DNA of 64,000 bases, from NCBI GenBank assembly GCA_001636495.1, contig KV440964.1, forward strand, positions 4,046,666 to 4,110,665, written 5' to 3'. Origin of the DNA: Sutcliffiella horikoshii (GTDB taxonomy: Bacteria > Bacillota > Bacilli > Bacillales > Bacillaceae_I). Below the pieces are notes generated by a model. The model ran no database searches. It had not been told where the DNA came from and was given only the letters and a program-made list of their open reading frames with translations. Made by a program: the position numbers and the translations under genes. Shown here piece by piece: positions 1 through 64,000 of the stretch (position 1 is its first letter; every line of letters starts with the position of its first letter).

Positions 1-471
1 CCGTCTTCCATCTACAACCCGGAATTTTGCCTGCAGCATACCTTCAAGATTGTACGTAAAAATAGTATTGACCCTAGTCAGCTTGTCTTTGAAGTGGTCG
101 AATCGGAAAAGATTCATGACATCGACCACCTCGAGTCTATCTTCAAAACCTACAAAAAATCGGGTATGCAGGTGGCACTTGATGACGTAGGGGCAGGCTA
201 CGCCACTTTGGAAGTACTGGAAAAACTTCAACCAGACTATGTAAAAATAGACCGAGAGTATGTATCACACTGTGATTCCACCCTTGAGAAGCAGCTTTTC
301 CTGAAAAGCGTTGTGAATATCGCAACCAAGCTCCACATCAAAGTGTTGGCGGAAGGAATTGAAAGAACAGAAGAACTTGAATTCTGCCGCAAGATTGGCA
401 TCGACTATGGACAAGGGTATCTGATTGGAAAGCCCGGACCCGATATATTGACGCCAGCATTAGCCTTGTAG
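1..471 (+). CDS. EAL-domain cyclic-di-GMP phosphodiesterase-like protein, 3' part only
   Basis: The reading frame is open to the left window edge, so only the last 156 residues are visible. The fragment shows the second half of an EAL domain: an FEVVES stretch matching the conserved FEitE segment, then LDDVGAGYATL (the DDFGTGYSSL-like loop carrying the metal-binding Asp pair), then a KIDREYV segment and a late LAEGIE motif (the family's conserved Glu). These residues are those needed for c-di-GMP hydrolysis, so this half looks intact. Whether GGDEF or sensory domains precede it cannot be seen. An intrinsic terminator follows directly. The EAL call is firm; catalytic activity is inferred. Confidence 0.85.
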   Translation, partial: PSSIYNPEFCLQHTFKIVRKNSIDPSQLVFEVVESEKIHDIDHLESIFKTYKKSGMQVALDDVGAGYATLEVLEKLQPDYVKIDREYVSHCDSTLEKQLFLKSVVNIATKLHIKVLAEGIERTEELEFCRKIGIDYGQGYLIGKPGPDILTPALAL

Positions 472-486
472 CTTGCAGGCACAAAG

Positions 487-520
487 AAATCCCTCACCAC
501 CATTAGTGAGGGATTTCTTT
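487..520. terminator. Bidirectional intrinsic terminator between convergent genes
   Basis: Perfect 11-bp inverted repeat (AAATCCCTCAC / GTGAGGGATTT) with an 8-nt loop. A T-run follows on the plus strand and A residues precede it, so it can serve both the EAL gene and the convergent symporter gene. Confidence 0.9.
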
Positions 521-528
521 TTCTTATT

Positions 529-2004
529 TTATGAAGCTCTGTCATCGTCCTTCTTGTATTCCTCCGTCCAGAACTCCGCGTTCTTGATTCCCAATTTTTC
601 AGGATTGAACGTCGGATCCAGACCTTGCTTTCTTTGCTCGTCATAATCCTTCAATACTGCAAGCGCAGGTTTCGCCAACAAGAGGAGCGCGATAAGGTTG
701 AGCCAAACCATGATTCCAAGTCCCACATCTCCAAGGTCCCAAGCAACTTGAGTCGTTCTTACCACTCCAAAGTAGGTGGCCATTAAAAGAACTACCTTCA
801 AAATAAACATAGGAATCTTATTGCTTCGTCCACGCATCAAGTAGGCAACATTTGTTTCTGCAATGTAATAGTAGGCCATGATGGTTGTGAAGGCAAAGAA
901 TAATAAAGCGATACCGACAAATCCGGCACCGAAGCCTGGAATCACAGATTCAACGGCAGCCTGAGTATAGGCAGGTCCCGCCTCTACCGCATCCCCAAGG
1001 TTGTTACGTAGGAACTGTCCTTCGTTTTCAGGGTCGACAACATTGTATGACCCTGTGAAAAGAATCATGAATGCTGTTGCAGAACATACTAAAATCGTAT
1101 CGATATAAACGGAGAACGCCTGAACCAAGCCTTGCTTGGCAGGATGGGATACCTCGGCTGCAGCTGCAGCATGCGGTCCTGTTCCTTGCCCTGCTTCATT
1201 TGAAAAGATTCCGCGTTTAACTCCCCATGCAATGGCTGCCCCGACAATTCCTCCAAATGCAGAATCAACTGCAAAGGCACTGCGGAAAATCAAACCGAAT
1301 ACAGCAGGCAGTTCCGTAATATTCAAAATGATGATAAATAATGAAACCAAGATATATGCCACTGCCATGAATGGTACGACAAACTGGGCAACAGAAGCGA
1401 TACGCTTCACTCCGCCAAAAATGATCAGCCCGATGACGATAACCAGCGTGACAGCGATAATTTGCTTATTAATTCCGAATGCATTGTTCAAACCGGATCC
1501 AATTGCATTTGCCTGTAGACCTGGCATCAAAAGACTCATTGCTAAAAGGGCTGCGAAAGCGAAGATGATTCCATACCATTTCCAGCCAATACCTTTTTCA
1601 ATATAATAAGCTGGCCCCCCGCGGTATTCACCTTCTTGTTTCGTTTTATAGACTTGAGCGAGTGTAGATTCAATAAACGCACTTGCCGATCCGATGAATG
1701 CAATCATCCACATCCAGAAAACCGCACCAGGACCTCCCATCGCGATTGCTGTAGCTGTACCAGCAATGTTACCTGTTCCTACACGTCCGGATAAGGAAAT
1801 AGATAATGCCTGAAACGAAGAAACCCCTGCGCTGGACGCTTTTCCGGAGAACAATTGTTTAATCATGTCTCCAAACAGTCTTACTTGTACAAATTTTGTC
1901 AAAATGGTAAATAACAATCCGACCCCCAGACAGAAAACTATCATAGGTGTACTCCACAGAAGATTTACTATCTCGCCAATCGGATTTTGTAAAAATGCCT
2001 CCAA
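529..2004 (-). CDS. Sodium:alanine/glycine/glutamine symporter, AGCS family
   Basis: Multi-spanning membrane carrier of the AGCS (DAACS) family, importing small neutral amino acids with Na+. Diagnostic stretches are GRVGTGNIAGTATAIAMGGP near the N-terminus, the GGPAYYIEKG loop, and SNEAGQGTGPHAAAAAEV in the middle. All are strongly conserved in AlsT/GlnT/DagA proteins. The start chosen is TTG at 2004: it is preceded at 8 nt by AAAGGGGG, and it begins at the usual family N-terminus (LEAFLQNP...). Upstream in-frame ATGs at 2061 and 2049 lack a ribosome-binding site. Length is 491 residues, normal for the family. It is monocistronic with a shared terminator. Substrate (alanine, glycine or glutamine) is not resolvable from sequence. 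Confidence 0.92.
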   Translation of the reverse strand: MEAFLQNPIGEIVNLLWSTPMIVFCLGVGLLFTILTKFVQVRLFGDMIKQLFSGKASSAGVSSFQALSISLSGRVGTGNIAGTATAIAMGGPGAVFWMWMIAFIGSASAFIESTLAQVYKTKQEGEYRGGPAYYIEKGIGWKWYGIIFAFAALLAMSLLMPGLQANAIGSGLNNAFGINKQIIAVTLVIVIGLIIFGGVKRIASVAQFVVPFMAVAYILVSLFIIILNITELPAVFGLIFRSAFAVDSAFGGIVGAAIAWGVKRGIFSNEAGQGTGPHAAAAAEVSHPAKQGLVQAFSVYIDTILVCSATAFMILFTGSYNVVDPENEGQFLRNNLGDAVEAGPAYTQAAVESVIPGFGAGFVGIALLFFAFTTIMAYYYIAETNVAYLMRGRSNKIPMFILKVVLLMATYFGVVRTTQVAWDLGDVGLGIMVWLNLIALLLLAKPALAVLKDYDEQRKQGLDPTFNPEKLGIKNAEFWTEEYKKDDDRAS

Positions 2005-2204
2005 ATTGTAATCCCCCTTTAACTTATTTGTAATATTTAGAATTTTCATTCTGTATTGCATTATAAATCATAATCTAAAATTAGACAACTCATGTCTCAT
2101 CATCATATGCGCTTTTATGACAAGAACCTTTATATGTCGACGAATTTCCCGGGAAAAACCCGCACGTTTTTTGTTATTAAATACATGAAAGCATTTAATA
2201 CCGT

Positions 2205-2322
2205 TGATTTCCGTTTCAGGCGCTTCGCTTGCCTGCGGGCGGTCCGTGAGCCTCCTCCCTCCGGTGCGGGGTCTCACCTGTCCCTTCCTCCCGCGGGCGT
2301 CTGCGCCCCTTCCACTACAATC
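2205..2322 (+). repeat. Dispersed GC-rich intergenic repeat, copy 1
   Basis: About 118 bp with blocks GATTTCCGTTTCAGG, GAGCCTCCTC, GCGGGGTCTCA, then TCCCGCGGGCGTCT, ending in a TACAATC-like tail. The same ordered blocks occur inverted at 2394-2508 and directly at 6376-6492. The element is noncoding and lies 5' of the symporter gene. Similar blocks are familiar from intergenic DNA of many Bacillus genomes; no formal name is assigned here. Confidence 0.75.
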
Positions 2323-2393
2323 AACAAGGGAATACCATTCACCGAAAGAATTACTAAAAACTATCTAAACGAGGTGACTGGTTTCTAGCTGTG

Positions 2394-2508
2394 GATTGGA
2401 GCAAAAGGCGTAGACTCCAGCGGGGGAGTAGCGACAATCTTGAGACCCCGCAGTGAAACGAGGAGGCTCAAGGTCGCCCCGCGGAAAGCGAAGCCTATTG
2501 CGGAAATC
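2394..2508 (-). repeat. Dispersed GC-rich intergenic repeat, copy 2 (inverted)
   Basis: Read on the minus strand, this repeats the ordered blocks of copy 1: GATTTCCG, CTTCGCTTTCCGCGGGGCG, TTGAGCCTCCTCG, GCGGGGTCTCAAG, a CCCCCGCTGGAGTCT block and a CTCCAATC end. It faces copy 1 across about 70 bp, so the pair forms a large imperfect inverted repeat between the symporter and ABC transporter genes. Confidence 0.75.
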
Positions 2509-2626
2509 AGCAGCGGCGTTTAACAAGAGCCTGTTTTTAAAAAGTGTGAAGCAACACAAAAACCCAGCACATTCGCAACAATTATGATTGTCACGAAGGC
2601 ACCGGGCGTAAATTGAGATACTGCAG

Positions 2627-4435
2627 TCATCCAACTTCCTTTTTCAACTGACTCGTAAACAACTCATAATAGAATCCTTGCTCCTCCAACAATTCATCAT
2701 GCGAGCCTTTTTCAATGATTTCGCCTTCCTTTAGCACAAGAATCTGGTCGGCGCTCTGTATAGTATTGAGACGATGAGCGATGACAAAGCTTGTTCTTCC
2801 TTCCATCAATCGCTGAAGCGCCTCCTGTATTTTCATCTCTGTAATCGTATCAATGCTGCTTGTCGCTTCATCCAGTACCAAGATCGTTGGGTTTGCCAAA
2901 ACGGCACGTGCAATGGACAGGAGCTGCTTTTGTCCTTGACTGATCCCGCTACCATCCTGTTTCAACTGAAAGTCATAGCCGCCAGGCAACTTCCTGATAA
3001 ATGAATGGGCATTGGCCATTTTTGCCGCTTCTTCCACTTCCTCATCCGACGCATCCAATCGGCCATACCGGATGTTTTCGCGGACCGTCCCTTCAAATAG
3101 GAAGGAATCCTGCAAAACGAACGCCATATGCTTGCGCAAATTTGAACGTTTTATTTTGTTAATAGGGTGGCCATCCAAGAGAATACTACCGCTGTCCAAA
3201 TCATAGAAACGGGAAATCAGGTTGATGACCGTTGTCTTCCCTGCACCGGTAGGCCCGACAAATGCGACTGTCTCTCCAGCTTCCACGTGAAAGCTGATAT
3301 TACGGATCGTTGTGTCATCGTCTTCATAAGAGAAAGTCGCATCACGGAATTCCACTTCCCCTTTAACAGAATCCAACTCCATCGCTTCTGTTTCGTCGCT
3401 TTCTTCCTCTTCTTCATCCAACACATCGAAAACACGCTCCGCACCTGCTACCGCGGAAAGTAATGTGTTGAACTGGTTGGCAAGATCGTTGAGAGGGCGG
3501 GTGAACTGCCTGGAATACTCCGCAAAAATGACGATGACCCCAATAGTGATCCCTGACTGCGTGTTCAGTGCCAGGATCCCGCCGACACCAGCGATGATGG
3601 CGAAACTCAAATTGTTCAGCATGTTCATCAGTTTGGGAATGAACCCTGAATAAGTCTGTGCCCAGTAGGCCGATTTTCTCAACTTCAGGCTTTTTTCTGT
3701 AAACTCCTCCATCACCTTGTCTTCCTGCGAAAACGTTTTGACGATTCGCTGACCGGAGATGGTTTCTTCAATATATCCATTCAGTTCCCCTAGGTTCTTT
3801 TGGGTCTGTTTGAATAGCGGACCTGTCCGGTTCGTGATCCACTTCAGTCCGAGAAACATGACCGGTACGATAATCAAGGTGATCCCAGTCAACAGTGGAC
3901 TCAGATAAAGCATGACAGACACCGTTCCGACGAGTGTCAGGATACTCGAAAAAATCTGAATCACGGAGCTGTTAAGCGTGGAGCTGACATTCTCCATATC
4001 ATTCGTCACCCGGCTCATCAGTTCCCCGTGCTGTCTTTTATCAAAATAAGGGATTGGCAACTTGTGTAGATGCTCAAAAAGCTGCGTCCGCATCTTCAAT
4101 ACGGTATTTTGTGCGATGCCAACCATCCAGTAGTTTTGCAGCCACATGGACAGGGAGTAAAAAATGTAGATGAACACGAGACCAATCAATACATTCAGAA
4201 GACCGTCCGTTGTTCGTTCCACTACATAGTTATCAATGGCCATCCCCACAATAAACGGTCCTAATAATCCAAGTGCCGAACTCACCAATACCATCAGGAG
4301 AACCAGCATCAGCAAGCCTTTATTCTCTCCCAGGTATCGCCATACTCGTTTAATTGTCCCTTTCCAATCCTTTGCTTTCGGCTTCGGATTGGCTTTACTC
4401 GCAACGGCGGCGCTACTACTTATACGCTTCGACAT
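2627..4435 (-). CDS. yfiC: Heterodimeric ABC exporter subunit, YfiC-like (catalytic Walker B)
   Basis: A 602-residue half-transporter: six transmembrane segments followed by an ABC ATPase. The ATPase has Walker A GPTGAGKTT, a degenerate signature GISQGQ in place of LSGGQ, and Walker B ILVLDEATSSID with the catalytic Glu. The start is ATG 4435, with GGAGGTG 7-8 nt upstream. It lies inside the 3' end of the partner gene (20-nt overlap), so the two are co-translated. Length and pairing match B. subtilis YfiC (about 604 aa) with YfiB. The likely role is export of drugs or lipophilic compounds as a heterodimer; the substrate is unknown. An in-frame extension to 4543 exists but would overlap the partner deeply and lacks a ribosome-binding site. 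Confidence 0.88.
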   Translation of the reverse strand: MSKRISSSAAVASKANPKPKAKDWKGTIKRVWRYLGENKGLLMLVLLMVLVSSALGLLGPFIVGMAIDNYVVERTTDGLLNVLIGLVFIYIFYSLSMWLQNYWMVGIAQNTVLKMRTQLFEHLHKLPIPYFDKRQHGELMSRVTNDMENVSSTLNSSVIQIFSSILTLVGTVSVMLYLSPLLTGITLIIVPVMFLGLKWITNRTGPLFKQTQKNLGELNGYIEETISGQRIVKTFSQEDKVMEEFTEKSLKLRKSAYWAQTYSGFIPKLMNMLNNLSFAIIAGVGGILALNTQSGITIGVIVIFAEYSRQFTRPLNDLANQFNTLLSAVAGAERVFDVLDEEEEESDETEAMELDSVKGEVEFRDATFSYEDDDTTIRNISFHVEAGETVAFVGPTGAGKTTVINLISRFYDLDSGSILLDGHPINKIKRSNLRKHMAFVLQDSFLFEGTVRENIRYGRLDASDEEVEEAAKMANAHSFIRKLPGGYDFQLKQDGSGISQGQKQLLSIARAVLANPTILVLDEATSSIDTITEMKIQEALQRLMEGRTSFVIAHRLNTIQSADQILVLKEGEIIEKGSHDELLEEQGFYYELFTSQLKKEVG

Positions 4436-6158
4436 GTTCTGCCACCTCCGTTCCAAACTGTGACTGATAGATCTTCTGATATAGCTCCGAGGTTGCCAGC
4501 AGGTTCTCGTGGCTTCCCTCTTCCAGCAGTCTACCGTCCTCAATAAGCAATATCTTATCGGCTTCCATTGCCGTACTTACTTTTTGCGTAACAATGAACA
4601 TCGTGCAGTGGTATTTTTTAATGGCTGCAAGCAGCTTGGCTTCGGTTTTCAGATCAAGCGCACTTGTACTGTCATCGAGCATAAGAATTTTTGGTTTTCT
4701 TACAAGGGCACGGGCGATAGAAAGTCTCTGCTTCTGCCCACCAGATAGGTTGACCCCTTTTTGTCCGAGAACTGTCTCATATTTTTTCGGAAGGCGGTCA
4801 ATGGTATCGTGAATCTGTGCATCCTTTGCCACCTGAATGATTTCCTCTAATGTCGCATCTTCTTTTCCCCAGGCGATATTGTCTTTTACGGAACCGGAGA
4901 AAAGGAGGGCTTCCTGTGGAACATAGCCGATTTGTTTACGGAGTTTCTTTAAGGACAGATCGGTCAAATCCTTCCCATCCACCCGAATTATCCCTTTGTC
5001 GACATCATAAAGCCTTGGAATGAGCTGGAATAAGGAGGACTTCCCTGCACCTGTAGCTCCCATGATTGCTACTGTGGTACCTGCTTCTGCATGGAAGGAG
5101 ATCTCCTCGAGCACCGGAATTTCGGTGTTTGGATAGCGAAAAGAAACATTGTCAAACTCGATTTCCCCGTTTAAGAAAGTTGCTTCCATATCCACATTTA
5201 CTTTATCCACAAGGTCTATCTCTTCATCCAAAACATCTGTTATACGGTGAGCAGACGCTTTCGCACGGGCAAATGCCATGATGATAAAAGAAAAGATGGA
5301 AAGTGCACCGGTGATTCTGGTTGCATAGTTGACGATGGCCACAACCTCCCCGACCTGAGCGCCGCCATTTGAGACGCCGATGCTGCCAAACCAAAGAACA
5401 GCAAGAATACTTCCGTTCATGATAAGTAAAAGAATAGGCATCGTGACTTCCATAAGGCGAAGAGCCGATACTGTCTGATCCTTCAGTTCCTCACTTGCAT
5501 TGCCGAAACGGTTTATTTCATGTTTTTTACGGAGAAATGCTTTAATCAGTCTAATTCCGCCAAGGTTTTCCCGCATGACATTGTTCACACCGTCCAGCTT
5601 CTCCTGAACAGATTTGAAGAGTACTCCCCCCTTCTTCATCACCCATACAAGGAAAATGAAAAGTACCGGTACACCGATGACAAGGAACAACGCCAGCTGC
5701 CAGTTGACAATCAGCGCCATCACAACACCACCTACGACAAGAAGTGGTGCGCGCAGCATGATCCTTAAGCTCATAAATACCGTATTCTGAATTTGCGTCA
5801 CATCATTGGTCATTCTTGTTATAAGCGAGGATGTTGGAAAGAGACTGAAGTTTGCAAACGAAAAGGATTGTATTTTCCCGAAAAGTCCCCGTCTGATATC
5901 AAACCCAAAGCTCTGACTGACATGTGCGGCAAAAAAGGAGTTGATGACCCCTGCCGCAAACGCGATAAAGGAGAACAGCACCATGATGCCTCCCCACTTC
6001 ATAACAGCATCCAGGTCTCCAGTCAGTATCCCTTCGTCAATGATTTTTGCCATCAGCAATGGATGCATCAGCTCCACAACCAATTCCGTCAGCATTAGGA
6101 ACAATGCGATTGCCACTGCCAGCTTATACGGTTTTAGATATGAAAATATTTTCCCCAT
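4416..6158 (-). CDS. yfiB: Heterodimeric ABC exporter subunit, YfiB-like (degenerate Walker B)
   Basis: A 580-residue half-transporter with an N-terminal six-helix membrane domain and a C-terminal ABC ATPase. Walker A is GATGAGKSS, the signature is canonical NLSGGQ, and Walker B is ILMLDDSTSALD, where Asp replaces the catalytic Glu. This is the mirror image of the defects in the partner. A dimer would therefore have one consensus ATP site (partner Walker A/B with this LSGGQ) and one degenerate site, as known for BmrCD and TM287/288. First gene of the pair; GGAGGAAG precedes the ATG. An inverted repeat lies in its upstream region (6237-6254). Confidence 0.88.
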   Translation of the reverse strand: MGKIFSYLKPYKLAVAIALFLMLTELVVELMHPLLMAKIIDEGILTGDLDAVMKWGGIMVLFSFIAFAAGVINSFFAAHVSQSFGFDIRRGLFGKIQSFSFANFSLFPTSSLITRMTNDVTQIQNTVFMSLRIMLRAPLLVVGGVVMALIVNWQLALFLVIGVPVLFIFLVWVMKKGGVLFKSVQEKLDGVNNVMRENLGGIRLIKAFLRKKHEINRFGNASEELKDQTVSALRLMEVTMPILLLIMNGSILAVLWFGSIGVSNGGAQVGEVVAIVNYATRITGALSIFSFIIMAFARAKASAHRITDVLDEEIDLVDKVNVDMEATFLNGEIEFDNVSFRYPNTEIPVLEEISFHAEAGTTVAIMGATGAGKSSLFQLIPRLYDVDKGIIRVDGKDLTDLSLKKLRKQIGYVPQEALLFSGSVKDNIAWGKEDATLEEIIQVAKDAQIHDTIDRLPKKYETVLGQKGVNLSGGQKQRLSIARALVRKPKILMLDDSTSALDLKTEAKLLAAIKKYHCTMFIVTQKVSTAMEADKILLIEDGRLLEEGSHENLLATSELYQKIYQSQFGTEVAEHVEAYK

Positions 6159-6236
6159 AATACTTCTTCCTCCAAATCTTTCACTCTGTTTAGTCTACGT
6201 TGAAACGATAAAATCTATTTTAAACGCGTTTGATCT

Positions 6237-6254
6237 TTCGTTTAGCGAAACGAA
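6237..6254. promoter_or_regulatory. Inverted repeat upstream of the ABC exporter genes, possible operator
   Basis: TTCGTTT-AGCG-AAACGAA: a perfect 7-bp inverted repeat with a 4-bp centre, in AT-rich DNA about 80-100 bp upstream of the first exporter gene. Drug-exporter operons are often controlled by TetR- or MarR-type repressors on such sites, but no regulator gene is adjacent. The function is inferred. Confidence 0.4.
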
Positions 6255-6375
6255 TATCTTGAAATTTATATATTATCTTATCATCATACCTTTATTGCTA
6301 TGTTTTTTAAATAGTTTGAATTATTATTATTGGTAGGAAGTTGAAAAAAGTTGGATTCCTTTTTACCTCCCTGTA

Positions 6376-6492
6376 GATTTCCGTTCCAGGTGTTCGCTTT
6401 CCGCGGGGCGGTGCTTGAGCCTCCTTACTTCGTTGCGGGGTCTCAAGTCTACCGCTACCTCCCGCCGGAGTCTCACACCTTGCACTCCAATC
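6376..6492 (+). repeat. Dispersed GC-rich intergenic repeat, copy 3
   Basis: Shares the same ordered blocks as copies 1 and 2: GATTTCCGTTCCAGG, TTCGCTTTCCGCGGGGCGGT, TTGAGCCTCCTT, GTTGCGGGGTCTCAAG, a CTCCCGCCGGAGTCT block and CACTCCAATCT. It lies between the divergent ABC exporter and amidase genes. Confidence 0.75.
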
Positions 6493-6567
6493 TACTGGGT
6501 AAACTGGATTCACTGTACTTTTCTAGCCCAGAAAACTTATATCCAAATTATAAAGGAGGTTATTCTA

Positions 6568-8058
6568 ATGAACCACCCGAAACTCTCTGGGCTTGTGGAT
6601 GAATGGTTGCCGAATGCGACTATTGAGGAACTACAGGCCGCCATGGAATCTGGCGATATAACTGCGAAAGAGCTAGTTCTTATGTATCTTCACCGCATCA
6701 GCCAGTATAACAAAAAGGGACCAGGTTTGAATGCGGTGCTAGAAATCAACCCTGATGCCGTGTTTATTGCGGAAGCGCTCGATTTGGAAAGAGAAAGGTC
6801 TGGCTCACGAGGTCCCCTTCATGGAATTCCTATACTGTTGAAGGACAATATCGACACCGGTGACAACATGCACACGAGCGCCGGTTCCTTGGCTCTCGAA
6901 CATCATGTGGCAGCAGAAGATTCCGCGGTTGCAAGCCAGTTGCGGGCAGCGGGTGCTGTCATCCTTGGGAAAACGAATATGACGGAATGGGCCAATTTCA
7001 TGACGGAAAAGATGCCGAATGGATATAGCTCCAGAGGTGGACAGGTATTGAATCCATACGGTCCTGGTCAGTTTGATGTTGGTGGTTCCAGCAGCGGTTC
7101 TGGTTCTGCGGTAGCGGCCGGTTTTGCGGTTGCTGCAATCGGGACGGAGACTTCCGGATCCATCTTGAGTCCCGCAAGTTCGAACTCGGTTGTTGGAATT
7201 AAGCCTACCGTCGGACTAATTAGCCGCCGCGGCATCATCCCGATTTTTTTTAGCCAGGATACAGCAGGCCCTATGACCAGAACCGTCACAGACGCCGCCA
7301 TCGTGTTGAGTGCCCTGACAGAAACGGATGAGAGGGATTCGGCAACCTTGACGAACCCGAACCCCGGGATTTCCTATACCTCCTTCCTATTAAAAGAAGG
7401 ACTGAATGGAATGCGGATCGGAGTTGCTCGCGACCCGTATTTCACCTATTTTTCAGATGAAGAAGTGCTCATCATGGAAGAAGCCATCGCTAGCCTCCGA
7501 GAAAACGGTGCGGAAGTGCTCGGTTCGGTCGACATTCCTTTTGCAAAAGAAACATGGGATTACCATACACTCTTTTATGAATTCAAACCGAGCCTGAACG
7601 CGTACTTACGTGGAACAAGTTCTTCTGTGCCAATCAAGAGCTTAAAGGATTTGATCGCCTTTAATGAAAAGGATTCCTCCAAGATGCTGAAACATAGGCA
7701 GACCGTCCTTGAAGAAAGCGAAAAACATAGCGGTACGTTGACGGAAGAAGAATACATTTTAAGTCGAGAAAGAGATCTATACCGTTCAAGAGTCGCGGGG
7801 CTGGATGCGGTCATGAAAGAACACCAGCTTGATGCAATCTTGACACCGAACAACTTTGGTGCAGGCATTCCCGCCAAGGCTGGCTACCCGTCCATCACCG
7901 TTCCGGGTGGCTACACAAAGGAAGGAAAGCCGGTTGGTGTGACTTTTACAGCCAGAGCCTTTGAAGAGAGCACCCTCATCCAGATCGCCTACGGATATGA
8001 ACAGGCGACGAAGCATCGCAGGGCACCTATTTTACAAAAGAAAGAGGTAAAATCATGA
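6568..8058 (+). CDS. Amidase, amidase-signature (AS) family
   Basis: A 496-residue amidase-signature hydrolase. The Ser-cisSer-Lys triad is visible: Lys92 in PILLKDNID, cis-Ser near 174 in GGSSSGSG, and nucleophile Ser198 in [11 protein letters not shown]. The spacing is that of peptide amidases. The start is ATG 6568, preceded by AAAGGAGGT; the frame is open further upstream but would run through the dispersed repeat. No signal peptide, so cytoplasmic. It overlaps the following M20 peptidase by 4 nt (ATGA), so the two probably act together on amidated or peptide nitrogen compounds. It is not GatA: there is no gatB or gatC nearby and the length and context differ. Substrate unknown. Confidence 0.88.
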
Positions 8059-9440
8059 CAACAGCAACCATCACCTCCTATTTGTCGGAATATAGAGAAA
8101 AGCATTTGGAAGAATTGATAGATCTGCTTTCCATCCCGAGCGTCAGCGCGCTTCCTGCGCATCATGCGGACACATTGCGTGCAGCAGAATGGATGGCAAA
8201 TTCCTTAAGAAAAATTGGCATGGATAATGTGGCGTTGCATCCTACAAAAGGCCACCCGATCGTGTATGGAGAATGGCTGAAAGCGGATGATAAACCGACT
8301 GTCCTGATCTACGGGCACTATGATGTGCAACCTGTTGATCCTCTACACTTATGGGATACCCCGCCTTTTGAGCCAGCAATCCGGGACGAGCGTATTTATG
8401 CACGCGGTGCCAGTGATGACAAAGGGCAGACCTTCATGCACCTGAAAGCGTTGGAGGCTGTCCTTGCAACAACGGGAACGTTGCCGTTCAATTTCAAATT
8501 TTGCATAGAAGGCGAAGAGGAAGTGGGAAGCCCGAACCTTCCTGCTTTTATCGAGGAAAATAAAGAGATGCTTGCTGCCGATGTCGTGGTAGTATCGGAC
8601 ACTTCGATGATTGAAGAGGACAAGCCGACCATCTGCTATGGCCTGCGTGGGATGTGCGGATTCCAGCTCGATGTCAAAGGACCGAAGCGCGACCTGCACT
8701 CCGGGCTATACGGTGGTGCCGTGGCAAATCCAATCCATGCAGTGGTGGAATTGCTCCATTCGTTCCATGACGGCAATGGAGTGGTAACGGTCGATGGCTT
8801 CTATGACAAAGTGGTGCCTTTGACAGCGGAAGAGAAATCAGCATTTGAGGCAATCGGGTTTGATGAGGCCGCAGTAAAAGAAGAAGTTGGCGTTCAGGAG
8901 TTTTATGGCGAAAAGGGCTACAGCTTTTATGAACGCACTTGGGTCCGCCCGACGCTTGAAGTGAATGGGGTGTACGGCGGCTTTCAAGGGGAAGGCATCA
9001 AAACGGTCCTCCCTTCAGAAGCACATGCGAAAATCACATGCCGACTTGTCCCTGACCAGGATCCGGATGAAATTCTTGCTCTGTTGCAGGAGCATGTTAC
9101 GATGCATAAACCAGCAGGCGTGGAAGTTTCCGTTTCCCTTTTTGACAAAGGAGCGCCGTTTGTCACACCTTTCAACCACCCTGCCATCCAGGCCGCAAGC
9201 CGCGCCTTTGAAAAGGTGTGGGAGGTACCGACCAGTTTCACACGTGGCGGCGGCTCTTTGCCGATCGTTTCGACGCTCGACGAAGTGCTGCAGGCGCCGA
9301 TTGTGCTGATGGGCTTTGGCTTGCCATCGGACAATGTACATGCACCGAATGAAAATTTCAAGCTGAAAAATTTTGATAAAGGGCTGCTGACGCTTTGTGC
9401 GTATTGGGAGGAGTTGGCGGCGGTGTTGGATGTGGATTGA
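8055..9440 (+). CDS. M20 family metallopeptidase (dipeptidase)
   Basis: A 461-residue M20 zinc peptidase of the CNDP/DapE-like group. Metal and catalytic motifs are present in order: YGHYDVQP (His88, Asp90), the ASDDKGQ segment, catalytic and metal Glu in EGEEEVGS, DTSM, and a late HAPNE. A dimerisation-domain insertion sits in the middle (LDVKGPKRDLHSGLYGG). Start ATG overlaps the amidase stop (ATGA), so translation is coupled. Predicted cytoplasmic hydrolysis of dipeptides or N-acyl amino acids released by the amidase partner; the substrate link is inferred. Hairpin repeats follow the stop. Confidence 0.9.
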   Translation: MTTATITSYLSEYREKHLEELIDLLSIPSVSALPAHHADTLRAAEWMANSLRKIGMDNVALHPTKGHPIVYGEWLKADDKPTVLIYGHYDVQPVDPLHLWDTPPFEPAIRDERIYARGASDDKGQTFMHLKALEAVLATTGTLPFNFKFCIEGEEEVGSPNLPAFIEENKEMLAADVVVVSDTSMIEEDKPTICYGLRGMCGFQLDVKGPKRDLHSGLYGGAVANPIHAVVELLHSFHDGNGVVTVDGFYDKVVPLTAEEKSAFEAIGFDEAAVKEEVGVQEFYGEKGYSFYERTWVRPTLEVNGVYGGFQGEGIKTVLPSEAHAKITCRLVPDQDPDEILALLQEHVTMHKPAGVEVSVSLFDKGAPFVTPFNHPAIQAASRAFEKVWEVPTSFTRGGGSLPIVSTLDEVLQAPIVLMGFGLPSDNVHAPNENFKLKNFDKGLLTLCAYWEELAAVLDVD

Positions 9441-9456
9441 GTCACCTTACAAGATT

Positions 9457-9553
9457 ATGAGGACCTCTCTAAGTGAAAATTGAGTTCAAGGAGGTCTGCA
9501 TCTACCTTATGAAGACCTCTCCGGGTGAAAATTGTGCTCGCGGAGGTCTTCAT
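9457..9553. repeat. Two-unit tandem hairpin array, 52-bp period (ATGAAGACCTC type)
   Basis: Two units begin at 9457 and 9509, exactly 52 bp apart. Each unit is a left arm ATGA(A/G)GACCTC and a right arm GAGGTCT(T/G)CAT around a 23-nt centre. The second unit has perfect 11-bp arms (9509-9519 / 9543-9553). It sits between two convergent genes, where it may act as a bidirectional terminator. The same unit sequence recurs at 24547. Confidence 0.85.
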
Positions 9554-9592
9554 CTACTTTAGTTACTATCTATAAAAAAGTCCATCCCAAAC

Positions 9593-10702
9593 CTACTTCC
9601 TCTTCCCCCTCGCATCCACCTTCCACCTGTCCACAACAAACGCCCCTTCGACCAACGTATACTCCTCGAACATATTTGCAACCGTACAGGCATGATTGGG
9701 AATGATGCGCACTTTATCATTTAAGCGAAGGTCACATCGACTATCAAACACAGCTACCCCATGCTCTTCTGAAAGCCTTTCTATCGTCAATTCGGGGTGG
9801 CCCAACACATATCCGAACCCCTTCACAGAATCCAGGCCATGCGCTCCTTTATCCAGGCACAAAGTTTTGCTGCCGGCATCAAGAACAATCCTGTCCGGAT
9901 ACACGCCAACGACCGATGCGAGTACCGACAAAGCGCAGTCTTCTCTATCTGCCACACCAAGACCCACTTGAATGCTATCAAAAAATACGGCATTACCTGG
10001 GCGGACTTCCGTAACGCCCTCTACCTTACCGGATATTCGATAGGTTGGAGTGGACCCAACACTTCTGACCGGTATTGGGATTCCTGCTTTTTCACATGCC
10101 TCTGCGCTGCTGACCACAGCCTCCGCTTCTGCAGCCGCGATGCGCTCCAACTCCTCTTGTCCTCTCGCACCATAGGAATGGCCGGCATGCGTAAATATTC
10201 CACCGACACGTAGCTGGGATAAAAACAGCACCGCTTTTGCTAGTTCGACAGCACTTTCCCCAGGCTCCACCCCGCAGCGATTCAACCCGGAATTCACTTT
10301 GATCCAGACCTCCAGCGTGTGTCCCGATTTCTCCAAGGCTTTTTGTAGAAGTTTGATCTGCTCCAAGTTATCCACAGAAACTTTTAGATCCACGCCTTTA
10401 CTCAGCAAAGAGATGATCCGCTCTATTTTTGCAGGGCTTGAAACGGGATAGGCAACAAGAATATCCATCATGCCTGCAGATGCCATCACTTCTGCTTCCT
10501 CCAGCTTTGCGGTTGTGATACCTATTGCGCCATGTTCCAGTTCAAGCCTCGCAATCTCCACAGATTTATGGGTTTTAATATGAGGTCGCAAGTTCACTTT
10601 GTTTTCTTTTGCAAAATCACTCATCTTCCGGATATTTGCCAGCAACGTTGGCTTATCCAATAGAAGTGTTGGTGTATCGAGATCCATCCATTCCTGATTC
10701 AT
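9593..10702 (-). CDS. PLP-dependent D-threonine aldolase / D-serine dehydratase-like protein
   Basis: A 369-residue fold-type III PLP enzyme of the alanine-racemase-N / D-serine-dehydratase-like family (DSD1, D-threonine aldolase). N-terminal RPHIKTHK carries the PLP lysine (Lys43). The C-terminal NHACTVANMF segment has the His-x-Cys pair that binds the divalent metal in D-serine dehydratase and D-threonine aldolase. The start ATG has GGAGGGAG upstream. It is transcribed divergently from the HpaB-like gene across 137 bp. Likely reaction: cleavage or dehydration of a D-hydroxy amino acid; the exact substrate (D-Thr, D-Ser, D-3-hydroxyaspartate) is not determined. Confidence 0.82.
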   Translation of the reverse strand: MNQEWMDLDTPTLLLDKPTLLANIRKMSDFAKENKVNLRPHIKTHKSVEIARLELEHGAIGITTAKLEEAEVMASAGMMDILVAYPVSSPAKIERIISLLSKGVDLKVSVDNLEQIKLLQKALEKSGHTLEVWIKVNSGLNRCGVEPGESAVELAKAVLFLSQLRVGGIFTHAGHSYGARGQEELERIAAAEAEAVVSSAEACEKAGIPIPVRSVGSTPTYRISGKVEGVTEVRPGNAVFFDSIQVGLGVADREDCALSVLASVVGVYPDRIVLDAGSKTLCLDKGAHGLDSVKGFGYVLGHPELTIERLSEEHGVAVFDSRCDLRLNDKVRIIPNHACTVANMFEEYTLVEGAFVVDRWKVDARGKRK

Positions 10703-10839
10703 TTTTTCTCCCTCCAGATCGCCTTTTCCACACTATACCACGCAGGCAAAGCCATTCACAATTAGCAGAAGCAGGTTTGGAAATCAGACAATCCCTGTTG
10801 CATACATTGAAAGAAGTAATCTGGGCAAAGGGTGAGAGC

Positions 10840-12285
10840 ATGGGAATCACAAACGGTAAACAATATCTAGACCGAATCAATTCGCTTCATGCAAATGTTT
10901 GGTATAACGGACAGCAGGTGAAAGGCAATATCTCGGAGCACCCCGCATTTGCCGGCGTAATGAAAAGTCAGGCAGCATTATATGATTTGCAACATGAAGA
11001 AAAAAACAAGGAAATCATGACATTCACGTCGGATACGACAGGAAATCTAATAGGAACCTCCTTTTTGCGGCCAACAACCCAGGAGGACCTGGAGAAAAGA
11101 AGAAAGATGGTACAGATCTGGGCAAAGTCGACGTTCGGCATGATGGGGCGCTCCCCTGATTATAAAAATTCCACTTTGATGGCACTCGCTTCTTCGGCTG
11201 ACCTTTTAGAGGAACAAGGGCCTCAATTCCCTAAGAATCTTAGAAACTTTTATGAATACGCCAGGGAAAACGACCTGTCATTCACACATACCTTCATCTC
11301 CCCGCAGGTGAATCGCTCCTCGTTTCATTACGAGGACGATGACAATATCGTGGCAGCTCGGATCGTGGATAAGACGTCAGAAGGGCTTGTCATTAAAGGG
11401 GCGCGGCTCTTGGCAACACAAGGGGGGATTACCGATGAAATTATTATCTCCTCTTCCGGTTTGAAGATGTTCGAGGAGCCTTTCGCATATGCCTTCAGCA
11501 TTCCAAGCAACACAGAAGGACTAAAATTCATCTGCCGGGAATCCTTTTCCTACGATTCCTCCCAATTCAATCATCCGCTTGGATCGCGGTTTGAAGAAAT
11601 GGATGCCATTATCGTACTCGATAATGTAGTGGTTCCGTGGGACCGCGTTTTTGTTTCAGAGAATATTGACGTAGCCAATAAGCTGTATTCCATCAGTAAT
11701 TTCAAACCGCTTGTCACCCATCAGGTGGTATCCAGACAGGTGATGAAAGCGGAATTCATCTTAGGCGTTGCACAACTATTGGTCAACACCATCGCTATTG
11801 GGGAATATGGGCATGTAAAAGAAAAAATCAGCGAAATCATCATCGCTGTGGAAAACCACAAGGCCTTGCTTCTTGCATCGGAAATAAATGCTAAACCGGA
11901 TAAACACGGGACAATGGTTCCAGATGTGACACCTCTTTCTGTAGCAATCGCCCAGTTTCCGAAAGTGTATCCAAGATTCATCGAGATCCTCCAGCTCCTT
12001 GGAGCAAGCGGGTTGGTGTCCATTCCTACAGAGGCCGATTTGGAGTCGCCGATACGAGCTGACATCGACCAATATTTGCAATCAGCCACAACAGACGCAC
12101 AGACCCGCATCAAGCTGTTCCGTCTCGCATGGGATGTCAGCATGAGTGCATTCGGCTCACGTCAAACCTTATACGAACGCTTCTTCTTCGGCTGCCCGAC
12201 TCGCCTTGCGATGGGACTCTACCACGAATACGATCGTAAACAGTTAGTAGATGAAGTGGCGAAGGACCTAGGGCTAGGCAATTAA
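10840..12285 (+). CDS. 4-hydroxyphenylacetate 3-monooxygenase oxygenase component family (HpaB/YoaI-like)
   Basis: A 481-residue flavin-dependent hydroxylase with an acyl-CoA-dehydrogenase-like fold, the length of HpaB and B. subtilis YoaI. Recognisable stretches include the N-terminal GKQYLDRI, the central EEMDAIIVLDNVVVPWDRVF (conserved PWDRVF element) and the C-terminal SAFGSRQTLYERFFFG. It uses FADH2 from a separate reductase to ortho-hydroxylate a phenol; no reductase gene is adjacent. Start ATG 10840 is preceded by AAGGGTGAGAG; the frame is open further upstream into the divergent gene, which is unlikely to be used. A perfect stem terminator follows. Substrate is inferred by family only. 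Confidence 0.85.
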   Translation: MGITNGKQYLDRINSLHANVWYNGQQVKGNISEHPAFAGVMKSQAALYDLQHEEKNKEIMTFTSDTTGNLIGTSFLRPTTQEDLEKRRKMVQIWAKSTFGMMGRSPDYKNSTLMALASSADLLEEQGPQFPKNLRNFYEYARENDLSFTHTFISPQVNRSSFHYEDDDNIVAARIVDKTSEGLVIKGARLLATQGGITDEIIISSSGLKMFEEPFAYAFSIPSNTEGLKFICRESFSYDSSQFNHPLGSRFEEMDAIIVLDNVVVPWDRVFVSENIDVANKLYSISNFKPLVTHQVVSRQVMKAEFILGVAQLLVNTIAIGEYGHVKEKISEIIIAVENHKALLLASEINAKPDKHGTMVPDVTPLSVAIAQFPKVYPRFIEILQLLGASGLVSIPTEADLESPIRADIDQYLQSATTDAQTRIKLFRLAWDVSMSAFGSRQTLYERFFFGCPTRLAMGLYHEYDRKQLVDEVAKDLGLGN

Positions 12286-12339
12286 TTTATTAAAATAACA
12301 TTACGCCAGAGAGTGATTGGCTACGATACAAAGTTTAGA

Positions 12340-12366
12340 AAAAGGGGTCTGACCCCTTTTATTATT
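12340..12366 (+). terminator. Intrinsic terminator of the HpaB-like gene (GGGGTCTGACCCC stem)
   Basis: Arms AAAAGGGGTC / GACCCCTTTT around a single T, followed by ATTATTTT. The GGGTCAGACCC core is the same palindrome found as a tandem array at 15277 and near 38584 and 62739. Confidence 0.8.
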
Positions 12367-12426
12367 TTCCAATTATTCTATAATTTAAGTATTGGTAGAT
12401 TACGAGAGAGCGAGGTTGGATTACGG

Positions 12427-13377
12427 ATGGCGGAAATTACAATTCCTTCACGGGAAAAATTAAAACAGAAAAGGAAGGGATGGGTTGTGTTCGGTGCAAT
12501 TGCAGGGGCTGTTGGCACCCTTGGGCTAGCCTTCACCCTGTTACCGATAAACAAACAGACAACCAAGCCCTTTTTTGAAAATGGTGGCAAGCCTCTGATC
12601 ATCGCCCATCAAGGCGGGGAACATCTTGCCCCTTCGAACACACTCGTCGCATTTGAACAGGCAGTGGAAATGGGGGTTGATGTGCTAGAAACCGATATAC
12701 ATATTACAAAGGACGGCCATCTCGTTGCTATCCATGACCCTACTGTGGACAGGACCACAAATGGTCAGGGTGCCGTAGCAGACCTTACCTTAGAGGAGAT
12801 TCAACAACTTGATGCAGGCTATCATTTTGTAGATTTGGAAGGGAATAAGAGTTTTCGAGGAAAAGGTATCACCATCCCGACCGTGGAGGAAATGTTCAAA
12901 GCTTTCCCTGACACCCGCATCGAAATAGAGATCAAAGATACCAATCCATCTGAAAAGTACGAAGAAATCGCAAGAAAGCTTTGGGAGTTGACTGTTCAGT
13001 ATAAAAGGGAGGATACCTTGCTTGTCGCCTCTTTCGATCAAGAGATTCTTGAAACATTTAATAGTTTCACAGAAGGAAGGGTTGCTCTTGTCGGCGGCAG
13101 ACAGGAAATCACCAGGTTCGTCCTTTTTCATAAACTGTTTGTCCGTAACCTCTATAAACCGGAAGTGGACGCCTTTCAAGTTCCGCTTCAAGAGAGCATT
13201 TTTGATTTAACCAATCAGCGTCTGATACGAGATGCACAGCGAAGTGGCGTGCAAATGCACTACTGGACCATTGATGACAAAGAGACGATGCGCTATCTTC
13301 TTGAAAGGGGAGCAGATGGGATTTTGACAAACCGCCCGGACTTGTTGCTTGAAGTGATCGAAGAGGTGGAATTTTAA
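12427..13377 (+). CDS. Glycerophosphodiester phosphodiesterase family protein, membrane-anchored
   Basis: A 316-residue GDPD/TIM-barrel protein. One N-terminal hydrophobic segment (residues about 19-40) has no lipobox or clear cleavage site, so the enzyme is probably tethered with the catalytic domain outside. Motifs: AHQGGEHLAPSNT (catalytic His61; Gln replaces the usual Arg of AHRG), ETDIH metal ligands, and the second catalytic His in IHDPTVDRTT. It hydrolyses glycerophosphodiesters to glycerol-3-phosphate. Start ATG 12427 is chosen because an in-frame start at 12313 would place the preceding terminator inside the gene. The His-Gln variation is noted but does not remove the catalytic His. 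Confidence 0.87.
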   Translation: MAEITIPSREKLKQKRKGWVVFGAIAGAVGTLGLAFTLLPINKQTTKPFFENGGKPLIIAHQGGEHLAPSNTLVAFEQAVEMGVDVLETDIHITKDGHLVAIHDPTVDRTTNGQGAVADLTLEEIQQLDAGYHFVDLEGNKSFRGKGITIPTVEEMFKAFPDTRIEIEIKDTNPSEKYEEIARKLWELTVQYKREDTLLVASFDQEILETFNSFTEGRVALVGGRQEITRFVLFHKLFVRNLYKPEVDAFQVPLQESIFDLTNQRLIRDAQRSGVQMHYWTIDDKETMRYLLERGADGILTNRPDLLLEVIEEVEF

Positions 13378-13403
13378 ATAATTTTTGTAATACTTAAAAC
13401 GAA

Positions 13404-13441
13404 AAGCCCCCATTATTTTATATGTTAAGGTGGGGGCTGCA
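13404..13441 (-). terminator. Intrinsic terminator of the soluble histidine kinase gene, stop codon in loop
   Basis: On the minus strand the stem AGCCCCCA / TGGGGGCT is followed by TTTTCGTTTT. The kinase stop codon lies in the hairpin loop, and its last sense codons form the left arm. Confidence 0.85.
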
Positions 13442-14812
13442 GACAGCGGGGAGAACTCCGCACTCCGATAGACAGATATAAACTTCTGTTCCTTCTCCAA
13501 GCTCGCTTTCAAAACGGATTTGTCCCTTATGATTTTCTATTATTTTAAAACTTGTCATGAGACCTAGGCCGATCCCTTTCTCTTTCGTAGAGTAGAATGG
13601 CTCCCCCAAAATGGCAAGTCTATCTTTTTCAATCCCTGGCCCATTATCCTTCACCTTGATGCACACCTGACCAGGTTCCACCTTCTCTATGGAAATGGCA
13701 ACCTCCCCTGTATGCTTTTCAATCGCATCCAATGCGTTTTGTACAACATTAATGAAGACCTGCTTTAACGAAGCAACATCACCATTTACCTCATAATTCT
13801 CTTTCGCGTCATGGTCAAAACGGATACTTTTGTTTTCTAATAAAGCTTGTGTCTCCATCAGTTGGATAACATTTTCCAGTGTTTTAAGAAGGTCTATTTT
13901 GCTTATCTTTTCATGGTGGGGCTTTGCCATAGTCAAGAACTCCGAAATGATGTTTTCCACACGCTCCAACTCTAATAAAATCACTTCACCATATTTTTCG
14001 TTATATTCTTTAGTGGCTTGGAAAATTTGAATGAAGCCTTTGATGGGGGTTAAAGGGTTTCGGATTTCATGGGCAACAGCCGCCGACATCCTCCCGATGA
14101 CCGCAAGCTTCTCTGACTTTTCCATGAGTTCATTGGTTGTGATCCTTGTTTCAATATTCCTAGATATGGATATGATCTCCTGAATTTCCCCGGTTTCTGA
14201 ATCCAAAATCGGTTTCACAGCGGTTTCCATCCAAAAATAACTTCCATCCTTCTTCTTCGTCCGATATGTCATCAGTACCGGTTTCTTATGTTCCATAAGT
14301 TCCATATGCTTTTCATTACAGTGGGAAAAGTCCTCTTCATGGATAAATTCATAAGGGGATTTACCGAGCATATCCCGTGGGTCAAAGCCTGTCGCCTCCA
14401 TGACCGACGGAGAAACGTAAAGGTATGAGCCGTCAAGACGATGAATATTAATAACATCCAAAGAGTTCTCCGCAATCAGGCGGTACATCCGTTCATTCTT
14501 TGTACTTCCAGTGATATCTATCATCTGTATATGATGCAAAGGGGATTCTATCGCGGTTTGCATGACACTCTTTGTAATTTTCGCAACCTTTTCGGTTCCC
14601 ATGTTTGTATAGAACTTTCGTTTTGTTTCTGCCTCATTTTCTGGCATTAATTTAATAAACTCTTCTATGATCTCCATAGGACATTCATTCTTGGGAAATC
14701 CAATAAAATCATAGAACGCTTCATTGCCTTCCAGCACTTTATTGTCTTCTGAGTATATTAGTTGCGCAATGTTGCTTTGGTAGAAAATCTGCTTGAAAAT
14801 GTCTGTGTGCAA
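13418..14812 (-). CDS. Soluble PAS-domain sensor histidine kinase (KinA/KinE-like)
   Basis: A 464-residue cytoplasmic kinase without transmembrane segments. Residues about 10-60 resemble a PAS fold; about 105-225 form a clear PAS/PAC (YRLIAENSLDVINIHRLDGSYLYVSPS ... PILDSETGEI). Then come HisKA with phospho-acceptor His248 (AHEIRNP) and an HATPase_c domain with N, G1 (DNGPGI) and G2 (GIGLGL) boxes. No response regulator is adjacent, which is typical of the orphan kinases feeding the Spo0F/Spo0A phosphorelay; this role is inferred. Start is TTG 14812, with AGGAGGAA 7 nt upstream. Confidence 0.88.
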   Translation of the reverse strand: MHTDIFKQIFYQSNIAQLIYSEDNKVLEGNEAFYDFIGFPKNECPMEIIEEFIKLMPENEAETKRKFYTNMGTEKVAKITKSVMQTAIESPLHHIQMIDITGSTKNERMYRLIAENSLDVINIHRLDGSYLYVSPSVMEATGFDPRDMLGKSPYEFIHEEDFSHCNEKHMELMEHKKPVLMTYRTKKKDGSYFWMETAVKPILDSETGEIQEIISISRNIETRITTNELMEKSEKLAVIGRMSAAVAHEIRNPLTPIKGFIQIFQATKEYNEKYGEVILLELERVENIISEFLTMAKPHHEKISKIDLLKTLENVIQLMETQALLENKSIRFDHDAKENYEVNGDVASLKQVFINVVQNALDAIEKHTGEVAISIEKVEPGQVCIKVKDNGPGIEKDRLAILGEPFYSTKEKGIGLGLMTSFKIIENHKGQIRFESELGEGTEVYICLSECGVLPAVCSPHLNI

Positions 14813-14996
14813 ACTAGTTCCTCCTGCCCGTAGCAGCCAATACGTCCTCTGCTTTGATAAAATCGTTCTACTCTAAAAATAGCGGAAATACTCTATCAAT
14901 TCAATAATATTCTAATAAAACATTCCATTCGGACTTAATTACGAATACTATTACAAAGCCACTTGAAAGCAACGTAACGTGTTAGTACTCACTATG

Positions 14997-15005
14997 TGTT
15001 ATAAT
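14997..15005 (+). promoter_or_regulatory. Extended -10 promoter of ywbE
   Basis: TGTTATAAT: a perfect TATAAT preceded by TGn, 38 bp upstream of the ywbE start. No good -35 at 17 bp, consistent with an extended -10 sigma-A promoter. Confidence 0.6.
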
Positions 15006-15042
15006 AATCGTATAGTAAATACAGAATTTGGAGGATCCCAAA

Positions 15043-15240
15043 ATGAATGGACAAAAGCGGTCGGATATTACTATTGGCCTACCAGTAAAAATTGTACTCA
15101 AACAAGATCAACGCACGGGAAAACTGACAAGCGGCATCGTCAAAGACATCCTGACCAAATCACCAAACCACCCCCACGGCATCAAAGTCCGCCTCCAAGA
15201 CGGACAAGTCGGAAGGGTCAAAGAAATAGAAAAAGCGTAA
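15043..15240 (+). CDS. ywbE: YwbE family small basic protein
   Basis: A 65-residue protein matching the YwbE family (DUF2196): GLPVKIVLKQDQRTGKLTSG, then IVKDILTKSPNHPHGIKVRLQDGQVGRV. Its function is not known. The small beta-rich, basic character suggests nucleic-acid contact, but this is speculation. ATG 15043 is chosen with GGAGGA 7 nt upstream; an in-frame TTG at 15028 is part of that ribosome-binding region. It is monocistronic, with its own extended -10 promoter and a terminator stem that starts within its final codons. Confidence 0.9.
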   Translation: MNGQKRSDITIGLPVKIVLKQDQRTGKLTSGIVKDILTKSPNHPHGIKVRLQDGQVGRVKEIEKA

Positions 15241-15273
15241 CCCACAACAACGTTGATGGTTACGCTTTTTTTA
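15230..15273 (+). terminator. Intrinsic terminator of ywbE
   Basis: Left arm AAAAAGCGTAACC spans the last codons and stop of ywbE; right arm GGTTACGCTTTTTT at 15258-15271 ends in the U-tract. Confidence 0.9.
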
Positions 15274-15276
15274 AAA

Positions 15277-15420
15277 GGGGTCAGACCCCTCTTTAGTTCT
15301 CTACCACTTTAACGATGTGAGGGTCAGACCCCTCTTCACCTCTTTACCACTTTAAAGTCGTGAGGGTCAGACCCCTCTTCACCTCTTTACCACTTTAACG
15401 TCGTGAGGGTCAGACCCCTT
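15277..15420. repeat. Four-unit tandem array, 43-bp period, GGGTCAGACCC core
   Basis: The core GGTCAGACCCC begins at 15279, 15322, 15365 and 15408, exactly 43 bp apart. The intervening text (CTCTTTACCACTTTAA...) is nearly identical between units. It lies between convergent ywbE and an MFS gene. Single copies occur at 12340, 38584 and 62739; the last keeps the flanking CTCTTTACCAC too. Confidence 0.9.
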
Positions 15421-15446
15421 AAAGAAGCCCCCTTAAAGAGACCCCT

Positions 15447-16655
15447 TTAAGCCCCTTCTCTCATCTCTTCTAGCACTTCTCGTTTTCTTCGTCTTCCTTC
15501 GATCCAGGCGAAGAGCATGGCGAGGAGCATGAAGGTGCTCGAGATTTGGAAGAGGACGGCGGTTTGGACAAATTGGGCGAGGATGCCGAAGATGATGCCG
15601 CTCAGTCCGATTCCAAGATCAATGGAGGAGAAGAACATGCCGTTCGCCACTCCTCGTCGGTTTTCCGGTGTCGTGGATAACGTCCATGACTGCAAAGTCG
15701 GGATCAAGGAACCGAAGCCTACCCCAAACAAAGCACCTGCCACGATAATAAACAGATTGGAATGCGCAAAGGACAGCACCCACATTCCTACAAATGAGAG
15801 GAACATGCACATAAGCACCAATCCCCGCGGCCCATGATTATCAAACCATTTTCCAGCTACAGGGCGTGACAACGACGCCATAATGGCATTCACAAGATAG
15901 AAAAGGAAAATCTGGTCAATCCCACGCTCTTCCCCGAATATCACGATAAACGTAACAATCGAGCCATAGCCGAACGTGGCAATCAATGTGATGAACGCGG
16001 GATACCAGCTGCTTTTTTCCACAAGTGAACCGAAGTAGGAAAACTTGAGGTCCTCCCTTTTCGTTTTCTCCACTAAAGCAGGTGTTTGATAGTGGACAAT
16101 TCCTAGTAAGACAAGCGCAATGACACCAAGAATGGCAGATACGATAATCAGATTAGAAAACTCCGTCACCTGATAAAGATAAATCCCCAAGCTCGGTGCG
16201 ATAATCATTCCGATTGTAATGGACAAACCGTAGTATCCCATCCCTTCCCCTAAACGGGAACGAGGAATAACATCTACCGCTGCGGTTCCATTGACCGTTG
16301 TCGACCAGCCCCATGCCAATCCATGAATAAAACGGAACAAAAGGAATATCACCACAATCTGGGACAATGGATAAATCACCGTCACCGCAAGCAACGCCAC
16401 CGCACCAATCAATACAAGTGGCTTACGCGCCCGGTACTCAAGCATGTGTCCGATAAACGGCCTGCTCAGCACAGCACCAATCGAAAACAAGGCCGTTACC
16501 AATCCGATTTCAAGACCTGAAGCTCCAAGTGATTTTATATATGGAGGAAGGGTAGGAATCAACATCTGAAAAGACATGAATACAAACAGATTCCCAACCA
16601 TTAACATAATGAACGATTTTGACCATAGCACTTCTTTTTTATGTATTGGTACCAT
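15447..16655 (-). CDS. Major facilitator superfamily transporter, 12-TM drug-exporter type
   Basis: A 402-residue MFS protein with twelve predicted membrane segments. The loop between segments 2 and 3 (IGAVLSRPFIGHMLEYRARKP) is a version of the MFS motif A. RFIHGLAWGWSTTVNGTAAVDVIPRSRLGEGMGYYGLS matches the segment 4/5 region of DHA1-type exporters and YwoG-like Bacillus proteins. The C-terminus ends in a basic tail (EGRRRKREVLEEMREG). Substrate unknown. A hairpin with a U-tract lies upstream (16694-16735), separating it from the aldehyde dehydrogenase transcript. Confidence 0.87.
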   Translation of the reverse strand: MVPIHKKEVLWSKSFIMLMVGNLFVFMSFQMLIPTLPPYIKSLGASGLEIGLVTALFSIGAVLSRPFIGHMLEYRARKPLVLIGAVALLAVTVIYPLSQIVVIFLLFRFIHGLAWGWSTTVNGTAAVDVIPRSRLGEGMGYYGLSITIGMIIAPSLGIYLYQVTEFSNLIIVSAILGVIALVLLGIVHYQTPALVEKTKREDLKFSYFGSLVEKSSWYPAFITLIATFGYGSIVTFIVIFGEERGIDQIFLFYLVNAIMASLSRPVAGKWFDNHGPRGLVLMCMFLSFVGMWVLSFAHSNLFIIVAGALFGVGFGSLIPTLQSWTLSTTPENRRGVANGMFFSSIDLGIGLSGIIFGILAQFVQTAVLFQISSTFMLLAMLFAWIEGRRRKREVLEEMREGA

Positions 16656-16693
16656 TCTTACACTCTCCTAATATAACTAGACCAGCCTCCTTG

Positions 16694-16735
16694 TAAAAAA
16701 AGAAATAGAATCTCCACAAACGAAGATCCCATTTC
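16694..16735 (-). terminator. Minus-strand intrinsic terminator upstream of the MFS gene
   Basis: In minus-strand RNA, GAAAUGGGAUCU pairs fully with AGAUUCUAUUUC using two G-U pairs, then CUUUUUUU. On the plus strand the same positions would be A-C mismatches, so the structure is specific to minus-strand RNA. It ends the aldehyde dehydrogenase transcript or attenuates readthrough into the MFS gene. Confidence 0.7.
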
Positions 16736-16862
16736 CTTATATGCATATCGGCTAGGCTGCGTCCAACTATATATTTCGTCTGTCTAAATATTAACACAGA
16801 AGACGATGAAAAGAAATGTTAAGAACTTCCTAAAACTTTTTTCCGGCATGCCCCAAAATTGC

Positions 16863-18260
16863 TTATTTCATAAACTTTTTCAACATACTGATACTCTTAT
16901 CCGAATATGGCGGGTACAGAAAACTTAAATTGAATTTCGTGCTTTTCTTCATCACACTTTTTTTGTGGGAGAAAGTGTCAAAGCTATCTTTTCCATGGTA
17001 GGATCCTATTCCCGAAGACCCTACCCCACCAAACGGCAAATACGGGTTGGTCAGATGAGTAACGGTATCGTTCACACACCCTCCACCAAAGGATGTGCCA
17101 GCAATCACGCGCTCTTCTACCTCTTTATCTTCGGTGAACACATACAACGCCAACGGTTTCGGCTGGTCATTAATCTGTCTCATGGCTTCGTTCAAGTCAC
17201 TGTATTCCAATACCGGAAGAATAGGACCGAAGATCTCCTCCTGCATGACCTTGTCCGTCCAAGTAACACCATCCATTACTGTCGGTTCCATATAAAGCGC
17301 TTCCCGGTTTACACCGCCTCCAGTTATCACTTTTTCCTGGTCAATCAACGAAACAAGCCGATCAAATTGGCGCACATTTACCACTCGTCCATAGTCCTTG
17401 CTCTGCTCAGGGTCATCCCCATAGAAATCTTCGATGGTCTTCTTCAGGGCTTTCACCAGCTTTTCTCTGACATCTGCATGCACCAGTATATAATCTGGTG
17501 CCACACAAGTCTGCCCAGCATTCATGAATTTCCCCCACGCAATCCGCTGTGCTGCCACCTCTATATTGGCATCATGATGGACGATACAAGGACTCTTCCC
17601 CCCAAGCTCGAGCGTCACCGGAACAAGTCGCTTGGCAGCAGCTTGCATAACAATTTTTCCAACCTCCACACTTCCAGTAAAAAAGATATAATCAAACGGC
17701 GCGTGAATCAACGCAGAAGTCTCTTCCTTTGCCCCCTCGACCACACTGATGTACTCCTCATCAAAAAATTCACGGATCATTTTCGAAACCACTCTAGAAA
17801 CATTAGGGGTAAATTCAGATGGTTTGATGACAGCGCAGTTCCCTGCAGAGATTGCCCCAACTAGTGGCTCCAGGACTAGCTGTGCCGGATAGTTGAAAGG
17901 ACCGACAATCAGCACCGTCCCATACGGCTCCGAATAGATCAGACTTTTCGATCCGGTATGGACGAGTGGTGTTTTCACCTTCTTCACCTTTGCCCAACTT
18001 TTCAGGTTCTTCATGAAAAAGCCGATGCTGTCGTAAACGTATCCCACTTCCGACCCATACGCTTCAAAAATCGATTTTCCAAGGTCCTTATTTAAAGCCT
18101 CCATTAATTCTGTCTCATAATGCTTGACCGCTTTTTTCAATGTAGCCAACTGCTTTAAACGGAAATCGATATCCTTCGTTTCCCCTTTGGCAAAATAGCT
18201 CCGGTGGTTTGCCAGCAACTTTTCGACCGTCTCATTTATATTGGTAGTTGATGTCGTCAT
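16863..18260 (-). CDS. NAD(P)-dependent aldehyde dehydrogenase, class 3 type (YwdH-like)
   Basis: A 465-residue aldehyde dehydrogenase. It shows the cofactor-binding PFNYPAQL and FTGSVEVGKIV segments, the general-base Glu in VTLELGGKSP and the catalytic Cys in NAGQTCVAPDY. A hydrophobic/basic C-terminal tail (FLYPPYSDKSISMLKKFMK) is typical of class-3 fatty-aldehyde dehydrogenases and B. subtilis YwdH, suggesting membrane association. It oxidises medium- or long-chain aldehydes to acids; chain preference is not known. ATG 18260 is preceded by AGGAGG. A 71-bp element shared with the pssA upstream region lies 172-242 bp upstream of the start. Confidence 0.9.
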   Translation of the reverse strand: MTTSTTNINETVEKLLANHRSYFAKGETKDIDFRLKQLATLKKAVKHYETELMEALNKDLGKSIFEAYGSEVGYVYDSIGFFMKNLKSWAKVKKVKTPLVHTGSKSLIYSEPYGTVLIVGPFNYPAQLVLEPLVGAISAGNCAVIKPSEFTPNVSRVVSKMIREFFDEEYISVVEGAKEETSALIHAPFDYIFFTGSVEVGKIVMQAAAKRLVPVTLELGGKSPCIVHHDANIEVAAQRIAWGKFMNAGQTCVAPDYILVHADVREKLVKALKKTIEDFYGDDPEQSKDYGRVVNVRQFDRLVSLIDQEKVITGGGVNREALYMEPTVMDGVTWTDKVMQEEIFGPILPVLEYSDLNEAMRQINDQPKPLALYVFTEDKEVEERVIAGTSFGGGCVNDTVTHLTNPYLPFGGVGSSGIGSYHGKDSFDTFSHKKSVMKKSTKFNLSFLYPPYSDKSISMLKKFMK

Positions 18261-18431
18261 ACAAAATTCCTCCTGTTTCCCATGGATTCAGATTATGTTA
18301 TTTCTATTGTCTTACAAATAGGCTCTTTTCTCAAAGATTGTTGCTATTTTCTTGTAAAAAGTCGGCAATTGGACTTTTTACTGATTACGTACTCTAAAAA
18401 GTGCAAACTTTTTCTTAAGCACAACAGGGAA
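18261..18431. other. Upstream region of the aldehyde dehydrogenase gene
   Basis: AT-rich noncoding DNA between the start codon and the duplicated 71-bp element. It contains the AGGAGG ribosome-binding site; no confident -35/-10 pair or structured RNA was recognised. A 78-residue plus-strand frame here has no ribosome-binding site and runs through the repeat. Confidence 0.5.
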
Positions 18432-18502
18432 AAGAGCACGACAGTAAGGAAAATAATGGTTGATGTATGCATACGAAAAAGCAACAAAGTTTACGAAAAG
18501 AG
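18432..18502 (-). repeat. 71-bp duplicated intergenic element, copy A
   Basis: Aligns without gaps to 25519-25589, about 56 of 71 positions identical. Shared blocks are AAGAGCACGACAG, GGTTG, TACGAAAAAGC and GTTTACGAAAA. Both copies lie in the same orientation upstream of a minus-strand gene. Confidence 0.8.
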
Positions 18503-18543
18503 CCTACAAATAGAATGAAATAGACAAGTTTTTACTTGTTTTT

Positions 18544-18563
18544 ATGTTTAAAAGTTTAAACAT
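18544..18563. promoter_or_regulatory. Palindrome, possible operator
   Basis: ATGTTTAAA-AG-TTTAAACAT, a perfect 9-bp inverted repeat with a 2-bp centre. It lies between the 71-bp element and the terminator of the kinase/HTH operon, 284-303 bp upstream of the aldehyde dehydrogenase start. No regulator can be assigned. Confidence 0.4.
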
Positions 18564-18602
18564 TTAATCACTAAAGGTCAAGCGATAGGCTGATACACTC
18601 TA

Positions 18603-18628
18603 GAAAAAAAGCACCCGACATTGGGTGC
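18603..18628 (-). terminator. Intrinsic terminator of the kinase/HTH operon
   Basis: GCACCC / GGGTGC stem with a 6-nt loop; the minus-strand RNA continues into a run of seven U. Confidence 0.8.
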
Positions 18629-18648
18629 AATCCGTTCTCTATTCTCTC

Positions 18649-18879
18649 TTAATCCTCGTCTTTAATATCAATATCATCTGGGATCGGTTCGTTCCTTACT
18701 TCCTCAACCAGCTCTTTGTATTTCTCCATCTGTTTCATGTGGGTGGTGAATTGATCCTTATTAATCAGGTAATCCTGTCCGTCAAACAAGGCGCGGATCT
18801 TCTTCTGCTGTATCATCGTTTTGACGTATGTTTCCGAGCAGGATAGATATTCTGCCGTCTCTTTTATAGATAGGTACAT
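18649..18879 (-). CDS. Small excisionase-type helix-turn-helix protein
   Basis: A 76-residue protein whose first 50 residues are an HTH_17/MerR-like DNA-binding domain of the excisionase family (LSIKETAEYLSCSETYVKTMI, then IRALFDGQDYLINKDQF). An acidic tail follows (EPIPDDIDIKDED). It lies 4 nt downstream of the membrane histidine kinase gene; its ribosome-binding site AAGGAGGAA overlaps the end of that gene, so the two are co-expressed. No phage or integrase genes are nearby, so a role in excision is unlikely. A transcription-accessory role linked to the kinase is possible. Confidence 0.75.
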   Translation of the reverse strand: MYLSIKETAEYLSCSETYVKTMIQQKKIRALFDGQDYLINKDQFTTHMKQMEKYKELVEEVRNEPIPDDIDIKDED

Positions 18880-18883
18880 CGTG

Positions 18884-20668
18884 TTATTCCTCCTTATGGG
18901 CTAATGGCAATGTTAATAAAAAGGTGGTCCCTTCCTGCGATGTTTCATGCACTTCAATCTTTCCCCTGTGGTTTTGAACAATCCTCTGGACAATCGTCAG
19001 CCCTAGCCCTGTCCCAGTTTCTTTAGAGGTATGAAACGGATCAAAGAGCGATTTCTGCATATCCCTTGGAATACCTGCTCCGTTATCTTTGAAAAATAAT
19101 TGATACTCGTCATTCACCGTTTTGGAGTAAATAGAAATGATCCCTCTTCTGTCGCTTATGGCCTCTTTGCTGTTTCGATACAAGTTATAAATCACCTGTT
19201 TCATCTGTTTGGGATCAACCAGTACCTTCGTGTCATCCAAATTCACTCGTAAGTCGGGTTCAGATTCGGCACCTCTCCGCTCACAGAAATCAGGTATTTC
19301 TTCCATGATTTTTTGAATAGTTGTTTCCTGCAACCTTGGTGCGCCAGGCCGTGCCATTAACAGCATATCCTCGATGATGGCATTGATTCTATCAAACTCT
19401 TTAATAAGAAGCGGAACCTGATAGCGATTCAAATCTTCTTTGGTAAACGATTGCTTCATCAAAGAGAAGAACCCATGCAGCACTGCCAACGGATTTCTGA
19501 TTTCATGCGCTGCCCCTGCGGCAAGTTCCCCCAATGCGGCAAGCTTTTCTGAATGGTGCATCCGTCTTTCCAATTCTTCCGTTTCCGTTATATCAATAAA
19601 ATAAAAGATTCTTCCAATGATGTTTTTCTCGTCATTATGAAGGAGGGATTGCGACACGAGCAATTGCATATCCTGACCGTTTTGCGAGTAGGCCACCTTG
19701 ACATTTTGACAGATTCGTTTGGATAGCAGGATATCCCAAAAGGAACTATTGAACTGAGGGGGCTCCTTCATCAAACTTACGTCCTTGATTTCTTCACCGG
19801 TCAGACTAAGAAGGTCAGAAGCGGCCGTATTCAAAGAAAAGTTGGATTGATTGTCATCAACCGTAACGATCCCAACCGGCAGGGAATTGAGTATTTGCTG
19901 TCTGTATAAGCGATCTTTATCAATCTCTTCATTCAACTGAAAATATTCTTTGAACCCTCTTGAAACCAATAGGATGATACAGGTGAAAATAATCAGCCCC
20001 AAGATGGCATCTGACTCAAACAACAAAGAAAGAAGCAGGGCCGAGGCCAATGTGATTACATAATTGGACATGGATTTTTTAAGTGTGCGATAGATCTCTT
20101 TCAAAAATTGCGGAAGACCGACCGAATAAAAGTATATACCAATTACTAGGATATTAATAAAGAAATAACCAATAAGCGTCAAGAGGTAGGATAGTAGATT
20201 GGAGGTGTCAAGATAACCTACATAACCTCCTGTCCATTGAAAAATATAATGTGCACCTATAATCATCAGTGCATACATCGCTAAATTCAGCAGATGCTTC
20301 CACCATGCGATTTCTCTTTTTAGCAGGGCATAAATTATTCCACTTGCCAAAAGGATCCATAATGACAGATCCAGACCAAAAACGAATATTGTTGCCAAAT
20401 AAATGGCTGAGTCCATGCTGAGAGAGTTTCCTTTTGGCGGAAGATGCACGGTGTTTATAGTTAAGAGCACAAGTGAAACTATTAACAACAATAAAAAAGG
20501 AGCGCCATTAACGATGGAGGGTAACGGGTTTTCAAAATGAAACACAAAAAGGCTGAGTCCGATAAGGATCACAGCAAACAGGTTTAATACCAATTTATTT
20601 TTAAGGTAATAAGTTTTCAATACAATCACGCTCAAATCTCTTGGGTGTCTTTTAATGACAGCTTTCAT
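18884..20668 (-). CDS. Membrane-bound PAS sensor histidine kinase
   Basis: A 594-residue kinase. Residues 1-240 contain about seven hydrophobic membrane segments with short loops, without a large extracytoplasmic domain. Residues about 255-365 form a PAS domain (ILNSLPVGIVTVDDNQSNFSLN). HisKA has phospho-acceptor His388 (AHEIRNP), followed by HATPase_c with NLYRNSKEA (N box), DNGAGI and TGLGLTIV. No response regulator is adjacent; its partner is a small HTH protein. The design resembles sporulation or stress kinases that feed a phosphorelay; the target is not known. The ribosome-binding site before ATG 20668 is weak (GATGGATATG). Confidence 0.86.
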   Translation of the reverse strand: MKAVIKRHPRDLSVIVLKTYYLKNKLVLNLFAVILIGLSLFVFHFENPLPSIVNGAPFLLLLIVSLVLLTINTVHLPPKGNSLSMDSAIYLATIFVFGLDLSLWILLASGIIYALLKREIAWWKHLLNLAMYALMIIGAHYIFQWTGGYVGYLDTSNLLSYLLTLIGYFFINILVIGIYFYSVGLPQFLKEIYRTLKKSMSNYVITLASALLLSLLFESDAILGLIIFTCIILLVSRGFKEYFQLNEEIDKDRLYRQQILNSLPVGIVTVDDNQSNFSLNTAASDLLSLTGEEIKDVSLMKEPPQFNSSFWDILLSKRICQNVKVAYSQNGQDMQLLVSQSLLHNDEKNIIGRIFYFIDITETEELERRMHHSEKLAALGELAAGAAHEIRNPLAVLHGFFSLMKQSFTKEDLNRYQVPLLIKEFDRINAIIEDMLLMARPGAPRLQETTIQKIMEEIPDFCERRGAESEPDLRVNLDDTKVLVDPKQMKQVIYNLYRNSKEAISDRRGIISIYSKTVNDEYQLFFKDNGAGIPRDMQKSLFDPFHTSKETGTGLGLTIVQRIVQNHRGKIEVHETSQEGTTFLLTLPLAHKEE

Positions 20669-20751
20669 TGTAAATCATATCCATCGGTAAATCAATATAG
20701 ATCGAGAATTACAATGGCTACTCCCCCTTGATAAATCTTCACAAGACGACA

Positions 20752-20765
20752 TGAAACCGGTTTAT
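20752..20765. promoter_or_regulatory. CcpA cre-like site upstream of the CstA-family gene
   Basis: TGAAACCGGTTTAT matches 12 of 14 positions of the cre consensus TGWAANCGNTNWCA, missing only the final CA. It lies 35 bp upstream of the predicted -35. Inferred only. Confidence 0.4.
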
Positions 20766-20799
20766 TTAACAAAAAGTTTAAATTTTTCTGATTAATCTG

Positions 20800-20827
20800 T
20801 TGTTTTCCTCCGTAAACATGTTAGAAT
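20800..20827 (+). promoter_or_regulatory. Sigma-A promoter of the CstA-family gene
   Basis: -35 TTGTTT at 20800-20805, 16-bp spacer, -10 TAGAAT at 20822-20827 with an upstream TGT (extended -10). Confidence 0.6.
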
Positions 20828-20868
20828 ATTTGAAATTGTAATTTTTCACACAACAGGAGGAGAACATC

Positions 20869-22305
20869 ATGATCACATTTTTTGGTGCACTTATTTTTCT
20901 AGTTCTAGGTTATATCTTTTATTCTAAATTCGTTGAACGAGTTTTTGTTATTGATGATCAGAACTCTACTCCTGCTTATACAAAAAGGGACAACTTCGAT
21001 TTTGTTCCCATGCCATGGTGGAAGGGTAATCTGATTCAACTATTAAATATCGCTGGTTTAGGGCCTATCTATGGAGCCGTACTCGGCGCTCTATACGGAC
21101 CAGTTGCTTTCATCTGGATTGTGGTCGGATGTATTTTCGCCGGTGCAGTCCATGATTATTTTTCAGGAATGTTATCCCTACGACACAATGGGGCACAGTA
21201 CCCCACCATCGTTGGAAAGTATTTAGGTAATGTCGTGAAATCATGCATCTATGTCGTTTCACTGGTTCTGATGGTGCTTGTAGCAGCTGCCTTTACAGCC
21301 GGACCTGCCCAACTGATCGCCCAGCTGACACCGCTGAGCTTCATGATGGCCTTACTACTAATTTTCGGGTATTTTTTATTGGCTACTCTATTACCGGTCA
21401 ATCGAGTAATCGGTAAAATCTATCCATTACTTGGCGCTATCCTGCTGTTTATGGCAGTCGCCATTGCCGTTTCGCTATTATTCACAGATAAGCAGATTCC
21501 AAACCTTACATTTGCAAACTTGCACCCTCAGGAACTGCCAATCTGGCCGTTATTGATGGTAACCATCTCTTGCGGAGCGATTTCCGGCTTCCATTGTACA
21601 CAAAGCCCGATTGTCGCTTGCACGATGAAAAAAGAATCCCATGGCCGTAAAATCTTCTATGGTGCAATGGTTACAGAAGGAATGATTGCACTTGTCTGGG
21701 CCGCTGCAGGGATGACGTTTTTCAACGGAACAGGCGGACTTCAAGAAGCACTTGCTACTGGCGGTCCATCCTACGTGGTAAATGAAATCTCCATCTCCTT
21801 GCTTGGAACTCTTGGTGGGATCCTAGCAATCCTTGGAGTTATCATCCTGCCAATCACAACGGGGGATACAGCACTTCGTTCCTCTCGCATGATCTTGACA
21901 GAAGTGTTTTCCAAATTCTTTAACATGGAAGGAAAAGTAAAAGTCCTGTTGGTCACATTATTATTGGCAGCACCAGCACTTTATCTTGCTACCATTGACT
22001 ACACTTTCCTTTGGAGATATGTCGGTTGGACTAACCAACTTGTGGCAACAGTAATGCTTTGGACTGCAGCTATGTATCTACTAAAAGAGCACAAGTTCCA
22101 CTGGATTGCCAGCGTGCCTGCATTGTTCATGACAGGAGTAGTTTGTACGTATATCTTCTACGCACCAGAGGGTTTGGGAATGGACTATAACATTTCCGTG
22201 ATTCTTGGCTCCTCCCTAACCTTGGTGGTCCTTGGTTGGTTTGTTAGTCAGATTGTGAAGCAACGTAAGAAGAAGTCAACGGATACGGAAAAACGTGTGG
22301 CATAA
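20869..22305 (+). CDS. CstA-family carbon starvation / peptide or pyruvate transporter
   Basis: A 478-residue polytopic membrane protein with the CstA core motif GLGPIYGAVLGALYGP, followed by GCIFAGAVHDYFSGMLSLR; later GFHCTQSPIVACTMK and LPITTGDTALRSSR. It is shorter than E. coli CstA (about 700 aa) and belongs to the compact CstA-like group. Family members import peptides or pyruvate when preferred carbon is exhausted. ATG 20869 is preceded by AGGAGGAG. An extended -10 promoter and a cre-like site lie upstream and a strong terminator follows, so it is a single-gene unit divergent from the membrane kinase. A functional link to that kinase is possible but unproven. Confidence 0.87.
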   Translation: MITFFGALIFLVLGYIFYSKFVERVFVIDDQNSTPAYTKRDNFDFVPMPWWKGNLIQLLNIAGLGPIYGAVLGALYGPVAFIWIVVGCIFAGAVHDYFSGMLSLRHNGAQYPTIVGKYLGNVVKSCIYVVSLVLMVLVAAAFTAGPAQLIAQLTPLSFMMALLLIFGYFLLATLLPVNRVIGKIYPLLGAILLFMAVAIAVSLLFTDKQIPNLTFANLHPQELPIWPLLMVTISCGAISGFHCTQSPIVACTMKKESHGRKIFYGAMVTEGMIALVWAAAGMTFFNGTGGLQEALATGGPSYVVNEISISLLGTLGGILAILGVIILPITTGDTALRSSRMILTEVFSKFFNMEGKVKVLLVTLLLAAPALYLATIDYTFLWRYVGWTNQLVATVMLWTAAMYLLKEHKFHWIASVPALFMTGVVCTYIFYAPEGLGMDYNISVILGSSLTLVVLGWFVSQIVKQRKKKSTDTEKRVA

Positions 22306-22319
22306 GAGAAATAAAGCGA

Positions 22320-22347
22320 CAGGCAGCCTTTGCGGGCTGCCTGTTTT
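22320..22347 (+). terminator. Intrinsic terminator of the CstA-family gene
   Basis: CAGGCAGCC / GGCTGCCTG stem with a 6-nt loop, then TTTTAGTTG. Confidence 0.9.
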
Positions 22348-22362
22348 AGTTGTTTCTATAGT

Positions 22363-24066
22363 TCACTCCACACCCACCGGACTCGCTTTCCAGTTTACAA
22401 TCATATCGAAGTATTTTAGTTTTTTATTTTCCTTGTCAAACCAAAGATCAGATTCCTTCCATGTCATCTGCAGGAACAAGACTGCCTTCGCCTTTTCACG
22501 AGCGTCCCCAGAGTCAGCACCCTCCAACGCCACCACGCTTTCAAAAACCTTCACCATCAAGCTGGCAATCTTTTTGGAGTAGACGGTCTGAATTTCAGGC
22601 GCACAACTGCCTGTATAGTCACAAAGTTCTTGCAGTTTCACTAAAGCATGTTCGACCGGTTCCTTCATGGAGGTTTCCACAGCCACAATTGCCGCCAGTC
22701 TTTTCTTCATGGACTCTATGAAAATGCGCTCCACCTTGAACCTTCCCATCAACCTCAGCACTTCCATACCGAGAATATTCGCAGTACCCTCCCAAACGGT
22801 TAACACCTGAGCGTCCCGAAGCAGCCTAGGCGTAACAAAATCTTCGATAAATCCATTTCCTCCATGCATTTCAATTGCCTCATGAGAGAAATGGACCGCC
22901 TGCTCCGCCGTTTCTTTTTTCAAAAGGGCAATCAGAAGTCGGTTCAGGATGACCTCTTCTTCTGACACTTGCTGCCCTTCTTTCCGCATGACCCGGTCAA
23001 ACAATGCCACAAGATCAAAACTAGCACTCGTTTCCACCTCTTGCTTCACAGCCATATCAACGAGGGATTCACGTATCATCGGAAAGTTAATCAACTGATC
23101 ACCAAATGTCACGCGGCTGGTGGAGTAGTTCCGCGCCTCGGTGTACGCCCTTTGCATGATACCAATGGATGCAATCGTATTACATACACGCGAAAGGTTC
23201 AAAGCTTCCATCATATAATAGATTCCTTTGGACGGTTCCCCCACAAGGTAAGCTTTCGCATCGTTGAACAGAACTTCTGCGGAAGGAACGGCTCTGACGC
23301 CGAGTTTATCCTTCAGCCTTCTAATCTCAATACCATTCAGCTTCCCAGCCTCGTCCTCGTGTTTCCAAGGAACAGCGAACAAGCTGAGTCCCTTCGTACC
23401 TTTTGGTGCCCCCTCCATTCTTGCCAGCACCATCGCCACGCCACACTGTCCTGCATTGGAGGCAAAATACTTTTCACCAGTTAAAAGATAGGCATCCCCG
23501 TCCGGATTTGGCACCGCCTTCGTCTCATTCGCTCCGACATCCGATCCGCCCTGTCTCTCCGTCAGGAATGTCGCTCCTTCAAAAAGTTCCACTTCTCCAG
23601 TCGAAATGACATGTGGAAGGAACTTATCTTTAACTTGCTGGTCGGCGTAGTGGTCGAGTAGGTAGGCAGTTGCCATGGTGAGGGTGACCGGACAGTAGAA
23701 GCCGGGTTCCGTTTGGGAAAGAAGATAGCCCTGAGCATAGGAGTACAGGTAGTTACCCTGTCGGCCAAGCTCTGGAATCTCCTTGTGCACATACCCGACT
23801 ATCCCTCTATTGTAGGTTTCCTCGACCGTCTTCTTGTACCCTTCATTCACCCAAACCTCGGAAATGTCCTCTCCCATCTTGTTGTATTTGATTAGCTTCG
23901 GTTGTCCCTCCCGATCAGTGTGGACTGCCCGCTCATCGATTTCATTTGCACAGCTCTCCCCAAACTCCGTGAGCTCCTTCTCCGCCCACTCATAGAATTC
24001 CGGCTCCAAGTGTTTCTTCAGTACATTTTTCAGATGCCTATCCTCCGTGAAAAAATTACGTGTCAT
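22363..24066 (-). CDS. Acyl-CoA dehydrogenase family protein (AidB-like branch)
   Basis: A 567-residue acyl-CoA dehydrogenase, longer than the usual 380-aa enzymes. It resembles the AidB/long-form branch: N-terminal extension, then FLTERQGGSDVGANET (flavin/substrate loop), the ALNLSRVCN region and VWEGTANILGMEVLR near the C-terminus of the core, with an added helical tail. FAD-dependent dehydrogenation of an acyl-CoA is likely; the substrate is unknown. It overlaps the upstream MerR gene by 11 nt, so both are translated from one message. The MerR-type promoter at 24475-24505 suggests induction by a pathway metabolite. Confidence 0.87.
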   Translation of the reverse strand: MTRNFFTEDRHLKNVLKKHLEPEFYEWAEKELTEFGESCANEIDERAVHTDREGQPKLIKYNKMGEDISEVWVNEGYKKTVEETYNRGIVGYVHKEIPELGRQGNYLYSYAQGYLLSQTEPGFYCPVTLTMATAYLLDHYADQQVKDKFLPHVISTGEVELFEGATFLTERQGGSDVGANETKAVPNPDGDAYLLTGEKYFASNAGQCGVAMVLARMEGAPKGTKGLSLFAVPWKHEDEAGKLNGIEIRRLKDKLGVRAVPSAEVLFNDAKAYLVGEPSKGIYYMMEALNLSRVCNTIASIGIMQRAYTEARNYSTSRVTFGDQLINFPMIRESLVDMAVKQEVETSASFDLVALFDRVMRKEGQQVSEEEVILNRLLIALLKKETAEQAVHFSHEAIEMHGGNGFIEDFVTPRLLRDAQVLTVWEGTANILGMEVLRLMGRFKVERIFIESMKKRLAAIVAVETSMKEPVEHALVKLQELCDYTGSCAPEIQTVYSKKIASLMVKVFESVVALEGADSGDAREKAKAVLFLQMTWKESDLWFDKENKKLKYFDMIVNWKASPVGVE

Positions 24067-24436
24067 GCGTTTCTCCTCCTAGTCTTTTTTGAAAATCTGT
24101 GAGAAGTTCACTCATCTCTTCCTTCAGTTCCGTGAGCTCCCGTATTCTTTCTTCCACTTTGGCGATCTTCTGTGTGCCATATTCAATGGTTTTCTCCAGC
24201 TGCTTCGTGCCGGTGCGGTCTTTATCAAACAAGGTGACCATTTCTTTGATTTCATCGAGCTGAAATCCATACCGCTTGCCCCTTGTTATCAGCTTCAAGC
24301 GGGCATACTCCCTTTTGGAAAACAGCCGCTGGTTGCCTTCCGAACGGGCGGGTTCAAGGAGACCCAGCTCCTCGTAATAGCGGACGGTTCTGGTGGATAT
24401 ATCAAATTCCTTAGCTAGTTGTGAAATTGTGTACAT
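24056..24436 (-). CDS. MerR-family transcriptional regulator
   Basis: A 126-residue MerR regulator with N-terminal winged HTH (YTISQLAKEFDISTRTVRYYEELGLLEPAR, EGNQRLFSKREYARLKLI) and a C-terminal coiled coil (residues about 80-120). It lacks the metal-binding Cys of CueR/MerR. The arrangement with an acyl-CoA dehydrogenase resembles LiuR-type regulators of acyl-CoA or branched-chain amino-acid catabolism in proteobacteria (family knowledge). It is the first gene of the two-gene unit, overlapping the dehydrogenase by 11 nt, and probably autoregulates through the palindrome in its 19-bp promoter spacer. Confidence 0.87.
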   Translation of the reverse strand: MYTISQLAKEFDISTRTVRYYEELGLLEPARSEGNQRLFSKREYARLKLITRGKRYGFQLDEIKEMVTLFDKDRTGTKQLEKTIEYGTQKIAKVEERIRELTELKEEMSELLTDFQKRLGGETHDT

Positions 24437-24474
24437 GAAGGATTCTTCCTTTTACTGAAAATTTAGATAGTTAT

Positions 24475-24505
24475 AGTTTACCATTGACGTTAACGTAAAG
24501 TTCAA
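24475..24505 (-). promoter_or_regulatory. MerR-type promoter with palindromic operator in a 19-bp spacer
   Basis: On the minus strand: -35 TTGAAC (24505-24500), 19-bp spacer, -10 TAAACT (24480-24475). The spacer contains the palindrome TTGACGTTAACGTAAA (plus-strand 24484-24499). The overlong spacer filled by a dyad is the hallmark of MerR-activated promoters. Confidence 0.7.
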
Positions 24506-24546
24506 GGGATTTTGAAACAGATAAGGAAAATAAGGTGCAAGCCTTT

Positions 24547-24661
24547 ATGAAGACCTCTCTATCAAGGTTTTTGTGGAACTGAGGTCTTCATCCCCTCTAT
24601 GAAGACCTCTCTAACATGTTTTTCGCGGAACTGAGGTCTTCATCCCCTCTATGAAGACCTC
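24547..24661. repeat. Tandem hairpin array, 52-bp period (ATGAAGACCTC type), second locus
   Basis: Left arms ATGAAGACCTC start at 24547, 24599 and 24651, exactly 52 bp apart. The first two units have perfect 11-bp right arms GAGGTCTTCAT at 24581-24591 and 24633-24643. The third has only the left arm. Same unit sequence as at 9457-9553. Confidence 0.9.
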
Positions 24662-24682
24662 TCTACACCTCTAAGAGAAAAC

Positions 24683-24712
24683 AAAAAAGACTTACCCTCA
24701 AAAAGGTAAGTC
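24683..24712 (-). terminator. Intrinsic terminator of pssA
   Basis: GACTTACC / GGTAAGTC stem, 8-nt loop; minus-strand RNA continues into UUUUUU. Confidence 0.9.
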
Positions 24713-24721
24713 CTCTAAAAA

Positions 24722-25435
24722 TCAATCCGTCTCTCGCCTATTCTTCCCACGCACGCTTACAAAACGGTAGGCAAGATACGCGATATATAATGGAATAGCG
24801 ATATAAATCAAATAAGGGTATTGAGCATAAGTCCCCTTGTAAATCATAAATAGAGACGCTCCCAAAAACAGGGTGACAATCGTTCCATACTTCGGTAATG
24901 GAACATCCTTGAAGCTTGGTATCTTTATTTTGCTGATCATCAGGAAACAGAAAGCGGTGAAAATGACTGTAGTGACAATCTGTGGAATTAAATCCCCGAA
25001 AAGCGTCAATAGTGCCAAAATACCACCTGCAGCTGTAATCGGCACTCCCGTGAAATATTTTCCGGTCGATTTAGTTGTGCTGATATTAAAACGGGCCAAT
25101 CTGTATGCCCCGAACAACGGGAACAATCCTGCAATGGCCAAGCCAAGTAAACCGAACTGATAGAAATAGGTGTAATAGACCAAAAAAGATGGTGCTACTC
25201 CGAATGTTATGACATCCGCCAAGGAATCGAGCTCTTTTCCGAGTTCCCCATCCGCGTTCAGCATCCTCGCCAGACGGCCGTCCATGCTGTCCAACATCAT
25301 TCCTATAAGTATTAAAATGGCAGCATTACTATATTGTCCACTTGCGGCAAAACCAATGGATAGGAATCCGCAAAATAAATTCCCCAGTGTGAACATATTG
25401 GGGATGCTTTTAATAAGACGCGTCCTCATTTGCAT
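24722..25435 (-). CDS. pssA: CDP-diacylglycerol--serine O-phosphatidyltransferase
   Basis: A 237-residue integral membrane CDP-alcohol phosphotransferase. The motif DG(x)2AR(x)8G(x)3D(x)3D is complete in MDGRLARMLNADGELGKELD; the following SLADVITFGVAPSFL is typical of phosphatidylserine synthases. It makes phosphatidylserine from CDP-diacylglycerol and serine. It is not followed by psd here. The start at ATG 25435 has GGAG further upstream (about 12 nt); an in-frame ATG two codons in is an alternative. Copy B of the 71-bp element lies 84-154 bp upstream. It is transcribed as a single gene with its own terminator. Confidence 0.93.
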   Translation of the reverse strand: MQMRTRLIKSIPNMFTLGNLFCGFLSIGFAASGQYSNAAILILIGMMLDSMDGRLARMLNADGELGKELDSLADVITFGVAPSFLVYYTYFYQFGLLGLAIAGLFPLFGAYRLARFNISTTKSTGKYFTGVPITAAGGILALLTLFGDLIPQIVTTVIFTAFCFLMISKIKIPSFKDVPLPKYGTIVTLFLGASLFMIYKGTYAQYPYLIYIAIPLYIAYLAYRFVSVRGKNRRETD

Positions 25436-25709
25436 AAATAATCATCACTCCGTCAGTAATAAAGTCATATGTAAAGGGTTGTACCCCTGTAGAAAAATAA
25501 AAAAACCTAAGCTCTTTTAAGAGCACGACAGAAAGGTATATTACGGTTGTTGTCAATTTACGAAAAAGCTACATTGTTTACGAAAATAGTTAAAAACCTA
25601 AACAAAGGAACACTGCTTAGGCTCACCTTTTTTTAATTATACCATTCCGAAGTAGGGCGAGTAAAAATTATTTTGTAGGGTTGTTGTTAAAACTGCTCTC
25701 ATTTTTTAT
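25436..25709. other. Intergenic region between pssA and rpsN2
   Basis: Noncoding, AT-rich. It holds the pssA ribosome-binding region, the 71-bp element copy B at 25519-25589, and the degenerate hairpin AAGCTCTTTTAAGAGC next to it. Nothing else was recognised. Confidence 0.6.
25519..25589 (-). repeat. 71-bp duplicated intergenic element, copy B
   Basis: Ungapped match (about 56 of 71) to 18432-18502, upstream of pssA in the same orientation as copy A relative to its downstream gene. It contains TACGAAAAAGC and GTTTACGAAAA. Confidence 0.8.
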
Positions 25710-25738
25710 TTGCACTCCTAATTAATATATGTTTTAAT
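25710..25738 (+). promoter_or_regulatory. Sigma-A promoter of rpsN2
   Basis: -35 TTGCAC (25710-25715), 17-bp spacer, -10 TTTAAT (25733-25738). The Zur-type palindrome starts at the next base, covering the expected start site. Confidence 0.6.
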
Positions 25739-25759
25739 AAATCGTAACGATTACTATTT
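25739..25759. promoter_or_regulatory. Zur box upstream of rpsN2
   Basis: The core TCGTAACGATTACTA at 25742-25756 matches the Bacillus Zur consensus TCGTAATnATTACGA at all but two defined positions, flanked by AAA and TTT. Zinc-independent S14 genes are Zur-repressed in B. subtilis, so gene and site agree. Confidence 0.8.
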
Positions 25760-25783
25760 TCATTAAAAGGAGAGAGATTATTC

Positions 25784-26053
25784 ATGGCTAAAAAATCAAA
25801 AGTGGCAAAAGAAAAAAAGCGTCAGCAACTTGTCGAACAATATGCTGAGATCCGCAGAGAACTGAAAGCAAAAGGTGATATCGAGGGCCTCCGAAAATTG
25901 CCGCGTGACTCTTCCCCAACTCGCCTGAAAAACCGTTGTGAAGTAACTGGTAGACCTCGGGGTTACATTCGCAAATTCAAAATGTCGCGTATTGCATTCC
26001 GGGAATTTGCTCACAAGGGTCAGGTTCCAGGTGTGAAGAAGGCAAGTTGGTAA
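25784..26053 (+). CDS. rpsN2: Zinc-independent 30S ribosomal protein S14 paralogue
   Basis: An 89-residue S14 of the C-minus type: [13 protein letters not shown] start, then [24 protein letters not shown] and the C-terminal PGVKKASW. The two CxxC zinc knuckles of the 61-aa primary S14 are absent (only one Cys). In B. subtilis the equivalent protein replaces the zinc form when zinc is scarce, releasing zinc. The ribosome-binding site AAAAGGAGAGAG lies at good spacing before ATG 25784. The isolated position outside the ribosomal operon and the upstream Zur box support the regulatory story. Confidence 0.93.
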
Positions 26054-26122
26054 AATAGCATCTTACAACTGCTCCGATGCATATACTATTAGAAACTCTT
26101 TACAGGTAATGAGGTGCTTTAG

Positions 26123-26470
26123 ATGAAGGAAAGCTTATATAAATACCTTATAAAATGCAGTGTGGCGGAGCTTCCCCCTGAAAAGCAGCTCTTCTACCAT
26201 TTTATCCAGGATATGGAGTATGCTTTTGAAGAGCAAGCCGAAAGTCCTGAGCAATATTTTGATTTACTTGTGAAACACCACCCATATGTGCAGGCAGCGA
26301 AGCATTTTCATATACCTGTTGAAACCGCTCGAGATCTGATGCTTGAGATTGAGCAGGAGATAAAAAAGGAAGCCGATAACAGGATACAGCGTGTATTCTG
26401 GGTCGACTATACAAAACAGGTTTCAGAAATAGAACGCTCTGATCAACAGTATTTCTTTATAGGAGTATAA
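26123..26470 (+). CDS. Uncharacterised 115-residue protein
   Basis: Not recognised. It is acidic, soluble and predicted mostly helical. The middle segment (YVQAAKHFHIPVETARDLMLEIEQEI) reads like a helix-turn-helix (A..F.I....... pattern), so it could bind DNA. Coding is supported by a GAGGTGC ribosome-binding region before ATG 26123 and a strong intrinsic terminator right after the stop. It lies downstream of rpsN2 (69-bp gap) and might share zinc-responsive readthrough, but this is not shown. Confidence 0.7.
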   Translation: MKESLYKYLIKCSVAELPPEKQLFYHFIQDMEYAFEEQAESPEQYFDLLVKHHPYVQAAKHFHIPVETARDLMLEIEQEIKKEADNRIQRVFWVDYTKQVSEIERSDQQYFFIGV

Positions 26471-26475
26471 AAAAG

Positions 26476-26509
26476 GAGCTCTCTCACCCAATTGGTGAGA
26501 GAGTTTTTT
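26476..26509 (+). terminator. Intrinsic terminator
   Basis: CTCTCTCACC / GGTGAGAGAG with a 5-nt loop, then six T. Confidence 0.9.
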
Positions 26510-26646
26510 CATGCCACTTATTTTCAACAGTTGAATGTTGCGGCACTTCTGGTTATGATTGTTTAATCTAACCAGTTGCTTTCTTCCCAAGAAAATGGCA
26601 CCCTTAATAGGTCAGGAAATTTTTCGGAAACGTGTAGGTGATAATC

Positions 26647-27039
26647 ATGATCGAAGTAAAAAGCTCTCCTGTAAGTGACGGAGAATTCAATAGAGGCGTA
26701 TTTGCAACAGAGGATATCAAAGCGGGAACACTATTTCATTCCGCACCGGTCATATCCTATCCAAACGAACAGCACGAACATATCGAGAAGACATTATTAG
26801 CGGACTATGCATTTGAATACGGCATTAACCATTCGGCCATCTTGCTCGGCTATGGCATGTTATTCAACCATTCCTATGAACCAAATGCAAGATATGAAAT
26901 CAACTTTGATGAACATGTCTTTGACTTCTTTGCCTATAAGGACATCAAAGCTGGTGAGGAGATCCTCATCAACTATAATGGCGATGTGGACGAGATGGAC
27001 CCACTTTGGTTTAATATGGAAGAGGAAGAGAAAAAGTAA
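26647..27039 (+). CDS. Small SET-domain protein
   Basis: A 130-residue protein consisting almost entirely of a SET domain. RGVFATEDIKAGTLF is the N-terminal SET strand motif, FNHSYEPNA the NHSxxPN motif, and AGEEILINYNGD the GEE(I/L)xxxY motif of SAM-dependent protein lysine methyltransferases. No pre- or post-SET cysteines. Start at ATG 26647, with AGGTGAT about 7 nt upstream; GTG 26638 is a weaker alternative. Bacterial SET proteins of this size are widespread but their targets are mostly unknown. A terminator follows. Confidence 0.88.
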   Translation: MIEVKSSPVSDGEFNRGVFATEDIKAGTLFHSAPVISYPNEQHEHIEKTLLADYAFEYGINHSAILLGYGMLFNHSYEPNARYEINFDEHVFDFFAYKDIKAGEEILINYNGDVDEMDPLWFNMEEEEKK

Positions 27040-27055
27040 ATGATCTTTAAACAAA

Positions 27056-27090
27056 AACGGCCAGAATCTATCTGGTCGTTTTCGTTTTGA
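27056..27090 (+). terminator. Intrinsic terminator of the SET-domain gene
   Basis: AACGGCCAGA / TCTGGTCGTT arms (one G-U) with a 5-nt loop, followed by TTCGTTTTG. Confidence 0.85.
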
Positions 27091-27132
27091 AAAATATTCA
27101 TTTCATAAAATCGCTTTGCTATTTTAGTTTAT

Positions 27133-28128
27133 TTATATCTCGATTCTCCGTCCCTCCTCATTGGAACGACGGGCAGCATCGTTAATCAAGGTAAGCTGGT
27201 AAGCATCTTGATAGTTGATATCCGGCTTTTTACCTGTTCTGATTTCTGAGACCCATTGAGTCATTGCAGATGGTGCGTTCTTAGGGATCTCTGTTTCAGA
27301 CGGTGAATGCCAGCCCTCATCAAGATTAATACTTTTGATGCGGATGGTACCATCTTCTATCATTAATGTACCTTCCGTTCCATAAACCTCCAACTGAAAC
27401 GGGCTACCGGAAGAAACAAACCCTGTTTCTAAAATACCGAGCGCACCTGATTCGTACTCAACAATCGCAACCGCGTTATCATCCACCTCATGATCCAATG
27501 TCTGTTTGAAGCGGGCGGTTACCGCTTTCGCTTGTCCACCAAGACGATTTGTAAGGTAGATGGGATGGGCGCCAAGATCAATAAATGCACCACCTCCGCA
27601 AAGTTTCTTATCGTAAAAGTGTTGTGGCAGCCAACCATTAGGGTGCTCCTCTGTCAAAACGGATCCCTCGTGAGCGACACGGCATCGGATAGTGGTCAGC
27701 CTCCCCAATAATCCTTGGTCAACAACTTGTTGTGTGTATAGATAATAATCCGCTGTTAAACGCGGCAAAGAAACCATCAATCTGACCCCATGATTCTCTA
27801 CCTCTTGGAGAATAGCTGCGGCATCTTTTTCCGTTTCTGCAAGCACCTTTTCTGTGAAAACATGCTTGCCGTGCTGGGCAGCTTTGGTGATGATATCTGT
27901 ATGCATGCTTGTAGGAGTAGCGACAATGACTGCATCAATCTCCTTGTTTCTAAAAATATTGTCAATCTCTTCTTCAAAAATGAGATCGAGCTCATCTGCC
28001 CAAGCTTTACCTCTATCTTTCTGCTCGTCCCAAACGTGTGTGAGGAAAATGTGCTCGTTCTGAATTGCTTCTTCTGCATATTCTTGTGCATGGACATGCC
28101 AGTTGCTTAGTAGTGCCGTTTTAATCAT
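27133..28128 (-). CDS. Gfo/Idh/MocA family NAD(P)-dependent oxidoreductase
   Basis: A 331-residue protein with an N-terminal Rossmann domain (IDAVIVATPTSMHTD, KHVFTEKVLA) and a C-terminal alpha/beta domain. The catalytic-region Lys of the EKP motif is kept, but the Pro is replaced (EKVLA). GGGAFIDLGAHPIYL is the typical His-containing segment. The N-terminal glycine motif is unusual (TALLSNWHVHAQEY instead of GxGxxG), so cofactor binding may differ. A sugar, inositol or related polyol substrate is plausible by family. ATG 28128 is preceded by GGAGGAACC. It is downstream of the lipoprotein gene but separated by a terminator. Confidence 0.85.
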   Translation of the reverse strand: MIKTALLSNWHVHAQEYAEEAIQNEHIFLTHVWDEQKDRGKAWADELDLIFEEEIDNIFRNKEIDAVIVATPTSMHTDIITKAAQHGKHVFTEKVLAETEKDAAAILQEVENHGVRLMVSLPRLTADYYLYTQQVVDQGLLGRLTTIRCRVAHEGSVLTEEHPNGWLPQHFYDKKLCGGGAFIDLGAHPIYLTNRLGGQAKAVTARFKQTLDHEVDDNAVAIVEYESGALGILETGFVSSGSPFQLEVYGTEGTLMIEDGTIRIKSINLDEGWHSPSETEIPKNAPSAMTQWVSEIRTGKKPDINYQDAYQLTLINDAARRSNEEGRRIEI

Positions 28129-28175
28129 AGTGGTTCCTCCTTCTGTAAATCGACGCCAGCCATTATCCCGTGAAA

Positions 28176-28205
28176 AAAGGACAGAGCCTAACTCCGTCCT
28201 TTTTC
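28176..28205. terminator. Intrinsic terminator between lipoprotein and oxidoreductase genes
   Basis: AAAGGACAGAG / CTCCGTCCTTT arms; on the minus strand the stem is followed by TTTTTT, ending the lipoprotein transcript. Confidence 0.85.
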
Positions 28206-28218
28206 AACACATATAAAA

Positions 28219-28854
28219 TTATAGCTTCACCTTAATATTAATATCTTCCCCGACCTTCTCGTTGTTCTCGTCTAACGGTGCTTTCATTTTAATCTGCACC
28301 CATTCCACATCTTCAGCTTTTGTCTCTTCCAATAGGAAGAAGATTGCACCTTGTTTCTTCTCACCGCCAGTAAATTTCTCATTTAGTTCACCGGTATCTT
28401 CACTCTTGGTTGTTAAACGAGAATCTGGTGCCATGATTTCTTCACCTGAACTAGTTACAACGCTTGCCTGGTACGCTTCAAAATTTAAGGATTCAGAAGT
28501 TTTGTTTTCCACTTCTAAGTCAAATTGGATATATTCAATCTCATCCTGACCTAAATACTCCTTAAATCCACCGGCAAGTTTCCCACTCATCACAGATACT
28601 TTGTCCACATTGATGGAAAAGGAATCTGTTTCAATTGGCTTTAAACGATTGTTTCTTGCATGGTAGGTAAAGCTTCCACCCTCAGTCTCTGCTGTTTCAC
28701 CAATTGGGATCAAGCTCTCCTCGTCTTCTCTTTCTTCCGTTTCTTCTGCAAAACCTTCTTCATTCGCTTCAGAATTTTCCTTTTCATCTGCTGAACAAGC
28801 AGCCATTACCACAACCAATAATCCTATAAAAAGAAGCGATAGGTATTTTTTCAT
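28219..28854 (-). CDS. Secreted lipoprotein with DUF4352-like immunoglobulin fold
   Basis: A 211-residue lipoprotein. A lysine-led hydrophobic signal peptide ends in the lipobox VMAAC, so Cys20 is the lipidated residue. An acidic linker (residues about 25-50, rich in Glu) follows, then a beta-rich domain with YIQFDLEVENKTSESLNFEAYQASVVTSSGEE. That pattern is seen in DUF4352/DUF5067-type cell-surface Ig-like domains. Predicted to sit on the outer face of the membrane. Function unknown. The ribosome-binding site GAGGGGGAA precedes ATG 28854. Monocistronic. Confidence 0.82.
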   Translation of the reverse strand: MKKYLSLLFIGLLVVVMAACSADEKENSEANEEGFAEETEEREDEESLIPIGETAETEGGSFTYHARNNRLKPIETDSFSINVDKVSVMSGKLAGGFKEYLGQDEIEYIQFDLEVENKTSESLNFEAYQASVVTSSGEEIMAPDSRLTTKSEDTGELNEKFTGGEKKQGAIFFLLEETKAEDVEWVQIKMKAPLDENNEKVGEDINIKVKL

Positions 28855-28986
28855 TTTGTGTTTCCCCCTCGTGTGACTGAAATTCTCTTTTCTATATAAA
28901 AATGATTATACTGTATGTTTTCGCAGAATTGCTAGTATTCCGACAATATTCCACACAAAAATAACCTTCCATTTTAAGGAACACCT

Positions 28987-29018
28987 AAAAAGAGGACCTA
29001 TCAACATGATAAGTCCTC
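28987..29018 (-). terminator. Intrinsic terminator of odhAB
   Basis: GAGGACCTATC / GATAAGTCCTC arms with a 5-nt loop; minus-strand RNA continues UUUUUAG. Confidence 0.85.
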
Positions 29019-29027
29019 CAAGATTAA

Positions 29028-30302
29028 TCAACCTTCCAACAACAAGTCTTCCGGATCTTCTAGCAATTGCTTTACTCTCACTAAGAACTGAACCGCATCC
29101 TTACCATCAACAATACGGTGGTCGTAGGAAAGTGCGATATACATCATTGGTCTTACTTCCACAGTGTCCTTGTCATCCACTACAACCGGACGGCGTTGGA
29201 TCGTGTGCATTCCTAGGATACCTACCTGTGGAGTGTTCAGGATCGGAGTGGAGTAAAGGGAACCAAAGATACCACCATTTGTAATCGTGAACGTTCCGCC
29301 TTGAAGGTCTTTAAGTCCCAATGAGTTGTCACGAGCTTTTTTACCAAGGTCACCGATTTCTTTTTCAATACCGGCAAAGCTTAGTTTGTCAGCGTCGCGG
29401 ACAACTGGTACGACTAGACCTTCTTCTGTAGATACCGCTACTCCGATATCATAAAACTTCTTCAATAGGATCTCGTCGCCTTGAATTTCCGCATTTAACA
29501 ATGGGAAGGATTTTAGCGCGCCGATTACCGCTTTTGTAAAGAAGGACATGAAACCAAGTTTTACGCCATTCTTTTTGAAGAAAGCATCCTTGCGGCGGTT
29601 ACGTACGTCCATTACGGCAGTCATGTCGACTTCGTTGAATGTTGTAAGCATCGCTGCTGTGTGCTGAGCTTCCACCAAGCGCTTTGCAATCGTTTGGCGT
29701 CTTCTGCTCATTTTGATGCGTTCCACGCGAGCGTCATCCTGAACGGCTGGTTTTGCTGGTGCAGCTGCTGCAGGTTTGGATGGAGCTGCAGGCTTTTCAG
29801 TAGCCTTCGGTGCATTCTGTGCTTGCTTATGTGCTTCCACATCTTCTACACGAACGCGGCCCATTGGGTCACGGTAGGAAACTTCGTCAAGATCGATGCC
29901 AAGCTCTCTTGCTTTTTTGCGAGCTGCAGGAGATGCTACCGTCCTGGATTTCCCAGTTTTCTTCTCTTCAGCAGCTGGAGTTGCTTCCTTAGCTGGCTCA
30001 GCTTTAGGAGCCTCTTCCGCTTTCGGTGCTTCCTCTTTTGGTGCAGCTTCAGAAGCAGCACTCGCGCCTTCTTCCCCTAGCTTTGCGATAACCTGTCCAA
30101 CAACAACATTGTCGCCAGGCTCAGCCAAAAGCTCCTGGATTACCCCGCTGAAGTCACTTTTGATTTCTACGTTTACTTTATCTGTTTCAAGCTCGGCGAT
30201 TGTTTCTCCCTTTTCAATGGCGTCGCCTGTTTTTACTGTCCATTCTGCTATCGTACCTTCTGTAATGGATTCTGCTAGTTCTGGCACTTTAATTTCGATC
30301 AT
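29028..30302 (-). CDS. odhB: Dihydrolipoyl succinyltransferase, E2 of 2-oxoglutarate dehydrogenase
   Basis: A 424-residue E2. Lipoyl domain at 1-75 with lipoylated Lys42 ([11 protein letters not shown]), an Ala/Pro/Glu-rich linker, peripheral-subunit-binding domain ([20 protein letters not shown], about 122-160), a second Ala/Pro linker, and the catalytic acyltransferase domain ending in [12 protein letters not shown] with catalytic His and Asp. It transfers succinyl to CoA in the TCA cycle. It overlaps odhA by 4 nt (ATGA), so translation is coupled. The E3 subunit is not encoded here. Confidence 0.96.
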
Positions 30303-33175
30303 TTGTTTTCCCCTCCATGCCCTTTGTCTACGTTCAATGTATCTTCAACAATCCAAGCTTGTTCTTGTTTATGAATATGCGGCTCACCTGTTGCAGGACT
30401 GGAGCGTTTTGGACGCCCGATATAGTCCACAGAGATACCGATATTTGCGATTTCATGAAGGTTCGCTTTTACTACCGGCCATGCTCCCATGTTCTTCGGC
30501 TCTTCTTGAACCCATACGATCTCTTCTAGGTTAGGGAATTGTGCCGCAAGCTCTTCCACTTCCTTATGAGGGAATGGATATAACTGCTCCACTCGTGCGA
30601 TGTGAAGGGATTCCACTTGTTCAGCCCCCATCTCATCCACTTTGGAAGCCAGATCGATCGCGACTTTACCTGTACATAATGCTAGACGTTTCACTTGATC
30701 TTTATTTTGACCTGTGCGTTTTTCTTCCACAAGAAGTTTGAACTTGCCTTCCGTCAACTCGGACACCTCTGAAACGGTCATGGAGTTACGCAATAAGCTC
30801 TTTGGTGTCATGACGATAAGTGGTCTTGCATCCTCTTTAGTCGTCAGCTTCGCCTGTCTTCTTAAAAGATGGAAATACTGTGCCGCACTTGTTACGTTTG
30901 CAACGATCCAGTTGTTCTCCGCAGCGGAGTTCAAGAAACGCTCGACGCGGCCGCTGGAATGCTCCGGTCCTTGTCCTTCGTATCCGTGTGGCAACAACAT
31001 CACAAGGCTTGATTTCTGGCCCCACTTCGCTCTTCCAGATGCAATAAACTGGTCAATGATTACTTGCGCTACGTTTACGAAATCACCAAACTGTGCTTCC
31101 CAGATGACAAGGGATTCAGGCGACTGTACGCTGTATCCATAGTCATAGCCGAGTACTGCTGTCTCAGATAATGGACTGTTGTAAAGGGATAGAGAAGCTT
31201 TTGCTTCCGGCAGCTCGTGCAGCGGAATGAAACGTTCTCCTGTTTTGTTATCATGCAACACTAGGTGGCGGTGTGAGAACGTTCCACGCTCACTGTCCTG
31301 ACCTGTCAAGCGGATCGGTGTGCCATCTGCAAGAATCGATGCAAAGGCAAGTGTCTCACCTAATGACCAGTCTACCTTGTTGTCGTTGGCAAGCAGGCTT
31401 TCACGCTTTTTCAAAATACGGCCAAGCTTTGGATAAACGGTGAACGTATCCGGGAACTTCACAAGGTTGCTGTTAATCGATTTCAACAGGTCTTCCGGCA
31501 CTGCCGTTTCTAGTTCTGGAACCTGATCACTGATTGGCTTTGGCACCTGCTTTATTTTCACATTGCCTTCATCCTCTTTGCGGAGTTCATCGAAAATGCC
31601 TTGCAGCTTCTGCATGAATTCCGTCTTCATACCCGTAAAGCCTTCGTCAGAAAGGATGCCTCTGGTTACAAGATCTTTTCCGTACTTTTCAGCAATAACC
31701 GGGTGGTTGTTGATTTTTTCATATAAAAGTGGTTGCGTCACATTGGCATCGTCCATTTCGTTGTGTCCGAAACGGCGGTAACCGATGAGGTCAATCACGA
31801 TGTCTTTTTCGAATTTCTTGCGGTATTCGTAAGCAAATACCATGACAGCTATACAGCTTTCTGGATCGTCAGCATTTACATGGATGACTGGGATCTCGTA
31901 CCCTTTTGCAAGATCACTTGCATATTTCGTAGAACGGGAATCTCCGTAGTTTGTTGTAAATCCAAGCAGATTGTTCGCGATAATATGAAGTGTACCGCCT
32001 GTTGCATAGCCTTTCAGCTTCGTCAGATTTAACGTTTCGGCCACAACACCTTCACCTGGGAACGCCGCATCACCGTGCACAAGTACACTGAAGGACGATT
32101 GCTTGTCCTGTTTTGGATAGCCTTTTTCGGAACGGTCTTCCTGGGACGCACGTGCCACCCCTTGTACCACCGGATTCACGAACTCCAGATGACTTGGGTT
32201 GTGTGCAAGGTGGATGCGTACCGTCTGTTCCTTTTCACCCGTCACTTTACGGTCGGCACCCATGTGGTATTTTACATCCCCTGACCAACCGAAGTTGATG
32301 CCGCGGGAACCTTCAGATGGTACCAACTCCTTGTTCGGGGAGTGGTGGAATTCAGAGAAAATTAGCTCATACGGCTTGCCAAGAACGTGTGCAAGAACAT
32401 TCAGACGGCCACGGTGCGCCATTCCGATGCTGATGTTTTTCGTTCCATCTTCACAGCCGGACTGTATAAGCTTATCGAACATCGGTACAAGCATGTCCAA
32501 CCCTTCAATGGAAAATCGCTTCTGGCCTACGAATGTTTTATGTAAAAACTTCTCAAAGCCATCAACGGAAATTAATCTTTCAAGCAATTCCACACGCTGT
32601 TCTTTACTGAACGGACGCTCAATTCGTGTATTTTCAATATATGAATTCAACCATGTCTGCTCTTCCTCATCATGGATATGGCCAAACTCATACGCAATCG
32701 TTCCTGTATAGATGCGCTTAAGATGCTCGTAAGCCTCCCACGCATTGGAGATCGCTTCGGGAGCAGCCTCCCACACTAGATCTACTGGAATTTGTACTAG
32801 GTCCTGCTTACTTAATCCGTACGTTTCCACGTCTAGGAAACCGACATCATCCTGTGGCTCCTTGTGAAGCGGATTGATGTTTGCAGCAAGATGACCAAGC
32901 TCACGGATATTACGTAAAAGCTTGTTCGCAGCAATTACTTTTTTGATTGCCGTTTGTGGCACAGCTTGTGAAGTACCAGCCCCACTCTCAGATCCTTCTG
33001 AAGAAATGGAAATGGAATCCATTCCAGGCGGTGGACCTAATTCCTCAAAAAGCGCACGAATAGATCCGTCTACTGATTCCGGATCTTGTTGATATTTTTC
33101 ATACATGTCATAAACATAACCCATATTCGGGCCATAAAAGCGCTCCCAAATTTGTTCAACTTCGACCTTACTCAT
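30299..33175 (-). CDS. odhA: 2-oxoglutarate dehydrogenase E1 component
   Basis: A 958-residue thiamin-diphosphate-dependent E1. The N-terminus [20 protein letters not shown] resembles the E2-interacting segment of SucA. The core shows [36 protein letters not shown] (ThDP/Mg site), [12 protein letters not shown], then the transketolase-like C-terminal half ([13 protein letters not shown]). It decarboxylates 2-oxoglutarate and succinylates the E2 lipoyl group. GGGGGCATGTAGGA precedes ATG 33175. First gene of odhAB; a 160-nt leader and a near-perfect cre site upstream suggest catabolite control. Confidence 0.96.
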
Positions 33176-33340
33176 TCCTACATGCCCCCATCTTAGGCTG
33201 TGACGTTTTAGAAAATGCCTCTAGATTCGTTAATATATAAAGGTTCAGGTAAATGGGCAGATGCACCATCTGTTTGATGTAAAATTCCGCTACAATCCAT
33301 CTGTCATTCATATACCCTTCCCTATTTCTTTCACACCTAA

Positions 33341-33346
33341 ATTATA
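33341..33346 (-). promoter_or_regulatory. Predicted -10 element of odhAB
   Basis: TATAAT on the minus strand, 166 bp upstream of the odhA start. The hexamer at 17-bp spacing (TGGTAA) is a poor -35. Confidence 0.45.
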
Positions 33347-33368
33347 CAGAAAAAACTTTCTATTTACC

Positions 33369-33384
33369 ATAAAAACGTTTTCAT
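33369..33384. promoter_or_regulatory. CcpA cre site upstream of odhAB
   Basis: ATAAAAACGTTTTCAT: matches TGWAANCGNTNWCA at 13 of 14 positions in either orientation, with the central CG. It overlaps or abuts the predicted -35 region of odhAB. Confidence 0.6.
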
Positions 33385-33545
33385 ATTTTGGACAAATTTT
33401 CTATAGTCTTTGGAAACAGTAGCATTTTCAGAATATTATAAAAAGAAGGGCGTTAAGTTTGGGGTTCAGGTGAGTTTAAAAATGTTATTGTAAGTGAGCG
33501 CGATTCCTTTAGTGCGGCAGGGGGCATGGGTGTATTCATCCAAAC

Positions 33546-33570
33546 AAAAAGCCTGCCCGAAACCTCAGGC
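33546..33570 (-). terminator. Intrinsic terminator of the BCCT transporter gene
   Basis: On the minus strand GCCTG...CAGGC closes a small hairpin followed by TTTTTG, 12 nt after the stop. Confidence 0.75.
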
Positions 33571-33581
33571 AGACCCTTACA

Positions 33582-35093
33582 TCAACTTGCTTTCTTGACT
33601 GCTTTATCTTTATTCTTCTCAAGCTTCCACTCTTTGTCTAGCTCCTTCACCAATCCATAGCACATCACTAATACAATAAAAGTAAGCGGCAGGGCACTGA
33701 CAATGATAGCCGTCTGCAATCCAGCCAAGCCTCCAGATACCATCAATACTAATGTAGCTGCCACCAAAATGATTCCCCACACAATCTTGATTTTGTTAGG
33801 AGGATTCAATTTACCGCCTGTTGTCTGCATGCCAAGGACAAATGTTGCGGAATCGGCAGAAGTGACGAAGAAGGTCGTAATCAATCCGACCGTCAGAACG
33901 GATAACAATGCGCCAAAAGGCAGCTGCTGGTAAACATAGAACAATGCCGTCTCAAGGCTTTGGTCGGATACATTCAAGCCTTGCACAAACTCCAAGTAGA
34001 TTCCTGTTCCGCCAAACACGGTAAACCAAAGTGCACAAACAAGACTTGGCACAAGCAAAACAGCGATTGTAAACTCCCTGATGGTACGTCCTTTCGATAC
34101 GCGGGCAATGAACATTCCGACAAATGGCGTCCAGGAAATCCACCATGCCCAATAGAAGACCGTCCATCCTTGCGTCCACGCAGCCTCCGTTGCATCAAAC
34201 GGTGATAATCGCAGCCCCATTAACGCAACATTTTGCACATAGCTTCCAAGTGTTGTAGTAAACATATTTAATAGGAAAAGAGTTGGTCCCAGAATCAGCA
34301 TCGCGAAAAACAGGACCACTGCTATCGACATATTAATATTACTTAAATATTTAATCCCTTTTGAAATTCCTGTAGTTGCTGAAATGATGAAAAGTACCGT
34401 GATGACAGCCATAATAATGAACTGTACCGTAAAGTTATTTGGAATACCGACCAAGTATTCCAACCCGGCGTTGATCTGTTGCGCACCCAATCCAAGCGAT
34501 GCAGCCACTCCAAACAACGTGGCAAATACCGCAACGACATCAATCGTTTTACCGATAGGGCCTTTCACCTTTTCACCAAGTACAGGACGAAGTGTGGCAC
34601 TCATTAATCCTGGTGCGTTATTCTTAAACTTTTGATAAGCAAGCGCCATCGCTACAATTGCATAAATGGCCCACGCATGAAGTCCCCAATGCAGCCATGT
34701 GTATCTTAATCCCAATATAGCGGACTGTTCGGTGCTTCCCTCACCAATTGGAGGTGTGGAAAAATGAGAAATTGGTTCTGACACTCCATAGAAAAGCAAC
34801 CCGATCCCCATACCTGCGGAAAATAGCATCGCAAACCAAGTCGGGCGACTGTATTCAGGTTTATCATCTTTCTTTCCAAGTTTGATTTTTCCATATTTAC
34901 TGAAGATCATAAAAACGGCGAATAGGAGGAAAAACGTGGCAACCAACTGATAGAACCATCCAAACGTTTCCAGAACAAAGCTCTGAGCAGCTTCCATCGC
35001 ACTTCCCAATTGATCCGGAATCAGTACCCCAATCAAAACAAACACTACAGCAATCCCCACTGAAATCTTAAAAACTGACCTGTCCATAAGCAT
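33582..35093 (-). CDS. BCCT-family glycine betaine transporter (OpuD-like)
   Basis: A 503-residue, 12-TM secondary transporter of the betaine/carnitine/choline family. GMGIGLLFYGVSEPISHF and the Trp-rich stretch VFYWAWWISWTPFVGMFIARVSKGRTIREF carry the BCCT signature that binds the trimethylammonium group. Length is close to B. subtilis OpuD (512 aa). It imports compatible solutes under osmotic stress. Start ATG 35093 is chosen: GAAGAGGG lies about 6 nt upstream. The longer frame to 35135 would put that ribosome-binding site inside the gene. Monocistronic with terminator. Confidence 0.9.
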   Translation of the reverse strand: MLMDRSVFKISVGIAVVFVLIGVLIPDQLGSAMEAAQSFVLETFGWFYQLVATFFLLFAVFMIFSKYGKIKLGKKDDKPEYSRPTWFAMLFSAGMGIGLLFYGVSEPISHFSTPPIGEGSTEQSAILGLRYTWLHWGLHAWAIYAIVAMALAYQKFKNNAPGLMSATLRPVLGEKVKGPIGKTIDVVAVFATLFGVAASLGLGAQQINAGLEYLVGIPNNFTVQFIIMAVITVLFIISATTGISKGIKYLSNINMSIAVVLFFAMLILGPTLFLLNMFTTTLGSYVQNVALMGLRLSPFDATEAAWTQGWTVFYWAWWISWTPFVGMFIARVSKGRTIREFTIAVLLVPSLVCALWFTVFGGTGIYLEFVQGLNVSDQSLETALFYVYQQLPFGALLSVLTVGLITTFFVTSADSATFVLGMQTTGGKLNPPNKIKIVWGIILVAATLVLMVSGGLAGLQTAIIVSALPLTFIVLVMCYGLVKELDKEWKLEKNKDKAVKKAS

Positions 35094-35381
35094 CAACATC
35101 CCTCTTCTTAAATTCTTATACTCTATTCCCAACAATGCCTATTAATTAAACCATAATACTAGTAGATTGGAAAAAGCGTAGAGGAATGATATTTCAGAGT
35201 ATTGGGGGATATAGCGCTTCTTAGAGCATCCACCTTGGGCCGGGGGAGGATTTCGAGCAATAGGTGGGGGATGCTCCGGTTTCCTCAATTTACTTTGGTG
35301 AAGGGATCGTTTATTTGGACGGATCAGGTAGTTTTTTTGAAGTTCGTGCCGAATTCTACTGAGTTAGTTTTCATAGGAGCG
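35094..35381. other. Intergenic region upstream of the BCCT transporter gene
   Basis: Contains the transporter promoter region and a long-range inverted repeat (GAGCATCC at 35224-35231, GGATGCTC at 35269-35276, extended by CACCT/AGGTG). A 78-residue plus-strand frame here has no ribosome-binding site and runs into the repeat array. Confidence 0.5.
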
Positions 35382-35549
35382 TATGAGGACAATGTATGCG
35401 GGAAATGGGGAAAGATTGTCCTCATAGACTGCGTATGAGGACAATGTATGCGAGAAAAGCAGAAAGATTGTCCTCATAGACTGCGTATGAGGACAATGTA
35501 TGCGGAAAAAGTAGAAAGATTGTCTTCATAGACCGCGTATGAGGACAAT
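35382..35549. repeat. Tandem hairpin array, 52-bp period (ATGAGGACAAT type)
   Basis: TATGAGGACAATGTAT begins at 35382, 35434, 35486 and 35538, exactly 52 bp apart. Each full unit has 11-bp arms ATGAGGACAAT / ATTGTCCTCAT around a 21-nt centre. The fourth unit has only the left arm. Period, arm length and ATGA(A/G)GAC start match the arrays at 9457 and 24547, although the arm sequence differs. Confidence 0.9.
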
Positions 35550-35663
35550 GTATCGAAAAAGTTCATGCCGAAATCACACGAATTCATGCCAAAACTATTT
35601 TGAGGCTAGAACATATTCACAACTTTCGCCCACGGCACCTACACCCTGCTTTGCTTTATATAA

Positions 35664-35697
35664 AAAACCCGAAAAGCCAATTAGCCTCCCGGGTTTA
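35664..35697 (-). terminator. Intrinsic terminator of the fatty acid hydroxylase-family gene
   Basis: On the minus strand AAACCCG ... CGGGTTT with an inner AG-TAATT pairing, followed by TTTATATAA. Confidence 0.8.
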
Positions 35698-35704
35698 TGA
35701 CCAG

Positions 35705-36316
35705 TTACACTCTATTCTCCAGATCCTTCGCTGTCTTGCTCGTTTCCACATCTTTCTCATTCTTCAGCGTCCCAAACAGCACATCGACAAAAGGCGTGGA
35801 CACGCCATACCAGAAGTTTTCATTTTTAAAATGGTGAAGAATGTGCGTTTTCTTGACCCATTTGCCAAATCTCGTTCGAGGCTTGATTGGACGGTGCGCC
35901 ACATAATGCTTCCACTCGTAGAGAAACAGCATTGTCATCAGCCCACTCGCAAAGGCAAGCGTGAGCCACCAGCTTCCAACAATCAAATAGAAGATAACGG
36001 CCAGCACTGATAAATTCGGCAGGCTGTACCAGAGTGGCAGAAACAACAGATGCAAATCATTCGGGTGCGTATGGTGATCATAATGCAGCCGCTTCAGCAT
36101 TTTTAATAGAAATGGACTTTTCGGTGGCTTCAGGTGAAACACAAACCGGTGGGTGAGGTATTCACTGAACATAAAAGTCAGCATTCCCAAAGCAAATATC
36201 ACAATCGCTGCCCACGTCACCCCGTTCCACCATTGCACGCCAATACTCACCGAAATCAAAACAAGCAATACGCTGATGTCCGGAAATAAAAAGAACTCCC
36301 TGTAGTACCCCTTCAT
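35705..36316 (-). CDS. Fatty acid hydroxylase / sterol desaturase superfamily membrane protein
   Basis: A 203-residue integral membrane protein with about four hydrophobic segments. The di-iron histidine motifs of the superfamily (PF04116) are in order: HRFVFH, HYDHH, HYVAH and HILHH. These oxygenases hydroxylate or desaturate lipids at the membrane. Co-transcribed 24 nt downstream of the FadR-like regulator gene, so a lipid-modifying role under fatty-acyl control is a reasonable inference. The exact product (for example a hydroxylated fatty acid or carotenoid-like lipid) cannot be read from sequence. Confidence 0.86.
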   Translation of the reverse strand: MKGYYREFFLFPDISVLLVLISVSIGVQWWNGVTWAAIVIFALGMLTFMFSEYLTHRFVFHLKPPKSPFLLKMLKRLHYDHHTHPNDLHLLFLPLWYSLPNLSVLAVIFYLIVGSWWLTLAFASGLMTMLFLYEWKHYVAHRPIKPRTRFGKWVKKTHILHHFKNENFWYGVSTPFVDVLFGTLKNEKDVETSKTAKDLENRV

Positions 36317-36340
36317 CTAACCTTCTCCCCATTCTCTGAT

Positions 36341-37018
36341 TTATTTTACAGCGGTATGCTCCTGCCACATCCGAATGCTTTGCGCCATCATGGTGTGGAC
36401 GAGCTGTTCGGCTTTGTCACCATCTTTGTCTAAAGCCGCTTCCATAAGCTTCAGATAATATTCCCGTGAGGCATCCCGGTAGGAGGAATCAGTAAAATAA
36501 TAGGTTGCCATTTTAATATAAAGGTGCCCGAAGCTGTTCAAAATCAATAAATAAATCGGGTTTGGGGCAGCCGCAGCAAGTCCGCGTTGCAGATACCAAT
36601 CGTATTGGGCAAAGGCTTGAGGGTTATCTGCGACACTCTCACTTTCTTTTAGCAAGGAAATGACCTCCAGCGGTTTATGGGTGACCGCTCCTTTCACATA
36701 GGATGGAGAGAGGTTTTTCCTCAATTCTAAAAGGTGGATGATAAACTCATTCGGGATGGTGTCCTCTTCGTTCAAAATATGGACGATGGTCATGAGGTTT
36801 CCCTCTTTCCAGTAATTGTTCACCGTGGCGCGCTGATTATTGCGGATGGTCAGCCACCCATCCCGCTCCAGCCGCTGCAAAACCTCGCGAATGACAGGGC
36901 GCCCTACTTCAAACTCGGCGGCCAGCTCACGTTCCGATTGGATTTGCTTGCCGGATGGGTAATCCCCTTTGAGGACCTTTCGGATAAATTGTTTCTCGAC
37001 TTTGTCGGTTGCTCGCAT
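36341..37018 (-). CDS. FadR-like GntR-family transcriptional regulator
   Basis: A 225-residue GntR regulator of the FadR type. The N-terminal winged HTH (SGKQIQSERELAAEFEVGRPVIREVLQRLERDGWLTIRNNQRATVNNYW) closely follows E. coli FadR, including REVLQRLxRDGWLTI and the VNNxW end. The C-terminal domain (residues about 80-225) is all-helical, as in the acyl-CoA-binding FadR_C. This is unusual for Bacillaceae, whose main FadR is a TetR protein. GGAGGGCC precedes ATG 37018. Two TGGTnnnACCA sites lie in its promoter, so autorepression relieved by acyl-CoA is the inferred mode. Confidence 0.85.
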   Translation of the reverse strand: MRATDKVEKQFIRKVLKGDYPSGKQIQSERELAAEFEVGRPVIREVLQRLERDGWLTIRNNQRATVNNYWKEGNLMTIVHILNEEDTIPNEFIIHLLELRKNLSPSYVKGAVTHKPLEVISLLKESESVADNPQAFAQYDWYLQRGLAAAAPNPIYLLILNSFGHLYIKMATYYFTDSSYRDASREYYLKLMEAALDKDGDKAEQLVHTMMAQSIRMWQEHTAVK

Positions 37019-37055
37019 ATATAGAGGCCCTCCTTTTTAAGGTGAAAAATAAAAC

Positions 37056-37087
37056 TGGTAATACCAGATTTATGCGTGGTATTACCA
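37056..37087. promoter_or_regulatory. Pair of FadR-type operators (TGGTnnnACCA x2)
   Basis: TGGTAATACCA (37056-37066) and TGGTATTACCA (37077-37087), centres 21 bp apart. Outer flanks AAC/GTT make the whole block an inverted repeat. The site overlaps the predicted -10 of the FadR-like gene and matches the TGGTnnnACCA core of E. coli FadR sites. Confidence 0.7.
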
Positions 37088-37127
37088 GTTTATACTTAGC
37101 CTTTATTAATTTCAATAATATTCTGAC

Positions 37128-38213
37128 TTATTCGTACCACTTATGCCACATTTTCTTATTGTTTCCTCTTACAAACGTATCCACTCGGTTTGGTCCCCAT
37201 GAAACGGCAGCAGGATGGGATTGCACGCCGCCTCTCGGTGCACCAAGGTTGCCCCATTGGCTCCAGCGTTGACCGTTCCAATATTTTTGCCACAAGCGGT
37301 TGTCGTCTCCTTTTACAAAGACGTCGATCCGGTTTGGTGCCCACGAGGCTGCTGCTGGCGCTCCTTCAAAACCACCACGCGGGGTACCAAGATCTTCCCA
37401 CCGGCTCCAGCTCCCTCCGTCCCACCATTTGTGCCACAAGCGCTCGTTCAGGCCGCGCACGAAACAGTCGATTCTGTTCGGACCCCATGATACCGCACCA
37501 GGTGAACCGGTGAGTCCTCCACGCGGAGAACCCAGATTCTCCCATTGACTCCAACGCGATCCGTCCCACCATTTATGCCACATGTTATTGTCCTGCCCCT
37601 GTACAAAACAGTCCAATCGATTGACAGACCAGGAAGCGACAGAAGGTGACCCCTTAAACCCGCCGCGCGGGGACCCGAGATCCTCCCACTGACTCCAACG
37701 CTGTCCATCCCACCATTTATGCCACATGCCATCATTGGCGCCGCGAGCGAACGTATCGATACGATTCTGACCCCATGATACCGCTGCTGGCGAGCTTCTC
37801 AATCCGCCACGTGGCGCTCCGAGATCATTCCAACGGCTCCATCGTCTGCCATTCCAAAACTTCTGCCACATCCGGTTGTCTTCCCCGCGTACGAACGTAT
37901 CCAGACGATTGGACTGCCAGGAAGCGACCGCCGGAGCACCCTTCATTCCAAGTAAAGGCGACCCAAGATCCTCCCATTCCCGCCAGCTTGCCCTCATCTC
38001 ATTTTCATCGGTTCGATAATATGGGAATGGACGTGGTCGAGGATAATAGTATGGATAAAAATAAGGCGCCGGAGCTGGGTAATATGGATAATAATAAGGA
38101 TAATATGGACGTGGTCTCGGTCGCGGATATACATAGATCAGCCGCTCATCAGTAGGCATTTGTCGATAAGCAAATGGATTCTGATTCTGCCCGAAATTCT
38201 GATGTGAATACAT
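37128..38213 (-). CDS. Tyr/Pro-rich protein with six PLL-type propeller (lectin-like) repeats
   Basis: A 361-residue protein. Residues about 25-70 are Pro/Tyr/Arg-rich (RPRPRPYYPYYYPYYPAPAP). Then six repeats of about 48 residues, each with W-x-DLG-x-PRGG, SPAAVSW, NRIDTFVRG, and MWHKWWDG. This is the DUF346/PLL-like pattern of six- or seven-bladed fucose-lectin-type propellers. No signal peptide. Start ATG 38213 is chosen with GGGGAGG 8 nt upstream; the frame is open further but lacks a second site. A candidate sigma-K promoter upstream, and the Tyr/Pro-rich tail, fit a spore-coat or crust role; this is inferred. Confidence 0.82.
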   Translation of the reverse strand: MYSHQNFGQNQNPFAYRQMPTDERLIYVYPRPRPRPYYPYYYPYYPAPAPYFYPYYYPRPRPFPYYRTDENEMRASWREWEDLGSPLLGMKGAPAVASWQSNRLDTFVRGEDNRMWQKFWNGRRWSRWNDLGAPRGGLRSSPAAVSWGQNRIDTFARGANDGMWHKWWDGQRWSQWEDLGSPRGGFKGSPSVASWSVNRLDCFVQGQDNNMWHKWWDGSRWSQWENLGSPRGGLTGSPGAVSWGPNRIDCFVRGLNERLWHKWWDGGSWSRWEDLGTPRGGFEGAPAAASWAPNRIDVFVKGDDNRLWQKYWNGQRWSQWGNLGAPRGGVQSHPAAVSWGPNRVDTFVRGNNKKMWHKWYE

Positions 38214-38246
38214 AAAAAAACCTCCCCTAACTAGACTTCTGCCTAA

Positions 38247-38276
38247 TAGCCTATGCAAAAGGTTGGTGGGAAGGTG
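38247..38276 (-). promoter_or_regulatory. Candidate sigma-K promoter of the propeller protein gene
   Basis: On the minus strand CACC (-35, mACm) at 38276-38273, 17-bp spacer, then CATAGGCTA matching -10 CATAnnnTA at 38255-38247. It lies 34 bp upstream of the start codon. Confidence 0.5.
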
Positions 38277-38376
38277 CATGTTCTATGTGATTATTCGTAG
38301 CGAAAAACTGAGAGATTTGGTGGATACCCCTACCGGAAGGAGTACAATCTAGGTTTACTGTCCAAACTCTAGTATT

Positions 38377-38470
38377 TACTTTCCGTTACACAAGAAATAC
38401 TTTCCGTTCGACAAATATTACTTTCCGTTAATTAAATTTACGAGCCATTAAGAGCAAAATACTTTCCGTT
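38377..38470. repeat. Phased direct repeats TACTTTCCGTT (four copies)
   Basis: TACTTTCCGTT at 38377, 38398, 38419 and 38460: start-to-start spacings 21, 21 and 41 bp. Some copies continue as TACTTTCCGTTCGACAAA. Located between the natB 3' end and the propeller gene promoter. Confidence 0.8.
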
Positions 38471-38583
38471 CGACAAAAAGCACCTCTCATCGACACACCC
38501 CTCAGTAGGCAAAGAACGCTCAGCCCAAAGATAAAGAGCCCCCTTCTCAAAAGAGAGCTCTCTTTAACGCATTAACGCACAGC

Positions 38584-38595
38584 GGGTCAGACCCC
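38584..38595. repeat. Single GGGTCAGACCCC palindrome
   Basis: Same core as the array at 15277; immediately downstream of natB, 6 nt from the stop. It may contribute to transcription termination of natAB. Confidence 0.5.
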
Positions 38596-38601
38596 TTCAC
38601 T

Positions 38602-39762
38602 TTAATTCATCACCCATTTATCCTTCAGAAACATGATTCTCGCTATAACAAATGCCACGATGATGCAGAGCAGGTTGCTTCCGATCATGATTGCGAGGTG
38701 CTGGTAGTTGATGATACCGAAGCTTAGTTCTTTTAGGATTGTAAAGATGTTCATAATTGGAATTGCAAAGTGTTGTACTGTTAATTCGTTGATTCCGATT
38801 CCTGAGATAATCATTATTGGAAACACGGCAACCATCAGGATTGGTGTACCATAGCTTTGGGACTCTTTAACCGTTTTCGCCATGATGCTTGTGATCATTA
38901 ACAAGGTCGCTATGAACATTGCATAGACGATCGAAACAAGTAGGGCATACCCAACAACAAGGTACACATTCTCACCAAATGCAATGGCATTTTTCATGTT
39001 CTCCGTCAAGAAGTTTATCTCCAAGGCCACCACAATCAATGTTATCATTCCAGTCAGGGCACCAATGGTTGAAATCGTCAACCATTTTGCAAAAAGGAGC
39101 GTCAAGCGGTTCACTGGTGTCATCAATAATGCTTCCATTGTCTTTTTCTCTTTTTCACCGGCAAATAGATCAGATGAGGATGGGCTTGCGCCTATCCCAA
39201 TTGCAAGTGCAAGAATCATCGGCACGAGCATCGCGATCATATTGATGCCTGCTGTTTCTTCTGTCAGTTCTTTTTGCTCAATTGTAAAAGGTTGAACAAG
39301 CTCTTGAGGCGTTCCTTGTGCTTCCAAACGATCTGCAATCACAACTTTTTCATAGTTTCCTAGGACAGCTGTAACCTGCCCCATCAGAATGGAGGAGTTT
39401 TGACTGAAAGAGTTTCCTATAAGCGTCACACCAGCCGATTCTGCATTCTCTACTTTCTCCATAAATCCACTTTCCATGATCAATGCCGCCTGGGCATCCC
39501 CGTCACCTACCACGGCTTCCGGATCAGCAGCTTTTACAAATTCAATATTATCTACTCCCGCAAACAATGCTTCTTCCTGAACTCCGAAGGATTCATTCAC
39601 AGCAAGTGTAAAGACTTCCCCTTCTTCTCCATCAGATAGCATTCTTTCATAGAAAAGCACTAACCCAGTCATCATCACAATCGGCAATAATACCGTCAAT
39701 AAAAGTGTCCGTTTGTCACGGAACGAATCCTTCATTTCTTTTACATAGATTTTACGAAGCAT
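38602..39762 (-). CDS. natB: ABC-2 type permease, NatB-like sodium extrusion subunit
   Basis: A 386-residue permease, the length of B. subtilis NatB. One N-terminal transmembrane segment, a large extracytoplasmic domain (residues about 45-175), then five to six C-terminal segments with the ABC-2 core (FAGEKEKKTMEALLMTPV). With NatA it exports Na+ or related ions and compounds. The start is ATG 39762, with GGGGGAATGAG upstream; the first in-frame ATG (39771) is too close to that site. It overlaps natA by 11 nt, so translation is coupled. Confidence 0.88.
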   Translation of the reverse strand: MLRKIYVKEMKDSFRDKRTLLLTVLLPIVMMTGLVLFYERMLSDGEEGEVFTLAVNESFGVQEEALFAGVDNIEFVKAADPEAVVGDGDAQAALIMESGFMEKVENAESAGVTLIGNSFSQNSSILMGQVTAVLGNYEKVVIADRLEAQGTPQELVQPFTIEQKELTEETAGINMIAMLVPMILALAIGIGASPSSSDLFAGEKEKKTMEALLMTPVNRLTLLFAKWLTISTIGALTGMITLIVVALEINFLTENMKNAIAFGENVYLVVGYALLVSIVYAMFIATLLMITSIMAKTVKESQSYGTPILMVAVFPIMIISGIGINELTVQHFAIPIMNIFTILKELSFGIINYQHLAIMIGSNLLCIIVAFVIARIMFLKDKWVMN

Positions 39763-40504
39763 AATGCTCATTCCCCCTTACAAGTTTGCTCATGAAAATG
39801 TAGTTAAGGTCTCTAGAACCTTCTGATTTATATAAGTCCTCAAGCGTACCGTGGTGGACAAGCTCCCCTTTGTGCATCATCGCGACCGTATCGCACAACA
39901 GGCTGACTTCCTCCATGATGTGGCTTGAGAAAATTATGGTTTTCCCATCTCGCTTCAGCTGATGAACGAGCTGGCGGAACACGTTGGATGAGGTTATATC
40001 CAACCCTGTCGTCGGCTCATCGAACAGGATGATGTCCGGATTGTGGATCAACGTGCGGGCAATTGCCACCTTCTGACGCATCCCCTTGGAAAATCCTCCG
40101 ACCTTACGATTCAAGTAATCTTTCATTCCGAACATTTTCGCCAGTTCCTCAATTCGCACCTTCGTCTCATGCTTGCTCAGACCGTACAGAGTCGCAAAAT
40201 ACTCTAGGTTTTCACGAGCAGTCAGCCGATCGTATAACCCCGTCTCCCCTCCGAATAACACCCCGATCTTTCTTTTAATGGCATCTGGATTCTTCACTGT
40301 ATCAAACCCCGCTACACTTATGGCACCATCTGTCGGAGTCAAAAGTGTGGCAATGGAGCGTAACAGGGTCGTCTTCCCTGCTCCGTTCTCTCCAAGCAGA
40401 CCAACCACCTGCCCCTTGTTCACCGTAAACGTCACATGCTTAAGCGCCGTCACATACACCTTCTTATCCTGGAACTTCTTCGTTACTTGATTAATTTCGA
40501 TCAT
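39752..40504 (-). CDS. natA: ABC transporter ATPase, NatA-like
   Basis: A 250-residue ATPase with Walker A GENGAGKTT, signature FSKGMRQ, Walker B IILFDEPTTGLD and switch His in FSSHIMEEV. It belongs to the NatA/DrrA group that pairs with ABC-2 permeases. Start ATG 40504 with AGGTGAGAGG upstream; an extension to 40549 lacks a site. It is divergent from natR. Between them lies a perfect 10-bp direct repeat. The natA promoter has a fair -10 (TATGAT) but a poor -35, as expected for an activator-dependent promoter. Confidence 0.9.
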   Translation of the reverse strand: MIEINQVTKKFQDKKVYVTALKHVTFTVNKGQVVGLLGENGAGKTTLLRSIATLLTPTDGAISVAGFDTVKNPDAIKRKIGVLFGGETGLYDRLTARENLEYFATLYGLSKHETKVRIEELAKMFGMKDYLNRKVGGFSKGMRQKVAIARTLIHNPDIILFDEPTTGLDITSSNVFRQLVHQLKRDGKTIIFSSHIMEEVSLLCDTVAMMHKGELVHHGTLEDLYKSEGSRDLNYIFMSKLVRGNEHYAS

Positions 40505-40574
40505 GTTCCTCTCACCTCGTCTGTTTGATTTCTTGTTTTTATCATACAAACTATTTAGTTATGAATCTCTAGTT

Positions 40575-40605
40575 ATGTCGCGAATATTCCGTTTGATGTC
40601 GCGAA
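40575..40605. promoter_or_regulatory. Direct repeat ATGTCGCGAA x2, candidate NatR (LytTR) site
   Basis: ATGTCGCGAA at 40575-40584 and again at 40596-40605, exactly 21 bp apart. LytTR regulators bind direct repeats on one helix face with this spacing. It lies just upstream of the natA -35 region. Confidence 0.7.
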
Positions 40606-40693
40606 AATGACATTTACACCCTTTTTGGTGGTAAAATAAAGTAAATACCCTAAATATGGGACGCGACAATAACAGCAAGGTGAGGCGAAAACA

Positions 40694-41392
40694 ATGAGGG
40701 TTGGTCTTGTAGACGACAGGTACATAGATTTGGATAAATTGAATGGCATCGTGGCAGCCATACCGAATGTGGAGATCGTCTTCTCCACCCAATCTGCAGA
40801 AGAAGCCTATGAACATATAAAAAAAGAAACGGTCGATCTGCTGATTGCAGACATCGAAATGCCGAATCTCTCTGGCTATGAGCTCGCCGACATCATCCAC
40901 TCGCATGCATTGAATATTTCGGTCATTTTTGTAACCGGAACGAGCGGCTATGCCGTGCACGCATTTGAGCTGAACGTTCACGACTACATTATGAAGCCCT
41001 ACCCAAAGGACAGGCTTGTGAAAAGCATGGAAAGGCTGCTCGAGAAAAATAAGTCTGCGGAAATCGCCGGCCGGCTTTACCTTAAGCAAAAAAACGACAT
41101 CCATATTGTCCAGAAGAAAGATATCGTTTTTATTGAACGATCCGGCCGCTCCACCACCATCTATACAAAAAGTGGCCCCATCAAGACATACCAAACATTG
41201 AATGAGCTCGAAGGAGAACTGCGCGAACGTGACTTCCTCCGCTCCCACCGGTCCTTCATCATTAACATACATCATGTGAAAAACTTCTCCCTCTATGCGA
41301 AGAACTCCTATATCGTTTCGTTTGAGGGCATGGAGGAGCAGGCGATGATTACAAAAGATAAGGTGGACTTTCTGCAAGAGAACTACTTTTAA
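40694..41392 (+). CDS. natR: LytTR-family response regulator, NatR-like
   Basis: A 232-residue response regulator. The N-terminal receiver domain has acidic pair DD (residues 7-8), phospho-acceptor Asp in LLIADIEMPNLSG, Thr in VTGTS and Lys in YIMKPYPKD. The C-terminal LytTR DNA-binding domain has IVFIERSGRSTTIYTKSG and FLRSHRSFIINIHHV. It pairs with the following kinase gene and, by analogy with B. subtilis NatKR, activates natAB. AAGGTGAGG precedes ATG 40694. The direct repeat upstream could serve both the natA and natR promoters. Confidence 0.9.
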   Translation: MRVGLVDDRYIDLDKLNGIVAAIPNVEIVFSTQSAEEAYEHIKKETVDLLIADIEMPNLSGYELADIIHSHALNISVIFVTGTSGYAVHAFELNVHDYIMKPYPKDRLVKSMERLLEKNKSAEIAGRLYLKQKNDIHIVQKKDIVFIERSGRSTTIYTKSGPIKTYQTLNELEGELRERDFLRSHRSFIINIHHVKNFSLYAKNSYIVSFEGMEEQAMITKDKVDFLQENYF

Positions 41393-41408
41393 AAAGGATT
41401 GATTTGCG

Positions 41409-42383
41409 TTGAAGACTTCCTCGATTTTCTATGGCGCGCTCGGGGCGCTCCTGTTTTTACATATGCATGCACTATTAGGCGAGTGGGTTCCGTTTTATGT
41501 GAGCCTGTTTGCTGCTGGTGCACTGGTGTTTTATTTTCATAGAAAAATAGTGGGGGAGATTAAGGGTTTAGGTTGGAAGGTAAATGGTGTGTTGGTAGTT
41601 GCGCAGATACTACTGGTGGCGATTTCTCTAGGAGCTTCGCTGCCGGCTTGGCTTGCAATCGGTCCGCTGGCGGCCTTTGTTGCTGTAGAATATGTACGAT
41701 TGTCGATTGGCCGCCTTCTTACCCGGTTACGGCGGGACCTCGACCAACAGGAAGAGCAACGGGAGCATATCAATGAAACTTTCCGCATCGTTCGCAGCGA
41801 GCGGCATGATTTCCTGAAGCACGTCTCAGCCGTCCATTTCATGCTCGAGGACGGTAAGCCTGGGGAAGCAAAGTTGTACCTAGATGAGCTAGTGGAAAAC
41901 TATGAAGAAACAAACTACTCGATCAAGGGTGAGCGCGGCGTGGTGGCGGCTGTGCTACACCAAATGTATCGTCGCGGAAAAGCCTCTGGTATCAGTATCG
42001 TATATGATCTGGATTTGCCGCTTTCTACATTGCCAATTGGTGACCAGAAGATAGTCGGGCTCATCGGAAACCTGTTGAGCAATGGCATAGACGCGTGTGA
42101 GGAATGGCAGCGAGAGCGTGGCGCCCAGGCAATCCTCACCATGCAATTTTACAAACGAAGCGGGCTGTATATGTTGGTCTGCAAAAATAACGCCCTTCCA
42201 ATCCCGGTTGATGTACTGGATTCGCTGTTCCATTCCTACGGTCACACCACGAAAGGTGGAAAACACGAAGGCTTGGGGACGAAAGTGATAAAAGATATTG
42301 TGGAGGAACACCAGGGCTTCCTGGATTTTGTCCATAAAGATGAGGAATTTACGGTAAAAATCAAAGTCCCTGCGATTAGGTAG
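41409..42383 (+). CDS. natK: Sensor histidine kinase, NatK-like (GHKL/AgrC type)
   Basis: A 324-residue kinase. Residues 1-95 hold about four hydrophobic segments; a coiled-coil/DHp region follows with RSERHDFLKHVSAVHFML, where the RHDFxxH motif contains the phospho-acceptor His of HPK10-like kinases. Then a GHKL ATPase with NLLSNGIDACEEW (N box) and HEGLGTKVIKDIV. The start is TTG 41409, 16 nt after natR, with AAAAAGGA upstream. It forms a two-component pair with NatR. The signal is unknown; in B. subtilis the system governs Na+ extrusion genes. Confidence 0.88.
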   Translation: MKTSSIFYGALGALLFLHMHALLGEWVPFYVSLFAAGALVFYFHRKIVGEIKGLGWKVNGVLVVAQILLVAISLGASLPAWLAIGPLAAFVAVEYVRLSIGRLLTRLRRDLDQQEEQREHINETFRIVRSERHDFLKHVSAVHFMLEDGKPGEAKLYLDELVENYEETNYSIKGERGVVAAVLHQMYRRGKASGISIVYDLDLPLSTLPIGDQKIVGLIGNLLSNGIDACEEWQRERGAQAILTMQFYKRSGLYMLVCKNNALPIPVDVLDSLFHSYGHTTKGGKHEGLGTKVIKDIVEEHQGFLDFVHKDEEFTVKIKVPAIR

Positions 42384-42394
42384 GGACAAAAAAC

Positions 42395-42420
42395 AAAGCT
42401 CCCCCAAAAGAGGAGCTTTT
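42395..42420 (+). terminator. Intrinsic terminator after natRK
   Basis: AAAGCTCC / GGAGCTTT arms, 9-nt loop, followed by TTCC; between convergent natK and the McrC-like gene. Confidence 0.8.
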
Positions 42421-42463
42421 CCATTATATCCATCGTCCAATTCTCCGACTCATCCTCAGCTTA

Positions 42464-44419
42464 CTAAATCCCTTCCTCCGCCGCTTCCATCAGCATCTCC
42501 TCCACGAGACTGCGCAGAGTCTTCTGGAAAACGGTTTGATCCTCGGCCGGAGTCAGCGGAACAAGACTAATGCTCCTTCCGTCTAGTTCATCCACCTCTA
42601 TCCCGCCATGCTTTTCAGGAAACAGGACAAGCACCTGGTGAACGGGGCGATACTTCTGCCAGCGCTTCTTTCCATAGATATACGGAGATCTCACGTTGTC
42701 CGCATAGCTTGTCAGCTGGCGCATTGAGTCTGTCAGGGCATGTTTTTTACGATATTTCATGTCAATCATGATGGTACCGATATAGACATCGCGCAAGAAC
42801 AAATCCAGCCTCACATCGGGGTTGTTATTGGTCCCGGTCGTATAGATTGGCACACCAAACTTTTCCGTCGCTTCTGGATTCCCGGGGATGGTCCCGTCAT
42901 ACGTAATATGCAGGCGCGTTTCCCCAAAAGAAAACTGGATCATGTTGTCCTTTGCAATTGGCTCTACAGTCGAATCATAAAGGGGGCCACCTCGTCTCCC
43001 AAAGAGTCTAGAACCTTGGACCAACCTGTCGCTAACTCGCTCCCCATTGCCTCTCTCTGCCCATCTCCATTCATGAACCAACCTATCACCAAGCCTCACT
43101 GGCCTGACGTCACGAGGCGCATCCGAACTGCCATCCAGACCCAAATTCGCCCCATCTAGACCAGCCCCTTCCAAGCTAGCCTTCCCCAGACCTGCCCCAT
43201 CCAAAATTTGACCAAACTCCTCGACGACCCCGACCACCTGCAGCCAGCCCCAGATTTCATACAGCTGATCCGTCCGCTTCCACTGTTGGCCGAGCCCCGT
43301 ATGTACAGGAAGTTCGTCCCCGTAAAGCGCCTGGTCAATTTGATAGAGCTTGCGGTACCGCACATCTACAAACATCACCTTTGGAACCAAAAGGGCCTTC
43401 CGGTAGGAAACCTCCTGATACCAATGACTTGATTTGACCTGGCTCAGCGCGCCGTTCATGCGCATCGCCTTGCCGCGATATTCCTTCAACTCTTCCACCA
43501 GCCGCCTCTTCCTCTCCAACGGAAGGGAAATGGAGAACGAGTAATCCTTGTTGCTTTTCAACGTCAAGCCCTTAATGGTTCTGTCCATTGTCTCTACAAA
43601 TTGATGCAGCAACCGAATCCACTTTTCCAAAATCGCCTTCAGCATCTGATTTTCCGGCAGATCATAGTTGATTCGTTTTTGCACCGATTTCACAAGGTTC
43701 ATCGTATCCGGGCGCTTCAATCGATGCTGGATGGATACCACATCGACATGGGCAGGCTTTTCAGCAGATTGCATTTGATACTCCTTCGCAACGGAAGACC
43801 TCACCTTCTGAGCAAGATCTGAAACAATGGCGTAAATATCGGTAAAATAATGCTGCAACACTTGGTATTGGCGGAACAGTACAGGGTTGATCCGCAATGC
43901 CTCCAAGCTCTTGGGGCTATGCTGTTTGCGAATGACATCAAGGGCCGCACCCTTTAGCTTCTCCTCGACTTCTTCCCTCATCGTTTCCAGCTGAGCCTCA
44001 AATAGTCTGTTCGAGATGACCTTCACCAAGGTGTAAAACGTCCTTCCATCCGACGTTTCCACACGAAGACTGTAGAGACCTGGTATATATGGATAATAAT
44101 TGTCTGAGGTCGAGTGCTTGTAGAGTGTCACCAGCCCATTGCAACCAAGATAATTCTCCTCATTATCATGATCCACCATCAAACGGCCATCCGCCAGCCC
44201 ATCGAATCCATCCATATAACACCTGGCACCTTCGTCCTCACAGCGGAACCTAAGTTCCAAATTGACATTCTCCCGAAGCATCGTGTAGACATGCATCGCC
44301 TCGTCCCAATCCGACAGATGCTCCACAAAGCTTGCAACCTCCGTATCCTCCCTCGTCCCATTTTGAAAAATATGCGTAAAAACAACAGAAAACGGCTGCG
44401 TGCTACATGGTGTATCCAT
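42464..44419 (-). CDS. McrC-like nuclease: DUF2357 domain plus PD-(D/E)XK
   Basis: A 651-residue protein and third gene of the McrBC-like unit. The N-terminal half (about 1-330) is beta- then helix-rich and fits the DUF2357 domain of McrC homologues. The C-terminus has the PD-(D/E)XK core: Asp539 (VRLDLFL) and Asp553-x-Lys555 (IMIDMKYRKK), followed by the usual QLTSYA segment. A short Gly/Ala/Leu stretch at 409-428 reads as four A-x-L-x-x pentapeptide units, unusual for the family. The start overlaps the AAA+ gene by 17 nt. Predicted role: nucleic-acid cleavage when activated by the McrB-like GTPase. Cleavage target (modified DNA or RNA) unknown. Confidence 0.85.
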   Translation of the reverse strand: MDTPCSTQPFSVVFTHIFQNGTREDTEVASFVEHLSDWDEAMHVYTMLRENVNLELRFRCEDEGARCYMDGFDGLADGRLMVDHDNEENYLGCNGLVTLYKHSTSDNYYPYIPGLYSLRVETSDGRTFYTLVKVISNRLFEAQLETMREEVEEKLKGAALDVIRKQHSPKSLEALRINPVLFRQYQVLQHYFTDIYAIVSDLAQKVRSSVAKEYQMQSAEKPAHVDVVSIQHRLKRPDTMNLVKSVQKRINYDLPENQMLKAILEKWIRLLHQFVETMDRTIKGLTLKSNKDYSFSISLPLERKRRLVEELKEYRGKAMRMNGALSQVKSSHWYQEVSYRKALLVPKVMFVDVRYRKLYQIDQALYGDELPVHTGLGQQWKRTDQLYEIWGWLQVVGVVEEFGQILDGAGLGKASLEGAGLDGANLGLDGSSDAPRDVRPVRLGDRLVHEWRWAERGNGERVSDRLVQGSRLFGRRGGPLYDSTVEPIAKDNMIQFSFGETRLHITYDGTIPGNPEATEKFGVPIYTTGTNNNPDVRLDLFLRDVYIGTIMIDMKYRKKHALTDSMRQLTSYADNVRSPYIYGKKRWQKYRPVHQVLVLFPEKHGGIEVDELDGRSISLVPLTPAEDQTVFQKTLRSLVEEMLMEAAEEGI

Positions 44420-46430
44420 TGTATTTCAGCTCTTTCGCTTTTTGTTTTACGACACTTCTGCTTTCCTTAAACCCAGAAACATGGGAGTAGCGGTCAAACA
44501 ATCGGTTAAGCTGGCTGCCTTCCACGATATCCTTTTCCCGATTATAACGCCCAAGCAAATCCCGGAGCTGGTCCTCAGAACCCCTTACTTTTGTCAGGAT
44601 ACGCTGGACCATCTGCAGGTCAAAGGCATCTTCCCGTAAAATATAGTTCTGCACAGGGAGATTCCCCAAGTACAGGTCAATCTGCTTCACAATACGCGGG
44701 CCGACTCCCACCTGCTTGTTCACATCTTGCATCAGCTGATGAATTTCCCATAACAGCGAAAGCTCATCATCATGGAGATTCAGGCTGCGGTTTTTATATT
44801 GAAACGACTCAAACGTGTCATAATCGACCTCATCCGCTCGAGCCACCATTCCTTTTTTCTTTTCCGGAAGCTGCTTCATTTGGGCAAACGGCATCACATC
44901 AAGGGACAATACATTGGCACGGTCCAATACTTTATCGGAAAAATGATAGGTGGACTCATCCATGTTGACTGTTCCGACAAATAGGACGTTTTCACGGATG
45001 ACAATGGTCGGTGGGTACTGGGCGGAATTATACAGCCTGCTCTCAAGGTCGTCATTATACAACCTCAGCACTCGTTTTCCATGATCCATTTCCAAAATCG
45101 AAAGGAATTGGGAAAAATAATGCTCTACCCTCGCCAGGTTCATTTCGTCAAAACAGATGATATAAAGCTTATCCTTATCATCCTCCGCCTTACGCAACGC
45201 ATTGATCAGACCGGAATCGCCAGGACGGTACACCATGTTCAATGTATCTGCATATCCAATCAAGTCTGAATCTGATGTCCAAGACGGACTTACCGGAATA
45301 ACCGTCAACTGCTCCCCTTTTAGACCAAGAGACTGGCTGTACAGCTCCACTAACTTCGTTTTCCCTGTTCCGCTCATGCCAGATAAAATCACAAGCGACG
45401 ACGATTTCATCGACGTATGGAAATTGATCAGGTTCTCTTTTCGATAAATAAGTCCCGCATCTTGCGTGTGACTGTACAAAAGCTCGAGGAACTCCAGCTC
45501 CTTTTCATTCACTTCTGGTACGAGGGAAAAGCCTTCTAAGTCCATTCCTGACGGCTTTTCCAAGACCGACACCGCGACCTCCTGCTTACTTTCCAACTGC
45601 GGAGTTACGAGGCTCTCTTCAGAACGCCCAGCTGCTTCTGCCGGCTTCTGCCTTTCCTCCATCTCCGCCGTCACGGAAACCGGTTCTACCCCCTCCAACA
45701 TTTCCATTAGCTTCTGATAGATTCCAATCGGCACAAATGCCACATTCGGACTCTCATCCGTCAAATAGCATTCGTCCAGCCACTCTTCTTCTAAAACTAT
45801 CCGCTTCAATTCATCACGCAATTCCAGACTGAAGCCACCGTGCGCATATTGATGCTTGTCAAACATCCCGAAAAGAAAGAAGCGCTCATCGTCCCCATTT
45901 TCTTCCCTCCACACAACAATCGGTGGCGTATCATTCGTCTCATGGGAAACCTCCTCCAGGCGTCCGACAAACTTCTTTCCGGCAAGTCTGGCAATGAACT
46001 CAACCTGCTTCAACCCATTCACCTGTTCGCTGAAAATGGGAACCGGGATCAGCTTTAGATCCTTTTCATAGCTCGGAAGCTTCGGCATTACACGCACCTG
46101 AAACATGTTGTACACCTCTTCATGGTTGTAACGAATGCGCTTTTCCACTTTGAAAATCAACAGGCGGTCGGCAAGCCATTCACGCAGTTTTTCTTTCCGG
46201 ATGAATTCCGGTTGCAAGTAGTCATCCTCAAAGCCCCATTTTTCCAGATCCGAGTAGAACCCGGTTACAGCCTTCACATTCGGAAAACTGTCGGCAGGCT
46301 GTGAAATGATGCGCACAAAAAACTGAAGACTATCCTGCTTGTTTATTAAAATCGAGTCCCGGTAGATCAGCTCACTCTGGTCCACGTCCGCCAGTACTCC
46401 AACTAAATCGTTCTCCCAAATTTTGTTCAT
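44403..46430 (-). CDS. McrB-like AAA+ GTPase
   Basis: A 675-residue AAA+ protein. Residues 1-300 have no recognised fold and may be a target-recognition region. The GTPase domain follows: Walker A GMSGTGKTK (351-359), Walker B IICFDEMNLARVEHYFSQFLSILE (Asp428/Glu429), which is strongly McrB-like, and GTVNMDEST near 486-494, followed by SDKVLDRAN, matching the McrB subfamily where this loop replaces NTAD. It likely forms GTP-driven hexamers that translocate on or recognise nucleic acid and activate the McrC partner. Gene order and 17-nt overlap support a complex. Confidence 0.87.
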   Translation of the reverse strand: MNKIWENDLVGVLADVDQSELIYRDSILINKQDSLQFFVRIISQPADSFPNVKAVTGFYSDLEKWGFEDDYLQPEFIRKEKLREWLADRLLIFKVEKRIRYNHEEVYNMFQVRVMPKLPSYEKDLKLIPVPIFSEQVNGLKQVEFIARLAGKKFVGRLEEVSHETNDTPPIVVWREENGDDERFFLFGMFDKHQYAHGGFSLELRDELKRIVLEEEWLDECYLTDESPNVAFVPIGIYQKLMEMLEGVEPVSVTAEMEERQKPAEAAGRSEESLVTPQLESKQEVAVSVLEKPSGMDLEGFSLVPEVNEKELEFLELLYSHTQDAGLIYRKENLINFHTSMKSSSLVILSGMSGTGKTKLVELYSQSLGLKGEQLTVIPVSPSWTSDSDLIGYADTLNMVYRPGDSGLINALRKAEDDKDKLYIICFDEMNLARVEHYFSQFLSILEMDHGKRVLRLYNDDLESRLYNSAQYPPTIVIRENVLFVGTVNMDESTYHFSDKVLDRANVLSLDVMPFAQMKQLPEKKKGMVARADEVDYDTFESFQYKNRSLNLHDDELSLLWEIHQLMQDVNKQVGVGPRIVKQIDLYLGNLPVQNYILREDAFDLQMVQRILTKVRGSEDQLRDLLGRYNREKDIVEGSQLNRLFDRYSHVSGFKESRSVVKQKAKELKYNGYTM

Positions 46431-46437
46431 CTATGTC

Positions 46438-47517
46438 TCAACCTTTCTCAATATAACGTTTCATTGTCGGAAAATCGGTAAATTCTTTAATACTCTTTTG
46501 GGCTGTTCGCTTTATCTTTCGTCTCATTTGTGGTGGAACGAGGTAGGTCATCATCCAGATTTCATCGCAGTTTTCGAGAAGGTTCGTCTCCAGTGCTTCT
46601 GAAACATCCTTCAGCTCCAGCACCCGAAAGGAATGTTTTGCTGAATTTTCTGTCAATTTGTTTTTCGGATCTCCTACTAATAGGACTTGCTTTTTGTCTG
46701 TTGCGGCCGGTTGCTCAGGGTGTTTTTCGTCCATTCTGGTTACTGCCACTTCCTGCTGGTTCTTGAGAAGCATTGCGTTCAGGTGGGAATTTTCCGCTTT
46801 GAGTTTCGCCACTTCCGCTTTCAAGACTTCATTTTCCTCATAGGTCTTCCGGTTGTTCACGACCGTTTCCCTATGCTGGGACCGCTCCATCCCGAGTTCT
46901 TGTTGCAGCTTTTGCTTTTCACTCAACATCGCTTGCTTTTCGTCCTTTACCTGCTGCTTCAGCTGGGAATACTGCTTCTCCCACTCACTGATTTTGGCGC
47001 GAAGATCACGGTTCTTTTCTTCGGACTTATTCCACTTCTTTTCCCATTCGGAGGGCTGGGCTTTTCCCTTCTTGACTTTAGGCTCTTCTGCGACCTTTTT
47101 ATCTTCTCTATCTATCAGACTGCTCAAGTCATCGGCCTTGTATTTTTCCAGCAATGCTTTCTCGAGTTCCCCTGCAAGCTTCTCGAGCTCCTCATCCTCA
47201 CTTGCATACAGTCCGCCGAGGATAAGATGGAGCTCTTTTCCCTCTTCATATAATTCCATCAAGGCATCCAGCGTAATTTCGTCCCCGTTTTCCTCCGGTT
47301 CGTCCGCCTCTTCGTCTGTAATGGTGTAATAGGCCTTAATCATCTTCAGGTTCCGCGGCTTCAACGCCTCTGCAATGACCATTGCCCTCGCCTGTTTGAT
47401 GTTTTCTTGATTGATGTAGCGGAACCCTTTCACCTGGATCGACCAGAAATCGACCAACTCCACAAGCTCCACATCCCCAATCGTACTAAATACCTTTTTC
47501 CACGTTTCTCTGCTCAA
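46438..47517 (-). CDS. Coiled-coil protein, first gene of the McrBC-like unit
   Basis: A 359-residue soluble protein. Residues 1-130 are helical and acidic. About 150-250 form a long coiled coil (EWEKKWNKSEEKNRDLRAKI onward, heptads rich in Glu/Lys/Gln). The C-terminal 90 residues (VLLVGDPKNKL, then DEIWMMTYLVPPQMRRKIKRTAQ) look like a small Rossmann-type alpha/beta domain, similar in outline to DUF2325; that match is tentative. Start TTG 47517 with AGAGGGGG upstream; stop lies 7 nt before the AAA+ gene. Likely an accessory or sensing subunit of the same system. Confidence 0.75.
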   Translation of the reverse strand: MSRETWKKVFSTIGDVELVELVDFWSIQVKGFRYINQENIKQARAMVIAEALKPRNLKMIKAYYTITDEEADEPEENGDEITLDALMELYEEGKELHLILGGLYASEDEELEKLAGELEKALLEKYKADDLSSLIDREDKKVAEEPKVKKGKAQPSEWEKKWNKSEEKNRDLRAKISEWEKQYSQLKQQVKDEKQAMLSEKQKLQQELGMERSQHRETVVNNRKTYEENEVLKAEVAKLKAENSHLNAMLLKNQQEVAVTRMDEKHPEQPAATDKKQVLLVGDPKNKLTENSAKHSFRVLELKDVSEALETNLLENCDEIWMMTYLVPPQMRRKIKRTAQKSIKEFTDFPTMKRYIEKG

Positions 47518-47668
47518 TGTAATGACCCCCTCTTATTTGTTGTTCTTCTCACATTTTCTCTGGTACTCTATTAGGTAAATACACTTTTCATTCTACAGGA
47601 ACACATCTGTTTTTGTAAGGTTATGAAAATTTAAACATAGAACTTTATTCCTAGAGAGGTGAACTGCT

Positions 47669-48733
47669 ATGAGTCTTTCTCAAAAAATAAAAGAACTCCC
47701 CCACTCGCCAGGGGTCTACCTGATGAAAGACTCCGCTGGTCAGATCATCTACGTCGGAAAATCAAAACGCCTACGCCAGCGTGTGCAATCGTATTTCAGA
47801 AGCTCGTCCACCCACACCCCAAAGATCCGAAAGCTCGTCAAACATATCCGGGATTTGGAGACGATCGAAACCGACACAGAATTTGAAGCCTTACTGCTCG
47901 AGTGGCAGCTCATTCAAGAGATCCGCCCCCAATACAACCGCCAGATGAAAACACCGGAAGCTTTCCTTTATCTCACGGTTCGTAAGGTCGGCAAACTCTA
48001 CCGAATCCGCATGTCCACCCAACCCTTGCGCGGTGACGGCGGGTGGAGCTTCGGTCCCTATACGAGCAAAAAAGCAGTCAGCCGTGCCATTTACGGCTTG
48101 AAAGACGCATATCGCCTGCAATGCTCAAACCCAGCCATCAACGGCTCCCCCTGCCTGAACTATTCCCTTGGCCTATGCCGTGGAATCTGCCTCGGCGGCA
48201 AGGCGGTCGGGGAATACAATCAAATTGCAGAACAGCTAGTTTCCTTGCTCAAAGGGGAGGATACGTTACTGCTTGAAGACATGCAACGTCAGATGGCGCA
48301 GCATGCAGAGGACCTTGCTTTCGAACGCGCCGCCCAATACCGAAACTACATCCAATCCCTGCAAGCCCTTTTGCGAAAAGAAGAAGTAATGGATTTCACC
48401 GAAGGCAACCATGTCATGCTAATGGCGGAAAAGTTGGATGAGAAAAGGGTGAAATTCTTTTTAATTAGGAGGACGGATGTGCTGTTTAGTGGAATTTATG
48501 AGGTTGGGGGTTCAGACAGTAATGCCGAGGCGTCTATAGCGGCAATTAAAACACAAGTACTAGTAGAGCTTGATGGCACCGCACCTGCTGAATCCAGACA
48601 GGTCAACCGCTATGAAATCGATAAAGCACAGATCATCTACAGTTATCTGCGGAGCGGCAACTGCCGGTATGCGATGGTATCTAGTGAGGAGCTGGACAGG
48701 TTGGAAGGAATGCTAGAAAGATTAGTAGAATAG
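47669..48733 (+). CDS. GIY-YIG nuclease, UvrC-like without the C-terminal nuclease (Cho-type)
   Basis: A 354-residue protein matching the N-terminal half of UvrC. GIY-YIG domain (GVYLMKDSAGQIIYVGKSK, catalytic Arg in LRQRVQSYF, Glu in TEFEALLLEWQLI). Then the Cys-containing CLNYSLGLCRGICLGG region and a UVR motif (HAEDLAFERAAQYRNYIQSL) that binds UvrB. The RNase-H-like nuclease and HhH domains of full UvrC are absent, so it resembles Cho and would make only the 3' incision. Divergent from the McrBC-like operon over 151 bp; GAGAGGTG precedes ATG 47669. It may serve repair or the neighbouring system; the link is positional only. Confidence 0.85.
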   Translation: MSLSQKIKELPHSPGVYLMKDSAGQIIYVGKSKRLRQRVQSYFRSSSTHTPKIRKLVKHIRDLETIETDTEFEALLLEWQLIQEIRPQYNRQMKTPEAFLYLTVRKVGKLYRIRMSTQPLRGDGGWSFGPYTSKKAVSRAIYGLKDAYRLQCSNPAINGSPCLNYSLGLCRGICLGGKAVGEYNQIAEQLVSLLKGEDTLLLEDMQRQMAQHAEDLAFERAAQYRNYIQSLQALLRKEEVMDFTEGNHVMLMAEKLDEKRVKFFLIRRTDVLFSGIYEVGGSDSNAEASIAAIKTQVLVELDGTAPAESRQVNRYEIDKAQIIYSYLRSGNCRYAMVSSEELDRLEGMLERLVE

Positions 48734-48807
48734 CTTTTCTATATTTATATGAAGATAGGACAGCTTTTGTGAACCGCTTATTAATTTGACTCTCTCTTTC
48801 GGCCAAT

Positions 48808-49410
48808 TCAATAGGCAATTTCATATACCAAAAACCGCTCATTCACGTTCTTCTCGTACCCCTCAAGCGTTACTTCCAGTTTGAGGTTGAACAGGGAATG
48901 ATCCTCAAGATAAAAGACATAATCAGGCGACGGGTAGTAGAGGATGATCTCCACAGGCCGATATGTGTGCTCGACGGATAGAAGAATATTGTTCACTACC
49001 GTTCTAAAAACCTCAATGGTAAACGGGTTAAAAAAATAGAAGCGGTTGGCTGAGGATGGTATCTCATATTTCTCCGCCAAGCTCTGCTCAAACTCAATTT
49101 TCTGCTTGTTTTTACCGCGATACCCTTCCAGATTACTCAAGCATTCCCCGTAGAACGTCTCATTCATCTCAATCCCGGTCACGCTAGCACCGAAACGGTG
49201 AGCCAAATAAAAATTCAAGCGTCCCTTGCCGCAGCCGAAGTCCACCACATGGTCACCAGACTCCACCTCATACTTTTCAAACAGACAGTCAAGTGCCTCA
49301 TAAGGAGTAGGCTCATAACGATGATAAGTATAGGAGCGAAGGATCCCCATCTGGATGTCGGAGGTTTTGATGTTGAGTTGGTGGTCGTAGTTTAATGGAA
49401 ATTGTGCCAT
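48808..49410 (-). CDS. Class I SAM-dependent methyltransferase
   Basis: A 200-residue Rossmann-fold methyltransferase with motif I VVDFGCGKGRLNFYL and the acidic motif II end VTGIEMN. Motif IV FFNPF could be an NPP/Y-like catalytic site seen in N- or protein methyltransferases. A C-terminal aromatic segment (YYPSPDYVFYLEDH) follows. Target unknown. Monocistronic, between the GIY-YIG gene and the cobalamin locus; it is not a recognised corrin methyltransferase, so membership in the B12 locus is unlikely. Confidence 0.8.
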   Translation of the reverse strand: MAQFPLNYDHQLNIKTSDIQMGILRSYTYHRYEPTPYEALDCLFEKYEVESGDHVVDFGCGKGRLNFYLAHRFGASVTGIEMNETFYGECLSNLEGYRGKNKQKIEFEQSLAEKYEIPSSANRFYFFNPFTIEVFRTVVNNILLSVEHTYRPVEIILYYPSPDYVFYLEDHSLFNLKLEVTLEGYEKNVNERFLVYEIAY

Positions 49411-49521
49411 GGCAATGCCTCCCTTTTACCCCAATCTAGCAAACCCAACCGAACAAGTAAAGAAGCATGCTAGAGGATCCCCCTTCACATGCTTCCAAAA
49501 TTATCACACTCTCACTAGTTT

Positions 49522-49953
49522 TCACTTCATCCGCTCACTAACACCATGCCAAACATAATGGACTTCTCGTGCTAGACTTGCAGCATCCTGGGCAACCCAT
49601 CCCGACAGATCACGAACTCTCCTGTAATGGCTGTCCATCGGTACAATTCCACGCCCCATTTCCAGCATGACAAGAACCACTTCTTCTTCCCTCTTCTGCT
49701 CTTCCTTCATTAGATAGTGAAAATGATTACGGAAAGTCTTGCGAACAGCATCATCGTCATTCTCCTGAATGATGGCATCCTCCAGCCACTTTTCCCACCC
49801 CTCCAACACTAGCGTTGCATGGTCCTCCCAGCAGGATTTCCATTCCGTAACAGCCCTACCATCATAGCTGGAAAGCCAGGAAAGTTTCCCCGGATGCCGT
49901 TTTCTCACAATGTTTCTTTTGCCACTGAAGGCACCACCGATAAAGAGTTGCAA
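49522..49953 (-). CDS. Short CobU-like protein (adenosylcobinamide kinase family, divergent)
   Basis: A 143-residue protein, last gene of the cobalamin unit. The Walker-A-like GGAFSGKRN at the N-terminus and a C-terminal block EMGRGIVP, then RDLSGWVAQDAA, follow the CobU pattern (GGaxSGKS, E.G.GIVP......RxxRDlxG.lNq). It lacks the guanylylation His region. A full CobU is encoded at 51238. A TTG start at 49953 fits the AGAGGGGGA site; a GTG two codons earlier abuts it. It overlaps cobC by about 50 nt. It could be a second kinase or a regulatory paralogue. Confidence 0.72.
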   Translation of the reverse strand: MQLFIGGAFSGKRNIVRKRHPGKLSWLSSYDGRAVTEWKSCWEDHATLVLEGWEKWLEDAIIQENDDDAVRKTFRNHFHYLMKEEQKREEEVVLVMLEMGRGIVPMDSHYRRVRDLSGWVAQDAASLAREVHYVWHGVSERMK

Positions 49954-50528
49954 GTCCACTCCCCCTCTTTCTCAATTAATCTCATCTTCAGACACTGCCC
50001 ATGACCTACCGCAGGGGATTCCCAAAAAGAATGTACAGCTCGAAATTTGGCAAGGATATAACGAATTACGCCGCCGTGGGTCACTACCAGAATGTTCCCA
50101 GTTACACCGGATTCCAGCAACTCTCCAACAAAAGCATTCACTCTTCGTATAAAATCACGGCCAGACTCCCCATTTGGCGTCCTTCCCTGCTCCCAATTAT
50201 CAATCCATTCCCTATATGCAGGCTTCCCTTTCAGCTCTTCATATGTTTTCCCTTCCCATTCTCCAAAGTTCATTTCTCTTAGTCTCTTATCCACCCAAGG
50301 GACATTTGCGAGCTTCAAATAATTCAAGGTTGATTGACATCGAATTAGGTCACTAGAGTAAACAGCGTTAAAAGACAGCTTGCTTAATTCTTTTTTCACT
50401 CGATTAAGCTTCCCTAACTCTTCCACCAAGACATCTCTATCGGTATGTCCAAGGTATCGCCTCTCCTTATTCCAGTCCGTCAGCCCATGCCGTACGAGAT
50501 AAAGATCCACACAACGACTAGTCCCCAT
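49905..50528 (-). CDS. cobC: Alpha-ribazole phosphatase, histidine phosphatase family
   Basis: A 207-residue phosphoglycerate-mutase-like phosphatase. LVRHGLTDWN carries the RHG catalytic motif; FGEWEGKTYEEL and VTHGGVIRYIL supply the second Arg/Glu and His. In this context it removes the 5'-phosphate from alpha-ribazole phosphate or cobalamin phosphate in nucleotide-loop assembly. GGGGGAGAA precedes ATG 50528. It overlaps cobS by 49 nt and is overlapped by the CobU-like gene. Confidence 0.88.
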   Translation of the reverse strand: MGTSRCVDLYLVRHGLTDWNKERRYLGHTDRDVLVEELGKLNRVKKELSKLSFNAVYSSDLIRCQSTLNYLKLANVPWVDKRLREMNFGEWEGKTYEELKGKPAYREWIDNWEQGRTPNGESGRDFIRRVNAFVGELLESGVTGNILVVTHGGVIRYILAKFRAVHSFWESPAVGHGQCLKMRLIEKEGEWTCNSLSVVPSVAKETL

Positions 50529-51241
50529 AATTCTCCCCCTTCAATGGCCGTACCCATCAGATCCCCGTTGCTTCCCTTAAATCTTTTCATCAACCAATGG
50601 CCGTACCACCAACTAAATAAGCAGTACGCTGGCAACAATACAAGGTACACCGGTATAAAAACAAACAGGAGAACTAACGGAAGAAGCGCCAGGATTACAT
50701 CGAACTTCGTTAAATTCCGCTTCCATTCCCATGCAAGGCCCTCCTGCTGAGCCGTCGGGTAAAAATACATCAGGAACACCGCGATAAATCTTGAGAATGC
50801 CAGAATGATAAAGAACGAGAAAATATGAATAAAGGATTCTTCTAGCAGCAAATAGATGAAAACCGCTTTCCAAGTCAATAAAAACAAGAGACTCAATATT
50901 CCGAAGCTGCCAACATGGGGGTCCTTCATGATCTCCCATTTCCTCTCAAGTGGTGCATTCGAACCGATGGCGTCCGCCACATCCATCCAGCCATCCAGAT
51001 GAAGCCCGCCTGTCAGCCAAATCCACATGGTCAACAAAAGAAGCGTCAGCACCCATAACGGAAGAAAAGATTCTAAAAGCACGACAACCAAGACAAGAAG
51101 AGCAGCCAAAATAATGCCTGTTAGAGGATAGCTTCTTAACGCCCACCTGCTCGTCTCTTTGTTCCACGGGCACTCGACCGGCACAGGGATTCTTGTTAAG
51201 AATTGAATGGCTAGCAAAAAACCATACATACTATTTTTCAT
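50480..51241 (-). CDS. cobS: Adenosylcobinamide-GDP ribazoletransferase (cobalamin synthase)
   Basis: A 253-residue integral membrane enzyme. TRIPVPVECPW near the N-terminus, the GGLHLDGWMDVADAIGS motif and C-terminal NGDLMGTAIEGGE are the CobS signature. It joins adenosylcobinamide-GDP with alpha-ribazole (or its phosphate). Start ATG 51241 overlaps the cobU stop (ATGA); the longer frame upstream would overlap cobU further. Confidence 0.92.
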   Translation of the reverse strand: MKNSMYGFLLAIQFLTRIPVPVECPWNKETSRWALRSYPLTGIILAALLVLVVVLLESFLPLWVLTLLLLTMWIWLTGGLHLDGWMDVADAIGSNAPLERKWEIMKDPHVGSFGILSLLFLLTWKAVFIYLLLEESFIHIFSFFIILAFSRFIAVFLMYFYPTAQQEGLAWEWKRNLTKFDVILALLPLVLLFVFIPVYLVLLPAYCLFSWWYGHWLMKRFKGSNGDLMGTAIEGGELWGLVVVWIFISYGMG

Positions 51242-51786
51242 CCGACTACTTTGCCCCCTTTCCAATACTTCGGGATACCCGCTCGAACCTGCACAGCGAC
51301 ATCAGCTTTGTGCACCAGGAACTGATGAATTTTTTCTAGTAAATGAACATAGTGTTGAACAGATTCATAACCGGAAGGTAGTTCTTCATTTACATCATTG
51401 GAGACGACGAGCAGTGTAAAACCCTTCCTTCGCGTTATATTCACCAACTTTTCCACCTTTTCCAATACCTCAGCTTCCTTCATACCTCCACCATCAAACA
51501 GCATATTACTTAACCAAATAGTCAAGCAGTCCAGCAGGACCACATCCTTCTCACCTGCAAGCTGGATTTTCCACCCAACCTCTATCGGCTCCTCCATCAC
51601 TTCCCAGCAATCTTCCCTTGCTGTCCGATGAATGGCGATGCGCCGCTCCATCTCCACATCGCTTCTCTTCGCGGTCGCAAGGTAAATGAGGCGGGCAGAA
51701 TCCTTCTTTTTGTGATAAGAAAGCGCCAATTTCTCCGCGAAGCTGCTTTTTCCTGAACGGGCCCCTCCCGATACGAAAACGATCAT
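51238..51786 (-). CDS. cobU: Adenosylcobinamide kinase / adenosylcobinamide-phosphate guanylyltransferase
   Basis: A 182-residue bifunctional enzyme. Walker A SGGARSGKSSFAE, the guanylylated His region RRIAIHRTARE, VVLLDCLTIWLSNML (Walker B) and VVSNDVNEELP. It phosphorylates adenosylcobinamide and transfers GMP to it. Start ATG 51786 forms an ATGA overlap with the cobD stop. Confidence 0.92.
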   Translation of the reverse strand: MIVFVSGGARSGKSSFAEKLALSYHKKKDSARLIYLATAKRSDVEMERRIAIHRTAREDCWEVMEEPIEVGWKIQLAGEKDVVLLDCLTIWLSNMLFDGGGMKEAEVLEKVEKLVNITRRKGFTLLVVSNDVNEELPSGYESVQHYVHLLEKIHQFLVHKADVAVQVRAGIPKYWKGGKVVG

Positions 51787-52862
51787 ACCCGCTCTCTCCA
51801 TTTCCGGAGCACTACGCATAGTCTCTCATGCTCTTCTTCGGTTCGGATGGCAAGTCGCAAAAACTTGCCATCCAACCCTTTGAAGTTATATGTATGCCTC
51901 ACCAGAATGCCGTGTTGAAACAAGAAAGTAAAAAGCTCCTCTGTCTGTTCAGTATTTCTTTTATCTTGAAGAAGGTAGAAATTCACACGGGTTGGCGACA
52001 TATAGAAATCATGCTCCCTGTAAAATGCACGCAACACTTTTGCCTGTTCATCAAGCCAGTCAAATGTTCGCTGTACGAAATCAGTATCATCCAATAACAA
52101 AGGAGCGACTGCATCAGCCAACGCATTGACACTCCAAGGAATCTGCGCTGTTTTCAGTTCTTCCACTACAGCTTTCCCAGCCATCATATAACCAAGCCGT
52201 ATTCCAGGGATCGTGTACATTTTCGTCAAAGACCGGAGCAAGATCAGATTGGGGTATTCCTTCCATAACGTAACCAAAGACTCGGAAGGAGCAAAATCAA
52301 CAAATGCTTCATCTACCACTAAATATGTATGAGTGTTCAGCCCTTGCTCCAGAAGCATTTTCACTTCCGCTTTCGGAACCACCGTACCTGTTGGATTGTT
52401 GGGACGACAGAGGAAAAGGACATCCAAATCCGGCAGAACCTCTAACAGAGTATTCATCGGCAAACGGAAATCATCTTCAGCAGACAAAGTGATGTCCGTC
52501 ACATTCAGATGATAATGGTCACACGCTCTGTTATATTCCGAAAATGCAGGATGTACAATTCCCGCCTTTTTCCCTTCAAAATATTTGGCAGCAAGAAAAA
52601 TCGCTTCCGCACCGCCGTTTGTTAAAAGAATCTCTCCCTCCTCGATTGCCTCGATACGTGCTAATGCTGCACTGCTATTGGAATAATGAGGGTCCGGATA
52701 GCGCATCATGTTCTCCCACTGTTTCTCCAGCTCCCCCTTTAACCAATCAGGAGGACCAAGGGGGTTAAGATTTGCACTGAAATCTACTATCTCCACCTCA
52801 TCCTCCAATTGAAACAGCTTCTTCATTGTTGCCGGCTGTCCGCCGTGTTCTGGCCAGTTCAT
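51783..52862 (-). CDS. cobD: Threonine-phosphate decarboxylase
   Basis: A 359-residue aminotransferase-fold PLP enzyme. FSANLNPLGPP start, RPNNPTGT, and PLP Lys in SLTKMYTIPGIRLGY. In a cobalamin operon this is CobD (CobC in Pseudomonas nomenclature), making (R)-1-amino-2-propanol phosphate from threonine phosphate for the corrinoid side chain. It sits between cbiB and cobU, as in other Bacillus B12 loci. HisC-like histidinol-phosphate aminotransferases are related, but the context decides. Confidence 0.9.
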   Translation of the reverse strand: MNWPEHGGQPATMKKLFQLEDEVEIVDFSANLNPLGPPDWLKGELEKQWENMMRYPDPHYSNSSAALARIEAIEEGEILLTNGGAEAIFLAAKYFEGKKAGIVHPAFSEYNRACDHYHLNVTDITLSAEDDFRLPMNTLLEVLPDLDVLFLCRPNNPTGTVVPKAEVKMLLEQGLNTHTYLVVDEAFVDFAPSESLVTLWKEYPNLILLRSLTKMYTIPGIRLGYMMAGKAVVEELKTAQIPWSVNALADAVAPLLLDDTDFVQRTFDWLDEQAKVLRAFYREHDFYMSPTRVNFYLLQDKRNTEQTEELFTFLFQHGILVRHTYNFKGLDGKFLRLAIRTEEEHERLCVVLRKWRERV

Positions 52863-52866
52863 TTCA

Positions 52867-53835
52867 TCACCTCAAATTCAGTAAGAATAGGGAAAGTATT
52901 CCCAGTGCCATAAATCCGATCCAGCCACCATGCATATAGTGAATGGATTTGGAGATATCCGCTGGTACCAGCTTCCTCAACGGATCCCCCATTTTTGCGC
53001 GGTCTGACTTAATTCCTTTATAGTAATTGACCCCTCCAAGCTGGATTCCCATCAGTCCTGCAGTCATCGCTTCTGGCCATCCGCTGTTGGGACTTGGGTG
53101 CTTTCCTGCATCCCGCCTTGTGAGTTTCCACCCTGCAATGCTTCTGGATTCTTTTATAAAAAATGAGGAGAGCCACATGGCCAGGGCTGTCAACCTTGCC
53201 GGCAGAAAGTTCGCCGCATCATCCAGACTGGCTGACGCCCAACCAAAATCACGGTATTTAACATTCTTGTATCCCACCATGGAGTCCAGCGTATTCACCG
53301 CCCGGTAAGCCATTGCAAGCGGTGCCCCACCAATCATTGCAAAGAACAATGGCGCAGTAACCCCGTCCACCGTATTCTCGGCAATCGTTTCAACCGTACC
53401 TCTGACAATTTCGCTTTCCGGCAACTTGTCAGTGTCTCGGCCCACAATCATGCTAAGACTCTTCCTCGCCTCTACAAAATCTCCAGCAAGCAATGGCTTA
53501 AGCACACTTCTGCCGGCATTAGCCAACCCTTTTATGGCGATGGTCGTTGAAATCAAATAGATTTCAACGGCCACCCCAGCCCAGAATTGAAGTTTATAAG
53601 ATAAATAGACAAGCAGAAAGGCAAGGCCATATACTAAGAGCACGACCGTGACAGTAAGAAGCACTCCCTTCCCCTTTCGTCTGCTTCCCTTATTCCAGGA
53701 GCTGTCCAATAGTGAGATGAGTCTCCCCATCTGCACTACAGGATGTGGCAGCCAGCGTGGATCGCCAATAAGTAAATCCAGCACAACAGCACCGACTAAA
53801 ATGAAAAATCCTATATAGAAAAAATTTTCAATCAT
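52867..53835 (-). CDS. cbiB: Adenosylcobinamide-phosphate synthase
   Basis: A 322-residue membrane protein with four to five hydrophobic segments. LLIGDPRWLPHPVVQMGRLI and RGTVETIAENTVDGVTAPLFFAMIGGAPLAMAYRAVNTLDSMVGYKN are the CbiB signature. It attaches aminopropanol (phosphate) to cobyric acid. ATG 53835 overlaps the btuD-cbiZ stop by 8 nt (ATGATTGA). Confidence 0.93.
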   Translation of the reverse strand: MIENFFYIGFFILVGAVVLDLLIGDPRWLPHPVVQMGRLISLLDSSWNKGSRRKGKGVLLTVTVVLLVYGLAFLLVYLSYKLQFWAGVAVEIYLISTTIAIKGLANAGRSVLKPLLAGDFVEARKSLSMIVGRDTDKLPESEIVRGTVETIAENTVDGVTAPLFFAMIGGAPLAMAYRAVNTLDSMVGYKNVKYRDFGWASASLDDAANFLPARLTALAMWLSSFFIKESRSIAGWKLTRRDAGKHPSPNSGWPEAMTAGLMGIQLGGVNYYKGIKSDRAKMGDPLRKLVPADISKSIHYMHGGWIGFMALGILSLFLLNLR

Positions 53836-55306
53836 TACTTTCTACTCGTTTCCTATATTTCAAAATAGCTTCTATTACCGCTTCATAGACAATATGTCCG
53901 ATTCCTTTCCCTACAAGTGTGCCGGAACCAGCATAAGGAGTCTTATCACCTTGCTGGGTGACGGCCAGCAACATGGCATCGGTGGAAGTACCGGTTGCGA
54001 TCGTGCCTGTTTGCGGATCTTTCACCTGCAAATCAAAAAGTGCCTTTCCTTTTGCCTCTGTCGCCGACATCAGTCCATTGACCAACGCCCCATCGGTCAA
54101 ATGTGCGTTGATAAATACCATGGTGTTTATTGTTCCCATTGTCACCGGAGTAGGGCAGAGTTCCGTTTGGGTGATGTCGACTGCATTCCCTACCCCTGCA
54201 GTAACCACAGCCATAAACTCCAGGTTCTCTATATTTTTCTTGTGCACCACCACATCAACGAGCTGGACGGCAGTCATCATCCCGACTGTCTGTTCGGACG
54301 GAATCCCCCGCTCCTCGAGCCATTGCTCTATATCTTTAACCGGATCACTGCAGTTGTAATTCTTTTTTACATGAAAATTACAGAAGTGTTTATGCCACTG
54401 GATGCCTTCGCCTACAACGCCATTGGAGATGGTCCGCAACGGCAGGGTGGATTGAACATGGACACATGTCCCGTCCTGCTTGAACGAAAAGTTATTATTG
54501 AACTCTACAGCTTTAGCCTTTGCTTCAAACCTCGGCGTCATCAAAAGCTGCGGCTTAGGCACGACTGGATGGGATTCTGCCTTAATCCACACTTCATACA
54601 CCTTTTCGAGCTGCTCCTCTTTCCGAAGGGTCTCCGCATCCCCTACCTCCAGAAACCTCCCATTATGCAAAAGAGCAAGGCGGTCGGCGTATAAGGAAGC
54701 AACATTCAAATCATGCAAAATCGCGAAAACGGTCAGGCCCTTTGTTCGCTGCCACTCCTTGATTAAATCAAGCATTTGAAAGGTATGCTTGATATCAAGA
54801 TGGTTTGTCGGCTCATCCAGCAACAGGATTTCCGGTTCCTGGGCAAGGGCCTTGGCAAGCAGTACCCGCTGTTTCTCCCCACCGCTCAGCTTACGGAACT
54901 GTTTATTTCTGTACTTCTTAATGTTTGTTACTTCCATAACTTGCAACATAATTTCCTTATCTATGGCAGAAAGACTTTTCAGAATCCCTTTCTGATGCGG
55001 ATACCGTCCAAGACTGATGATTTCCTCCACCGTATAATCAAACGAAACCTGAATCTCCTGGGACAGCACCGCAACCTTTTTTGCCTTTTCCAATTTAGTA
55101 AAAGAAGCAAGCGGTCTGCCTGATAGCAGCAGCTCCCCCTCTATAATTGGGAGCTGGCCGGTTACCAGCTTAAAAAGTGTCGTCTTTCCACTCCCATTCG
55201 GTCCAAGCAGTGCAAAGAACTCGCCTTTATGAATTTCAAGGTCCACCCCATTAATGATGGGATTTTCCACACTATATCCGCCTACCAGACTTTGAATCTT
55301 AATCAT
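53828..55306 (-). CDS. BtuD-CbiZ fusion: corrinoid ABC ATPase plus adenosylcobinamide amidohydrolase
   Basis: A 492-residue fusion. Residues 1-250 are an FecE/BtuD-type ATPase (Walker A GPNGSGKTT, signature RKLSGGEKQR, Walker B ILLLDEPTNHLD). Residues about 275-490 are a CbiZ domain (LRTISNGVVGEGI, FHVKKNYNCSD, then VTAGVGNAVDIT and NTMVFINAHLTDGALVNGLMSATEAK). CbiZ cleaves the aminopropanol arm of incoming corrinoids so they can be rebuilt. The fusion ties import to remodelling. Start ATG 55306 overlaps the btuC stop by 8 nt (ATGATTAA). Confidence 0.9.
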   Translation of the reverse strand: MIKIQSLVGGYSVENPIINGVDLEIHKGEFFALLGPNGSGKTTLFKLVTGQLPIIEGELLLSGRPLASFTKLEKAKKVAVLSQEIQVSFDYTVEEIISLGRYPHQKGILKSLSAIDKEIMLQVMEVTNIKKYRNKQFRKLSGGEKQRVLLAKALAQEPEILLLDEPTNHLDIKHTFQMLDLIKEWQRTKGLTVFAILHDLNVASLYADRLALLHNGRFLEVGDAETLRKEEQLEKVYEVWIKAESHPVVPKPQLLMTPRFEAKAKAVEFNNNFSFKQDGTCVHVQSTLPLRTISNGVVGEGIQWHKHFCNFHVKKNYNCSDPVKDIEQWLEERGIPSEQTVGMMTAVQLVDVVVHKKNIENLEFMAVVTAGVGNAVDITQTELCPTPVTMGTINTMVFINAHLTDGALVNGLMSATEAKGKALFDLQVKDPQTGTIATGTSTDAMLLAVTQQGDKTPYAGSGTLVGKGIGHIVYEAVIEAILKYRKRVESND

Positions 55307-56345
55307 TCGCCTTCCCCTTCCCAATCCTTTCTCTGACCAAAAGAACGGCAAAAACCGGCGCTCCAATCAAAGCGGTGATGACACCGATCGGCAGTTCCTT
55401 CGGCGCAATGATGGTCCGTGCCATCAGGTCTGCCAACACAAGAAAGCCCCCTCCAATCAACATCGACAACGGAAGAACATGGCGGTGATTCGGTCCGGTC
55501 AACAGTCGTACCAAATGTGGGATTACCAACCCGACAAACCCGATAGATCCCGACACCGCAACCGCTGATCCTGTCAAAAGGGAGGCTCCGAACAGGATCA
55601 ATATTTTCCCACGCTTCACATTCACTCCAATGTGATCTGCGGCCTCTTCCCCAAGCGCCATGGCATTCAGCTCACGAAAATGCATGAACAATAATAGCGA
55701 ACCTGCAATCATGAACGGAAAGATAAGCTGCACATGGCTCCAGCCTCTCATACCCACGCTTCCGTACAGCCAATAGATGATTTGCGTCATCGACTCCTTG
55801 TCACCAAGCGCGATGATCAGGGAAATGATGGAACCGATAAAGGCGCTGATAATAATCCCTGCCAAGATAATCGTTTCTATCGCCAACCCGCGGTTACTCA
55901 ACCTTACCAGCCCAAATACAAGCAACAGGGACAACAGGCCACTGATTATCGCTACAACCGGCAGCGTGAAGCTACCGAGCCCGATAATCGTTATGTTGAA
56001 AAATAATACAACCACCGCTCCCAATGCTGCACCCGAGGAAACCCCAATAGTATATGGGTCTGCCAGTGGATTCCTAAGCAGCCCCTGAAAAGCGGCTCCT
56101 GCAAGCGCAAGTGATGCGCCGACAAACATCGCGAGAAGGACACGCGGAAACCGGATATTCCAAATGATCATCTCCTCATTCTTCGGAACATCCACATTCC
56201 AGCCGAATCCAATGGCATTTTCAGATAAAATATGTAAGATGGACGGTATGGGGATTGAAACACTGCTGTTCAATAAACCAAGGAGGGCTGTACCAAGTAC
56301 AAACCCTCCACTTCCGATATACAACCAAAAGACCCGATTACTCAA
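55299..56345 (-). CDS. btuC: Corrinoid ABC transporter permease BtuC
   Basis: A FecCD-type permease, 348 residues from the start chosen, with about ten membrane segments. Motifs: NIRFPRVLLAMFVGASLALAGAAFQGLLRNPLADPYTIGVSSGAALGA and GSIGFVGLVIPHLVRLLTGPNHRHVLP (coupling EAA-like loop). It moves corrinoid across the membrane with BtuF and the BtuD domain. TTG 56345 is preferred as start: it overlaps the btuF stop by 8 nt (TTGAGTAA), like its neighbours, and GGAGAT lies upstream. A longer frame begins at TTG 56390. Confidence 0.88.
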   Translation of the reverse strand: MSNRVFWLYIGSGGFVLGTALLGLLNSSVSIPIPSILHILSENAIGFGWNVDVPKNEEMIIWNIRFPRVLLAMFVGASLALAGAAFQGLLRNPLADPYTIGVSSGAALGAVVVLFFNITIIGLGSFTLPVVAIISGLLSLLLVFGLVRLSNRGLAIETIILAGIIISAFIGSIISLIIALGDKESMTQIIYWLYGSVGMRGWSHVQLIFPFMIAGSLLLFMHFRELNAMALGEEAADHIGVNVKRGKILILFGASLLTGSAVAVSGSIGFVGLVIPHLVRLLTGPNHRHVLPLSMLIGGGFLVLADLMARTIIAPKELPIGVITALIGAPVFAVLLVRERIGKGKAND

Positions 56346-57336
56346 AGATCTCCGGATAGATAAGTTTAGCAAGAGTCTCCACCCCTTCAATAAGACGAGG
56401 TCCCGGTCTTGTTACTGTATCACTGTCCACATCATGCACTTCTCCATCTTTGATGGCAGGAACTTCCACCCAACCGGAACGGGCCATCACTCCCTCTTTT
56501 GGATTGTCCACATAATATCCGTAAGTCGTGATGATTACATCAGGATTCAGCTGAACAATTTCTTCTTCCGTCAGCTTCACCCAGCCCTCCTGATCACCTG
56601 CAGCATTTTCCGCTTGAATGGATTCGAGCATTTCATGCATGAACGTCCCTTGCCCTGTTGTAAAAATATCCGGAGCAGGAGAAACCTCCACCCAAACTTT
56701 TTTCTTTTCCGTTACTTCCTTCGCTTTCTCTTCCACCGCAGCAAGGCGGTCCTTCATGTCGGCTATTAAACTTTGAGCCTCTGCTGTTTTTCCTGTTGCT
56801 TTGCCCATCAGTTCCATCGTTTCATATACATCAGCAAACGATGATTCGCTACCAATAACAATCACAGTAATTCCAGCTTCCTCGTATTGTTTGAGGATAT
56901 TCTCATGGTTCTGCTGATGATAATCCGTAACAAGAATCACATCAGGCATTAAGGTGAGAATGAGTTCCACATTCATATCCTGCGCACCTACCTTTTCTAG
57001 GTCAGCTGTTTCAACAGGATAGTTGCAATAATCGGAAACCCCTACCATCTTGTCTCCCAAACCAAGTGCATATGCAATTTCCGTGTTACTTGGTTGCATG
57101 GAAATAATGCTTTTCGGCTCTTCTTCTATTGTGATTTCCTTACCCGAATCGTCCGTTATTGTGACAGGGAAGGCTCTTTCCTGTTGTTGTTCTTCACCAG
57201 TTGTAGTTTTATTCGTGTTCCCACTTTCTACGTTTCCATTCGTTTCCTCTGAGGTCGCCCCACAGCCTGCCAATATCCCTAAAATCAGGACCAGAACAAG
57301 ACCAAAAACTCCCCACTTCTGCTTTAAATGATTCAT
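56338..57336 (-). CDS. btuF: Corrinoid-binding lipoprotein BtuF
   Basis: A 332-residue extracytoplasmic lipoprotein. The signal peptide ends in the lipobox ILAGC (Cys25), then a Ser/Thr/Asn/Glu linker to about residue 50. The periplasmic-binding fold of the FecB/BtuF type follows: IISMQPSNTEIAYALGLGDKMVGVSDYCNYP, then PDVILVTDYHQQ. First gene of the second B12 unit, under the riboswitch at 57512-57700. It binds cobalamin or precursors outside the membrane. Confidence 0.92.
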   Translation of the reverse strand: MNHLKQKWGVFGLVLVLILGILAGCGATSEETNGNVESGNTNKTTTGEEQQQERAFPVTITDDSGKEITIEEEPKSIISMQPSNTEIAYALGLGDKMVGVSDYCNYPVETADLEKVGAQDMNVELILTLMPDVILVTDYHQQNHENILKQYEEAGITVIVIGSESSFADVYETMELMGKATGKTAEAQSLIADMKDRLAAVEEKAKEVTEKKKVWVEVSPAPDIFTTGQGTFMHEMLESIQAENAAGDQEGWVKLTEEEIVQLNPDVIITTYGYYVDNPKEGVMARSGWVEVPAIKDGEVHDVDSDTVTRPGPRLIEGVETLAKLIYPEIFE

Positions 57337-57365
57337 GATCTTTTCCCCTTTTTGATTTTTTTCAA

Positions 57366-57394
57366 ATAAAAAAACGCCATCCTAAAGGAAAGCG
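57366..57394 (-). terminator. Riboswitch-controlled intrinsic terminator upstream of btuF
   Basis: On the minus strand AACGC...TCCTT-TAGGA...GCGTT followed by TTTTTT, between the riboswitch aptamer and the btuF ribosome-binding site. This is the expression platform: termination when cobalamin is bound. Confidence 0.8.
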
Positions 57395-57511
57395 TTGAAC
57401 GTCAAAAAGCACCTATGTATCCGTGTTTTAGCTAGATTGTAAGACATCATCTATCAAACATGGAAACTCTGCACTTCAAACATCCTTTTCCTCGAAGGAG
57501 CTTAAATAACA

Positions 57512-57700
57512 AGATAGGCAGGTCTCCTGACTTACGCTTCACTGGTCAGCTGCGCCTTCCCATGCACCTTTATTGTGCACAGTGGACTCCAGCAGCTTTC
57601 CTAAACGCTTACAGTGGCGGGACCGTGTTGGACTTGCACCAACTTCCCTTTTCACCCTTCCTGCACGAGTCATACTCTAAACAAGAAAGGAACCTATTTG
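57512..57700 (-). ncRNA. Cobalamin riboswitch, btuF unit
   Basis: Minus-strand RNA shows the cobalamin aptamer in order: P1 left AATAGG, GGGAAGTTGGTGCAAGTCC, ACGGTCCCGCCACTGTAAGCG (B12 box GCCACTG), then GTCAGGAGACCTGCCTAT closing P1. Rfam class RF00174 by these motifs. An intrinsic terminator follows before btuF. Confidence 0.93.
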
Positions 57701-57730
57701 TCGTAATATTTGTTTTTTTATTCTTTCGCT

Positions 57731-57759
57731 ATTATAAAATAACTTCCTGGAGTTGTAAA
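57731..57759 (-). promoter_or_regulatory. Sigma-A promoter of the second cobalamin unit
   Basis: On the minus strand TTTACA (-35), 17-bp spacer, TATAAT (-10). It lies just upstream of the riboswitch, so transcription starts near 57724 and enters the aptamer. Confidence 0.75.
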
Positions 57760-57769
57760 TTTTATTCTA

Positions 57770-58810
57770 CTAAACTTTCTCTGCTACCCCTGCCGACTTA
57801 AAAGTGGCCATTTCTTTTACAATGTTCGCAGCCGCTTGGAGAACCGGGAACGCCAAGGCAGCACCGGTCCCTTCCCCAAGTCGCAGTCCGAGATTCAGGA
57901 TTGGCATTATTTCTAAGAGTTTAATGGCATGCTGATGCCCCGACTCTTGGGACTGATGGCCAATAAAAAGATAGCCTTTCACTTCACTGTGCAGCTTTAC
58001 TGCCAAAAGTGCAGCGATAGTACTGATAAAGCCGTCGATGAGAATTGGGATTTTTCTTTCTGCAGCTGTCAAGATGGCCCCTGTCATCCCTGCTATTTCA
58101 AGGCCGCCTAATTTAGACAACACATCAATCGGATCAGCAGAATCTGGTTTGCGGTTGCCGATCGCTTCACTGATGATTTGCTGTTTTATTTTCACCTGCT
58201 CTGAAGATATCCCTGTCCCGAAGCCGACCACTTGAGCTGCACCCAAGCCGCTTAATGCTGCCAATACGGCACTGCTGCTCGTTGTGTTTCCGATTCCCAT
58301 TTCCCCGACAATCAGACACTTAGCACCATCATTTAATACTTTTGTTGCGATGTCACTTCCAGCGTCGATCGCCTGCAGTGCCTGACTTCGAGTCATTGCA
58401 TCTTCCTTCAGAAAATTGCCGGTACCATAGCGAATTTTACTAATATGTAGCCCTTCTCTTTTCACATCGCTGACCACACCCATATCGACAATTTCGACCT
58501 TTGCTCCAATCTGTCGTGCCAGCACATTGATGGCCGCTCCTCCGTTCAGGAAATTGTGAACCATCTGTACAGTCACCTCCTGCGGGTAAGCCGATACCCC
58601 TTCGGAAGCTATTCCATGGTCAGCAGCAAACACAATGATTCCTGGTGGCGTCACCTCCGGAAAATCCGCTCCTGTAATTTCTCCGAGCTGGATAGCAATC
58701 TCCTCCACCATCCCAAGGCTCCCCTGCGGTTTTGTTAAGGTGTCTAGGTAGGACTTCATCTTTTCTCCTTGCTTCTGATTGACTGGCTTGATGTTATAGT
58801 TGTTACTCAT
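57770..58810 (-). CDS. cobT: Nicotinate-nucleotide--dimethylbenzimidazole phosphoribosyltransferase
   Basis: A 346-residue CobT. TKPQGSLGMVEEIAIQL, FAADHGIASEGVSAYPQEVT, MVHNFLNGGAAINVLAR, GEMGIGNTTSSSAV and the catalytic Glu in GLRLGEGTGAALAFPV. It makes alpha-ribazole-5'-phosphate (or another lower-ligand nucleotide) from nicotinate mononucleotide. Start ATG 58810 overlaps the cbiP stop by 8 nt (ATGAGTAA). Last gene of the first unit; the second unit's promoter begins within 15 nt of its stop. Confidence 0.93.
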   Translation of the reverse strand: MSNNYNIKPVNQKQGEKMKSYLDTLTKPQGSLGMVEEIAIQLGEITGADFPEVTPPGIIVFAADHGIASEGVSAYPQEVTVQMVHNFLNGGAAINVLARQIGAKVEIVDMGVVSDVKREGLHISKIRYGTGNFLKEDAMTRSQALQAIDAGSDIATKVLNDGAKCLIVGEMGIGNTTSSSAVLAALSGLGAAQVVGFGTGISSEQVKIKQQIISEAIGNRKPDSADPIDVLSKLGGLEIAGMTGAILTAAERKIPILIDGFISTIAALLAVKLHSEVKGYLFIGHQSQESGHQHAIKLLEIMPILNLGLRLGEGTGAALAFPVLQAAANIVKEMATFKSAGVAEKV

Positions 58811-60341
58811 TTTTATCACCTGCTGCTTGTTTTTTTATGGAAAGTCCGTAATCCTGGAACTCTCGCATCCTTTTATAAATCAAGTCCATGGAAAGGTGTT
58901 CCCTCACCACATCCGCCAAGCGATTAAAAGACTCTTCTCTTAATTTCTCAAAAGAAGTCCTGCCTTCGATTGGCGCCAGCCCCTTCTTCATCCTTAACGA
59001 ATTCAGCAGCTCCTCCCTGAACTTATCATTATGAAAAACTCCATGGAAGTATGTGCCCGTAATGTTTTCGAACTGAACACCCTCTGAACGACCAGACAGT
59101 CTGACAAACGGTGCAACCCCTTCCTGCACTTCCGAAACTCCCATATGAATCTCGTAACCTTTCACAGGTATCTCTTTTTGCCCATAGGACACCACACCTT
59201 CAGATAATACCGTCGTCTTATCCGCCGTAATGGATGTTTTCATCGGAAGCAGTCCAAGCCCTGACACCACCTTCAATGAAGATTCCATCTCATATTCGTC
59301 CACCACTACATCCCCAAGCATCTGGTAGCCACCGCAAATCCCGAAGATGGCAGTTCCTTGTGCTGACAATGTCTGAAGTCTGTTAGCCAACCCTCTTTCG
59401 TGCAAAAAAAGCAGGTCGCTCAATGTATTTTTGCTTCCGGGTAGGATGACCATATCCGGTTCCCCAAGCTCTTCCGCCTTTTGCACATACCGCACATGAC
59501 AGTCCTGTTCTGCAAAGAACGGATCCATATCGGTAAAATTTGAAATCAGTGGGAAGCGGATTACCGCAATATCAAGCTCTTTTGTGACGTCCCTTTTTAC
59601 AGAATAACTATCAAGAATCACAGAATCCTCTGCCTCGATATTCAAATTTGGCACGTATGGAACGACTCCAAGAACAGGTACACCCGTATATGCTTCAAAC
59701 CACTCCAAACCAGGATCCAGCAGCGACACATCGCCCCTGAACTTGTTGATGACGACGCCAAAGACCCTTTGACGGTCTTCCTCGCCCAACAGCTGTAGCG
59801 TTCCGACCAAACTTGCGAACACACCGCCTTTTTCAATATCCCCGACAAGAATGACAGGAGCGTTGGTAAGTCTGGCCACCCGCATATTCACCAGCTCGCG
59901 GTCGTTCAAGTTGACCTCGGCCGGACTTCCTGCCCCTTCAATCACAATGCAATCATACTCTGTCTGAAGACTGCGATAAGCGGCATCTATCAAATGCAGA
60001 CCCTTTTCATAAAACTCCTGACGGTACTCCCCCGCTTTCATATTTTGATAAGGCACACCGTGCACCACAATTTGCGATTGATAATCGCCGGTCGGCTTGA
60101 TCAGAATCGGATTCATATCAGTGGTCGCGATTACTCCCGCCGCTTCCGCCTGCACTCCCTGTGCTCTGCCAATCTCCTTTCCGTCCATTGTGATGTAAGA
60201 ATTGAGCGCCATGTTCTGGGATTTAAAAGGCGCAGTCCGGTAGCCATCCTGTGAAAAAATCCGGCATAATGCTGTGACAATTGCACTTTTACCAGCATCG
60301 GAATGCGTGCCCTGCACCATCAACGGGGTTCCCTTAAACAT
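58803..60341 (-). CDS. cbiP: Cobyric acid synthase
   Basis: A 512-residue glutamine amidotransferase of the CobQ/CbiP type. The N-terminal P-loop is GTHSDAGKSAIVTALCRIFSQDGYRTAPFKSQNMALNS; the C-terminal GATase-like domain has nucleophile Cys in IFGICGGYQMLG and His in FHGVFHND. It amidates the b, d, e and g side chains of adenosylcobyrinic acid a,c-diamide. ATG 60341 overlaps the cbiA stop by 8 nt (ATGTTTAA). Confidence 0.93.
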   Translation of the reverse strand: MFKGTPLMVQGTHSDAGKSAIVTALCRIFSQDGYRTAPFKSQNMALNSYITMDGKEIGRAQGVQAEAAGVIATTDMNPILIKPTGDYQSQIVVHGVPYQNMKAGEYRQEFYEKGLHLIDAAYRSLQTEYDCIVIEGAGSPAEVNLNDRELVNMRVARLTNAPVILVGDIEKGGVFASLVGTLQLLGEEDRQRVFGVVINKFRGDVSLLDPGLEWFEAYTGVPVLGVVPYVPNLNIEAEDSVILDSYSVKRDVTKELDIAVIRFPLISNFTDMDPFFAEQDCHVRYVQKAEELGEPDMVILPGSKNTLSDLLFLHERGLANRLQTLSAQGTAIFGICGGYQMLGDVVVDEYEMESSLKVVSGLGLLPMKTSITADKTTVLSEGVVSYGQKEIPVKGYEIHMGVSEVQEGVAPFVRLSGRSEGVQFENITGTYFHGVFHNDKFREELLNSLRMKKGLAPIEGRTSFEKLREESFNRLADVVREHLSMDLIYKRMREFQDYGLSIKKQAAGDKNE

Positions 60342-61707
60342 GGGCTTTTACCTCCAGACAACGTTGGATCCAGTTGTCCACCATCTCCGGTTGGGAAGCG
60401 AAATGGATATGGCTGTAGCCCGCAACAAGGTTTTTTGTAGAATATCCGTCCTTAGCTACCCCTCGCATTCCTTTTGTCTCATAAGCAGGTGGGAGTTCTT
60501 TTTCAGTCTGAAAAGTCGAATAGTGAAATTCGTGTCCTTTGGCAACCTGTCCTTCTTTTAAAAGAAAATTGCTGTTTGTGCCCCTGATTTCACGATATCC
60601 TAGCGCTGCGAGTCTACCTTGCATTTTCACTATACCTCGAATGATGCCGGCCATGGTGTAGGAATTGCCGTCAATTGTCATGAGCTCTTCGCACAAATAC
60701 ATAAACCCTCCACATTCCGCCAAAGTTGGCATTCCTGCAATAACAGCCTTGCGGATGGATTCCATGCTGTCCTGTTTAGAAGAAAGGTCTGCCGCAAACT
60801 CCTCCGGAAAACCCCCGCCTAAATAAAGCCCATCCACATCAGCAGGTACTCTCTCATTTTTCAAAGGGGAAAAGTAGACCAATTCTGCTCCTCTACATTC
60901 CAACAACTCTAAATTATCCTTATAGTAAAAATTAAAGGCAGCATCATAGGCAACCGCAATTTTGACACCCTTCTTACCACGAACGGAGAATAGCTTTTCA
61001 TCCAACTGGATATCTCCTGTCTGGCCTGCCAGCTGGTATAACAGCTCCAAATCTACCGTTTTACCAAGGAGCTCTCCCAGTTTAGTAAAAAAGGTATCAA
61101 GGTCTCCACGCTCAATGGATGGAACCAGCCCCAAGTGCCGTTCCGGCATCTCCATTTCCGCTTCCCTTGTCATATAGCCAATCACCGGGATGCGACATTC
61201 CTGTTCAACAGCTGTTTTTATCAGTTGGAAATGTCCTTCACTTCCTACTTTATTTGCAATTACTCCCACTAAGTTCACCTGATCGGACAACATCTGATAG
61301 CCTTTTACCATCGCGGCTGCACTTCTCGCCATGCCAGAACAGTCTACCACCAGCACCACCGGACTGCCGGTGAGAATGCTTATTTCTGCGGTGCTTCCCT
61401 GGTCGGAACGAGGGTCTTTTCCGTCGTAAAATCCCATAACACCTTCTATGATAGAAATATCCGCTCCTTCACTTCCGCGTTTCAGTACTTCTTTTACCAC
61501 ACTATGCGGAAGCATCCAGCTGTCCAGGTTGCGGGACGGCCTGCCAGTAACCGCTGTATGATAGGAGGTGTCGATATAATCCGGACCACACTTGAACCCC
61601 TGTACCTTGTAGCCCTTTTGCTGCAGTGCCGCCATCAGGCCTATTGTTACGGTCGTCTTTCCTACTCCACTTCCTGTTCCTGCAATGACCAATCTTCTGT
61701 TCAACAT
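60334..61707 (-). CDS. cbiA: Cobyrinic acid a,c-diamide synthase
   Basis: A 457-residue CobB/CbiA enzyme. The N-terminal P-loop (GTGSGVGKTTVTIGLMAALQQ) precedes GFKCGPDYIDTSYHTAVTGRPSRNLD, typical of CbiA. C-terminal GATase domain with Cys in TLAECGGFMYL. It amidates the a and c side chains of cobyrinic acid. Presence with cbiP but without ring-forming cbi genes means substrate must come from elsewhere in the genome or by salvage. Co-transcribed after cobO. Confidence 0.93.
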   Translation of the reverse strand: MLNRRLVIAGTGSGVGKTTVTIGLMAALQQKGYKVQGFKCGPDYIDTSYHTAVTGRPSRNLDSWMLPHSVVKEVLKRGSEGADISIIEGVMGFYDGKDPRSDQGSTAEISILTGSPVVLVVDCSGMARSAAAMVKGYQMLSDQVNLVGVIANKVGSEGHFQLIKTAVEQECRIPVIGYMTREAEMEMPERHLGLVPSIERGDLDTFFTKLGELLGKTVDLELLYQLAGQTGDIQLDEKLFSVRGKKGVKIAVAYDAAFNFYYKDNLELLECRGAELVYFSPLKNERVPADVDGLYLGGGFPEEFAADLSSKQDSMESIRKAVIAGMPTLAECGGFMYLCEELMTIDGNSYTMAGIIRGIVKMQGRLAALGYREIRGTNSNFLLKEGQVAKGHEFHYSTFQTEKELPPAYETKGMRGVAKDGYSTKNLVAGYSHIHFASQPEMVDNWIQRCLEVKAHV

Positions 61708-61728
61708 CGCAATTTCACCTCCGCTCTG

Positions 61729-62277
61729 TTAAAATTCTATTCCTTTCACTGCTGGTACTCCTTCGTTGTAATAATGCTTTTCCACTTCGATAACAGAGAC
61801 CAAGTCAGCTGCTTCTTTAACCTTCTCGTGTGCACCCCTGCCTGTGATAACTAGGTGAACATGGTTTGGTTTATTTTTAATCAAATCCAGAACGTCCTCT
61901 AATGGAAGCACATCGTCCACCGGAAAACTCTGTATGGCCAGGGCGTTATTAAGTTCATCCAAAACAACAACGTCATATTCGCCACTCATTACAGCCTCTT
62001 TAGCTTTCGGCCATCCAATGCGAAGTGCCTCGCGATGCTCCTCCGGCGTCTTGGTCCAGGTAAAGCCGATACCTACCTGTTCCATTTCAACACCCAGTTT
62101 TTTGAGTGCAATCTGTTCGCCATAAGTCCGTTCCGGTGATTTGATGAACTGAAAGATTTTCACGTGCATGCCCCTTCCGACTACCCGGACCGTCAAACCT
62201 ATTGCGGATGTTGTTTTTCCCTTCCCATCTCCCGTGTACACAAGTGTCAGACCTCTTTGCTTCTCTTTTCTGCTCAT
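61729..62277 (-). CDS. cobO: Cob(I)yrinic acid a,c-diamide adenosyltransferase
   Basis: A 182-residue CobA/CobO/BtuR-type ATP:corrinoid adenosyltransferase. Walker A VYTGDGKGKTTSAIG, FQFIKSPERTYGEQ and the VVVLDELNNAL Walker B segment. It adds the 5'-deoxyadenosyl ligand to Co(I) corrinoid. First gene of the first B12 unit, downstream of the second riboswitch. The ribosome-binding site GAGGAGG precedes ATG 62277. Confidence 0.92.
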   Translation of the reverse strand: MSRKEKQRGLTLVYTGDGKGKTTSAIGLTVRVVGRGMHVKIFQFIKSPERTYGEQIALKKLGVEMEQVGIGFTWTKTPEEHREALRIGWPKAKEAVMSGEYDVVVLDELNNALAIQSFPVDDVLPLEDVLDLIKNKPNHVHLVITGRGAHEKVKEAADLVSVIEVEKHYYNEGVPAVKGIEF

Positions 62278-62305
62278 AGCTAGTTGCCTCCTCTTTTCTC
62301 CAATA

Positions 62306-62341
62306 AAAAAACGCCTTTCTGCTTAGGAGCGGAAAGGCGTT
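62306..62341 (-). terminator. Riboswitch-controlled intrinsic terminator upstream of cobO
   Basis: On the minus strand AACGCCTTTC ... GAAAGGCGTT followed by seven T, between riboswitch and cobO. A strong 10-bp stem. Confidence 0.9.
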
Positions 62342-62441
62342 AAAGGTCCATTCATTTAATAAACAAGCCAAATTCATGGCCGGCTGACATGAAACTATGA
62401 ATGTCTCTTTAAGCATTCTTTCCTCGCAGAATCCTTAAAAA

Positions 62442-62610
62442 CAATTAGGCAGGTCTCCTGACTTACGTCTCCAGCACAATGCCAACCCTTCCCATGCATC
62501 TTTCACACAGTGGATAATACTCAGCATCGCTCAACGCTTACAGTGGCGGGGTCCGTGCTGGATTCTCACCAGCTTCCCTTTTAACCTTTCTTCACAAAGG
62601 CACCTAAATG
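62442..62610 (-). ncRNA. Cobalamin riboswitch, cobO unit
   Basis: Minus-strand RNA: P1 left TTAGGTGCC, GGGAAGCTGGTGAGAATCC, ACGGACCCCGCCACTGTAAGCG, then GTCAGGAGACCTGCCTAA closing P1. Same aptamer as at 57512, with a strong terminator downstream. Confidence 0.93.
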
Positions 62611-62626
62611 TTGATAAAACTATGTA

Positions 62627-62632
62627 ATTATA
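62627..62632 (-). promoter_or_regulatory. Predicted -10 element of the cobO unit
   Basis: TATAAT on the minus strand, 17 bp upstream of the aptamer. Only weak -35 candidates (TTGTTA at 19 bp, TTAGTT at 16 bp). Confidence 0.5.
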
Positions 62633-62703
62633 ACTTTGCTATCTACCAAACTAACAACGCATTCATTGTAGCCTATTTAAACAAAAAAGTCTTTATGGAA
62701 TAC

Positions 62704-62752
62704 AAAAAAAGCCTGACCCTTCAGCGCATCACCGCACTGAGGGTCAGACCCC
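62704..62752 (-). terminator. Intrinsic terminator of the DHA2 transporter gene
   Basis: On the minus strand CTGACCCTCAG / CTGAAGGGTCAG arms followed by GCTTTTTTT. The upstream arm is a copy of the GGGTCAGACCC repeat family, and the neighbouring CTCTTTACCAC also matches the 15277 array. Confidence 0.85.
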
Positions 62753-62771
62753 TCTTTATCTCTTTACCACG

Positions 62772-64000
62772 TCAACTCTCTACCAATTTAGCCTTGACCT
62801 GTGGTTTGTTTGGCTCGAATACCGGCTCTACTTCAGCCTCCACCGGATCTTCTGCCTGTGTAGCTCGTTTGATGAAGAATGCCAACACGAGTGCAACCAG
62901 AGCAATAAACGTTGAAACGAAAAAGGCAAAGTTGATTCCTTCTAGCATCCCTTGCATCATAACCTGTTGCTGCACACCCGCAACAGCCTCGGTGGATGGG
63001 TTCGCACCTAAAGCTGCCATCGCATCTCCCGAAAGCTTGCGACCAACACTTTCTGCTCGGGTCGACATCAACGTCACAAGCAACGCCGTCCCAATCGCAC
63101 CGGACACCTGCTGGAGCGTGTTGTTCATCGCCGTACCATGTGGATAAAATCGCGACGGCAACTGATTCAAGCCATTCGTTGACACCGGCATGAACACCAT
63201 CGACATTCCGAACATCCGCACTGTATATAAAATTAGCAATTGCGTATAGGTCGTTTCAAATGTCAACTGACTGAAGAAATACGTCGTCACAACCGTAATA
63301 GTCAAACCGGTTATTGCGAGCGCACGCCCACCGTACTTATCAAACAACTTTCCTGTGATCGGCGACATCAAAGCCATCACGATTGCCCCTGGTAACATCA
63401 ATAATCCCGCATCCAATGGTGAAATCCCGCGGATTGTCTGCACGTAAATCGGCAACAGAATCATCCCGGAGAACATCGCCATCGTGATGACCATGGAAAT
63501 CGCAGAGGATAAAGCGAACATCGGATATCGATAGATCCGGAAATTCAACATCGGTTTTTCTTTTCCAAGCTGTCGTAAAATGAACCAAGTTAACGACAAC
63601 GCCCCAATGGCAATCGTTCCGTAAACAAGCGGACTATCCCAGCCCTTGGCGCCTGCGGAACTGAAACCGTATAGCAGTCCACCGAACCCAAGACTCGATA
63701 AAACGACAGAGAATCTATCCAAGCGGATATCCTGTTTTTCTTTTCTATCCTTCAACAAAAATACTCCAAGAAGCAAAACGCCGACGGCAATCGGAGAAAC
63801 GAAGTGAAATAACATCCTCCAATCATAATGCTCAATTAGCCAGCCTGAAAGCGTCGGTCCAATCGCAGGTGCTCCCATCAAAATAAGTCCGAAAACCCCC
63901 ATAGCAGTCCCGCGCTTTTCAATTGGGAAACTGACAAGCATCACGTTCATCAATAACGGCATTAAAATGGCCGACCCGGAAGCCTGCATCATTCTTCCTG
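62772..64000 (-). CDS. DHA2-family MFS multidrug exporter, N-terminus cut by window edge
   Basis: The frame is open to the right edge, so about 409 C-terminal residues are seen. GRMMQASGSAILMPLLMNV corresponds to the segment 4 motif of 14-TM DHA2 exporters (LmrB/EmrB), followed by MGVFGLILMGAPAIGPTLSGWLIEHYDWR (motif C, GP-rich). The tail is acidic (EDPVEAEVEPVFEPNKPQ). Missing are the first two or three membrane segments. Likely proton-driven export of lipophilic drugs. Confidence 0.88.
   Translation of the reverse strand, partial: GRMMQASGSAILMPLLMNVMLVSFPIEKRGTAMGVFGLILMGAPAIGPTLSGWLIEHYDWRMLFHFVSPIAVGVLLLGVFLLKDRKEKQDIRLDRFSVVLSSLGFGGLLYGFSSAGAKGWDSPLVYGTIAIGALSLTWFILRQLGKEKPMLNFRIYRYPMFALSSAISMVITMAMFSGMILLPIYVQTIRGISPLDAGLLMLPGAIVMALMSPITGKLFDKYGGRALAITGLTITVVTTYFFSQLTFETTYTQLLILYTVRMFGMSMVFMPVSTNGLNQLPSRFYPHGTAMNNTLQQVSGAIGTALLVTLMSTRAESVGRKLSGDAMAALGANPSTEAVAGVQQQVMMQGMLEGINFAFFVSTFIALVALVLAFFIKRATQAEDPVEAEVEPVFEPNKPQVKAKLVES

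Follow-up and report, generated by a model that had tools for sequence, protein, structure and literature searches.

The cnuA-cnuB-cnuC trio of Sutcliffiella horikoshii is probably a Type I-B CoCoNuT, a McrBC-type immune module

The three genes cnuA, cnuB and cnuC of Sutcliffiella horikoshii probably constitute a Type I-B CoCoNuT, i.e. a self-contained McrBC-type immune module that was moved horizontally and now resides stably in a single clade of Sutcliffiella. Type I-B CoCoNuTs (CnuA-CnuB-CnuC) were defined by Bell et al. (2024; PMC11090510) and occur mainly in Bacillota. The trio was identified in a stretch of 64,000 nucleotides, hereafter called the window; all coordinates are window positions, and the trio is located wholly on the minus strand. 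The position of the three-gene module (42464-47517), the 7-nt gap between cnuA and cnuB and the 17-nt overlap between cnuB and cnuC, as given by an initial annotation, proved exact to the base when compared with the ORF coordinates. Identity between close congeners amounts to ~74-91% for all three proteins. Their conservation between species indicates that the ORFs are not due to chance, and the trio is real, intact and conserved. The following features were assigned:

42384..47668: whole inserted cassette, flanked by the histidine-kinase and GIY-YIG genes; two congeners lack it at this site
46438..47517, minus strand: cnuA, 359 aa, TTG start, separate coiled-coil protein (ORF, AlphaFold2 model, conservation upstream of cnuB)
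46735..47055, minus strand: single long helix (coiled coil) of CnuA, residues 155-261, 107 residues (AlphaFold2/DSSP)
46441..46698, minus strand: receiver-like alpha/beta C-terminal domain of CnuA, residues 274-359, without conserved phosphoacceptor Asp (fold match)
44403..46430, minus strand: cnuB, 675 aa, McrB-like AAA+ NTPase (ORF, Pfam, PADLOC, McrB relatives, AlphaFold2 and fold search)
45681..46430, minus strand: N-terminal region of CnuB, residues 1-250, predicted target recognition, two beta-rich folded units (AlphaFold2)
45357..45380, minus strand: Walker A motif GMSGTGKT of CnuB, residues 351-358; G351, G354, G356 and K357 invariant
44955..44966, minus strand: NxD(E) motif N489-M-D-E492 of CnuB (GTVN489-M-D491-E); no variation at N489 or D491 among 71 sequences
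44430..44435, minus strand: cnuC ribosome-binding site within cnuB codons K666-E667 (AAAGAG), assigned from codon skew
44403..44419, minus strand: 17-nt overlap of cnuB and cnuC, containing the cnuC start codon (44417-44419)
42464..44419, minus strand: cnuC, 651 aa, McrC-like, DUF2357 and PD-(D/E)xK nuclease (ORF, Pfam, invariant residues)
43583..44080, minus strand: DUF2357 match of CnuC, the McrB-binding/activating part of McrC (Pfam PF09823)
42704..42820, minus strand: PD-(D/E)xK active site of CnuC, P534-D535, D553-x-K555 and Q568...Y572 (conserved residues)

The initial annotation had presented the trio as a new compact variant with a separate coil. This arrangement had already been described as Type I-B CoCoNuT (PMC11090510), and the trio is a further member of this known kind. 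The relation to CoCoNuTs, also proposed at that stage, was confirmed, as gene set, gene order, NxD motif (a class marker, PMC11090510) and separate coil all agree with the published type (PMC11090510). In the trio as in Type I-B, a separate coiled-coil protein begins with a helical domain and ends with one that is REC-like at fold level, the NxD GTPase has no coil, and the partner combines DUF2357 with an intact PD-(D/E)xK nuclease, the three genes belonging to Bacillota. No structural difference was found. As no testable defining feature failed, the trio was filed under Type I-B CoCoNuT. What is added here to the knowledge of this type is the missing Asp in CnuA, the embedded start codon and ribosome-binding site of cnuC, the empty chromosomal site and the carriage by plasmids. 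For Type I-B CoCoNuTs, no bench experiment was found in the open literature.

The trio was also compared with other known systems. It shares with McrBC of E. coli K-12 the AAA+ fold, Walker A/B and a DUF2357-nuclease partner, whereas it differs in having NxD in place of NxxD, in lacking a DUF3578 reader and in its extra coiled-coil subunit. Canonical McrBC (NxxD, DUF3578 reader) was ruled out by the NMD motif and by the absence of MrcB_N from CnuB. The Pseudo-Type I-B CoCoNuT of Bacillus is a close relative of Type I-B (PMC11090510); it was rejected as it is devoid of CnuA, whereas the trio has CnuA at 46438..47517. Type III-B CoCoNuT also has a separate coiled-coil CnuA, but one with no other domain, and it includes CnuH and CnuE genes which are absent here. 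The PADLOC profile PDC-M26A matches CnuB with an E-value of 5.8e-48, PDC-M26 being an uncharacterised candidate label only. A second McrBC system (L031, G000:C1:4198000-4216000) was observed in the same genome ~115 kb from the trio. It encodes an 855-aa McrB with MrcB_N/DUF3578 and an 815-aa McrC. Genes for HNH and PvuRts1I-like SRA endonucleases come after them and one for a NERD-UvrD-type helicase before them, and the whole is a classical type IV restriction island.

The McrBC-like nature of the trio, as initially annotated, is borne out by the AAA_5 match in CnuB (Pfam E-value of 2.7e-7) and DUF2357 in CnuC, and by E. coli McrB being the nearest solved sequences to CnuB. The motifs GMSGTGKT, FDEMNLARVEHYFSQFLS and GTVNMDEST are all present in CnuB as quoted. 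Good AlphaFold2 models of CnuB and CnuA were obtained from inputs of 71 and 72 sequences. The CnuB model (mean pLDDT of 86.3) gave the AAA+ fold, as had been anticipated, and the top structural match of residues 313-521 was E. coli McrB (6ut6_D, Z 17.9, rmsd 2.6, 187 residues). The N-terminal region displays a pLDDT of about 90 over most of residues 1-250. For the N-terminus of Type I-B CnuB, cold-shock (CSD) and often YTH-like domains have been assigned (PMC11090510), and the two beta-rich units of the model are found at the places expected for them. Neither EVE and CSD profiles against this N-terminus nor Pfam on 71 CnuB N-termini together with PDB sequence profiles gave a match or anything consistent. 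In the fold search with full CnuB, the match list was filled by AAA+ proteins and was silent on residues 1-250. The statement that the recognition domain is unrecognised thus holds for sequence profiles, but not for the literature, since the assignment of CSD/YTH-like domains by Bell et al. (2024; PMC11090510) already provides a prediction for this region.

In CnuC, DUF2357 was detected with an E-value of 1.8e-7 (PF09823), and the PDDEXK_7 match was below threshold. Across 72 homologues, P534, D535, K555 and Y572 do not vary, so that the proposal of D553 and K555 as catalytic residues was right; the nuclease is known here from sequence, not from its fold. For the IG-like beta-sandwich that Type I-B is expected to have at the N-terminus of CnuC, no significant match was obtained when the profile was compared with PDB sequences. 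In the CnuC of the window, a hypervariable Gly/Arg-rich stretch at about residues 404-470 (window 43010..43210) separates the helical part from the nuclease. It is present with differing sequences in four genomes (proteins of 638-651 aa), and most other congeners are devoid of it (about 582 aa).

CnuA was modelled with a mean pLDDT of 85.4. The coiled coil was confirmed to be a separate protein, as the 107-residue helix is part of the CnuA model and no comparable helix is seen in that of CnuB. The term 'coiled-coil first subunit' is nevertheless incomplete, since the model also comprises an N-terminal helical bundle (residues 3-140, outside the part that the fold search covered) and the C-terminal alpha/beta domain (residues 276-358 as modelled). 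The top fold match of the latter was the receiver of BaeR (Z 7.3, rmsd 2.6, 83 residues aligned), with which other Rossmann-like folds tie; the domain is thus REC-like at the fold level only. Comparison of a receiver profile with this domain gave a probability of 1.8%, i.e. no support. DUF2325, suggested by eye for the same domain, was rejected with a probability of just 1.7% in profile comparison, and the PYD/CARD-like helical domain expected at the N-terminus of a Type I-B CnuA was not confirmed by sequence profiles.

In 74 of 77 loci, cnuB and cnuC overlap by precisely 17 nt; among the distant canonical McrBC pairs (L026-L030) overlaps varied. Over the start of cnuC, the codon of cnuB reads AAT, TAT or CAT at 72 loci (ATG start) and TTT at two (TTG start), and the next base is always G. 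About 10 nt upstream of the start, the conserved KEL peptide has GAG as its Glu codon (E667) at 72 of 74 loci, as against a GAG share of 33% among Glu codons in the rest of cnuB, and the sequence at the ribosome-binding site reads AAAGAG or AAGGAG. With the sequences being related, a naive product of probabilities is not to be used, but the difference from codon usage in other parts of the same genes is plain. The embedded ribosome-binding site and start codon would couple the translation of cnuC to that of cnuB. No mention of them was found in the CoCoNuT paper (PMC11090510). This signature offers a testable statement on the control of the subunit ratio.

The distribution of the trio was analysed in related genomes. 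The McrB-like gene was found in 13 of 15 congeners, always accompanied by the McrC-like gene (13/13), and the coiled-coil gene was recognised by similarity in 12 of these 13. In S. rhizosphaerae (G005), a diverged coiled-coil gene (23% identical) occupies the same place in the trio. The trio was missing from two congeners, one of which is represented by an 80% complete assembly. In 12 Sutcliffiella-group genomes, window included, it is located at one fixed site beside the same GIY-YIG gene, and the other flank consists in most of them of a LytTR/histidine-kinase pair and an ABC transporter ATPase/permease pair. In the clade of the window, the trio is thus surrounded by housekeeping genes rather than by a defence island. 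The site is empty in S. rhizosphaerae and B. tianshenii, where the GIY-YIG gene comes directly after the kinase gene, with only ~150 and ~25 nt, respectively, in between; both carry the trio elsewhere in the genome. From these empty sites in two trio-bearing congeners, it follows that the cassette was gained (or lost) as one unit of ~5.3 kb. Neither flanking direct repeats nor terminal inverted repeats stood out at the ends of the window cassette. Behind the trio of B. tianshenii (L053, 1-8186), a more distant relative, lie genes in the same orientation for an AAA ATPase, for a UPF1-like SF1 helicase and for two proteins of 544 and 531 aa, which may be a further defence set. One Sutcliffiella genome (L060, G007:C9:14001-34000) contains a distant A-B-C paralogue beside Wadjet JetD-like and Abi_2 genes, with large genes of no assigned identity beyond the JetD-like gene.

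A scan of 84,980 species yielded 79 loci. Of the 74 loci that extend far enough upstream of cnuB, 72 have the A-B-C genes together (a coiled-coil-sized gene upstream of cnuB counted from the locus table, exceptions being L104 and L123), distributed over Bacillales, Lactobacillales and Clostridia. Outside the Sutcliffiella clade, no constant fourth gene was found in the flanks, bar one generic large cluster (median of 283 aa) which was tentatively read as ABC-type ATPases. Among 299 sampled genomes of the order, 21 contain a close CnuB. In a GTPase tree, the copies of Salirhabdus, Metabacillus, Neobacillus, Ureibacillus and Heyndrickxia are nearer to the window than that of S. rhizosphaerae, and the latter falls outside the group joining Sutcliffiella with the Salirhabdus, Metabacillus, Neobacillus and Heyndrickxia copies. 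In the same tree, CnuB from a contig labelled as a Methanobrevibacter MAG (L112) groups with Lactobacillaceae copies; this contig is probably a mis-binned Bacillota sequence.

Complete trios were found on plasmids of Lactococcus, Companilactobacillus and Lactiplantibacillus. On p275A of L. lactis, the trio is located between two ISS1S copies in the same orientation, with a putative abortive infection gene nearby, and a type I restriction R gene is found near the trio on a plasmid of C. futsaii. Plasmid carriage is a way in which defence modules travel, and is no proof of defence. On an L. plantarum plasmid (L220, 217-5612), genes for helicases and nucleotide pyrophosphohydrolases were observed directly upstream of the trio on the same strand. 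For phage carriage of the trio, partial AAA+ matches in two records only were obtained. Elsewhere, most neighbours matched different PADLOC families singly, in a tally that does not distinguish separate proteins, so that an enrichment of defence genes is suggestive only. The initial annotation had held that a core operon shared by all relatives with no defence genes around it would refute its reading. Half of this picture was found, in the single clade of 12 genomes with housekeeping neighbours. It does not hold outside this clade, considering the two congeners without the trio, the two with an empty site, the patchy occurrence in the order and the plasmid trios beside restriction or abortive infection genes.

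Taken together, these analyses suggest that the most likely role of the trio is that of an NTPase-nuclease immune module. As judged from its relatives, CnuB would form an NTP-driven AAA+ ring, probably using GTP, and its N-terminal domains would recognise some feature of nucleic acids that are foreign or altered. CnuC would dock via DUF2357, stimulate hydrolysis by analogy with its relatives and supply the PD-(D/E)xK cut. CnuA may be a scaffold or signalling adaptor that multimerises by its long helix and ties the ring to its end domains, one helical and one receiver-like. The target of CoCoNuTs was predicted to be RNA, possibly DNA too (PMC11090510). An anti-phage effect, the target and the role of CnuA are inferred only. 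A DNA-cutting system akin to E. coli McrBC, in which the coiled coil would be an accessory, is possible but doubtful; it would be compatible with the filing as Type I-B. The intact nuclease, DUF2357 and the McrB-type AAA+ part agree with it, as does the finding that no further nuclease gene recurs near the trio. However, Pfam revealed no MrcB_N/DUF3578 reader in CnuB, whereas the second McrBC of the same genome has it beside the PvuRts1I-like gene, and the published reading of the CoCoNuT family points to RNA-binding domains (PMC11090510). As this second system carries the classical reader, the window module probably reads something else; restriction of modified DNA would already be covered, which fits a different target.

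The strong conservation of all three proteins and the fixed site among housekeeping genes in 12 genomes could also reflect a complex co-opted in this clade for housekeeping or stress response, for instance in RNA quality control, in division or under crowding stress. PcdA of S. aureus, a McrB-family protein, has turned into a division factor (PMC10602043), and Pseudo-Type I-B systems were proposed to act in overcrowding stress (PMC11090510). This explanation is considered unlikely, as NTPase and nuclease residues of the trio are fully intact, unlike PcdA with its degraded Walker A and no McrC partner (PMC10602043), and as the trio is absent from two congeners and patchy in the order, and its relatives travel on plasmids. 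A combined version, in which the pseudo-receiver and helical ends of CnuA form a phosphorylation-independent sensing or signalling platform for a new cue and the modules of the S. horikoshii clade were domesticated for a non-defence RNA or stress role, is regarded as rather improbable. Phosphorylation was proposed for the CoCoNuT family (PMC11090510), and a histidine kinase and response regulator (40694..42383) are immediate neighbours of the trio; together with the receiver-like fold at the end of CnuA, this would be consistent with a subunit switched by the adjacent pair. Yet only 3 of 64 homologues have Asp at the phosphoacceptor position (residue 324, where the third strand ends, placed by secondary structure and not by residue-level structural alignment), nor is the acidic pair conserved. 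The kinase pair also has the opposite orientation, convergent to cnuC. As it is present at the empty sites too, where the trio is absent, a link between the trio and the two-component system was rejected, and the phosphorylation-switched CnuA is considered very improbable. The lack of a conserved phosphoacceptor Asp speaks against this published regulatory idea.

The trio is well suited for experiments, as this copy is complete, compact (5.1 kb), derived from a Bacillus relative and has natural empty sites in congeners, and the second McrBC of the same genome, apparently differing in specificity, provides an internal contrast. Its transfer to B. subtilis is therefore straightforward. Elsewhere in the window (37128..38279), a 383-aa protein was observed with repeated SWGxNRIDxFVRGxDNxxWHKWWDGxxWSxW units and a Tyr/Pro-rich N-terminus, the units resembling tandem lectin- or beta-propeller-like repeats.
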